A stretch of 64,000 nt of DNA from Lampris incognitus. Lineage: Eukaryota > Chordata > Actinopteri > Lampriformes > Lampridae. Position 1 is the first letter of the stretch. Each line of letters begins with the position of its first letter. Positions 1 through 64,000 of this stretch are shown here, in pieces. Position numbers and translations under genes: made by a program. The notes under the pieces are model-generated. The model was given only the letters and a program-made list of their open reading frames with translations, did no database searches and was not told the origin of the DNA. Location of the stretch: assembly GCF_029633865.1 (NCBI RefSeq), contig NC_079213.1, positions 84,702,803 to 84,766,802 of the forward strand. The letters run 5' to 3'.

Positions 1-1035
1 ACGAGAACGTGACAGGGCCAGCACCTGCTCTCCACCAGTTTCACATGGTTATTGTTAAAAGGTTTACATCAGTTATACTATACAAGGCAAGGACGATGCA
101 AACACTTGGCGAATGGCTCTGTAATACAAAATGTTCATGCAAGGGTATGAGGACTTTAAATATCAAACGTAGTTGCTTTTAGTGATGTGTACCAAGCACC
201 AGGGAGATTTTTATTAATGTAGATAGCATTGTCCAGCAGGGTATAATGTGCTTATGTACTGGAAAACCTTCCCATGCATTTCAGCACTGGCATGGGGCCA
301 TTGTAAAGCGTTAATGTTATACCTCTGTTGCCGGCTACAGAAGAGAATGCAACACCAAAGACACAGCACTTGCCACACTGCACTCACCTCAACTGGAAGA
401 GGCGTGCTCATTTTTCGTGATGCTGAACTTCATCTCTTATCAATTCTGATTTGTTTTGAATTGCTCATGAAGATATTCCATTTCAGTGTCTTACATAAAT
501 TTTGGTACGACTCAGGATATCTCGAGAAAACCTGACTCATCTGGGTCACTTCTGTGAACAGGTATTGCAGACTGGACAGTCTCAATGCTCTTAATGTTGT
601 CATCTGACTGGATTTGTGGCAAAGCAAATGCTTGTATGGGAATTGGTGGTAATTTGATGTAACAGTTCTCCATATTTGTATGCAATTCTTTTAACATTAA
701 AATTAAGTTGTGCAAGTCAATATTGTTTATCCTGAAAATAGGAGCCAGGGACAAGGCTGTGCTTGACCCACTTTCTGAAGAAAAAAAAAAAAAGAGGTAT
801 TATGACTTGTGGATAACCCAGTTTTACAAGTCACCTTTCGCTGAGATCTCCGTTAATACATCTGCTTCTGGTAAATACCCTGACCTCTTATCCCATGAAA
901 CTTTTCATCCATAATCTAATTTTTTGATTTTCAATTGGATTTAGTACTTTTGCTGGTATTGACAATATGAATCGACTTTTATTTTAAATTCATCCCTAGC
1001 GAAACATTTTAAAACAAGTATTGCATGTCACCTCA
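1..1035. other. Spacer, no gene recognised
   Basis: I see no convincing exon here. The short open frames (up to 95 codons) lack recognisable domains and overlap each other on both strands. The sequence is AT-rich and could be distal UTR of a neighbouring gene or plain intergenic DNA. Confidence 0.4.
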
Positions 1036-1105
1036 GTTCAATCAATCAATCAAGTTGCTTTTTTTATAGCGCTTTTCTAGCTGCAACAAGCACTCTCTCC
1101 CAAGA
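1036..1105 (-). repeat. LINE/SINE 3' tail, minus orientation
   Basis: An ATCA tetranucleotide run is followed by the complement of an 'agcgctataaa' tail. This is the usual 3' end of fish non-LTR retroposons, which finish in short tandem repeats. Only the tail is visible. It lies just beyond the 3' end of uba52. Confidence 0.55.
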
Positions 1106-1285
1106 CAGACAATGTGCAGGTAAACAATTAATTGATCATCCCTGGTTTTTCTGCACTCCATATGCCCAAATGATGCAAACTTAAGATTTTATTTTTCTTC
1201 ATGATAAACCATGAAATCTTCCATTCTTACGAAAGATCCAAGATAAACTAGAACTCAGAGACACGGACCAGCTCTTTTTCTACTG

Positions 1286-1291
1286 TTTATT
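1286..1291 (-). promoter_or_regulatory. uba52: poly(A) signal of uba52
   Basis: AATAAA on the minus strand, about 38 bases downstream of the uba52 stop codon. This gives a very short 3'UTR, as is usual for ribosomal protein genes. Confidence 0.75.
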
Positions 1292-1328
1292 TTAACAAGA
1301 TGTCATACATAGCCCACAGTCCAAATAT

Positions 1329-7937
<6,609 letters not shown>

Positions 7938-8326
7938 TTAATGACAAGAAAACCAGCCCAAGTTTCGTCAATTAAGTCATTTGCTAACAATCTACAGTTA
8001 TCTATCATTTATAATAGATTCAGCATAATAGAAATTAGAGGGCAATATCACCAATTTAACTGAATTAACTGTCTGATACGCAGTGTAACTACAAGCCACT
8101 GCTAACAAGAGATAAGCTAGCAGTGTGCGCAGGGCCTAGCCACATGCGTGGCGTTGGGAGTCACAATTTTCGTTTTGCTGTGTATTCTCTATACCAAGAG
8201 TGACCTGCTGAACGTTAAACAGAAATAGAAGTGATGTAGACGGAGCTTAACAAAATTTGGTTCGAGTGAAAAGCGTTTATTTGATCCTAACTCAACATAT
8301 ATTCAACAGATAAAATGTGTACCCAC

Positions 8327-8358
8327 CCGGCCACTAGCGGAGCCTCAAAGAAAAGAGG
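8327..8358 (-). promoter_or_regulatory. uba52: Probable untranslated exon 1 and 5'TOP start of uba52
   Basis: On the minus strand a pyrimidine run (CCTCTTTTCTTT, near 8347-8358) looks like the terminal oligopyrimidine start of ribosomal protein mRNAs. About 30 bases later comes a donor (GTGGGT at 8326-8321). The coding exon has a matching TTTCAG acceptor at 7906-7901, six bases before the ATG. TOP starts place translation of the mRNA under mTOR/LARP1 control. The exact start base is inferred. Confidence 0.6.
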
Positions 8359-9146
8359 ACGCGAGAAGCGGAAGTATCATTACATCACTTCCTTCACTCG
8401 AAAAGAATGAGATTCCTGAATTCAGCCACATGCTTTTTTGTTTCACATTGGGTTTTTTTTTTTAGCATATCTTATTCTAAGAATAATTCACACATACACT
8501 GTTGTTTATTTAATCAAGGATTTATATTACCAAAAGTTTCAATAATTATGGTTCAGAAGCTTTCAACATCAATACGTCAATAGTAAACCGTGCCATAAAA
8601 ACGTACTGACACCTGCTGTTGAAATCGTGGAACTACGAGTGTTCCGTTGAATTACACTCACCAGATGAATGCATTTCTAATATACCATGCGTGAATTCAT
8701 TTAGCAAAAATAAGATACGACCACGACACGACAGAAAATAACTGTGTATATTTAACATGTGTGAGAGTATGGGAAATCAAAGGTAGCCCTCCTCCTATAT
8801 GTTTCGCGTTCCAAGCCGCCTAGGTGCCTTTAGTGCAAGTTGATATTGTAACTTTATCCGTGGAAATGTCATTTTGCATAGGACTCTTCAGCAAAGAAGG
8901 CATATCTGTTCCATGTCTGGACAATGCTCTTGAAAATGGAAAACACAAGTATACAGTTAATTACCTCCTTAATAATGCTATTTTTTTCTGACACCAGCAA
9001 AATACAGTTAAGAAAAGGGAGATTAAAGCATTGAACTCTCATTCACGGGTTTATACTCTGCAAAATTTGATTTTTCTCTGGGGTTTCGGTGTCGATGACT
9101 GTAGGAATGAACACTGCATATCATTAGTGTTGTTTGTTTGTATGTA
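8359..9146. other. Divergent upstream region
   Basis: This lies between the uba52 start and the first transposon. At 8881-8949 a plus-strand frame (GLFSKEGISVPCLDNALEN) sits between a plausible acceptor (GCATAG) and a GTATAC donor. It might be an early exon of the unidentified gene downstream, but no start codon can be tied to it. Otherwise I see nothing. Confidence 0.3.
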
Positions 9147-10795
9147 CAATTTATGGCCAAAGTATGTGGACGCTCCTTCTTATGAGTGGATTAGGCTATT
9201 TCATCCACATCCATTGCTGGTGTATGCATAGAATCAAGCATACAGCCGTGCAATCTCCACAGACAAACATTGGCTGTAGACTGGGTCATACTGAAGAGTT
9301 CAGTGACTTTCATAGTGTCTCTGTCATAGGATGCCCCCTTTCCAACATGTCAGTTGATCAAATTTCTGCATTGCTAGATCTGCCCTATCAACTGTAAGTC
9401 TGTAAGAAGTGTAACATCTAGGGGCAACGACAGCTCAGCTGTGAAGTGGTAGGACAGACAAGCTCACAGAACGGGACCGCCGAGTGATAAAGCATAAAAA
9501 TCATCTGTCCTCAGTTCAACCCTCACTACCGAACACCAAACTGCCTCTGGAAGCAATATCAGCACAAGAATTGTTCATCTGGCGCTACATAAAATGGGTG
9601 TCCATGGCCGAGTGGCCACATACAAGCCTAAGATCACCATGCACAATGCCAAGCTCAGCTGGAGTGGTATAAAGCACACCGCCATGAAAACGTGTTCCCT
9701 GGAGTGATGAATCACACTTCACTATCCGACAGTCTGATGGACCATTCTGGGTTTGGTGGTTGCCAGGAGAATGCTACCTGCCCAAATGCACAGTGCCAAC
9801 TATAATTTGGTGGAGGAGGAATAATGACATTGGGCTGTTTTTCATGGTCTGGGCTAGGCCCCTTAGTTCCAGTAAAAAAGAAATTTTAATGCTACAGCAT
9901 ACAATGACACTATAGAGAATGGTGCACTCCCAACTTTGTGACAACAGTTTGGGGAAGGTCCTTTCCTGTTTCAGCATGATAATGCCCCTGTGCACAAAGT
10001 GAGGTCCATAAAGACATGGTTTGCTGAGTTTGGTGTGGAAGAACTTGACTGGCCTGCATACAGCCCTGACCTCAACCCCATCTAACACCTTTGGGATGAT
10101 TTGGGACACCGACTGTGAGCCAGGCCTTCTGCCCAACATCAGTGCCCGACCTCACTAATGCTCTTGAGGTTGAATGGGAGTGAATCTTTGCGGCCATATT
10201 CAAAATCTAGTGCAAAGTCTTCCCAGAAGAGTGGAGGTTGTTATAGCAGCAAGGGGGGGGGGTGTCGTGGCAGTTATTTAATTCCACTCTGACATTACAT
10301 GAGGAATGAGACAAAAATCTCTTACAGTATTGTCACATGATTTTAATATATGTTCAATGAACAGACACATTCAAACCCAGGTGCCAGGTGCTTGAATGTG
10401 AGCCGATCAATACAGTACGGTCTCTCATGTAGGGCAGTTGTCTGTTCTTCCCCTCCTTATCTCTTGTCTTCCAGCTTTCATCCACCAAGGCCACTTCTGA
10501 AATTAGCGTGTACAGACTTGCTACATTCAGTGAGTCTCCCATATATAATTCCTCTGCTATCAGCCAACAGTTAACAATAGGTCTTTATTTGTGCACCTGG
10601 AGAAGACACTTCATAAGACTACCTTTGTTCTATTACACTTGGACTTTAAGCATCCATCTAAGTTATGTAAGGTCATGGTGAAAGATTAAAAGTAAGCAAA
10701 CATCAAATATGAATTGCTCTCACAGGGGACTAACGCCATACTAATGCCCATGGATTTGAAATGAGGTGTGTCCACCTACTTTTGGCCATTTAGTG
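9147..10795 (+). pseudogene. Dead Tc1-type DNA transposon (DD34E)
   Basis: Terminal inverted repeats (cAATTTATGGCCAAAGTATG at left; its near complement, with TTTGGCCATTTAGTG, at right) are flanked by TA at 9145-9146 and 10796-10797. The plus strand shows degraded transposase: QHDNAPVHK, WFAEFGVEELDWPAYSP, DLNPI, then HLWDDLGHR. The residue after DLNPI, normally the catalytic Glu, is a TAA stop (10083-10085). The spacing from the preceding Asp is 34 residues, the classic Tc1 DD34E pattern. Other stops and frameshifts are scattered through. About 470 bases of unrelated sequence (10260-10735) separate the transposase end from the right terminus, probably a later insertion or rearrangement. Confidence 0.75.
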
Positions 10796-10797
10796 TA

Positions 10798-11606
10798 TAA
10801 TTTGTGTTATATGTATCATTTGCTTTTTGTGTTGCTTATCCTTATGTCATCCCATGCATTTGTGACTTTTCAGGAAAATCAGTTATTATGTCACCATGCT
10901 TCGCATCATAAGGAACTCCATGGTGAAGCACTGTGCTCTGTTCTTTTTTCTTTTCTTTTTTTTAACAATTTTTTTCCTCAGTAGGAGTTGGCTAACTAAC
11001 CAACACAATATAATAAAGGGGAAACCAAATTGAGTACTCCAGACAGCATTATCACTATATTATTATAGTATTATCACTCTATATTATAGTGAAAACCCTC
11101 ATCCAAATACCCCTAATAGGCAAAGACTTCCTCCAGCCTACTCACATCCAATACCGGAACAGGTATAATAATAATAATAATAATAAGTATTATTATTATT
11201 ATTTTAGCTATATAGCACTTTCATAAAACAATGCCACAAAGTGCTTCAAAAATAAAAAATAAAACCAGACAAGGCAAAAACAAGAGTAAGACCAAACAAG
11301 TAAGAGCAAAAACAAAAACAGCATAAAGAAAAACAAATATCAAATATTTGTAAAAGCTTTCACAAAAATAAACATATGACAAAGATCCTGGCCCTGCTTT
11401 AACAACAAGTTACCGAGAAGACTTCAAGTCTGGTTTGTAATTAACTTTTAAGCAGGGTGCCATGCTCCAATGAACTTTGTCAGAGAGAGCTTTGGCTTAT
11501 AACAGCATCAGTACTTGTGTGAAGGTTAACTATAACGATGTTGGTTTTTAATGAAATCTAACAGAACACAGCATTTAATAGGCTCTGATTTGGATCCTTT
11601 GATTCA
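10798..11606. repeat. Spacer with AAT microsatellite and retroposon tail
   Basis: An (AAT)n/(ATT)n tract at 11167-11203 adjoins 'agctatatagcactttcataaa', the complement of a LINE/SINE tail in minus orientation. The remainder has no recognisable gene. Confidence 0.45.
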
Positions 11607-11607
11607 G

Positions 11608-14600
11608 AGAGGTTTCCCGCTGTGACAGGGTATGGAGGCTTTGTTTCCCACTATACGGACACCTTCCGGGGAGATTGGCAGCAATCCCCTCCACCTGCAA
11701 AGAAGGTAAGACTCAAACCTCAGAGGACATCTGGAATAGTTTCTGTTAGCAATACTGCTAAGATACACGCTATGTATGTGTGTCTATGTATGTGTGCTGT
11801 GTATTCTGAATACAATTTAGGCTCGTGTCTTGTAAACAGACTCATAGGAATGATAACAAATACTAAATTTTGTCTGTAAAACACATCCCATTAAAAGCAA
11901 ATCTCCAATTGCTAGAATGGAAAAATAATCGACAGTCGTCTTGGGTAAAGTCAGCAGTTAAAGAGAGGGCCTTTTTTCCTGCAGTCAAGGTAAGCCAGTG
12001 TCCATGCTTTGATACAGCATGCTAGTCTGTGCTTTGTTGCTCTGCCAAGGAGGCATGCAATGTGAAAACACCATGTGCAGCTGTACCAGCACTGTGGGCT
12101 ACATGTAGACATAATAGTGAAGAAGGGATTTGACCTTTTACAAATGTTTACTGAAGTGGACATTATCAACACAAGGAGGTGAGACTGTTTTCTTATGGCG
12201 TCAATGTCTAGCAATCCACCTCCTCAGTTCCCATGGGCGATCCAGTGAAGGTGGTAGAGAGAGAGAGAGAGAGAGAGACAACTCACACTGTCATTTCGCC
12301 AGCCTGGCTTCTCACAGTGAGCAGCCCAACTCAAAAAAAATAGTTCTGCATGGCAGAGCCTTGCAAGTGACATCTGTCTGTCATAATATCAGTATTATAA
12401 CTTAATTTGTATACAATTTTTCGAATAAAAAGTCTAAAAAGGGATTCAAATTCAAATGGCCAGAGGAAAGAGGATGCAAAGAAACAAAGAAGAAACACAT
12501 TATGCAGTAAGACAGACATTCGTGGGGGTGGGGGTGGTAAATGAACCTTGGTTAGGGTAGGCATGGGAGGGGTCAAGTCATTATAGTGACTATGAAGCAA
12601 CATTGCACGCTCAGTGTTTAGAACTCTATATGGAGGAAATCTACCAGTAAATAATCAAAGAAAGTTGAATCAGTTCATCTGGACTCAACGTTTATTGACA
12701 AACGTTTCATCACTCATCTAAGTGACCTCTTCAGTCTAAACTGACTGCAGGTCTCCCCACCCTTATAAACAATACAGTTGCACAATGACCAAAACCAATG
12801 ATCAGTTTCATATGCGAATGAGCGTGATCATTAACTAGAGTTACAATGGCCGTGTGTACTGTTCACCGAGGATTTGGGAATAGTTGCAATCACGGCATTG
12901 CAAGATGGTGACAGATGTACTCTTAGGCCATCATTATGGAGGGGGATGAAACAGTGGTCTCTTATGATGTTAAGTCTCTCTTCATGTGTGTTCCTGTTGA
13001 TGAAGCAGTGGAGGTAGTCTGTATGAATTACAAGACATCCCCACCCTTAGCAATAGGACCACCCTTAACACTGACCAAGTGTGTCTGCTCCTGAAGCTGT
13101 GTCTTCAGTCCACATACAGGGAGCAGTACTATAGGCAGAGGCATGGGTGTGCTATGGGTTCCCCAGTTTCACCTGTAGTGGTCAACTTGGCCATGGGGTG
13201 CTGCTGTGCCCCCCCCCCCCCAACAACGGAGCAAGGGGGTGGTATAGAGAGAGTCTGTTCTGGTGCAGCACCACCATGTGCCCCCGTCCGGACATACGCG
13301 CCTGGTACACCACCTCAGACAGCTGTCCTACGACCTCGTCGGGCCCCTGACAGTGGCTGCGAAGCTTGGGGGAAATCCCTGTCTTGCGAACAGGACAATA
13401 CACTCATACCTTGCACATGCACACACACGCTCCCACGTGCACCCGTCCTTTCACCACACACACACACACACACACACACTCTCTCTCTCACACACACACA
13501 CACACATACTATTCACATAGCCTCACTACCCTTTCTCCTTGATCATTACATTGCTGCTTGTTATAGAATGTACCTGATTAGTGTTAGTTTATAATTAGTG
13601 CTGATAAGCATTCACAGATTTCCTCTTTTGATTGGCTGTTCTAATAAATTGTTTTCACTGAAGTAAGAAGTTGTCCTGCCTGTTTTGTGACAGTATTTAC
13701 TGGAGCCATCCTCTGCCAAGTACTCCAATTGGTGCAACTGATTATGCCATCAACTTGAATGGTTCAATTATACATATTGGACAACCAAAATTAATTAATA
13801 GATTTACAAGACTGATTTGATAACCCTGTTGCACAAGATTATCAAATCAACACCTTCTCTTTGATGGACCAGCCCAAGTCAAAGAACGTCTGAAAGTCAA
13901 CCTCAATGATTCCTCCAAGGACCGGTGGATGTCAACTTTCAGGGAACCATTTCATGGCAACAAACTTGGTGAATTTTTTCAGATTATGTATTAAACATAA
14001 TGCTTCTGAAGTAGCTCATTTTTAATCGTTACTGTCTGGTACGATTTCTCAGGGGGAAAAATGTATGGAACATCGTGTTCACACCATTAGTTTAGCAGCC
14101 AGATTTGGCAAGGTGGAAGAGGAACTGGTGTTGTCATGGCTGATAAGTGTTAAAGCAGAACACGTTTGTAAAAGACTTTTATCAACAGTTAACTACACTT
14201 CAGTAGCTAAAATCCAGGTTCAGCTGTCGTTTGTTTGTTTGGTGGTGGGGGAAATTGCTGACATTACTGGTGAATCTATTTCATTTTGACTGAATGTCTG
14301 GGTTTCAGATTAATCAAACAGCCCTGTTATTCCTGGGCATCCAGTAGCATAGCAGTCTATTTTGTTGCCTACCAAAATGGGGATCGCCAGTTCAAATCCC
14401 TCTGTTTCGTCATGGCTTATTGAAACCAATTTTTCTTTTAAGGAGAAGAAACGCTGATCCCTTTCAATCTTATGGGGTTTAACTGTTGAGGAAGGCATTC
14501 CATCTGACTGGTTTACTTTACATTGATGATGATGGTGTGGTCTAAGTGTAGTTGCAGGGTCATAGTAATGTGTCTGGTCTTATGGGTAAGGAGGCAGGAG

Positions 14601-16824
14601 GATGGGAATATGGGCAGGTGGTTGGGGTGAGGTGGGGGTTCAGGAGGCCAGGTTAGGAGTAAATCTGGGATGTCAGAACTTCCCATCAAACTCTCTGTAG
14701 AGGTTCTGAGCCAAATTTAGCAATATGTGTCTAATAGGAGGAGACAAAGTGATCGCCCCAATGACCTATTCCTTCTAACTGACCCCTCTCATCTAACATC
14801 CAGACAGGGATAGTCTCTTCACACCCTGCATATTAGTTAATGTGAATGTGACACACATGCTCCATTCAAGTAGTTTTTGGCTCAGATATTCTTTCCTGAC
14901 CATTTATATTCTGATATGGGCTTAGCTATTCTCTCCGAAGCTATTCATATTCTTATTAGCCTTTTTGGACTTTATATCCTTTCATAGAAGAACCACACAG
15001 CATCGAGTTTGGGTGTCTAAAGCCAACCTGATGACTAGGAACCACATTGAGCTTGGACGGCCTGCTCTTAACAGCCTGAACTACAGTACGAGCATTACCC
15101 CAAAAGAGTTGGGAAGCTGGCCAGACCACACAACCACTGCCAGGCCACATGCTGTGAGGCCAAGGTAAGAGACTAGCAGGGAGGGTGGAGGAGGTCTAAA
15201 TTTGGAATAAACTGAAGGAAAAAAAACCAATAGTGATAGGTTTGACTGCTCAGACTTTTGTTGATTTGTACTCTCTCTGGACATTATAAGATAATTATCC
15301 AGCACTATTTTCAGTCCGCATTTCACCAACTACCCTGTGATATAGAGTCTGGGCCAGTTTTGACCACTGTCCAAGCAGATTACCGCCCACCAAAGATCTG
15401 TAGACAAAGGCTTGCACCATGGCAGTTTGACATGGTAAGAAGCTTGCCTTTTGTTTTTGAAATTGTTCTCATGTGCATTACCTTGCATTTTAGTGTTCAC
15501 AAGTTCAAGTTTAATTGATTGATCATGGAAAGTATTGCATTGCATTCTTATGTAAGGTGTGCATTTGTTCATTTATTCATCTTGAGCTGCTTCTCCGGGG
15601 TCGGGTCGCAGTGGCAGCAAGCGAAGTAGGGCACTCCAGGAGTCCCTCTCCCCAGCAATACCCTCCAGCTCCTCCTGAGGGATTCCAAGGCGTTCCCAGG
15701 CCAGACTGGACATGTAGTCCCTCCCGCAAGTTCTGGGTCTACCCCAGGGTCTACTCCTAGTTGGCCGTGCCTAGAAAACCTCCAAAGGAAGGCACCCAGG
15801 AGGCATCCTAATCAGATGCCTGAACCACCTCAACTGGCTCCTTTCGACGCGAAGGAGCAGCGGCTTTACTCCGAGCTCTCTCTGGATGTCTGAACTCCTT
15901 ACCCTATCGCTAAGGCTGAGCCCAGACACCCTATGGAGGAAACTAATTTCAGCCGCTTGTATCCACGATCTCACCCTTTCAGTCAACCCAACGCTCGTGA
16001 TCATAGGTAAGGGTTGGAATGAAGATTGACTGATAAATTGAGAGCTTTGCCTTCTGGCTCAGCTCCCTCTTCACTGCAACGGTCCAGTACAACGTCCACA
16101 TTACTGCTGACGCTGCACCAATCTGCCTGTCAATCTCCCACTCCATCCTACCCTCACTCGTGAACGAGACCCCAAGATACTTGAACTCCGTCACTTGAGG
16201 CAACAACTCATTCCCAACCCAGAGGGAGTAATCCACCATTTTCCGGTAGAAAACCATGGCCTCAATCTTGGAGGTGCTGACTCTCATCCTGGCCATTTCA
16301 CACTCAGCTGCAAACCGCCTCAGTGTGCGATGGAGGTCGCGTTCTGATGAAGCCAACAAAACCACATCATCTGCAAAGAGCAGAGATGCAATTCTGAGGT
16401 TCCCAAAACAGACACACTTCTAACCTTGGCTGCGCCTTGAGATCCTGTCCATGAATATAACAAACAGAATCGGAGACAAGGGACAACCTTGGCGGAGTCT
16501 GACACCCAACGAAAATGTGTTTGACTTTGTGCCGAGAATGCGGACACAGCTCTCACTTTGGTTATACAAGGACCGGATGGCTGTATGCAAGATTTGCTGT
16601 ATCAATATAAGTCATTTAATGCTTGCTTGATCGATTAATTGATTGAGTCTTTCCCTCTTCCTCTATCTTTCTCTCTCTCCTGCCAGATAAGAGAAAGTCA
16701 CTTCAGACCACCATGGAACCACCACCATCTCATCACCATCTACAGAGACAATTTCCAGCTCAAACAACTGCCCTTGCTGCGTCCTGAATACCTGCACTCA
16801 CTCACAGCATGTCTGCCATGTTGA
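11608..16824 (+). CDS. Unidentified multi-exon gene, axonemal-protein-like motifs
   Basis: Candidate exons with splice sites and open frames: 11608-11705 (RFPAVTGYGGFVSHYTDTF, donor GTAAGA); about 13838 or 13877 to 13978 (QVKERLKVNLNDSSKDRW, donor GTGAAT); 14960 or 14988 to 15164 (NLMTRNHIELGRPALNSL; donor GTAAGA at 15165 or GTGAGG at 15153); 15312-15435 (QADYRPPKICRQRLAPWQ, donor GTAAGA); and 16688-16824 (IRESHFRPPWNHHH, terminal stop). AATAAA follows at 17334. Exon c joins exon b in phase if it starts at 14960. Phases between exons a and b do not match, so at least one exon is missing or a boundary is wrong. Short aromatic and 'H-x-LG' motifs recall axonemal microtubule-binding proteins (SAXO/TEX45 or microtubule inner proteins). 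That is inference only; the start codon was not found. Confidence 0.5.
12243..12282. repeat. GA microsatellite
   Basis: A run of (GA)n of roughly 25 bases in an intron of the unidentified gene. No function seen. Confidence 0.7.
12655..13198 (+). pseudogene. Penelope-like retroelement fragment with RT motif
   Basis: It opens with the terminal-repeat segment also seen at 3490 and 7268. From 12943 it reads as Penelope-type reverse transcriptase: VSYDVKSLF, VPVDEAVEVV, then after frameshifts YYRQRHGCAMGSPVSP and VVVNLAM. The AMGSPVSP...N block is the diagnostic Penelope form of the RT motif before the catalytic region. The GIY-YIG endonuclease region is not present. A C-tract and unrelated sequence follow at 13207. 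Confidence 0.75.
13455..13507. repeat. CA/CT microsatellite
   Basis: (CA)n interrupted by (CT)n. It makes several spurious long open frames on both strands in this stretch, including a 171-codon one that is not a gene. Confidence 0.85.
14325..14515 (+). repeat. Old tRNA-derived SINE fragment
   Basis: It shares 'gtagca.agc.gtctat.t.gttgcctacca' and 'ggatcgccagttc.aatccc' with the complete SINE at 17921. The box B position reads GTTCAAATCCC. The tail body is diverged or absent. Confidence 0.6.
15580..16615 (-). pseudogene. 5'-truncated RTE-type LINE (Rex3-like), minus strand
   Basis: The minus-strand conceptual protein shows the end of a reverse transcriptase and its C-terminal region: VSVLGTSELHLCSLQMM, AMVFYRKMVDYSLWVGNELL, EFKYLGVSFTSEGRMEWEID, SIYQSIFIPTLTYDHERWV, then after a shift SDIQRELGVKPLLLRVERSQ, LRWFRHLIRMPPGCLP and LEVF. 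The 'LRWFGHLIRMPPGRLP.EVF' ending is typical of Rex3/RTE elements in teleosts. At least two frameshifts disable it. It sits in the last intron of the unidentified gene. Confidence 0.75.
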
Positions 16825-17760
16825 CGTACAGAGAGAAATATAACCAACCTGTCTATACTCAATATAGTTTTTGGACTTCTTGGTTGAATTCGTGACAAAA
16901 GTAAAGATTGGAAAAGCCTCAGGTTCTATGTTTGCAAACATGTACACAAATGGGGCTTGTCTCACAAAGGGAGATAGTAAGTGGGTTTACAAGTTAAGTT
17001 TGGGTTTAGGTTTTTGGTCTAATGATGGTGGTTCACTTTAAAGCGGGGCATATCAGCATTGGTAACTTGCACTGCATGGCTAACCTGCTCTGGACCAGAA
17101 TGTTCAGGCTGTTGGATCCAAAGCCCTTTTCATAGGTCAACTCCCTTCTTCTTCTTTTTTGGGGGGGGGGTCACCAAGGGGGGGTCACCAAGAAGAGGTG
17201 TAAAGATGAAGATGGATGTCAGTTTAACTTTCCAGTTGACAGTTTTATTCTTTTTAAATATTGTACATAGTAGATACACATAGTGGACTTGGACAATCTT
17301 TATCTAAATTAGATTCTTATCAGTGCAATTCTCAATAAAAATTACTGTGTCATACAGTAAGAGAAGAGATAAGAAAGCTCTTAGACTTTTTTAATGTCTT
17401 CAAAAAAAAACAAAAAACAACCCAGTCTTTTTGCCCTTTACCTTTTTTTTTGTCTTTTGTCTACATGGTGATGGTGGTCACGTGGCTTGGGTCCTGGGCT
17501 GTTCCAGTGGCATCTGGACACTGCTTGGCATCCTACTCATCATATTCTTCATATATCTTATAATTCCATTATAATTCTTTTATCCTCTTTCAATGTTGTA
17601 TTCTGTAAATTGAGTACACACAACATCCATTGCATGTTGTCCGTCTTGGGAGCGAGATCTCTGGTCTGTTGTTCTCCCTGAGATTTCGTCCTATTTTTAC
17701 TCTTAAAGGTTTTCTTTTTTAGGGCATTGTTCCTTCGGTGTGAGTGTCTAAGGACAGGAT
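16825..17760. other. 3'UTR and downstream spacer of the unidentified gene
   Basis: After the stop at 16824 the sequence is non-coding. AATAAA at 17334-17339 is the likely poly(A) signal, giving a 3'UTR of about 500 bases. Beyond it are T-rich and A-rich tracts with nothing recognisable. Confidence 0.45.
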
Positions 17761-17761
17761 A

Positions 17762-17840
17762 TTGTGTTGCTGTAAAGCCCCCTGAGGCAAATTTGTAATT
17801 TGTGATACTGAGCTATACAAAGAAAATTGACTTGATTTGG
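17762..17840 (+). repeat. Shared LINE/SINE 3' tail
   Basis: 'gtaaagccccctgaggcaaa' followed by 'tttgtgatactgagctatac' and an (A/T)GACTT-type end. The same tail occurs at 36654 and 51572, and shortened at 3445. Confidence 0.7.
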
Positions 17841-17920
17841 GCCCCCATTTGTCAATGGATTATGTTTTCTTTTTATGTTCTTAATTATCTCTTTATTTAA
17901 TGTTTGAAAATAGTGTTTAT

Positions 17921-18330
17921 GGGGTGTCCGGGTAACGTAGCGGTCTATTCCGTTGCCTACCAACACAGATATCGCCAGTTCGAATCCCCGTGTTACCTCC
18001 GGCTTGGTCGGGCATCCCTACAGACACAATTTGCCGTGTCTACGGGTGGGAAGCTGGATGTGGGTATGTGTCCTGGTCACTGCACTAGCGCCTCCTCTGG
18101 TCAGTCGGGGCCCCTGTTCAGGGGGGAGGGGGAAGTGGGGGTAATGGCGTGATCCTCCTATGCGCTACGTCCCCCTGGCACAGCTGTCAGGGGAAAAGAA
18201 GCGGCTGGCGACTCTACGTGTATCAGAGGAAGCCGGTTCGGCAGAGGGGGTGGAGCAGCAACCCGGACAGCTCTGAGAGTTGGGTAATTGGCCAAGTGCA
18301 ATTAAGGAGAAAAAGGGGGAACCCCCCCCA
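17921..18330 (+). repeat. tRNA-derived SINE, near complete
   Basis: The tRNA-like head shows a box A-like TAGCGGTCTATTCCG (17938-17952) and box B GTTCGAATCCC (17978-17988), the internal RNA polymerase III promoter. The body ('acctccggcttggtcgggc', 'tagcgcctcctctggtc', 'agaagcggctggcgactc') is followed by an A/G-rich end. Related copies lie at 56772-57205 (minus) and 63737-64000 (plus), so this is a repeated family. Confidence 0.85.
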
Positions 18331-18714
18331 AAAAAAGAAAATTATTTTTAAGGACTTGTCTACCATCTTTTTTAAATTTTATTTTATGATTTATTTTATT
18401 GTTATTATTCTATTATTTTATTTTCTTGTCTGATTTGTCCTGTCTACTGGCATTTATTTTGAGTTTAGCTTTGTTTAATTTAGATGAAATTGCAGTGCCA
18501 TACCTAAATTGTACATTTTGCTAACTTTCCAGTAGATGCCAACAGAGGAAATAAATTGGGTGTATGAAAGGGCTGACCGGTAGAAAAGGACATTTACAGG
18601 CCGTTACCCAGGAAAATTAAGGTTCTGATTACTTTGTTAGTGCTAAAGATTATATAGTGAGGCAATGGCCTTCATTTGCAAGCTTTTAGATTCTTATATT
18701 AACATGACTCATTG

Positions 18715-19332
18715 CAGCCACGCATGGCATCACTGTGCCTTAATGCTGGGGCACTGATATACCACCTTAATGTGGTGGAGGGGTTTGTGTGTCCCGGTGA
18801 TCCTGGGAGCCGTGCTGTCGGGGGCAATAGCCCCTGGTAGGGTCTCCCAAGGCAAATTGGTCCCAGGGGATGGACCAAACTAAGAGCGATTCCTAAGAAA
18901 CCCAATGAAATTACACCAGCAGAATTACAGCACCTTGCCCGGAAAAGGGAAACCGGGGCCCCCTCCTGGAGCCAGACCTAGGAAGGGAACTCACCGGCGA
19001 GGGTCTGGTGGCCGGGCCTTGGCCCATGGGGCCCGGTCGGGCCCAGCCCGAAAAAAAAATGGAGCCACCACCTCATGGACCCATCCAATGCGTGGATGAG
19101 CATTGGGGTAGGGTGCAATGGAGGCTGGGCGGCAGGCAAAGGCGGGGACCGCGGTGTGCCAACTTCCGGCATTGCAGATTGGCCCTCAGCATGTGGAATG
19201 TCACCTCTCTGGCAGGGAAGGAGCCTGAGTTGGTGCGGAAGGTGGAGCAGTACCAACTAGATATAGTTAGGCTCACCTCCACACATAGCACGGGCTCTGG
19301 TACCAAACTCCTGGAGATGGACTGGACTCATA
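18715..19332 (+). pseudogene. 5' part of an APE-type LINE, 3'-truncated
   Basis: GC-rich sequence unlike its flanks. A leader is followed by a frame beginning LSMWNVTSLAGKEPELVRKV and continuing EQYQLDIVRLTSTHS, the usual start of the apurinic endonuclease domain of fish RTE-type LINEs. It stops abruptly at 19332 where AT-rich DNA resumes. Retaining the 5' end and losing the 3' end is unusual for a LINE and points to later deletion. Confidence 0.6.
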
Positions 19333-20135
19333 CATTTCATTCATCTAAAATCATTATGCTTTTGCCTCTTATAACTGTTGTTACTTTTTGCTTTTATAAT
19401 GTTTCAAGTTTGTTTTTTTCTTATTCTCTGAAAAATACACTGCTTGTGATTTGCTATTTGTGAACAACATCCCCTTTTTATGTGACCTCTTTAATAGCTT
19501 GATTACATTAGTCAGAGTTTACTAATGGAGCTGATAACCACCTTTGTGAGACCAGCGATCTGTGAACGCCAGTGGCACGTCTTGTGTTGCTAGGTAAAGC
19601 AAAGACACCTTGACAATGTTTTGATTCCTTCATGAGATTGGCCCTGGGTTTCAAACACATATTTAATATTTCTGTCATTCGCTGGATTTTTGCTCACCTT
19701 AGAGTTTGCATACATTGTCAAAAATTAGTTTTAGGAGCTCTTTAAACTGAGTGCTCTTAACTGTACCACACTATCCATGGGCATAGCCAAGAGTGAGTCA
19801 AGTAGGTCAACTGGTCTACCCCAATAAACCAAAGGTCCAAAAAAGCACAATGTAAGTGTATTCAGTGAAAACAAACAGCACTTTGCAACAAAATTGGCTC
19901 ATAGTCCCTACCGTATGTTTTTAAGTTTGAGATAGCCATTATTAGGCCTTCCTCCCACTAAATTACAAGTTTTAGAAGGCTATGAAGTATAGTGCATTCA
20001 TAGCCATAGTTGGTAAAAGGTCAGCTTGCATAAGATATCCTGTACTCAGAATAAAAGGGTCCTTTTCTAGGAAAAAAAGACTAATCTCTTTTAGTAGGCT
20101 GGCTACAGCCCTGCTATTTCTACTACCACCATTCT
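19333..20135. other. Spacer, nothing recognised
   Basis: AT-rich sequence without a supported exon or repeat family that I can name. Confidence 0.35.
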
Positions 20136-20137
20136 TC

Positions 20138-20445
20138 TTTTGGCTTGTTCCATTTCTCCGGGGTCACCACAGTGGATTTTACAGTTTCCATCGGTCCCCT
20201 GTGAGGGCACAGCACCAATGTGGTCGTTATTAACCCAGGCCTCAACCGATCCAGCATGGAGCCTCGACCGGTATGGTCTTGTCAACCCGCATACTGATTT
20301 GGCAAAATTTTACATCGGATGCCATTCCTGACACAACCATTAATCCTATGATCGGGGGCACAGGAAAGGCACTGGATGCCATCCCAGTATTCATGGACTT
20401 GCACCCAATCCATGTCACTCAATTTCTACTACTACCATTATTACA
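20138..20445 (+). repeat. SINE-like interspersed repeat
   Basis: 'ttccatttctccggggtcac', 'cacagtggatttt', 'catcggatgccattcctgac' and 'cacaaccattaatcc' are the hallmark phrases of a common teleost retroposon. It is diverged. The short open frames across it are not genes. Confidence 0.5.
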
Positions 20446-21679
20446 ACTAATACAATAAATGAAAATGACGACAACGATGATGGTAAGATGGACCACTAAT
20501 TATTGACAAAAATACTGTGATCAATAAAAAACAGTAAGTTGAATGATAAAAATAGACATGAATTAAAAGCAGGTTAATAAGCAAAACAAGCAAATGCGTC
20601 AGGAATAAAACGGGTTTTAAGAACAAAGATGAAGCCAGTCTGTCAAGATTGATTAAAATGGCACTGAATTTGTCAGCCCAAGCCAGGCTCCTCAGGCTCT
20701 GGCTTCATTCTAAAGATACACCAATCTTTTCTTCACTACCTCCTCCTTTAATCTGTGACCGTGAGACTGGTGTCTGGGCCTCCATGTCACCTGTAGTCCA
20801 TGGAGGAGACAAAAGATCTCATTTGAATAAAACATCTCCTGTAAAGACAGGTGTGTCCTGTCCAAGAAGTCCTTTGAGTTTCAGACATTCCTATGATGTC
20901 CACTTTCTCTCACTCCCTCCTCTGCCTCATTCCTGTCTTCATCTCCTTCAAGTTACTTCCTGGTAGGAGAGGAGTGGAAATGAGTGGTGAGAACGTTTTA
21001 GGATGCACCCATTGTGACCAGCACACTCCATCTGGACCTACTTCCCTGTCCCAGTTACTTACACGATCTTCTGTGGCCTGTGGAAGAATTCAGATAATCT
21101 CTGTACACCAATAAGATAAAAACCTTGATCCAACAAGCAGCAGCCGCTGTTCGGGTGTGAAATGTCAAAGCTGCATGCAATGAAACCTTAGCAGGTAGGT
21201 GGCTTTGGAGCAAACCCCGGCCTGAGGAATAATATTTAGGTCAAGTAGAAAGGCGACCAGCCACTGCACGGTGAGATGCAGACACTGTTTTACTCTCCTT
21301 TTGCCCAGGGGCCCCTCTGTTTGCACTGTCAATGCTAACTACTGACAAGGAGGTTAACACCTGTTTAGGCAATGAAAAGCAGTAAAATGATACGGGGTTC
21401 TAACCTCATGCACGGTTAACTTTAAACTGTTTAAAAAAACGGATTTGTGTTACAACCATAACGCAGACCTTGACCTCTGAGAATGCAGAAAATGTTTTGC
21501 TGATGGGAAAAATTTGCAGACGAGCAGAGGTAAACAAACTGAGTTCATCTACCTAGTGGTCTAATGGGCAGGAGGGAGGTTGGTGTACCACAAGTCCAAC
21601 TTTAGTTGTAAGAGGAAGCATGGCGCTAAAATACATGTTGTAGACACAACAGCCCCCAATTTGTTTTGACCTCATAATT
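20446..21679. other. Spacer, nothing recognised
   Basis: Non-coding with scattered A/T runs. The longest open frame (105 codons, 20649-20966) has no domain, splice context or codon bias to support it. Confidence 0.35.
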
Positions 21680-21881
21680 CAGGGGTGGGCAATCTTATCC
21701 AGAAAGGGCCGCTGTGGGTGAGGGTTTTTGTTCCAACCAAGCAGTTACACACCTGATCCCACTAATCAACCAGTAGAGTCTGCTGAGGAACTTGATTTGG
21801 AGACACAGGTGTGTAATTGCTTGGTTGGAATAAAAACCTGCACCCACACCGGCCCTTTCTGGATAAGATTGCCCACCCCTG
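21680..21881. repeat. 202-bp foldback (palindromic) element
   Basis: It starts CAGGGGTGGGCAATCTTATC and ends with the reverse complement. The arms continue inward (CAGAAAGGGCC, TTCCAACCAAGCAGTTACAC), so nearly the whole unit can fold on itself. Copies occur at 22059 and 58759. Non-autonomous DNA element by structure; no clear target duplication seen. Confidence 0.8.
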
Positions 21882-22058
21882 TATGCTGAGGCGATTCTGA
21901 AGCTGGTTTAATTTAAGACAATAGCTGAGTGTAAAAGTCCAAGGAACATGGCACCAAAAATAATAAATAACAATAGTGGTGATGCAGTAGTATAATAGAT
22001 AAAATAGTAATACTGCAGCAAATAATAATAAAAACATATTTTGCTGACACAGATGGTT

Positions 22059-22261
22059 CAGGGCATGCACAACATGATCCAGAAAGGGCTGGTCTGGGTG
22101 CAGGTCTTTGTTCCAACCAAGCAGTTACACACCCGAGTCTACAAATCAAGGTCCTTAGCAATGACTATTGGTTGACTAATAGAATCAGGTGTGTAACTGC
22201 TTGGTTAGACCAAAGACCTGCACCCACACCACTTTCTGAATCATGTTGCCCAAGCACTCTG
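22059..22261. repeat. Second copy of the 202-bp foldback element
   Basis: Same arms as 21680-21881 (GTTCCAACCAAGCAGTTACA, then its complement near 22190), with more divergence at the outer ends. Only 177 bases separate it from the first copy. Confidence 0.75.
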
Positions 22262-22860
22262 TGAACTGGAATATAACTGCTGCAGCTCTGCACACCTTGA
22301 TGCAACTGCAACGTACGCTTTCTGGCGATGCATTGATCCAAAACAACCCATTGTGCTCTTACTCAAAATCCCTTGCACAGGGAACAAGAGGCTGACGGCC
22401 ACACAAAAGGATCAAACCTTGGGCCTGTCAATTAAGACTGCCTCCTTATCTGCTAGGCCCCACCTGCTATCAGGCACACAAGCACATCTGTGAATGGACA
22501 GAATGACGTGGACAATTTATGAACTCAACTAGGCTACAACAGTTATCCCTCGTGTAAAAAAAAAGTACAGTTAGAATCTAACATTAAGCTGGTTGCCCCT
22601 CTTGGTGAAATATCCTCAGCTGATGGGGGCGCGTAGAGTAAAAAAAAAAAACGTGTGTTAATTCCGTAGGTAATTTAAGCACAGCGCGTATTACTTTTCA
22701 AACCTGGCGGCTCACTGCAAAGCCCCGTCCAACGCCGGTGTGGACCTTTAAAATATTACAGCGCATGCACGGACCCCCCCCCCCCGTCGTAAAATGGGCG
22801 GCCGTTGCCTTCCATGTGCTCCATCTAATTGGTGTAAAACAGAGAGCGGCTGTTATCTGG
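22262..22860. other. Upstream flank of arrdc2
   Basis: No gene or named repeat. GC content rises towards 22700, approaching the exon 1a promoter. Confidence 0.4.
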
Positions 22861-23021
22861 GCGTTGAAATCCTTATGGAGCTATAAACCACGACCTCCAA
22901 TGAACGCCTTGTATTGTAAACACGTCGAGGATTTTATACCGGACCCCTCGTGCTGACGTGCTCCACTTTGCGTCTCTTCGGAGGCTTTCGTTTTTTTTCT
23001 GCGTCCTTCCTCAAACCACCG
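22828..23021 (+). promoter_or_regulatory. arrdc2: Promoter and untranslated exon for arrdc2 exon 1a
   Basis: An inverted CCAAT box (ATTGG, 22828-22832), TATA-like sequences (GCTATAAACC near 22881; TTTTATACC at 22932-22940) and a CRE-like TGACGTG (22954-22960) precede a pyrimidine-rich stretch that ends in a strong donor (GGTGAGTG; exon end 23021). A short 89-base intron would run to the AG at 23109-23110, two bases before the ATG. The transcription start, probably near 22965, is inferred. Confidence 0.5.
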
Positions 23022-23112
23022 GTGAGTGTTGAGACATTTGCTTACAAAAAAAAAAAAGATTTGTCATGATTACCAAACGTAACTAACGTTGTCGTTTTGT
23101 TATGAATAAGGA

Positions 23113-23371
23113 ATGACGTTTAGTGCAATCAAGAGTTTCACGCTGGAGCTGGACGGGCCGGCAGACGCCGTGTACAGCGGCGGTGGCGTGGTGTCCGGAC
23201 AGGTGGTCCTGGAGCTCCGCAGGGAGACCGGGGTGCGCGCCATGAGGGTGCTCGGGAGAGGGGTCGCCACGGCGCACTGGCTGGAGAACCGCAGCGTGGG
23301 GATGAACTCCATCTACAACGACTACACCTCCAAGATCACCTACTTCAGGAGAAGACAGCATCTGATCCGAG
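23113..23371 (+). CDS. arrdc2: arrdc2 alternative first coding exon 1a
   Basis: Starts MTFSAIKSFTLELDGPADAV and covers the first strands of the arrestin N domain (VYSGGGVVSGQVVLELR, AHWLENRSVG). It ends in phase 1 at CCGAG before GTTAGT. That is the same phase as exon 1b, so it joins the exon at 32066 in frame (Arg, then Asp completed by AT). The GC-rich codon use differs from the surrounding AT-rich DNA. The resulting protein would be 403 aa. Human ARRDC2 also has two isoforms with different N-termini, which supports a real alternative exon rather than a duplicate fossil. Confidence 0.85.
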
Positions 23372-25437
23372 GTTAGTACCGACCTGGTGACAGGCGCTCC
23401 GCAGGGAGTAACACTGAGACCGCTCTGAAGGCATTATGAGCGGCTGCTGCAATGAGGTCCCCTATTATACCGACTTTCTGGTTTGTTTGCTTTTTTTTAA
23501 GTCACTCTGGCAAGCAGAATATTAAGACTATTTTCAAAAAAGTCATTGCATTGTTCTGGCGCTATGCTGTACTATAAAATAGCCCGTTATAATATATCAT
23601 ACGATACCATAAGGCTATGCACCATACTATACCAGGCCTATACTACACTTTACTATAGTTTGAAACCAGTGTTTTTCATGTGCTGAGTAAGAGCCACTCT
23701 CCATTTTAGTCAATACAGATAGTAGAATGAGGCCCTATAAGACATCTGGGCCATGTGTGAGTTGCATGGAAACCAGTAAGGGCAAGACCAAGGATTTGTC
23801 AACAGTGCCAAGTGAAACACATGAAACACACCAGCTCACCTTAACTTAACATTGCATACAAAGCGTGTATATATACCAACATAACTGAACTGCTGTGACC
23901 TGTGTTAACATGGGGCACAGCTTGGAAAGCTTTCGCATAGCCCTGAAATGGAAGGTACTAGCCCACGTGTATTAAAAGCTTAACTTAGCCAGAGGCAGAA
24001 AGTAGGCCATCAGATGAAACTGTAAATAAATAAGAGAGGAGTTAATGTTTCATCTGGATACTTGGCACATGTCATGTACAATCTGACTTCCAAAAACCAG
24101 CTCATGGATAACTACAGTGGTACAGGATAGGAGCAAGACTGCAATTTGCAGAATCTCTCATATGAAAAGAGACCCAGCTGGGATAGCTAGTGAAGCTGTA
24201 CGGTATTTTAAACTGAAATGACATTTTACATTATCTGTGCAGCTGTAGAAGTTAGCTCATGTTTTTATATTGGTTATAAAGAATAATAGTAAAGTTAGCC
24301 AACAGCTTTTCCAGTGGCATTATTTCCTCATAAAGATTCATATACCCTTGTCAGTTATTGGTTTGCTGATCTGGAAAAAAAATGTATCATTTAAAACAAA
24401 CATACAACGAATTTCACTTGGTGATTCATTTACATACAATGTACAAGATATAACAAGACTTAAAAAGTAAGTTAATAGACAAATGCAAATTTAGAAATGT
24501 TGAATAGTGAATCACTGCTATGCAGTGTGGTCAAACAATAGAAAAAATGGTGCTAGTAAGCAAATTTGCAGTCAGAGAACTTGAGAATGTTAGGTCTGTT
24601 CTCCGTGTGATCACCTTTCAGTTGAAAAAAATCCAATAGATTTTTGGTCTTCCAATGGCTAAACTGAAACCTGGCTGTCTCGGTGAAAAGGGAAAGTTTT
24701 ATCATCTAAACTGACACATTATTCAATTCTAAATAGAATTTTTGTCTGTTTATTTAAATTTATGTATCTATTGTATTTTATTATGCATTTATTGTATTGT
24801 ATGCACTTACCATGTTGTATTATAGTACATATGTATGTACATAATTTTTCAAATTGCAGCATTAATTCATTTTTTTGTGTACCCATCTAGTACAAATGAA
24901 GGGCCACATCTGTTTTGTAAAGATGCAACTCATTTTTTTCTGTGCGATGCCAAATTTTTCTGGTTGGTGGGTATGTGCTGTGTTGAAAAATTTCACTGTA
25001 GAACCGTACACATTTCTAATTTCATTGACAACTACCCCTGCCCAAATATCTCGCCCAACTTAACAACTGGGAATCCTTTGTTTAACATTTCTTGAGCTGA
25101 AAACATGTTAGTATGGGCCAAGGAGTATTAGAACTGATTGCTCCCAAATTCAGCATAAAATGAGACCCATCCCATTGCTGCTTTGAGTGAGAAATTCTAG
25201 GCTTTATCTTACTTTCGGTGGAAAATGCCCGTCCTCTGAATTGCCTTTTTAATATGGGAGCATCAGAGAGGCCAACACCCATGCGATGTAGACAACACAT
25301 GTGGGGTCCAGCATGTTAGACCATTAAAATATGAGGCGAGTAGAAAGGTGACACACCTGCATTAGCCAGTTAAATTCTCTGGGTAGACTTGTGAGAAGCT
25401 GGGATGAGGTGTTCTACTATAACACCCTCAGTCTAAA
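23372..25437. other. arrdc2 intron, nothing recognised
   Basis: AT-rich intronic DNA. Short open frames (60-90 codons) are unsupported, and I recognise no repeat family. Confidence 0.4.
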
Positions 25438-25439
25438 TC

Positions 25440-25850
25440 ACACCACCATCACTGTCCTCTACATCTACATCCCTTTTATATCCTATATACATGGACATCA
25501 CCATCACTGTCCTGTACATCTACATCCCTTTATATCCTTTATAAATGGACACCATCATCACTGTCCTTTACATCCCTTTTATAGACTATATACAAGGACA
25601 CCACCATCACTGTCCTGTACATCTACATCCCTTTATATCCTTTATACATGGACACCACCATCACTGTCCTGTACATCTACATCCCTTTATATCCTATATA
25701 CATGGACACCACCATCACTGTCCTGTACATCTACATCCCTTTATATCCTTTATACATGGACACCACCATCACTGTCCTGTACATCTACATCCCTTTATAT
25801 CCAATATACATGGACACCACCGTCACTGTCCTCTACATCTACACCTTTTT
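25440..25850. repeat. Minisatellite, unit about 54 bp, about eight copies
   Basis: Tandem units contain 'ggacaccaccatcactgtcc', then 'tgtacatctacatccc', then 'tttatatcctatatac'. Inner copies are nearly identical, outer ones diverged, and the third is a few bases shorter. Because 54 is divisible by three, all three plus-strand frames stay open across most of the array. The result is repetitive 73-189 codon frames that are artefacts, not genes. It is in an arrdc2 intron. Confidence 0.9.
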
Positions 25851-26465
25851 TTTCTCATCCTTTTTATGAATGTGAGGAGGCAGAGACAGACTATAAACGA
25901 GGGCTTTCTTATTCAATAAGTTCTGTGAATGTTCTTGTCTCCTGGTGTAGGCATTACTAAAGGATAGATTCTGTGATTGTCAGACAAACAAACACATCTT
26001 GCAGCCAACAAAGTTGAGTGTGGGAGTCGGCGATTTCTCTAACAAGAGGACCCCAAAAATGTGTGTGCTTCCAAGTGATAATCTGTAATGGTGTGAGCTG
26101 CTGAAAGAGGAGGAATACAAGAAGTCAACACTAAATGACATTTATTTCCTCGGACAGTAAGAATTTACACATAAATGCAACAACTGTCATGTTATATACG
26201 AAGCTAGTCCACCTAAAGCTAGTTCACTCAGTAAAGTTACATGCTACGTGTAGGGTTTCCAGATTGTGTCGTCATATTCACAAAGCCAATAAAAATTGAT
26301 GAATGGGGAACTTTACTTTTAAAATAACAGAATATTTCCCCAAAATGAGCCGTTTTTCCACCAAAAGACAGAGCTTTTGACTGCCACAGCTCTCAATGCT
26401 TGCTGGTTTTCCGCATGAGCTGTGTACCCTATACAGTTCCTCCCGTAGCTCATTATTGAAAAATA
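25851..26465. other. arrdc2 intron, nothing recognised
   Basis: Non-coding sequence between the minisatellite and the Tc1 element. No repeat identified. Confidence 0.35.
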
Positions 26466-26467
26466 TA

Positions 26468-28086
26468 CACTACCGTTCAAAAGTTTGGGATCACCCAAAC
26501 AATTTTGTGTTTTCCATGAAAAGTCACACTTATTCACCACCATATGTTGTGAAATGAATAGAAAATAGAGTCAAGACATTGACAAGGTTAGAAATAATGA
26601 TTTGTATTTGAAATAAGATTTTTTTTACATCAAACTTTGCTTTCGTCAAAGAATCCTCCATTTGCAGCAATTACAGCATTGCAGACCTTTGGCATTCTAG
26701 CTGTTAATTTGTTGAGGTAATCTGGAGAAATTGCACCCCACGCTTCCAGAAGCAGCTCCCACAAGTTGGATTGGTTGGATGGGCACTTCTTGCGTACCAT
26801 ACGGTCAAGCTGCTCCCACAACAGCTCAATGGGGTTCAGATCTGGTGACTGCGCTGGCCACTCCATTACCGATAGAATACCAGCTGCCTGCTTCTGCTCT
26901 AAATAGTTCTTGCACAATTTGGAGGTGTGTTTAGGGTCATTGTCCTGTTGTAGGATGAAATTGGCTCCAATCAAGCACTGTCCACTGGGTATGGCATGGC
27001 GTTGCAAAATGGAGTGATAGCCGTCCTTATTCAGAATCCCTTTTACCCTGTACAAATCTCCCACCTTACCAGCACCAAAGCAACCCCAGACCATCACATT
27101 ACCTCCACCATGCTTAACAGATGGCGTCAGGCATTCTTCCAGCATCTTTTCATTTGTTCTGCGTCTCACAAACGTTCTTCTTTGTGATCCAAACACCTCA
27201 AACTTGGATTCATCCGTCCACAACACTTTTTTCCAGTCTTCCTCTGTCCAATGTCTGTGTTCTTTTGCCCATCTTAATCTTTTCCTTTTATTGGTCAGTC
27301 TCAGATATGGCTTTTTCTTTGCCACTCTGCCCTGAAGCCCAGAATCCCGCAGCCGCCTCTTCACTGTAGATGTTGACACTGGTGTTTTGCGGGTACTATT
27401 TAATGAAGATGCCAGTTGGGGACCTGTGAGGTGTCTGTTTCTCAAACTAGAGACTCTAATGTACTTATCTTCTTGCTCAGTTGTGCAACGCGGCCTCCCA
27501 CTTCTTTTTCTACTCTGGTTAGAGCCTGTTTGTGCTGTCCTCTGAAGGGAGTAGTACACACCGGTGTAGGAAATCTTCAATTTCTTAGCAATTTCTCGCA
27601 TGGAATAGCCTTCATTTCTAAGAACAAGAATAGACTGTCGAGTTTCAGATGAAAGTTCTCTTTTTCTGGCCATTTTGAGCGTTTAATTGACCCCACAAAT
27701 GTGATGCTCCAGAAACTCAATCTGCTCAAAGGAAGGTCAGTTTTATTGGCTTCTGTAACGAGCTAAACTGTTTTCAGATGTGTGAACATGATTGCACAAG
27801 GGTTTTCTAATCATCAATTAGCCTTCTGAGCCAATGAGCAAACACATTGTACCATTAGAACACTGGAGTGATAGTTGCTTGAAATGGGCCTCTATACACC
27901 TATGTAGATATTGCACCAAAAACCAGGCATTTGCAGCTAGAATAGTCCTTTACCACATTAGCAATGTATAGAGTGTATTTCTTTAAAGTTAAGACTAGTT
28001 TAAAGTTATCTTCATTGAAAAGTACAGTGCTTTTCCTTCAAAAATATGGACATTTCAATGTGATCCCAAACTTTTGAACGGTAGTG
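26468..28086 (-). mobile_element. Complete Tc1/mariner element, DD38E type (Intruder-like)
   Basis: The element is 1619 bp. The outer 27 bases at the left (26468-26494) are perfectly repeated, inverted, at the right (28060-28086), and begin CACTACCGTTCAAAAG. TA dinucleotides flank both ends (26466-26467 and 28087-28088), the Tc1/mariner target duplication. One uninterrupted transposase gene lies inside on the minus strand. Perfect terminal repeats, a clean TA duplication and an open gene indicate a recent insertion into the arrdc2 intron between exons 1a and 1b. Confidence 0.95.
26630..27673 (-). CDS. Tc1-family transposase, DD38E
   Basis: 347 aa, full length for a Tc1 transposase, which cuts and pastes the element at TA sites in the nucleus. 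The N-terminal paired-like helix-turn-helix region (about 1-110) contains YSMREIAKKLKISYTGVYY and a GRPR AT-hook (residues 59-62) between its two halves. The catalytic residues are Asp154 (LWTDESKFEV), Asp244 (LQQDNDPKHT) and Glu283 (SPDLNPIELLWEQ). Counting gives 38 residues between the second Asp and Glu, not the usual 34, which matches the DD38E ('Intruder') family described as a sibling of DD34E/Tc1. The glycine-rich GGGNVMVWGCFG box is intact. No stops or frameshifts. Start Met and length both fit the family. Activity is plausible but cannot be shown from sequence. Confidence 0.95.
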   Translation of the reverse strand: MARKRELSSETRQSILVLRNEGYSMREIAKKLKISYTGVYYSLQRTAQTGSNQSRKRSGRPRCTTEQEDKYIRVSSLRNRHLTGPQLASSLNSTRKTPVSTSTVKRRLRDSGLQGRVAKKKPYLRLTNKRKRLRWAKEHRHWTEEDWKKVLWTDESKFEVFGSQRRTFVRRRTNEKMLEECLTPSVKHGGGNVMVWGCFGAGKVGDLYRVKGILNKDGYHSILQRHAIPSGQCLIGANFILQQDNDPKHTSKLCKNYLEQKQAAGILSVMEWPAQSPDLNPIELLWEQLDRMVRKKCPSNQSNLWELLLEAWGAISPDYLNKLTARMPKVCNAVIAANGGFFDESKV

Positions 28087-28088
28087 TA

Positions 28089-29817
28089 AATATCTTGGAA
28101 TATATTTATGCAGTTACAATTTTGGATTTGTTAGTTCAAATCATTGTCTTGCCAGTCACCTTGTGGTGCACACTGGTTAAATAGACATGTGATGATTGTA
28201 AATTGTTTGTTGAAGTGGCAGAAAAAAACTTTTTTTCTGAAAAGAAAATGATCTTCAAACAAAGCATTTAAATGCATTTGTAATGCATCCAATATCTCAG
28301 GTTGATCAGCCCTATATATATACACATGATTCAAAATGCTCAGTTTCAGTGGCTGTGCTAAAACTGGGCTGTCTTTAGCCGGATAAATTCAGAGCTTTAC
28401 AAATAAATGTGCAACAGCTGCGATGTTTAAATTGAATGTAGAGCTCAGTGGACTATAAAAGTCAAGTAAAAGACCCCAAACATGGACCCAGTCAGTCCAG
28501 TGGTGTTATGTACCTACAACACTTTATATGCCAATATGCAGTCAGATTGAAGCAGATGAACAAATGTGCTTATGCATTTATACTATACAAATGAATTGTT
28601 TAAATTTTGTATGTGTAAATTAGACTAATACTTCAAATTTTTACTAGAATATTAACATACTATACTAATATACTATTAAATTGTTTACCCATGGGGGGGG
28701 GGGGACGTGCGAGGCTTCTTTAAGAACCGGTCCTGTTTTAGTGGAGGAGGAGGCGGGCCCGATATCGGTGACAGCTGTAGCCGTTCAGTCTTCAGGGAGG
28801 AGGCGGTGTTTTAAAAAAATGCAGCCTCTGTCTCTATGGCAACCTGGAAGAACACTACCCCCTCCCCTCCCCTGCATGCTGCCTGCTTGTCTGCTCACCA
28901 GACGTCATAAGAAGCCCGCAACGGGGCCAGTGTGGGAGAACAGACATCGACGTTACTCATCAACTGGATATTTGTTAACGACACATTCTGTGCAGTATTA
29001 TTTGGATTCCGCCAAAGTCGGTGTGCGAACCTACTTTTCTTAGCACGGGATTTTTTTTTTAAATGTCTTGAATCATATCAATTGCTTTGAGGAGACTATA
29101 CTGTGATAAGTGGAGTTGTGTGCAAGTTTTAAAGACGGGCACACATTAAGTATAACTCCTTATCGGTTAAACGTATAAACGTACTCCCTTTCAAAATAAA
29201 GCCCCAGCATGTCCAAGACAAATCCAGTACCTTGCCACCTGCACCGTTGACCTTTGAGCTGGCGCCTTTACGCGTCGTCGGGTGTATAACAACGTATGAC
29301 TTGTTAGCTCGTAATTAAATCAAATACTTCGTGTCATTAAAATGCTGTTAATTTGTCGCGCATCTTCACTCTATGCAGAGCGTTTTGACTTGAATGAGGT
29401 ATGGTGGGGTTTTCCCCCTATAACTAACAATGGCATTCTACAAACATGTTGAGCTTTACACACACGCAAACTGGCGTTTTACCCTTATCCAAAAAAACAA
29501 AAATTGCAGTGTCCTCGTTTTTATTTTCGGATGTTTTACTTAGTGGTGTGTCCTGTTATTCGTTTGCGATTTAAAAACGTGAGGGAACCGTAAAAATAAA
29601 AGTCGAATGCGCTTAGTAAGTAAACTCAAACCAAAAGTAATTTTGTTAATTATGAAGGACTTGTTGCCTCGTCTTCATGTTATCATGATTAACAGGCGGT
29701 TCATTCTACACGGCACCTGTTTATCTTATGAGACTGGGAAAGGGAGCCCCCGCCGGAATATCCTATTTTCACCGGCAGGTGGCGCTAGAGATCACGGTCT
29801 GTAAAGCAAGCTGCACG
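28089..29817. other. arrdc2 intron, partly GC-rich
   Basis: Mostly AT-rich. A GC-rich island at about 28695-28935 (G-tract, 'cctcccctcccctgcatgct') includes a 120-codon open frame with no recognisable domain. It might be regulatory, but nothing further is supported. Confidence 0.35.
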
Positions 29818-29862
<45 letters not shown>

Positions 29863-29870
29863 GGGGGGGG
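29818..29870. repeat. TG / AG / G-tract microsatellite
   Basis: (TG)n, then (AG)n, then a run of ten G. The compound repeat produces a spurious open frame. Located upstream of arrdc2 exon 1b. Confidence 0.85.
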
Positions 29871-30483
29871 CCTGAAGCGTCGGACGGTGGCGGTGGATCA
29901 TTCCCCCACATCACGGGGGAACAGAGAAGTAAACAACTGTTTTGCCCAGGACTGGGTTTGTCAGACATGCTTTCGCAGCCCGTGGGATTGTTTGATGCAT
30001 GTCGTCAGAGAAAAAGTGAAAGAGAGAGGGATCACACGGTTGCTCCACTTGTAAAAAGCAAAAAAACAAACAAAACAAATTGTAAATTATTCGATCCTTT
30101 TGATCTCTTTTAATCTATGTTGAATGAAAAGTGGGTTTGATGTGACCAATTAAAGGTGTCACGGTTGAAATGATTTCTTTCATGCACGTTGCTTTTTTGG
30201 GGGGGGGGTTGCACAAGTTGTGTTTTGGTAGGCTACAAACTTCGGCGTTTTAGTTGCAAGGGTGTAATAATAAAGCCATTTCTTTTGCTTGAAGCCGGAC
30301 AAAGTGAGCATTGCGCCATGGTACAAAAAGCATGTGAGTGTGTTTTGCAGCGAGCACGGCTGGGGAACGGAACATGCGGCACTGAGGCATGCTCAGTAAG
30401 CCTGTTTTCGTCTAAGAACCTGTAACCATCAATCACCAGGGCTCTGTTTTTCTGCCTGCTCCCTCTCCACACCCAAAGAAGAT

Positions 30484-30600
30484 GTTTATTAGCCAGCCTA
30501 CAATCCTCGCCTGAGGCCTTACGTAATAAAGTCAGAGAGCCCGCCCCCTTCATAGCGTGCGAGTAGTGCAAATAGACTGCAACTCCGCACGAGCTCAACA
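30484..30600 (+). promoter_or_regulatory. arrdc2: Candidate promoter for arrdc2 exon 1b
   Basis: In order: a forkhead-type TGTTTAT (30484-30490), a perfect palindromic TTACGTAA (30519-30526, the D-box / PAR-bZIP / NFIL3 consensus), and a GC box CCCGCCCCC (near 30540). The 5'UTR and exon 1b ATG at 30733 follow. Such sites fit what is known of alpha-arrestin genes responding to FOXO and to daily rhythms, but binding and the start site are inferred. Confidence 0.5.
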
Positions 30601-30732
30601 GTTTTGTTTTTGCGATCGCACGCGGAGGAACGGAAGATCAACGGAAACTTTAATAAAAACCATCACCTTTTTTTGACAACTTTACCAAAGAAGCAAGAAA
30701 GGCAACTCGACATAGAAGTCTCGCTGGAAATA

Positions 30733-33928
<3,196 letters not shown>

Positions 33929-35375
33929 ACCATGAGCCCCACCTAAGCGTCGAGTGACGGCCTGTTTTGAATTTAAACAAAAAGCAACCAAGGGATTTGT
34001 CTTCTCCTGGATTACTTCTTTCCAAAATAATGGCACTTGGTCCCGCCTGGTGTCCCAGTCAGGGACTGGAGCGCCATCGAGAAGTTGGAAGAGAAGGTGC
34101 TCACAGGAACTGTCTTGTTTGGGGAGGACCCCCACCCTCACCTACTCTCACAAGCTGCCTTCTTTCAATCCAGAGACAGAGGGGGGATGTATTATTAAAA
34201 TGGGGTGACTTCTCCATATTAGTTCCTGTTCTCCCCATGTGATTCTGATTCTGGATGAAGAAAGCCACTAATACCTCCCAATCAACAACTTTCTGCCCCC
34301 CTCATCTGACGTGGTTTTAGTTTTGATGAGTTTGGGAAATACTGGTGGGGGAGGGGAGGTCTCTAGATATTTATAAGGCAGTTGGAAATTGCAGAAGGTA
34401 TTTCAGAAGTTTGAAACTTGCTTTTTGTCTGTCGTTTTTACAGTTGCTTGGTGCTCACTTGAGCAAATAATCCTCTATGAAAGGTTCAAAGAAAGAGGTG
34501 CAACTGTTGTCTGAAACAACCAACTACCCTTAGCCTGGCAACATGGCAGATATTTAAACCTACCCTCTTACGTGTTTTGACTTGAGTGGTACACCTATGA
34601 CCCCTATGACAACTTCTACTGTTACTCAAACCAATGTTAAGCACATATCTAATGTCGGAGAGGAGCAGAATGGTCCAGTCAGCAGGTGTTATTGTAAGGG
34701 AGATGGGGGGAGATAAAAAAGGGAAAAATACACGAGCCTTAATCATCTTTAGACCAAGTGTTGATTGCACGTGAGGGTGACAGATCGGTTCTCACTGAGG
34801 AGTTAAGTGTTCAGAGGAAGAAAAAAGAACAAACAGTTGAATTCTTTGCATGTGGAGGAACCTGAAGACACAAGTTGGTGTTATGTTGTATGCCGTGCCT
34901 ACAGCACTGGTAATTGACGAGAACAATGGCATAAGAGGATAAAAAAAGTTTGTGTTTGAGGCTGCACAAGGCTTGTAGATGAGCTCTCCTTGCCGCTGTA
35001 GAAGAGGAGGAGCAGAGACTTCTGAGCCATGTGGTTTGAACATTTGATTGAAGCCAGATGCCTCGGTCTTGTTTTGTGAGGCTCGACCAGAACAGTCGGC
35101 TCAGTGTTGCATTAAGCCTTAAGCCAGCGATGCCACTTTAAAACATATAGACTAGAAAGGAAAAAAAAAAACATTCCACTAAGCAACGGAGGACAACGGT
35201 TTATCCTCACTTCCAAATATAGCGCGTAGTAGGAATGATGCCTTCAGGGTCAGCAAGTGCTACTTTGGTGGCATATGACAAATATGAATGTATTTTATAC
35301 AAATGCAATTGTTGATTCCTCAAGTTTGCCAAAGTTTTGTAATTTTTTTTTCTAATAAAAAAAAAAAAGTACGCA
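33929..35375 (+). other. arrdc2: 3'UTR of arrdc2
   Basis: The sequence from the stop codon to AATAAA at 35354-35359 is unbroken by recognisable repeats and ends in an A-rich run. A 1.4-kb 3'UTR is typical for this gene family. I identify no specific regulatory sites. Confidence 0.6.
35354..35359 (+). promoter_or_regulatory. arrdc2: poly(A) signal of arrdc2
   Basis: AATAAA preceded by a T-run and followed by a run of A. It is the best signal downstream of the stop at 33926-33928; the exact cleavage site is unknown. Confidence 0.6.
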
Positions 35376-36640
<1,265 letters not shown>

Positions 36641-36649
36641 AGAATTATT

Positions 36650-36732
36650 GTTGCTGTAAAGCCCCTTGAGGCAAATTTGTAATTTGTGATATTGGGCTAT
36701 ACAAATAAAATTGACTTGACTTGACTTGACTA
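36650..36732 (+). repeat. Shared LINE/SINE 3' tail with TTGAC repeats
   Basis: 'gctgtaaagccccttgaggc', 'ttgtgatattgggctataca', then TTGAC repeats. Nearly identical to 51568-51652. Confidence 0.75.
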
Positions 36733-38350
36733 TTGTAAAAACAGAGAGGAGTGTTACCGAATCCCTTGCCTCATCTACTACCCTTTTAAAATTACATTAG
36801 TTTGTGCTTTGTCTAGATTCGTCTAGGTTTCTTGACCCAATTAAGCAAAAAGTTGAGGAAGTACAATGGGAAATTTGCTGAGAGAAAAAAAAACATAGAG
36901 GACATTGACTCTGTTTGAACCTGTATTAATTTATGCTATTGCAACTGCTAACCTTCTTGAGGGCCAAACGGAAAAATGAAAAATAAATAAACCTTAGACA
37001 ACACAACACAGATATAATGATAAACAGTAAATATGCCCCAAATGACAGCAAAGCATCAAGCAGAAAAAGTCTTTTTTAATCAAATAGCATAATAATAATT
37101 TAAAAAAAACAATAAAACACAATGCATGTGAAGGTTTTTGACGTAGAAGATTAAGATATTAACTATGCAATATTAATTCATACCACTTGATCTTGACGAT
37201 AGGTGCTCTGAAACAGCTGTGTCCTGTTGGACCTAATTTTGCTGTATGCTGGAGTTTTAAACTTGGTTGCTCATTCAAAAAAGAAAAAACTTAAACACTT
37301 CCTTCGTTTCTTCCCTCAGAGAGACAGACAGAGATGAATGCCTTCTCTGAGGTACGACTTCAAATAATGCTGCCTTTGACCATCAGCCATGTTTCTCTCT
37401 GAAGTTTTTGTGCAAAGTGCCTGATTAAATTATCATTAATCACATGAATTTAGACCAACACACAGACAGTGACAGTCTCTAATGAAATGTTTTCTACAAG
37501 TCATAACTGGTGCAGCGGTGCAGCATGCACAGCCACCAAGTGTATTTAAGAAAGGCAACAAATTACAGGGTGATGGTGTGACACACAAATACAGGCCAGA
37601 GAGTCTGTCTGAGTGAGTGTGTGTGTGTGTTTGTGAGGGGAAGGTGGTGGGGCATTGGCTCCTCAACACTATCAATTGCAGGGCAAACTCCGGCTTTCAT
37701 GACAGCGTTTTGGGCCGACCGGATAAGATATGGTTATCATGATGATTATGGTTATGATTATGATTATGAATGTTTCGAGCCAGTTCTGTGGCACAGGGAT
37801 TCAAGAGACCGAACCGTTTCCTGCAACGGACTAAGTGCCCGTCAGCAGCTATGTGCCCTGCCCATGTGTCCTTGAGCAAAGCATTGTACCCCCTCTTGCT
37901 CACTATCAGCTGGTTTTCTTTGTCTTCTTTAAAACATAGTTAAACTTGAATTTATAAGTTGCTCTGCTGAAACAGTGTTGGCGAATTTGACTGGCGCCTA
38001 CATGGTGTGTGGATTTGAAGGTCAGCCTTAATGAGGCCACTTCTCATTCCTATATAATTACATTTACGTTTACAGTGGACTGGTTGTTAAAAAGGACTGC
38101 TTTGTGTATGTCAATGTCAATGATGTTGAACATGGGAATAACATCCCTGTTAACAGAGTTAATGTAGGGAAACTCGGGATATAAATATGGATTCTTGTCA
38201 CCAGTGATGGTAGCACTGCCTCGGGGATTTCTGGATTTCATATGAACTTTGTTAACAGTGGCTGATTAGTCACCGTTGAGTCTTGGTTACCTGTGTTTGA
38301 ACCTTGGCAGATTATCCTAATGATTGGTGTGAGTCAAGAAAGCCACTTTA
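36733..38350. other. Intergenic spacer, nothing recognised
   Basis: No supported gene. It contains a short GATTAT-type run near 37740-37770 and scattered A/T runs. Confidence 0.4.
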
Positions 38351-38351
38351 G

Positions 38352-39165
38352 AAAGAAAGAATCAGGAATCAGGAACACTTTGTCATTTCATTTCTTTCTT
38401 TTCATTTATTTCCATACATGAAATGAAATGAAATATTGTTTTCCCCAGCCCACAGCAGTGCAACACAAAGACAAAAACACATATCCAAAAACTACAAGAA
38501 CTTCAAGAATACACATACTAACTAGCACATACATCTATCCAAACTAAAAAAAAAAAACTCTGTCCAAGGGAAACAACGCCAGCCAGGATGACTGTCGGAA
38601 CTGTCGGTCTACATGGGCTAGCAGTTAGCTTAGCCTGCCCCACTTCCGTGTCCTGTCAGACCGCCCTCAGTGCTTCCTCCTCAGGCGCAGCTCCATGCAG
38701 GGGCCGGGGTCCTCGGGCCCAACGGATGCACACACCAGGCTCCCCCAGCTGATCCAACACTAGCTCTCCCAGCCAGACACCATTGACACACCTCCCCACA
38801 CTCTACACGACAACACCAAAAACCCCACAGTCAACACTAGGCGAGGTCGTCGCCAGACCACCCTCGCTGTTAACGGAACTACCGGTCTGCATGGGCTAGC
38901 AGTTAGCTTAGCCTGCACTGCTTCCGCGTCCTGTCAGACCGCCCTTGGTGTTACCTCTTTGGGCACAGCTTCAGGCAGGGCCGTGGTCCCTGGGCCCACA
39001 AGATGCCGCAGACCAAGCTCTCCCAGCCGATTCATCACCAGCTCCCCCAGCCATCAAACAAAGACAAAACGTAAACGCAGACGTGAACAAAAACACTGCA
39101 TGGGCGGTCCTGGGTGAGGCCGCTGCAAATGTGAATTCACGCTGCCATCTTCCCACACCGGAAGC
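38352..39165 (-). repeat. LINE-derived non-autonomous repeat with internal duplication
   Basis: On the minus strand it begins with a 'gggaagatggcagc' 5' end typical of LINE leaders and finishes with 'aagtgttcctgattcctg'. A related shorter copy is at 57304-57835. In this copy a block of about 278 bp is duplicated: compare 38613 and 38891, both 'atgggctagcagttagctta'. No reverse transcriptase is retained. Confidence 0.65.
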
Positions 39166-39170
39166 AAAAA

Positions 39171-39505
39171 AAGCCACTTTATTTCGTTATTGTACAGGTT
39201 ACAATTAAAGTGTTCTCTACATTTAACCCATCCTATTGTATAGGAGCAGTGGGCAGCTGCAGCACACAGGGACCAACTCCACTTCTTCTTTCCATTGCCT
39301 TGCTCAGGGGCACAGACAGGAGTATTAACCCTAACATGCATGTCTTTTTGATGATGGGAGGAAACTGGAGCACCCGCAGGAAACCCACGCACATGGGGAG
39401 AACATGCAAACTCCACACAGAAAGGACCTGGTACGGCCTGGGGTTCGAATCCAGGGCCTTCTTGCTATGAGGCAACAGTGCTAACCATTGGGCCACCTTG
39501 CTGCC
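39171..39505 (-). repeat. tRNA-derived SINE, second family, minus strand
   Basis: On the minus strand a tRNA-like head ('agcaaggtggcccaatggtt', box B GATTCGAACC near 39440-39452) is followed by a body containing the complement of 'gaggaaactggagcacccgc' and a 3' end in 'aaataaagtggc'-type sequence. A closely similar copy lies at 61725-62061. This is a common fish SINE type. Confidence 0.8.
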
Positions 39506-39603
39506 CTACAACAAGAGTTCAGTTTCAGAAAGAGATTTCTCCAGCAGATCTGAACAATTGGACAATACAGTGTTGTTAGGGAGGACAATATTTATGAGGA
39601 TAG

Positions 39604-39810
39604 TGTAGAGGAGCTCAAGCAGGAGTCGTGACAACTTTCTCTTTCGGCTACAAAACGTGCACCATTTATTCCTTCCACCATTACAACAACAACAAACAAC
39701 CCGCGCAGCGGAAGTGTGTCACTGTAAACCCGAACCGAGGAAACAGCAGCTGTAAACTAACGTTCCTACTAGCTCAATAAGGGGAATTATGTAGCCCCAT
39801 AACCACTACA
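39604..39810 (-). repeat. LTR of Gypsy element A (3' LTR in element orientation)
   Basis: 207 bp, bounded by TG...CA (TGTAGAGGAG to AACCACTACA on the plus strand). It differs at only two positions from the LTR at 51210-51414. Flanked on its outer side by ATAG (39600-39603), matching ATAG at 51415-51418. A purine-rich tract (GGGGGGACGTG on the minus strand) adjoins its inner end, as expected for the polypurine tract next to a 3' LTR. Confidence 0.9.
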
Positions 39811-39831
39811 CACGTCCCCCCAGAATTCGCC

Positions 39832-42800
39832 TTAATACAAAAAGTCAGTGTGGCGAGGGGGGCGGATCTCTCTGCCCCCACGGCTCCGCTGAACAGGAGC
39901 TGGGGGCTGGTTAACCGCAGGCAAAGCAGCAGAGTCCTCACAGCTGGACCGGGGAAAGGGAGGGGCTGGGGGCAGAGCTGGGGGGCGCCCCCGCCATGGG
40001 GGCAGGGCAAGACCAACAGGGCGGTTTAAGTCCAGGTGAGCAGGCTTGAGGCGGTCCACAGAAACCCGCTCCAGCCTGCTGCCAACCTCCACCACAAAGT
40101 GCTTATCTCCAGTGTCCCGTACCCGAAATGGGCCGTCGTAGGGTGGCTGCAGGGGACCGCGGTGCGCGTCGTGACGGATGAAAACATACTCCGCCGACCG
40201 CAGCTCCATGGGGACATAGGACTGAGAGCCGCCATGCTGAGAAGTGGAGACCGGTGCAAAAGCCCTGGCTTCCTCCTGCAGCGCAGTCCGTTGGCATCTG
40301 GCGGACCAGGGAGCTGTGGCGGTGGGAAGGAAATCCCCCGGGACCCGAAGTGGCTGTCCGTAGACCAGTTCGGCGGATGAGGACTGGAGGTCCTCCTTGG
40401 GAGCCGTCCTGAGCCCAAGCATGACCCAAGGCAGTTTGTCGACCCAGCGGTCGTCCTTGAGGGTAGCCCGCAATGCGGCCTTCATTGAGCGATGGAACCT
40501 CTCGACCAATCCATACGCCTGAGGGTGATATGCTGTGGTGCGATGGAGCCTCACCCCTAAACCCGCGGCGATCTCCTCCCAGAGCGCTGACGTGAATTGC
40601 GGCCCTCTGTCCGAGGAGAGGTCAGATGGGGTGCCAAAGCGGGCGACCCAGGTTCCGATGAACGCTCGGGCAACCTCAGGCGCTGTCGTGGATGAAAGCG
40701 GGACGGCCTCTGGCCATCGCGTGGTCCTGTCGACCATGGTGAGCAGGTATGTGAAACCACGGGAGGGGGGTAGGGGGCCTACCAGGTCCCCATTCACGTG
40801 GTCGAACCTCCTCTCAGGTACCGTGAAAGGTATCAGGGGCGCTTTGACGTGCCGGAGCACTTTGGAACGTTGGCACTCCACACAGGTGTCAGCCCAGTCC
40901 CTCACATCCTTTTTGAGTCCATGCCAGACAAACTTTGCCGCCACCAACCTCTGTGAAGGCTTTCTGCCAGGGTGAGACAGCCCATGGACTGCGTCGAAGA
41001 CCCGTCGCCTCCAAGCAGTCGGAACGACTGGTCGGGGCTGACCCGTAGAGACGTCGCACAGGAGCATGGCGCCGGCGTCGTCGAAAGCCACATCCTCCAA
41101 CTGCAGCCCTGTGTCGGTGGTCCTGCATGCCTGCACGCCTGGGTCGGTGGCCTGGTCAGCTGCCATCCGGCTGTAGTCGAGTCCCAAATGGGCGGCACCA
41201 GCGATGGCCCTGGAGAGACAGTCAGCGACCGGGTTGGACTTCCCAGCGACATGCCTCACGTTGGTGGTAAACTCTGAGATGTAGGCCAACTGTCGCTGCT
41301 GGCGGGCTGACCACGGCTCTGCCACCTTGGCCATCGTGAACACCAGCGGTTTGTGACCGACGAAAGCCGTGAACTGACGGCCCTCCAGTAGGAAAGGAAA
41401 GTGGCTAACAGCGAGGAAAAGGCCAAGCAGCTCACGATCAAAGGTGCTGTATTTGCGCTCTCTCAGGTTCAACTGCCGACTGAAGAAGGCAAGCAGCTGC
41501 CACGCACCGCTCACCCACTGCTCATAAACCGCGCCGACAGCGTAGTCCAAAGCATCCGTCGTGATGGCAATGGGCGCTCCAGACACAGGGTGTGCCAGCA
41601 TCGCCGCGTCAGCCAGGGCGGCCTTCACATCCTTAAAAGCCGTGTCCCTCTCTGCAGACCAGTCCACAGCGTGTTTGGGGGCTGTGCCCTTCCGAGCCTC
41701 ATATAGGGGGCGGAGGAGATCTGCAGCCTGGGGGATAAACCGGTGATAGAAGGACACCATACCAATGAACTCCCGGAGGGACTGGGCCGTGTGTGGGTGT
41801 GGAAAGTCTGCAAAGGCCTCCACCTTAGATGGAAGCGGGGCCGCCCCGTCCTTGGTGACCCGGTGGCCCAGGAAGTCGATGGTGCTCAGACCAAACTGGC
41901 ATTTGGCAGGGTTAACTATCAACCCGTGCAGACTGAGTCTCTCGAAAAGGGCTCTGAGGCGGGACAAGTGCTCGGACACGGAGGTGCTAGCGACCAGGAT
42001 GTCATCCAGGTACACAAAGAGGAAAGGCAGGACCCGCAACACTGAGTCCATGAGGTGTTGGAAGGACTGCGCGGCGTTCTTAAGCCCAAACGGCATGCGC
42101 AGGAACTCAAACAGTCCGAACGGAGTTGTCACAGCCGTTTTGGGGACATCAGCAGGATGGACGGGCACCTGGTGGTATCCACGGACGAGGTCCACCTTGG
42201 AAAAGATCACTTTCCCAGCCAGGTGGGCGGAGAAATCTTGGATGTGAGGGACCGGGTAGCGGTCCGGTGTTGTTGCGTCATTGAGCCGACGGTAGTCACC
42301 ACATGGACGCCACCCACCGCCAGGCACTATGTGGAGGGGTGAAGCCCACGGGCTGCTGGTGCGACGGATGATGCCGAGGCGCTCCATGTTCTCAAACTCC
42401 GCCTTGGCGACAGAGAGCTTGGTCGGGTCGAGGCGCCGAGCTCGGGCGTGCACCGGCGGGCCGGTGGTGACGATGTGGTGCTCAACCCCATGTTTGGTCG
42501 TAGATGACGAGAATGTGGGCTGAGTGAGGTCAGGGAACTCGGAGAGAAGATGGAGAAACACGTCCTCATTGGAGAGCATGCTGGACAGCCTGACGGAGCC
42601 TGTATCGCTGAGTGCACACGCGTGTGAAGCGAAGGTGACAGCGTCAATCAGGCGTCGATTCCTGACGTCCACCAGCAGCCCGTGAGCACAAAGGAAATCT
42701 GCACCGAGGAGGGGAAATGCCACGTCGGCGGTGACAAAATCCCAGCTGAACCGCTGTCCGTTAAAACACATGTCAATGTGCCTCGTGCCGTACGCACGGA

Positions 42801-43071
42801 TAGAGCTGCCGTTAGCAGCTTCCATGGGAGGGCCGTTAGCGCCCGACAGGGCGTCCACACTCGATGCAGGTACGACACTCCTCTGCGCCCCAGTGTCGCA
42901 TAGGAAACGCCGCCCCGAGATGGAGTCTCGCAGGAAAAGTAGCCTGTTGTCCTCCATGCCGACGCCCATGGCCACTAGTGAGCGCCGGCCTTGGCGTTTC
43001 CCGACGAGCTGAAATTGCACGGGGAGGTGCACTTTTTCGCCTTGGCCCCGAACTTTGCATGGTAAAAGCAC
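39832..43071 (-). CDS. Pol polyprotein of Ty3/Gypsy element A
   Basis: 1079 aa, uninterrupted. Aspartic protease DTGA at residues 59-62; reverse transcriptase with [12 protein letters not shown] (Asp294) and YLDD (354-357); RNase H ([15 protein letters not shown]); integrase with an HHCC-like zinc region (HGLSHPGRK...CVECQ) and a DDE core ([23 protein letters not shown]). The PR-RT-RH-IN order defines Ty3/Gypsy. The motif [11 protein letters not shown] has Tyr where Asn is usual. Pol overlaps gag and lies in the -1 frame relative to it, implying frameshift expression. The gene is open, but the element lacks its gag start, so it is not a complete autonomous copy. The gag finger type suggests the CsRn1-like group. 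Confidence 0.93.
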
Positions 43072-43503
43072 AGGCCGGGCTCCTGTCGCCGACCGGGGGT
43101 TGCCGCGGCGACCACCATGGAGTCACCAGGTGGTGGCGTGTGGGGGTGGGCAGGGGTGAGCGCGGACGCGCAGTGCTGCTGTTGGCTGGCCAAGAAGAAC
43201 TTGTCAGCTTCTTCAGCTAGCTTGCGGCAATCGGTAATGCTGGTGTTAGCCAAAGCGGTCCGCACCTGAGCAGGCAGTTGTCGCAGAAACAGTTGTACTA
43301 AGAGGAAATCAGGTGTGTGCGCCGGTCCCAGCAGATTCAGCATTTTGTCCATGAGCTCGGATGGCTTGCTGTCACCCAAGCCTTGCAGAGAAAAGAGACG
43401 GTGGGCCCTCTCGGCGTCGGAAAGTTCAAAAATCTTCAAGAGGTGGTCTTTGAGCCCCTTGTATTTGTCTCTCGCCGGAGGATTTGTAAGGAGACTCACC
43501 ACT
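42975..43503 (-). pseudogene. C-terminal gag remnant of element A
   Basis: It begins abruptly at the junction with element B's LTR. The frame reads VSLLTNPPARDKYKGLKDHL onward and includes a zinc-finger-like [18 protein letters not shown], with spacing C-x2-H-x9-C-x3-C. That CHCC pattern differs from the usual CCHC knuckle and is known from CsRn1-type Gypsy elements. The N-terminal part of gag is missing. An open frame of 208 codons reaches 43601, but its first 33 or so residues are the antisense of element B's LTR, not gag. Confidence 0.8.
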
Positions 43504-43619
43504 CCCCACAACACCTGGGGCCCCACCCAAAATGGAACACAACGCAGAGCTAACGATGAGAGTGACGGGCGTGCAGCAGGCTGACCAGCATAGAACACCA
43601 TAGGACTGCCCCCGTTACA
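43504..43619 (+). repeat. Truncated 5' LTR of Gypsy element B
   Basis: 116 bp matching the last 116 bases of the 3' LTR (51094-51209) with a single difference. The first 614 bases of the expected 730-bp LTR are missing; minus-strand gag of element A lies directly to the left. The end GTTACA is followed at 43620 by the primer-binding region. Confidence 0.88.
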
Positions 43620-43637
43620 TTGGTGCCGTGACCCTCC
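43620..43637 (+). promoter_or_regulatory. Probable primer-binding site of element B
   Basis: TTGGTGCCGTGACCC immediately after the LTR end looks like the complement of a tRNA 3' end plus linker, as used to prime minus-strand DNA synthesis. I cannot assign the tRNA with certainty. Confidence 0.6.
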
Positions 43638-44084
43638 TGGATCCTGAGAGCGACATCAGTTGCTCGCCGCGGGAGGCTGCTGTCGTCATCAAGCCCCAGA
43701 CGTCCTCAGGTATTTCTATAGACTGTACACACACTCATGTTACAGTGGACTGGAGTTGAGCTGTGTGGACACTGGACAGTCATAGCTGTGGTTACCATGG
43801 ACTGGGCTTGTGAACAGGACATTTGTATATATTGAAGGAAGAAAAACACACGGAAAAAAAAAGGAAAAAAAGTTAATGTTGATGTGATTGAAGGACTCGT
43901 GTGAATAATCTATTGATGTAAACTACTAGATATGTGCATATGTGATTCATCTATTGGTGAATTTGTTGATTGTATGTGATTGTTTCAATCTCTTAGTGCT
44001 TTCTAGATTCAATTATTTAAATGAATTGAGCTTTTCACTTTTTTATTTTATTTTTTATTTTATCTGAGTGTTAGACGTAGGAAC

Positions 44085-45634
44085 ATGGCAGAGGGTGGTT
44101 CGTACGTAGGTGGGGGTAACATTGCTGATCAGGATCTTTTGGATCGCCAGTGTGCTATGGAGAGGGGGTACCAGTTAGATGTGGGTGGGGGTTTACGGCT
44201 AGGTGTAGGTAGGAGTTTCGGGCAGCTCTTAGAGGGCGGGGAACCAGACACCAGAGCACCAGGACCTAGAGACCCGACCACATTTAGCACTCCTCAGTTC
44301 ACCTCCACACGCTATGTAGAACGGGCCAGGCCAGGTATCAGCGAAGGGGCTGTGCTGGGTAACAGCGAGCAGCCAGTGGGTGAGTTAGCCATGCTCATTA
44401 CTCAGTTAGCAGAGAAGATAGGAGAGTCAATCACTGCTAAGCTGCAGGAAACACAAATGCTTAGAAACACACACACAGACAGTGCTAGGTCTGCTGAACA
44501 GCGTTCGGAGACAGTGCCTAGTGTTAGAGTAGTAGTGTTAGAGTAGTAATGCAGACAGACGCTAGGGAGCCTCCTATTTTCAGGGGCGATAGCTCTGATA
44601 AGTTTACAGTTCATGAGTGGGAGAGCCTTATGACTTTGTATTTGAGGAAGCGAGCCATTCCAGTTAGTGAGCAGTCACATGAGATTCTAGCTAAGCTTAT
44701 GGGGAAAGCAGGGGACGTGGTGAGGATAAAGCTGCGCAACACATCTGTCGACCACATAGCGAACCCCCACATTATTTTTGATGTACTGAAGCAACACTTT
44801 AGTGACCTCACATACTCGAGCATGCCCCTGGCGGACTTTTACAGTACGCTGCCCAAGCCAGGTGAGGACGCTATGGAGTATTGGATTAGGCTTAATAAGA
44901 CAGTGGAGGTGGCTGACGAATGCTTGAAGTGGCAGGGCCGTAGTATTGAAGAGCCAAGCCACGAGGTAAGCATGATGTTTATCAAACACTGTCCAGATCA
45001 GTCTCTTGCCAATGTTTTTAAGTTCAAGTCCGCAGGGAGATGGTCTGCTAGTGAGATCCAAGAGAGGCTTGATGAGCACATGCTGGAGAGGAAGTCCCGT
45101 GTTGCTGCAGGTGGACAACGTGAAGCAGGCGCGGTAGAGCGTAGGTTCCATTCACAGGTTCATGTCCCTGTAGTCGACGTGGCTCCCGACTTGAACACGA
45201 CCGTGCCGGTGGTGCCATCTCCCGTCCCGGCTCATGCGTCATCTCCTACACCATTTTGTGCAAGGTCTCCTACACCGTCTCCTGCACCTGTCTCTGGCGG
45301 TGATGACTATATGAGGAGTTTGGTGAGCTTGCTAGACCGTTTGGTCACAATGCAGACTCAGGTTCCAGTTAGCGCTGCAGTCCGGACACCGACGCAGACT
45401 CAACCGCCAGCTAGCGCCGCAGGGCAGGTGCCAGACGCACCGCAGCGGTTGTGCGGGGTTTGTAAGTCTCCGGATCACTCCACATTTTCCCACTGCAGCC
45501 GGGAGAACCGATGTATAAACTGTTTGTCTCCTGGTCATTGGAAGAGGGACTATCCTCACCCTCAGCCGCCCAACCAGCTCCGTTCTCAGCCTGGTGGAAG
45601 AGCTGGTCATCAGTCTCGTCCGTTAAACTACTAA
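44085..45634 (+). pseudogene. Gag of Gypsy element B, frame broken
   Basis: Two frames: 44085-44546 (153 aa, starts MAEGGSYVGGGNI) and 44549-45634 (361 aa, with FRGDSSDKFTVHEWESLM and a capsid-like region). The break coincides with a perfect 14-bp tandem duplication (44520-44533 and 44534-44547), which shifts the frame by two and creates the stop. Near the C-terminus a first Cys/His cluster is CGVCKSPDHSTFSHC. The second knuckle is CINCLSPGHWKRDY, where the final Cys is Tyr. Pol overlaps the end in the -1 frame. Confidence 0.88.
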
Positions 45635-48600
45635 ACCCACACCTAGAGAGGGATGGTGTGGGTAATGTAGATGTATCCCTCACTGATGTCTCCGACCTGG
45701 CTCACTTGTATGAAGACAAGTGTGCCAAAGTACCTCAGGGTTCGCGTATGTTCATTCAGGCGACACAGAGGATTCAGGCTTTCAGTGACTTGTTCTATGC
45801 TCCTGTTCTTGTCAACCAGAGTGTGCAGCTTAATGGCATGTTGGATACTGGCTCTATGTCATGCAGTATCAGTGAAAATGCAGTAGAAAAGCTCCGCTCT
45901 GGGGGTGTTTTACCTGAGAAGCAGCAGCCTGAAGAGAACATTGTCTTGATTGGCTGCGGTGGTCTGGAGACTAGGCCTGATGGTTTTTATGACTTCAACA
46001 TGCAGCTTTATGGTGTTTCCTTTGTCATACCCACTGTGGTCGTGCCCGGTCAGCATGATGATCTGATAGTCGGCACAAACGTCATTAAACATGTGGCCCA
46101 TGTACTCAAGAGTGGTACTGAGTACTGGGACATCGCGTCCAGACAGGAACATCCGTCTAGTCCTGACGTTGAACAGTTCCTGTCCATGTTCACGAATGTA
46201 GAGCGCTGGAGGGGTGGTGCAGTTCCTGAGAAGATAGGTACTGTTAAGCTCACCCAGGCCGTGACACTCTTACCGAGGCACGAGCACTTAGTCTGGGGCA
46301 GACTTCCTGCTAAGGTGCCTATGTCAGCTGGAAGCACTGTTGTTGTGGAGCCGACAGACTCCAAGGCCATGCCACGTGGTGTCCTCGTAGGTCGACTTGT
46401 CACACCGCTCTGGGGTGATAGGTGGGTACCCATGACTGTTGTCAATCCGTCTGACAAAGCCATCACGCTGAAAAGGAACTGCAAGTTGGCTGATGTGTTT
46501 CCATGCTTGGCGATTGAGGACTTTAATGTTTTCCAGGGACTGCAATCAGTTACGGGGAGGCATGAGTCCAACGCCACAGGTAGTGCCTGTCCCCCTGTCC
46601 AGCCGGCTAGGAGTTTGTCAGAGCTCGGACTCAGTGACATTGACCTCAGCTCCTGTCAGGTTAGTGAGGCATGCAAGTCCCAGCTCACTCAGCTGCTCAC
46701 CGAGTACCATGACATCTTCTCCAGGGACTCTCTGGACTGTGGCGAGGTCACAGGATACACACATCGCATCCATCTGGTGGATGAGCGCCCCTTTCGCTTG
46801 CCCTACAGGAGGGTTCCCCCAGCCCACTATCAGAAGTTGAGACAGGTTCTCACTGATATGGAGGAGAAAGGGATTATCCGGAAGTCCTCGAGCGCATACG
46901 CTTCACCGCTGGTTATGGTGTGGAAGAAGGATGGCGGGCTTCGGATCTGCACTGATTTCAGATGGCTGAATGCTCGAACCTTGAAAGACGCTCATCCCTT
47001 GCCACACCAGTCGGACTGTCTTGCCGCGCTGGGTGGTAACTGCCTCTTTAGTATGATGGACCTCACCTCTGGCTTCTTCAACATCCCAATGCATGAAGAT
47101 GACAAGAAGTACACTGCTTTCACGACTCCCCTTGGGTTGCATGAATACAATCGCATGCCACAGGGCCTTTGTAATAGCCCTGCAGCCTTCATGAGAATGA
47201 TGATTGGGATCTTTGGGGATCTGAACTTCACGAAGCTTTTGTGCTATCTTGATGATCTTCTTGTCTTCGCGCCGTCAGAGGTTGAGGCTCTGTCGAGGCT
47301 CCGCACTGTGTTTCAGAGGTTGAGGGAGAACAACTTGAAACTGGCTCCAAAAAAGTGTCATCTGCTGCAGAAGCAGGTGCGGTTTTGGGGCCACGTGGTT
47401 GATGGCGGAGGTGTGTCTGTCGATCCCTCCAAAGTAGAGGTAATCTCCAACATGACAGTGCAGGATCTCATGGAAGGTGATGGGTGCACGCCTTCTGTTT
47501 CCTTGGTATGGTATTTTACTACCAGCATTTCCTCCCGAACTGCTCCTCCGTGGCTAAGCCCCTGTTCGCCCTTACAGCTGGACAAAAGAGGAGGGGGAGG
47601 TCAGCTAAGGATAAGAAGCCCCATGGCAGCTTCCGTAAGCTTACCTCCGCAGACTGGACGGGGGAATGTGGGGAAGCATTTGATCTGTTGAAGACGATGT
47701 TACTGGAGTGTGTGGTGCTTGCCCATCCAGACTTTGAGGTGCCTTTCATTTTGTCGGTCGATTAGTCTTTGGACGGACTCGGCGCGGGGCTGTCTCAAGT
47801 GCCACGAGGAGAGTCCAAGGCCAGACCTGTTGGTTTTGCAAGCAAGTCCCTCAGTGCCTCACAGCGGAAGTATCCAGCTCATAGACTGGAGTTCATGGCG
47901 CTGAAGTGGAGTGTTTGTGAAAAATTCAGCCACTGGCTGAAGGGTCAAAGCTTCACCGTTTGGACAGACAATAATCCGCTGACTTATCTCCTAACGAAGC
48001 CAAAGCTTGATGCGTGTGAGATCCGCTGGGTGTCTAAGTTGGCGTCTTACACCTTCGATCTCAAACACCTGCCAGGGAAGAAAAACGTGGTGGCGGATGC
48101 ATTGAGTCGCGACCCTTTTTCCAAGCCCGTCAGTCAGAGGCTAGTTAGGGAGCCCTACCCGGCCCTTGTTCAGGAAGCCGACGGGGTTGAGGGGGACTCT
48201 GTGCAGGATGTTTTCAGACTCAGTTGCCAGTCCCAAACAGTGAGCAGTGCGCGATCTGGGTTTGCTTGTGATGCAGCTGAGGTCAGGGCTTTTTGTCAAG
48301 CCAAATGTGACTGGCCTGATGCATCAGTATTCACAGCACTCAGTTTGGTCCAGCACGTTCAGCATCTGTCGGGTGGTCAGGATACACCGCCAATGTTATC
48401 CACCGAGGAGCACAGGTTGAGTCAGGAGCAGGACCCCTGCATCTCCAAGGTGTTGCCCTTTGTCGCTGTTCGGAAGCGGCCATCGAGACGTGAGAGGCAT
48501 GGTGCTGACCAGAAGGTCCTCAGTCTGTTGAAACAGTGGGAGAAGTTGGAAGTCAATGATGGTGTCTTGTACAGGGTGACAAAGGACCCAGTGTTCAAGC

Positions 48601-50177
48601 AGAGGAGGTCTCAGTATGTTTTACCTCTGAGTCTGAAAGACAAGGCACTGTCTGGCATCCACGATCACGCTGGTCATCAGGGCCAGGACCGTACTCTCTC
48701 TCTTGCAAGGCAGCGTTTTTATTGGCCTGACACGGAGAGGGATATCAGAGCATATGTCAGATGCTGTCGGAGATGTGTGTTTGGGAAGACCCCAGAGCCA
48801 GCTGCTTGCGCGCCCCTGGAGAGCATTAAAACCTCCGCACCGACGCAGCTTGTGTGTATGGATTTCTGGTCCGCTGAGGACAGTAAGCAGCGGTCGGTCG
48901 ATGTCCTAGTGGTTACTGACCACTTCACTAAGCTTGCTCACGCGTTCCCCTGTGCCAATCAGACAGCGAAGCAGGTCGCCAAGAAACTCTGGGATCATGT
49001 ATTCTGTGTTTACGGGTTTCCGGAGAGAATACATTCTGACCAGGGCACAAATTTTGAGAGCAACCTGATTGCAGAGCTTCTCAGGTTGGCGGGTGTAGCG
49101 AAGTCCCACACAACGGCCTACCATCCTATGGGTAATGGCGGGACAGAGCGGTTTAATCGCACGATGGGGAATATGCTCCGTTCCCTTCCGCTTCAGCAGA
49201 AGCAACAGTGGCATCAGCAGATCCATTCTCTCACGCTCGCGTACAATGCCACTGTTCACGAGACCACGGGTTACCCGCCTTTCTTCCTGATGTATGGGCG
49301 TGTCCCAAGACTGCCGGTGGATGTTATGTTCAGGCAGGTTCTGCATGACCCTCACGTTGTTGACTATAACTCTTATGCTCAGTCTCTGCTTTCCTGTCTA
49401 AGGAGTGCAATGGAGATCGCTCAGAAGCACTCCACGGCTGAGCAGCAGCATCAGGCGCGACAGTACAACAGACACGCCAAGGGCACTGTCCTGTCTGTCG
49501 GGGATTGTGTTTTGGTTGCGAACCAGAGTGAGCGAGGGAAGAGAAAGTTGGCTGACAAATGGGAGAACGGAGTGTACACGGTTGTCGGTGTCAACCCCAA
49601 TATCCACGTCTACAAGATTCAGGATGCAGAGGGGCACACCAGGGTGGTGCACAGGAACCGTTTGTTGGAGGTCAACTTCTTGCCCCTTCCTGAGTTAGAT
49701 CAGGGTGAGGAGTCCAGTACAACCAGTCAGTTGCTTGACTGCGCAGAGTCCGATGAGGAGGACAGTGCAGATGGCCTGACGGTCTCAGGGGATGCAGTGG
49801 GGCTAGCAGTCTCATCACTTGGAGACTCGCCTAGATCTGAGTGGGCAGAAGCGGAAGAGTTCATTCCGTCTAGTCTGGTAGTCAGTCCTGTGGGGGCCAC
49901 TGCTCAGTCTCCACCCAACATACACGCACCACACAACACACATGCACCACACATAGAGGCATCACACTCACTCGATGTAGGTGTTATATCTCACACTGAT
50001 TCGCACACAGGGGCACCACCCTCACTCGATACAGATGTTGCAGCTCGCACTGTCTCACGCACACAAGTAGAGAGCAATGGTCGGGTTAGGACACGCACAG
50101 GGAGGGTGGTGAGGTCAGTGAACAGGTTAATAGAATCTATGGCTCAGATGCCATTTCTACGGAGTGCGAGGGTTTGA
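45511..50177 (+). pseudogene. Pol of Gypsy element B, frameshifted and with a stop
   Basis: Protease LDTGS (Asp codon 45844); reverse transcriptase with MMDLTSGFFNIPMHEDD and CYLDDLLVF (47245-47256). After about 47490 the frame jumps, with a few residues apparently lost before FLGMVFYYQHFLPN, and continues in another frame through the RT-RNase H boundary. A TAG at 47763-47765 interrupts that frame (FILSVD, stop, SLDGLGAGLSQ). Frame 47769-50177 (802 aa) holds RNase H (WTDNNPLTYLL), integrase zinc region (HDHAGHQG...CRRCVFG) and core: Asp at 48861, Asp at 49038 and Glu at 49145 (TERFNR). No chromodomain is seen. PR-RT-RH-IN order makes it Ty3/Gypsy, of a different lineage from element A. Confidence 0.9.
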
Positions 50178-50479
50178 ACTTTGATGGAGGTTGGAGTCAT
50201 TCAAACTAGTTTAATGTGAGTTATTAGGTGTCTATCAGACAGGGTTGTTTTGGGCCAAGTGCATGGTGTGGCGTATCAGGCGTCACATTGATCTAAGGGA
50301 ATTCTGAGACTTGATCAACCTCATTATTTTCTGGACCTCGTAACTGAGGTAGCTCCTAAGTTGACTGGAGGACTAGGTCCTTCTTTTCACTTGTGCCAGT
50401 AGTCAGTGATGGGCTTTTCCTTTCCTCTTTCTCTTTTTATCCTGCTGTCAGGATGTTGGTGAATTTCAGGAGGGGTGAA

Positions 50480-51049
50480 TGTAACCAGGTTAAAATTAAT
50501 GTTTTTATTTTATTTTGTTTGAGTATGAAATATCACCAAATCCTGTCTGTGTGCTGTTATTAGTGTTTACTACATTTTATTTTATGTCATTATTTACTTT
50601 TATGTATGTTTTATAACGACCGTCATATACTTGTACTGTCGCTTTAAGAGCGAGGTCTTGTGGGTACACGGAAGAGGGAACGCGGGAGAGGCCATTTTTG
50701 TTTTGTGGAGGGAGTCTCAAGCAGCGATCGAGCCGAGCCACGCGTGTTTCTTACCGTAGCACAGTTTTGCTGGTTGAGGAGAACGTAACCTTGAGTATCC
50801 CTGTAAGAAGATACTGCAAGCTGTGGGATAAAATACTTGTTTATCCTTTCTTACATCGGAGTCCCGTGGACGGTTTCTCCTTCTAACGCACACGAGTGAA
50901 GTCCGGGCAGTGGTTGAGCTTCGACCCCCACGTCCGTAAGAAACACCGCTCCAGCTGGAGGACTGGACGTTTGTCGAAGGGTTTGAAACCAAAATAAATG
51001 GCAAGGTGAGCCAAATAGAGTCCTGTGTGTTCCCCCTCCTTCCTTGATC

Positions 51050-51080
<31 letters not shown>

Positions 51081-51209
51081 GAGACTGAGGGCCCCCCACA
51101 ACACCTGGGGCCCCACCCAAAATAGAACACAACGCAGAGCTAACGATGAGAGTGACGGGCGTGCAGCAGGCTGACCAGCATAGAACACCATAGGACTGCC
51201 CCCGTTACA
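50480..51209 (+). repeat. 3' LTR of Gypsy element B
   Basis: 730 bp, starting TGTAACCAGG after a purine-rich tract (CAGGAGGGGTGAA) and ending CCCGTTACA. TGTAAC/GTTACA form a 6-bp terminal inversion. It includes an ATG-trinucleotide run near 51052-51079. It abuts the LTR of element A at 51210, so B had inserted just inside the end of A's 5' LTR. Confidence 0.88.
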
Positions 51210-51414
51210 TAGAGGAGCTCAAGCAGGAGTCGTGACAACTTTCTCTTTCGGCTACACAACGTGCACCATTTGTTCCTTCCACCATTACAACAACAACAAA
51301 CAACCCGCGCAGCGGAAGTGTGTCACTGTAAACCCGAACCGAGGAAACAGCAGCTGTAAACTAACGTTCCTACTAGCTCAATAAGGGGAATTATGTAGCC
51401 CCATAACCACTACA
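51210..51414 (-). repeat. LTR of Gypsy element A (5' LTR in element orientation)
   Basis: 205 bp, the partner of 39604-39810 minus its outermost TG. Followed by ATAG (51415-51418), the same 4 bases that precede the left LTR. This proves the two LTRs belong to one insertion now split by element B. Confidence 0.9.
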
Positions 51415-51567
51415 ATAGAGTCTTATAAGTGTGTCTCGAAATGGAAGTCCATATTTAAGACCCGAACTCCAAAGCAATGACTCTGCTGGAAGAGATTTTA
51501 GGTGTTTTTGTCATTATCATCACTATCATCATTATTTGCTGGAATGAGACATGTTCTCTAGGATGTT

Positions 51568-51655
51568 GAGTTGCTGTAAAGCCCCTTGAGGCAAATTTGT
51601 AATTTGTGATATTGGGCTATACAAATAAAATTTACTTGACTTGACTTGACTCTAG
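51568..51655 (+). repeat. Shared LINE/SINE 3' tail with TTGAC repeats
   Basis: Near-identical to 36650-36732, ending in TTGAC repeats. Confidence 0.75.
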
Positions 51656-54077
51656 ATGTGAGTATGATCATAACTAGAAACATCTCCAAAGTTGATCTGC
51701 TCAGATGATCATTCTGTCTGTAACGATCGCTTGGGGTTGATCTCAAAGGCGTTAAATTCATAAAGCTAAACTTTCTTTAATACTTGCATCCTTACAGGAG
51801 GCCTGTATGAAAATACCTTTCAAGGGTTTCTGAGACAAATAAAATAAAATAAAAATCTCAAAAATGATCAGTTTTGTTTGTTAACACCTGTTGAGCAATC
51901 TAAGGTGAGGCTAAGTGCTCACCTTAAAACTACATTTGGCATTTTACTTCCCCGTCAAACACATCGAATACCTAACATGTATGTCTTCTCCAATACGGTC
52001 TGGTTTCAAGATGGCGGCGTGCTGGGCTCCCTGTTTAGTGCTATGTTTTCTTTGTTATTTATACGTTAGTTTTAAGTTTACTTACAAGTGTAGGTCATGC
52101 GCTCTTCTACAGCCGTTAGGAACTTTTAAACCTCAGAACGGATTACTCACTTCCCTCCACCATCACGGACAATTTCCCCATTGATAAAATCCGCTCGCCG
52201 GTCTCGCAGTGGAAGCGCTGCCCCCGTCGGCAACGTAAACAGAAGAGGGGGAAACGAGGCGGGCTACATGCTAAGCCAAGTAGCGCTCCCTTCAAAGTTT
52301 CCCTCCCCAGCATCTACATGGCTAATATCCGATCGTTAGCTAACAAAATGGACGAGATAAGACTCAGGCTGTCCCCTCAGAAAAGGCTGCAGAACTGCTG
52401 TCTGCTGATGTTTACGGAGACTTGGCTCAACAGCAACATAGCCGACTCGGCAGTCGAGCTAGTGGGCCGCACAGCCTTCCGTGCCGACAGGACAGCGGAC
52501 TCCGGCAAGATCCGCGGAGGAGGTTTGAGTATTTATGTCAATAACTCTTAGTGCAACAATATAAAGATCGTTGAAAGGCATTGCTCTGCTGATCTCGAGC
52601 TCCCTATGATTCAGTGCAGGCCTTTTTACCTGCCCAGGGAGCTAACGGCCACTACCATCGCCGCTGTATACATCCCCCCACATGCTAATGCTAAGGTAGC
52701 ACTTAAGCAGCTACAATGTGCCATCAGCAGACAACAGACCAAACGCTCGGATAATGCCTTTATCATAGGTGGTGATTTTAATCAGGCTAACCTCATGGCT
52801 GTATTGCCCAAATTCCATCAGCATGTCTCCTGCCCCACTAGGGGACAAAACACCCTGGACCATCTCTATACAAACATTAAGGACTCATACAAAGCTACTC
52901 CCTGCCCCCACCTGGGGCATTCTGACCACCTCTGCCTGTTCCTGGTCCCAGCCTACAAACCCCTAATAAAACGGGTCAACCCTGCAGTAAAGGCAATCAC
53001 TGTCTGGCCAGAAGGAGCAGTCACTGAATTCCAGGACTGTTTTGACAACACAGGCTGGAGTATTTTTGCACATTCAGCTACCCATGGCTCCCATATAGAC
53101 ATTAATGAACAGACATCTGCCATACTATCCTACATTAACTTTTGCACTGAGAGTGTCACAACAAAAAATCAATCTGCGCCTTTCCAAACCAGAAACCCTG
53201 GATGACCAGTGAGGTCCGGGAGCTGCTGAAAGTCCGGGATGTAGCGTTCAAGTCAGGTAACTGTGAGGCCTACAGCGCAGCCAGATCCAACCTCAAAAAG
53301 GGCATCAGAACAGCCAAACATAAATTTTCCCTACGAATAGAGGACCACTTTCACAATAACGCCGATCCCCGGCAAATGTGGCAAGGCCTTCAGTCTATCA
53401 CAGACTGCAAAAGCTCCAATAGTGGTCCCACTGTCCATGATGCCTCCCTGCCAGACAAGCTAGATCATTTCTATGCCTGCTTCGACAAGGACAATACTGA
53501 CCCAGCCACAAAAATCTCCAGCCACCCAGAAAACCAGGTGCTCCCTCTATCGACCACAGAGGTCAGAGAATCACTGCGCAGAGTGAACACACGGAAGGCT
53601 GCCGGACCGGATGGCATACTGGGTCGGGTCCTCCGGGAATGTGCTGACCAGCTGGCTGAGGTTTTCACAACTATATTTAACCTCTCACTGTCCCAATCCG
53701 TAGTCCCGGCATGCTTTAAGACCATCTCTATCATTCCTGTCTCCAAGAAACCAACATCCACATGTCTGAATGACTACCGATCCATAGCACTCATCCCCAT
53801 TGCCATGAAGTGCTTTGAGAGACTGGTTCTGGCTCACATCAAAAACATTATCCCCCCCACATTTGACCCACATCAGTCGCCTACCATCCCAAAAGGTCTG
53901 CTGAGGATACCATTGCCACTGCCCTGCACCTTGCTCTGACCTACCTTGAACTTAACAACACATACATCCGGATGCTGTTTATAGATTATGACTCTGCCTT
54001 CAACACTATCATCCCCGCCAAACTAACCATCAAACTCCTCTCCCTTGCACCCTGGACTTCCTGACCAACAGACCTTA

Positions 54078-54692
54078 TGCTACGTTCAGACCAAAGGCGG
54101 CGAGAGAGTTGGCGCCGCTTTGTTCGCCAGAGTTTGGCCGCCAGCTTCGCCAGGTGTGTTCGAACAGAACGCGAATTCGCTGTGTTGACGTCACAACAAG
54201 CAGACTAGTTACACCAACGCTGCTAGCAAGTTTGCTAGACCGCACACAACAAATACCACACACGAGCAGTTTGTGTTTACTTGTGATCATCATGGATGAG
54301 CGACAGAGATCAGTTGTGGTGGCTCTGCTTTATATCAACTTGCGCCGCCGAAACCGGCGTCAGCGTTCGGTTTGGGTTCATAGCATAAACCGGAGACGTG
54401 CCCAGCTTGGCGAATTTCACCGGAATTCTGGGTAGGGGGCGTGTATTCTTTCTCAACATGAAGGCGGGTTCTAACCCTACTTGAAGGTGATTGGCTATCG
54501 CCTGGCGAAATCTTCGCCCGAGTTGGACATTTTTGAACTCCCGCGAAGACGCGCGTTCGTCGCTCGATTCGCCCAATTCGCGCCGCCCGTAATTTCGCCG
54601 CGAATTATTCCGCCCATTCGCCTCCTCCCATTGACTTTGCATGCATTCGCGCCGCCCAAAAAATTCTCGCCGCCTTTGGTCTGAACGTAGCA
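54078..54692 (+). mobile_element. PIF-Harbinger-type deletion derivative inside the LINE
   Basis: The ends are inverted repeats (TGCTACGTTCAGACC... and its complement, continuing through AAAGGCGGCGAGA). Both ends are flanked by TTA (54075-54077 and 54693-54695), the 3-bp target duplication typical of PIF-Harbinger. The right subterminal region has repeated ATTCGCC/ATTCGCGCC motifs. Length 615 bp, far short of an autonomous element. It is younger than the LINE it interrupts. Confidence 0.9.
54292..54435 (+). pseudogene. N-terminal remnant of Harbinger transposase
   Basis: 47 codons starting MDERQRSVVVALLYINLRRR, followed by RQRSVWVHSINRRRAQLGEF and a stop. The 'W-V-H-x-I-x-x-R-R-x-x-x-G-E-F' pattern is the start of PIF-Harbinger nuclease-type transposases. 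The DDE catalytic domain is entirely absent. This is evidence that the element is an internal deletion of an autonomous Harbinger. Confidence 0.75.
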
Positions 54693-55735
54693 TTAGTCTG
54701 TTAGGTTAGGTGACCACACCTCCTCCACCCTGACCCTCAGCACAGGTGCCCCTCAAGGCTGTGTTCTGAGCCCCCCCCTTTCTTCCTCTTTACCCACGAC
54801 AGCCTGTCAACTCACCCTTCAAATGTTATAGTTAAGTTTGCAGATGACACCACAGTCATTGGCCGTATCACCATCAATGACGAGACGGCCTACAGGGACG
54901 AGATTCAGTACCTCACATCATGGTGTACTACCAACAGTCTTGTCCTCAATGTGCAGAAGACGAAGGAGCTGATTGTGGACTTCAGGAGGTCTAGAAGCTG
55001 CAGCCATTCCCCCATACACATCAATGGGGTGGAAGTGGAGCATGTTTCCAGCTTTAAATTCCTTGGAGTGCACATCAGTGAGGAACTTTCCTGGACATCA
55101 AACACTCAGGCCCTTGTGAAAAAGGCCCAACAACGCCTGCATTTCCTGAGGAGGCTGAGGAGTGCCCGTCTGTCCCCCAAAATTCTCACCAACTTCTACC
55201 ACTGCACCATAGAGAGAATCCTGACCAGCTGCATCTCAGTGTGGTACGGCAATTGCACCTCAGTAGACCAGAAAGCTCTGCAGTGGGTTGTCAAGGCGGC
55301 CCAGCATATCACCGGTACCCAGCTCCCAGCCATAAAAGACATTTATCACAAACGCTGCCTTCGAAGGGGTCTCAGCATCAGCAGAGATCCCACCCACCCC
55401 AACCATGGACTGTTCTCCCCCCTGCGCTCTGGGAGGCGCTACAGGAGCCTCAGAGCCCGCACTACAAGGCTCAAAAACAGCTTCTTTCCACAAGCTGTTG
55501 TCCACCTGAACCTGGTTACCCACTGAATCTCTGTAGATATTTTTTTTAATTGTTTGTGCTCTTGCTCTTTTTTTAAACTTATTTTTAGCTTTTGGTCTTC
55601 ATGTGTGTATATCTTATACTGTGTTTGCTGTTTGCCTGTGTCTGTCTTGCACTGTTTGGTGAAGCCACAGCCCTCATTTCATTTTTAACATGTGCCTGCA
55701 CATTGTTTTTAATGACAATAAGTTGAATTGTGTGT

Positions 55736-56515
55736 GTGTGTGCGCGCATGCTTGCGTGCGTGTGGTGCATGTGTGTACATGTCTGAATGGTCTTCCAACG
55801 TTAGTGACCCTTTAGTCATCTTCAGTGTTCAGGCTTTTGTGAGCAAAAGCTGCAAAAAACAGACTTCCTGAAAATTATGATCTGCAGCTGTGAAAAATAC
55901 AAGTTAATCAGAGTCTAAGTTACCACAGAGTGTGCACGTGGTACAACGTTTATGGTTTATTTGAGATTCTGTAAATGTGAGGGACAGCAGGTTGCTTGTT
56001 CCAGCCATGTTGGAGGCTGTTAGCTGGCTGTTTATTAACTCATGTGCAGGTATTTATGCAAAAAGCATAAGAACAAGAAAACTGAGATATTACATAAAAT
56101 GAGAAGTTAAACCGTCTGCTGAGTTTATTTGGTGATAACAGGATTGGCAAACATCCAGCTATGCAGGCCAAAACACTTTCGTACTTGTGGTGTCTGTTAA
56201 CTTGTTTCGATTTCTACTCCTTCGCTATTTAATTCATTATAACTGCAGAAAAGACACATCAGTCATCCTTATCAAACCAAGTCAGCGTTGTTTCTATTTT
56301 ATCTCCCGTAGATAGACCAGAGAACAAAACACAGCCTGTGAAGAGGCTGAGCAGACTGGCACGTAGGTCCGCCCATCAGGACATCGACCTGCCAAGGCCC
56401 CGTCAAGGTTGTCAGGAGGAAGTCGCCCATCCTGTTCATTTATTTTTATCTTTTAAAATTCACATTGTCCAACATTCCAGAGCGATCGCAACAAACTTGG
56501 AGGGATGCAGACAGT
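55736..56515. other. Spacer, nothing recognised
   Basis: After the GT-rich tail of the LINE, no gene or named repeat is visible. Confidence 0.35.
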
Positions 56516-56520
56516 GTCTA

Positions 56521-56533
56521 ACCCCCCCCCCCC

Positions 56534-56567
<34 letters not shown>

Positions 56568-56568
56568 A
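56521..56568. repeat. C-tract and CA microsatellite
   Basis: A run of C followed by (AC)n. It generates a spurious open frame. Confidence 0.85.
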
Positions 56569-56771
56569 TCGGTAGCCATATCACTGAGTGGCATTTTGGA
56601 AGACATCACACGGCTGTGTTATGTGTCATGTTGAATGTGTTGTCTTTCCGTGCAACAGTTAAATGTTGCGCACCCTTTCATGTTTGAGATTGCGTTTTCT
56701 TCGGATCATATTGCCATGATTGAATACTGCATGTAAAAACCTCGTGAAGTAGTTTTGTTTTTTCTTTTTGA

Positions 56772-57205
56772 TGTTTTCCCCCCTTTTTTCCCCAATGGTC
56801 AATTGTACCCGTCCAATTACCCCGCTCTTCCGAGACGTCCCGGGCGCCGCTCTACCCCCTCTGCCGATCCGGGGAGGGCTGCAGACTACCACATATCTCC
56901 ACCGATACATGTGGAGTCGCCAGCCGCTTCTTTTCACCTGACAGTGAGGAGTTTCACCAGGGAGACGCAGCGCGTGGGACGATCACGCTATTCCCCCTAG
57001 TTCCCTCTTCCCCCCTGGACAGGCGCCCCGACCGACCAGAGGAGGCGCTAGTGCAGCGACCAGGACACATACCCACATCCGGCTTCCCACCCGCAGACAC
57101 GGGTGTATCCAGGGACGCCCGACCAAGATAAAACACGGGGATTCGAACCGGCGATCCCCGTGTTGGTAGGCAACGAAATAGACCGCTACACTACTCGGAC
57201 ACCCT
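56772..57205 (-). repeat. tRNA-derived SINE, first family, minus strand
   Basis: The reverse complement of the family at 17921. On the minus strand it starts 'gggtgtccgagtagtgtagc', has box B GGTTCGAAT at about 57139-57149, and ends in an A/G-rich tail near 56772. Confidence 0.85.
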
Positions 57206-57303
57206 GAAGTGTTTTTTAACTGACGCGAAATGCTCATGCACTGCAGAACACCTTTAATAATGCAAAAGCTATAAAATGTAATTGGTATATTTACTTTTTT
57301 TTT

Positions 57304-57835
57304 GATCAGATCAGGAATCAGGAACAATTTGTCATTTTTTAGACGTACTTGAATACACAAAGCAGTGTAACACCAAAAACACATCCAAAATTTCCCAAAA
57401 ACGACATCACCAAAAAACAGAGTATGAAGCATAAAAAACAATCAAAATAAAAAAACAAACAAAAAACAACCAGTTAACATCACAGTCCAAAAAAAAAAAC
57501 CAAACAAACAAATAAATAAAAAATCCTCTGTCCAGAGAACGAACTCCAGCCAGGATGACTGTCAGACGTGCCGGTCTGCATTGGCTAGCAGTTAGCTTAG
57601 CCCACCCCGCCTCCGCGCCCTGCCAGACTGCCCTCGGCGTTTCCTCCCCGGGCACAGCTCCAGACAGGGGTCGTGGTTCCTGGGCCCATCGGACGAACAG
57701 ACCAATCTCTCAGCCGATCCAACGCCAGCTCTCCCAGCCATTAAACGATAAAAATCGACAATCAAAATAAAAATTTCACACGATGACACAAACGCCGCCA
57801 CAAACGAGTTCGCGCCGCCATCTTCCCGAGAACGA
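57304..57835 (-). repeat. LINE-derived non-autonomous repeat, second copy
   Basis: Same 5' end ('gggaagatggcggc' on the minus strand), same 'ggctagcagttagcttagcc' block and same 'ttgttcctgattcctgat' tail as 38352-39165, but without the internal duplication. No RT. Confidence 0.65.
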
Positions 57836-57969
57836 ATACCCTTTTAACAGCAGCCCATTATCACGTTTGTGTGTTGTCTCATATCACATTGGAATTGGTG
57901 TTAATGTCTGTTGTATGCGCACTTGGGGTCTCTGCACCTCCCCAACAAGGACACCAGCTTCCTCCTGGG

Positions 57970-58498
57970 TAGGATTACCAAGTCTATCCCAGGAAAACGG
58001 GACAGGAGGAACGGAAGTAATCAAGAAAAATTGCCAGAGTAACAGCCTACATGACGCTTTGTATAGGTTTCCCAGAGCCTTATGTAATAATAATAATAAT
58101 AATAATAATAACGCGGGTCATAATAATGACGTGGGTCATAAAAGGGTCTATACTTCTCTTCCCACTTCCTATTTTATGTACACAATCTTTTCTTTTTCGG
58201 AGGGCCCGAATCGCCATCTACACTAGCACTCATTTTCCCCAACAGGATCGAGAGGAAGAGACGAGTAAGTTACACATACGGGCCAGTTAGTTTAAAATGA
58301 TGCTTCTTTCCAACTGAGCGCCACCCATCGGTATTCCCACACAGCACACATAGGCCAGATTTAAAGGCAGTATACGTGTATAAATAAAATATTTTTTAAA
58401 TCATTCAGATACGGGACAAATGTCGTCCCGTACGGGACGAACCACTTTTGATCTAAACAGCCAGCGTCCCGGCTAATACGGGACAGTTGGCAACCCTA
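57970..58498. mobile_element. Non-autonomous hAT-type element
   Basis: The ends are imperfect inverted repeats (TAGGATTACCAA at left, TTGGCAACCCTA at right). Both are flanked by the identical 8 bases CTCCTGGG (57962-57969 and 58499-58506), the hallmark target duplication of hAT transposons. Internal 'cccgtacgggacg' palindrome and (AAT)n tract (58087-58112). No transposase gene: the 147-codon frame across the left part is unsupported. Confidence 0.85.
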
Positions 58499-58758
58499 CT
58501 CCTGGGAGAGGCTTTTCTGCCTTAGCCAGTCTGGACTTCCGTCGCCCATTACGAAACTGGCAGTTCTTCATGACAGAGATGCACTGCTTTTAAAGGGAAT
58601 GAGAGGAGCTGATTTGATTGGCTGTAACTGAAGACAACCCCCATCACTCTGATAATTTATTCCTCCTAATCCAACAATTTTTAAAAAAAAAATTGCAGCC
58701 GATTACAGCCAGTGCAGCGTTTCCCAAAATTAGCAAAAAAAGTATTGGCCACAACTTT

Positions 58759-58960
58759 CAGGGATGGGCAACATGACCCAGAAAGGGCCAGCGTGGGTGC
58801 AGGTCTTTATTCCAACCAAGCAGTTACACACCTAAGTCTACAAATCAAGGTTCTTAGCAAAGACTATTGACTGACAAATAGAATCAGGTGTGTAACTGCT
58901 TGGTTGGAACAAAGACCTGCACCCACACCGGCCTTTTCTGGATCATGTTGCCCATCCCTG
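58759..58960. repeat. Third copy of the 202-bp foldback element
   Basis: It begins CAGGGATGGGCAACATGACC and ends GGATCATGTTGCCCATCCCT plus G, the inverted counterpart. The same inner arms as 21680 and 22059. Length is exactly the same as the first copy. Confidence 0.8.
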
Positions 58961-60527
<1,567 letters not shown>

Positions 60528-60533
60528 GGGCCC

Positions 60534-60697
60534 TGTGATGGCCTGGCGGCCTGTCTAGGGTGTCTCCCCGCCTGCTGCCCAATGACTGCTGGAATAGGCT
60601 CCAGCATCCCCGCGACCCTGAGGGCAGGATAAGCAGTTAAGATAATGGATGGATGGATGGATGGATGGATGGATGGATGGATGGATATATATATAAA
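60534..60697 (+). repeat. RTE/L2-type LINE 3' end with GGAT tail
   Basis: 'tggcctggcggcctgtctag', 'actgctggaataggctccag', 'ccgcgaccctgagggcagga', then (ATGG)n and (AT)n. Same tail as 31680-31775. Only the 3' end is present. Confidence 0.8.
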
Positions 60698-61724
60698 ACT
60701 CAATCTTCTAAGCTACAGTGCAGTTATGATTGGTTCAGGGCCTCAAAGCCAGTGGTTTGAAGTTTCTTCTCTGTCAGTAAATAAGAGACATACATTGTCA
60801 TTATATCTTGCATTTTTAGTCACTTGTGTTCTTGTGCAGAACGACGTATGGTGGGTGAAGACACTCACACACACCAGACTTGAAGCTGTGGCAGCTTCAC
60901 CTTCCCACCACCATCAGCATTTGGTTTCAAACAGGCGAGAGTTTTCACACTATCCGCAAGAAAGTCAGAAAACCAACAATATTTAATCCAATTTAAGCCT
61001 TTCTTTGAATTAGACTTTTGAATTAAGCTCAATTATAACAAGTTATCACCTCCATTCCCAGAGCTGTTGCAGCCTGAGCTCCATCCCTGGTTCCTACGTC
61101 CATGTCCTGATAGCCTTCTTAAAGGTCAACCAAACACCCACCGCCACATCTGAGATTTACAAAATGCCAGAATCTGGGGAAAATGTTTGGATGGGCTACA
61201 GGTATCAAACCACACCCCACCATTTGTTTACCTTTGGGAAAATCTCAGTCTACTCTGGACAACACTCAAGTCAACAGCAACCATGGAAGGAAGTGAGAGC
61301 ACTAATTCTATAAGCTTTATATACCTATATATAAGACTATAGAAAATCGAACAAAAAGCACTATCAAATTAGGACTACTGAAAAATACAAAAATATGAAA
61401 CTTTGTTTTGTCTCTTTCTCTCTTTCAATGGGTCTCTTGCTCAAATACTCCTTTGCTCAAAGGAGGAATTTGATTTTCTTTTACTTATGGTGGACGGGCA
61501 TGGCGACTCTTCGCATCACATAGCCAAGCCTATGACAATCCATGGTTATTATAACACAGTTATAACCACAGAAGCAACACTTCTCTGAAAATCTCTGTTT
61601 TGCCTATAGATCATATAGCTTACACTAATATGTCAAGATGAGCACCAGGGTCGATGTCTCTGACTTGGATGTGTTCAGGTACATCAGCATTCAGTGAAAA
61701 TAAGAGGAAAGAAGAAAAGAAAAA
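60698..61724. other. Spacer, nothing recognised
   Basis: Non-coding. No repeat identified. Confidence 0.35.
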
Positions 61725-62061
61725 GGCCACTTTATTTTTGTCATTGTACAGGGTACAGTGAATGTGTTCTCTGCATTTAACTCCTCCTATTGTATAGGAG
61801 CAGTGGGCAGGTGTAGCACCCAGGGACCAACTCTAGGTCTTCTTTCCATTGCCTTGCTCAGGGGCACAGACAGGAGTTTTAACCCTAACATTCATGTCTT
61901 TTTGATGGTGGGAGGAAACCGGAGCACCCGGAGGAAACCCGTGCAGACACAAGGAGAACATGCAAACTCCACACAGAAAGGACCTGGGATGGCCTGGGGT
62001 TCGAACACAGGGCCTTTTTGCTGCGAGGCAACAGTGCTAACCACTGGGCCACAGTGCCACA
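61725..62061 (-). repeat. tRNA-derived SINE, second family, minus strand
   Basis: Close copy of 39171-39505, with 'tcctattgtataggagcagt', 'tgggaggaaaccggagcacc' and 'ggggttcgaacacagggcct' on the plus strand. The head lies at the right. Confidence 0.85.
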
Positions 62062-62637
62062 GTAAGTTGTAAAAAAAAAAGCAAGTTGTTTTAGTGTTGT
62101 ATAGACTTTTAAATAGTACTTCCCTTCACAAGTTCCTTATCAAATCACATCCCATTTCCTTTACTACTTATTTTAAGCTCTTCTCATAAATTAAGACAAT
62201 GCACCTTTCTAATCTGTTTTAGCAAAAGATTTTCACAAAGTGCTTCAACGGCATACCAAAAGCACCTACAAAAAGGAACATCAGATAAACACTGGACACT
62301 GATAAGTGAGAGAATTTAAACTGGTCTATAGTCATTTTGTAAAGATAGTGAAAGATGCCTCTATCCTCACAGTTGCTTCTCACAGAGCCTACACTTTCTG
62401 CTGCACTGTAAGTTAAGTCAGTCCGTGTAAGAGTCACAGCTAAATGCCTGACTTGTGAATGTAAATGTTATTGTTTCAGAGGAGGTGTAATTTGATCTGT
62501 CTGCCGTGCATTTGTTCCCCTTTCCATAAGCGGGTCCTTGTTGGGAGTGCAGGCTGCTCCTGGCTGAGTGGTCCCTCCTCTGGACAAGCTGAGATGTTTC
62601 CTCCCGCAGGGACTGGTTAGCTACAGCCCTCATAATC
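62062..62637. other. Spacer, nothing recognised
   Basis: Non-coding. No feature supported. Confidence 0.35.
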
Positions 62638-62685
62638 CCCCCCCCCCACACACACACACACACACGCATGAACACACACGCACGC

Positions 62686-62760
<75 letters not shown>

Positions 62761-62836
62761 TATACAAGGGCTGGTAGACTGGAGAGGAACACTGCCTGTA
62801 GGCCACATTAATGTAAATACATTAGAATGATCTCAG

Positions 62837-62894
<58 letters not shown>
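62638..62894. repeat. C-tract, CA and GT microsatellites
   Basis: A run of C followed by interrupted and then perfect (CA)n to 62758. After 79 bases of ordinary sequence comes (GT)n at 62838-62894. The two arrays are complementary and could pair over the short spacer. Confidence 0.9.
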
Positions 62895-62896
<2 letters not shown>

Positions 62897-63736
62897 GGGA
62901 TGTTGGTAGATTTGCTAAAGAGAGCATCAAATGATGGATATAACAGAAATAAAACAAGTGGTGCCGAGCGCAAAGTTGTGGCTGAAAGAAAAACAAAACA
63001 TTTTGACAAATTTTGTAAACCTTGAACATGACTTTAACTCAGTTTCCTTCAAAATCTATTCAGGTCATCGAACGTCTATTTTCAACCTTTCCATAAACAC
63101 CAAAGCCCACAACTCTCAGAGCTCTGTAGAGATAAACATGGATACTTTGTGAACATGAAATATTAGTGATAAATTTGACCAATCTAATAGAAGTAAGGAC
63201 AATTTAAACTGGTGTGTTGATAAAAAAAACAGCCTTATTTGATCATTTAACACTACCTACTATATTACATTGGTAATCATTTATACCACAAAACCTGTGA
63301 AGCAGAGTCCGTAAAAGCTGAAAGCAACATAAATCAACTGATACAGGGGATAAAAATCTATGTGGTTTGAAAAAAAAACCTGAGTTATAATAAAGGATGT
63401 GGACTGAACTAATACATTCCCCAGTGATTTGAATGAAAAAAAAATTTAACGAAACAAACGGTTTCGTTAAATATTTATGGTTTATCGTATGGCTTGTGAG
63501 TGGTCTTGACTTTGTCATACTAATTTTGTGACTTCCAACCTCAAACCTGAAAGCCAGCCCTGCTGACCCCCACCATGACAAACCTATAAAACCAGGAGGA
63601 ATGATGACTCCATGTTATCAGTCCCTCTTTATCTCTGAGATCCTCAGGCCTCACCAGTGCTGAAGTCATGACGGCCATGGAGAGGGAAGGGATTTCCAGA
63701 AGCTGTCGGTGGTCATTAAAAACAGCCTCTAGCATC
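62895..63736. other. Spacer with a short perfect hairpin
   Basis: No gene. A 12-bp perfect stem with a 5-base loop lies at 63444-63472 (ATTTAACGAAAC and its complement). Confidence 0.45.
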
Positions 63737-64000
63737 CGGGCAGCATGGTGGTCTAGTCCATTGCGTTGCCTAGCCTACCAACAGGGGGATCACCGGTTCG
63801 AATCCTCGTGTTACCTCCGGCTTGGTCGGGCGTCCCTACAGACACAGTTTGCCATGTCTGTGGGTGGGAAGCAGGATGTAGGTATATATCCTGGTCGCTC
63901 TACTAGCGCCTCCTCTGGTCGGTCGGGGTGCCTGTTCGGGGGTAAGAGGGAACTGGGGGGAATAGCGTGATCCTCCCACATGCAACATCCCCCTTATGAA
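63737..64000 (+). repeat. tRNA-derived SINE, first family, cut by window end
   Basis: Head with 'gtggtctagtccattgcgtt' and box B GGTTCGAATCC (about 63794-63804). Body matches 17921-18330 ('acctccggcttggtcgggcg', 'tagcgcctcctctggtcggt'). Continues past the window. Confidence 0.85.

Follow-up and report, generated by a model that had tools for sequence, protein, structure and literature searches.

Nested LTR retrotransposons that have undergone later deletions are well known in cereal genomes, and the integrase of an LTR element joins both ends of the element to its target and creates a target-site duplication. Two departures from this course have been described that bear on nested or truncated elements. 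In one-ended retroviral integration, integrase joins one end while host repair attaches the other, and DNA is lost from both the target and the element (as related in the relevant sections of PMC5041404), while the template-switch complexes treated by Sabot and Schulman are built, in the part of their account that concerns us, from elements of the same kind that all face one way; they contain a third LTR, which is internal, and target-site duplications flank the whole (PMC1950507). Among Gypsy elements, the marks named for the CsRn1 clade are the CHCC Gag motif CX2HX9CX3C and a tRNA-Trp primer site, and Gmr1-type elements are set apart by an integrase that precedes the reverse transcriptase (RT) (both from passages of PMC2582038); listings for fish give CsRn1 elements of 4337 and 4552 bp and, for Barthez1-6, a spread of 7.3-8.8 kb in length, 259-1116 bp in LTR and 355-879 aa in gag (tabulated in part of PMC11117352).

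The locus examined here lies in a 64-kb stretch of DNA containing 0 N (C3:84702803-84766802; "the window" denotes this whole stretch), and all comparisons with other copies were made within the single 1.48 Gb assembly that contains it. It consists of two Ty3/Gypsy LTR retrotransposons in opposite orientation, a plus-strand element B within a minus-strand element A (Table 1); LTR pairs, Pfam domains and strands all agree with the original prediction in this respect. The Pfam domains run RT, RNase H, integrase in both elements, the order characteristic of Ty3/Gypsy, and Gmr1-type Gypsy is excluded for A and B alike, since integrase follows RNase H and does not precede RT. The LTRs of A had been called near-identical, and they differ by two substitutions only (39653/51257 and 39668/51272), with an exact ATAG bordering the element on either outer side; the right-hand LTR lacks its inner TG, so that B does adjoin it two bases from its end, as had been proposed. 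The remnant of the B 5' LTR differs from the B 3' LTR at one position (43534 versus 51124). With two differences in 205 positions for A and one in 115 for B, the description of these insertions as fairly recent holds: both are young.

Table 1. Features of the nested locus, with positions counted from the first base of the window
Feature	Position	Strand	Basis
Left target-site duplication of A, ATAG	39600..39603		sequence comparison
3' LTR of A, 207 bp, TG..CA	39604..39810	-	LTR alignment
A pol, 1096-aa open frame: RT, RNase H, integrase zinc finger, integrase core	39832..43122	-	Pfam, translation
Residual A gag with CHCC motif, first ~56 codons absent	42975..43504	-	translation, comparison to relatives
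Left junction, A gag to B LTR	43504..43505		1-nt common C; once in assembly
5' LTR remnant of B, last 115 of 730 bp	43505..43619	+	LTR alignment
B primer-binding site TGGTGCCGTGACCC	43621..43634	+	sequence
B gag-like open frame, about 360 aa	44549..45634	+	open frame; no Pfam match
B pol part one, RT; frame stops at end	45466..47691	+	open frame, Pfam
B pol part two, RNase H and integrase, different frame	47766..50177	+	open frame, Pfam
3' LTR of B, 730 bp, TGTAAC..GTTACA	50480..51209	+	LTR alignment
Right junction, B end GTTACA to third base of A LTR	51209..51210		once in assembly
5' LTR of A, 205 of 207 bp, inner TG absent	51210..51414	-	LTR alignment
Right target-site duplication of A, ATAG	51415..51418		sequence comparison

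Judged by its sequence, A appears to be a CsRn1-type Gypsy element, since it carries the marks named for that clade: the CHCC motif occupies 18 residues of its gag frame, and its relatives elsewhere in the assembly bear a tRNA-Trp-type primer site. The likeness extends to the 4-bp target-site duplication, the LTR of about 200 bp and an estimated full size of about 4.33 kb; the copy in the window departs from the clade in being without primer site and gag start. What it has lost can be read from these relatives. A search of the assembly with A gag, in which 40 of 1319 candidates were scored, returned at least 39 loci besides the window that match at about 98% identity, and in 27 of the 29 examined among these 39 an inner LTR lies beyond the position that corresponds to the breakpoint, at a distance of 226 bp in 22 and of 224-225 bp in 5 (in the other 2 of the 29 no inner LTR was found above the score used). 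The intervening stretch, in the three copies that were read, comprises the tRNA-Trp-type primer site, the leader and the first 56 gag codons. Directly after the LTR stands a C followed by TGGTGACCCCGACGT in two of these three, with one change in the third, a site of the tRNA-Trp type as judged by the 3' end of tRNA-Trp. The copy of A in the window is thus short of 228 bp: two bases of the 5' LTR are gone together with primer site, leader and some 56 codons of gag, and the absence of these parts, already claimed for this copy, is borne out by intact relatives that carry them. Of 11 further A copies tried, 7 allowed the duplication to be scored, and in 5 of these it is 4 bp long and exact; the remaining two are tandem-like, and in 4 of the 11 no left LTR was present at the expected place. 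The tandem-looking copies (L086/L050 and L082/L042) have an A LTR directly after the primer site and leader of A, or after the apparent start of another A LTR.

Element B resembles Barthez-type fish Gypsy in size only, with an estimated length of about 8.3 kb, a gag of about 360 aa and an LTR of 730 bp, all within or near the listed spread. The bases of its primer site also stand directly after the LTR in the majority of the B copies with which it was compared, and its target-site duplication is 4 bp long, being exact in 9 of 11 scorable pairs and carrying one mismatch in the other two (16 copies were tried, 5 of them without a usable 3' end). Within the LTR, a TATA-like ATAAAATA lies at position 349 and AATAAA at position 514. 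The remnant in the window begins at LTR position 616, or at 615 if the common C at 43504 is counted as B, and hence downstream of AATAAA; 614-615 of 730 bases are missing from the outer part of the 5' LTR when it is set against the 3' LTR, in keeping with the 614 first reported. We considered whether the start of the remnant might be the 5' end of the RNA and rejected it, as the remnant would fall wholly in U5. Further searches added little: a PDB sequence search with the gag frames of A and B gave nothing credible (best E-values 0.23 and 0.021), none of the IMG/VR pattern matches (8 for A gag, 2 for A RT) was confirmed, and an Rfam scan of the window at the gathering threshold together with a tRNA scan returned no matches.

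The two junctions are unlike each other. At the right, B ends exactly at its LTR terminus, and at the left both elements are truncated; A and B have only 1 nt in common at either join. With up to two mismatches allowed, the assembly contains either junction a single time, stretches that read N and might hide a second copy being outside this search, and reversed control patterns of both gave no match. There is accordingly no sign of any movement of the composite after its formation, and the idea of a composite that is itself a mobile unit is rejected on the single occurrence of each junction. Three LTR substitutions are private to the locus, namely those at 39653 and 51272 (27 of 27 relatives carry the other base of the pair in each case) and at 43534 (20 of 20), and they most simply represent changes that would have arisen in place after insertion. 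At 43491-43496, 8 nt upstream of the left join, GAGACT stands in register in A and in the B LTR. Among 200000 random pairs a run of this length was met in 0.19% (15 nt leftward) or 0.67% (20 nt to each side), and an equal number of total matches near the join in 0.45% or 10%, respectively; the test was chosen after the match had been noticed. This match hints at a repair guided by short homology, which would fit either order of events discussed below.

The account that we regard as probable, with some reserve, is that B was inserted into A by integrase and that one deletion of about 846 bp followed. A would have inserted at ATAG, where integrase joined both ends and left the 4-bp duplication that is observed. 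B, the larger Gypsy element, would then have entered in opposed orientation at bases 3-6 of the right LTR of A, a position that is observed, the role of integrase being what we infer. Later, the single deletion of ~846 bp would have taken the 226 bp of A that comprise the gag start, leader and primer site, along with the two final bases of the A LTR, the left 4-bp duplication of B and 614-615 bp of the B 5' LTR, and would have closed over no more than 1 nt of common sequence; the loss itself is observed, and its order and single step are presumed. We favour this account because of the matching LTRs and duplications of A, the 226-bp loss, the exact end of B, the single-copy junctions and the private substitutions taken together. 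Against it, no A holding a complete B was seen, the left duplication of B is gone, and the target flank of B is a middling match to the preference of B. The original prediction had gone further, holding that a simple insertion could not give this structure and that a deletion spanning the junction must have followed: it stands that A and B have both lost sequence where they meet on the left, but the necessity of a later deletion does not, as one-ended integration would leave an identical sequence, and so would the capture of B cDNA at a break.

One-ended integration is to our minds the less likely course, though one to be taken seriously. Integrase would have joined only the U5 end of the B 3' LTR, the free U3 end would have lost 614-615 bp to trimming, and host repair would have attached it to A gag at a distance of 228 bp, all in a single event, a natural germline case without any intermediate allele. 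It would accommodate the fact that sequence is missing to the left of the insertion only, with the opposite end exact, as well as the join with at most 1 nt in common, and such integration has been described for ASLV and HIV upon failure of one end (in the passages of PMC5041404 devoted to it). Those aberrant integrations share with the locus one exact end, one truncated end and the loss of adjacent target DNA; in the same passages they are known from experiments with drugs or mutants, whereas here we have a candidate only. No sequence feature tested, however, sets one-ended integration apart from later deletion, and the LTR losses that other B copies show at either end make later deletion plausible.

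These losses emerged from a survey of 38 B loci scored in the assembly besides the two matches of the window, all of which were fetched and 37 of which have the B leader; as the sample consists of the best-scoring matches, the proportion may be different among B copies at large. Of the 37, 33 keep the 5' LTR to its outer end and one further copy is tandem (L010), while in three (L016, L098, L106) the outer part is absent or else displaced by an insert, which would have to exceed the 0.5-0.7 kb fetched upstream. On the 3' side, where the sample was the 16 loci, out of 20, that have a simple complete 5' LTR (L010, L012, L016 and L025 being excluded), the LTR is cut short or interrupted in two copies (L065, L072) and was not seen at the expected place in three more. 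Such losses of outer LTR ends lend support to the ordinary reading, that of later deletion, and to the view that the locus is young and ordinary, its terminal loss not being peculiar to it. A truncation at the start of the RNA finds no support here either: a cut at the point where the remnant of the window starts is absent from all 38 further B LTR loci fetched, and the three matches that start within 2 bases of that point belong to LTRs that continue upstream with small variants, two reaching LTR position 1 and the third position 354. Two observations from the survey are recorded for their own sake. L010 (G000:C2:88456200-88457780) holds two tandem B units with one common LTR, in which TGT is kept and the sequence then jumps to position 354, with about 350 bp of U3 missing. 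L094 (G000:C3:9530246) and L095 (G000:C3:9316112) lie ~214 kb apart and have nearly the same 16-base 5' flanks, and may both have been carried by a segmental duplication.

More doubtful again is a third course, in which a B cDNA degraded from its 5' end was taken up by end-joining, without integrase, when a double-strand break in A was repaired. The right junction would be compatible with it, as an uncleaved B cDNA end would carry a T that matches the T of A, and LTR-element sequence has been found captured at breaks in mouse zygotes (in the portion of PMC4516963 that deals with such captures). The 3' end of B must, however, have survived to its last base by chance, and the two natural cases given in that portion were cut at both ends, although they had been selected for that. 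Target preference is neutral towards capture. The right flank of B would be TAGA; its left duplication is gone, and integrase joining is not demonstrable at the left side of B for that reason. With a position-weight score derived from 26 flanks, the flank of B is equalled by 19% of all sites in the window and exceeds 3 of the 26 real flanks, and the resulting density ratio of 1.02 does not separate integrase joining from end-joining; a YNNR pattern noted by eye as support for integrase was dropped in view of this ratio.

An assembly error at one junction, by which two separate copies were joined, is very improbable: A and B are multi-copy and young, which invites misjoins, but both junctions lie inside a 118-Mb contig, the window is without N, and a misjoin by overlap is unlikely when the two elements have only 1 nt in common at each join. 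Practically negligible is a composite that arose before integration, through recombination of cDNAs or through template switching, and then entered the genome in a single insertion. Although it would likewise give outer target-site duplications and matching outer LTRs, as seen in the cereal template-switch complexes (on the description drawn from PMC1950507), the elements joined in those complexes are of one kind and point the same way, and a third LTR is present, whereas A and B are different and opposed, and neither junction has a second copy in the assembly.

Neither element should be able to move from its place any longer, A because its primer site and gag start are absent, and B because it lacks the outer 5' LTR (U3 and R, by its signals) and because its pol is broken, being split over two frames, the second of which is directly preceded by a stop at 47763-47765. 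Other repeats occupy the window. Adjoining A, broken LINE-like frames with traces of endonuclease and RT extend over 52120-55526 (+), part of which is covered by the ALKBH8_N Pfam model; a Tc1/mariner-type transposase has an open frame of 350 aa at 26630-27682 (-), and a tandem array with a 54-bp unit (7.6 copies, 89% matches) lies at 25440-25843. The LINE and Tc1-like neighbours, taken with the families to which A and B seem to belong, point to a fish genome.

Taken alone, the locus matters little, nested LTR elements and junction deletions being the standard decay of mobile-element families, but a genome-wide set of truncated insertions of B in A could gauge the frequency of one-ended Gypsy integration. 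With the nested LTR elements of cereals it shares an element within an element and a loss that spans the junction; it differs from them in that the many near-identical copies of A present in the same genome reveal, to the base, the sequence of the host element before insertion.
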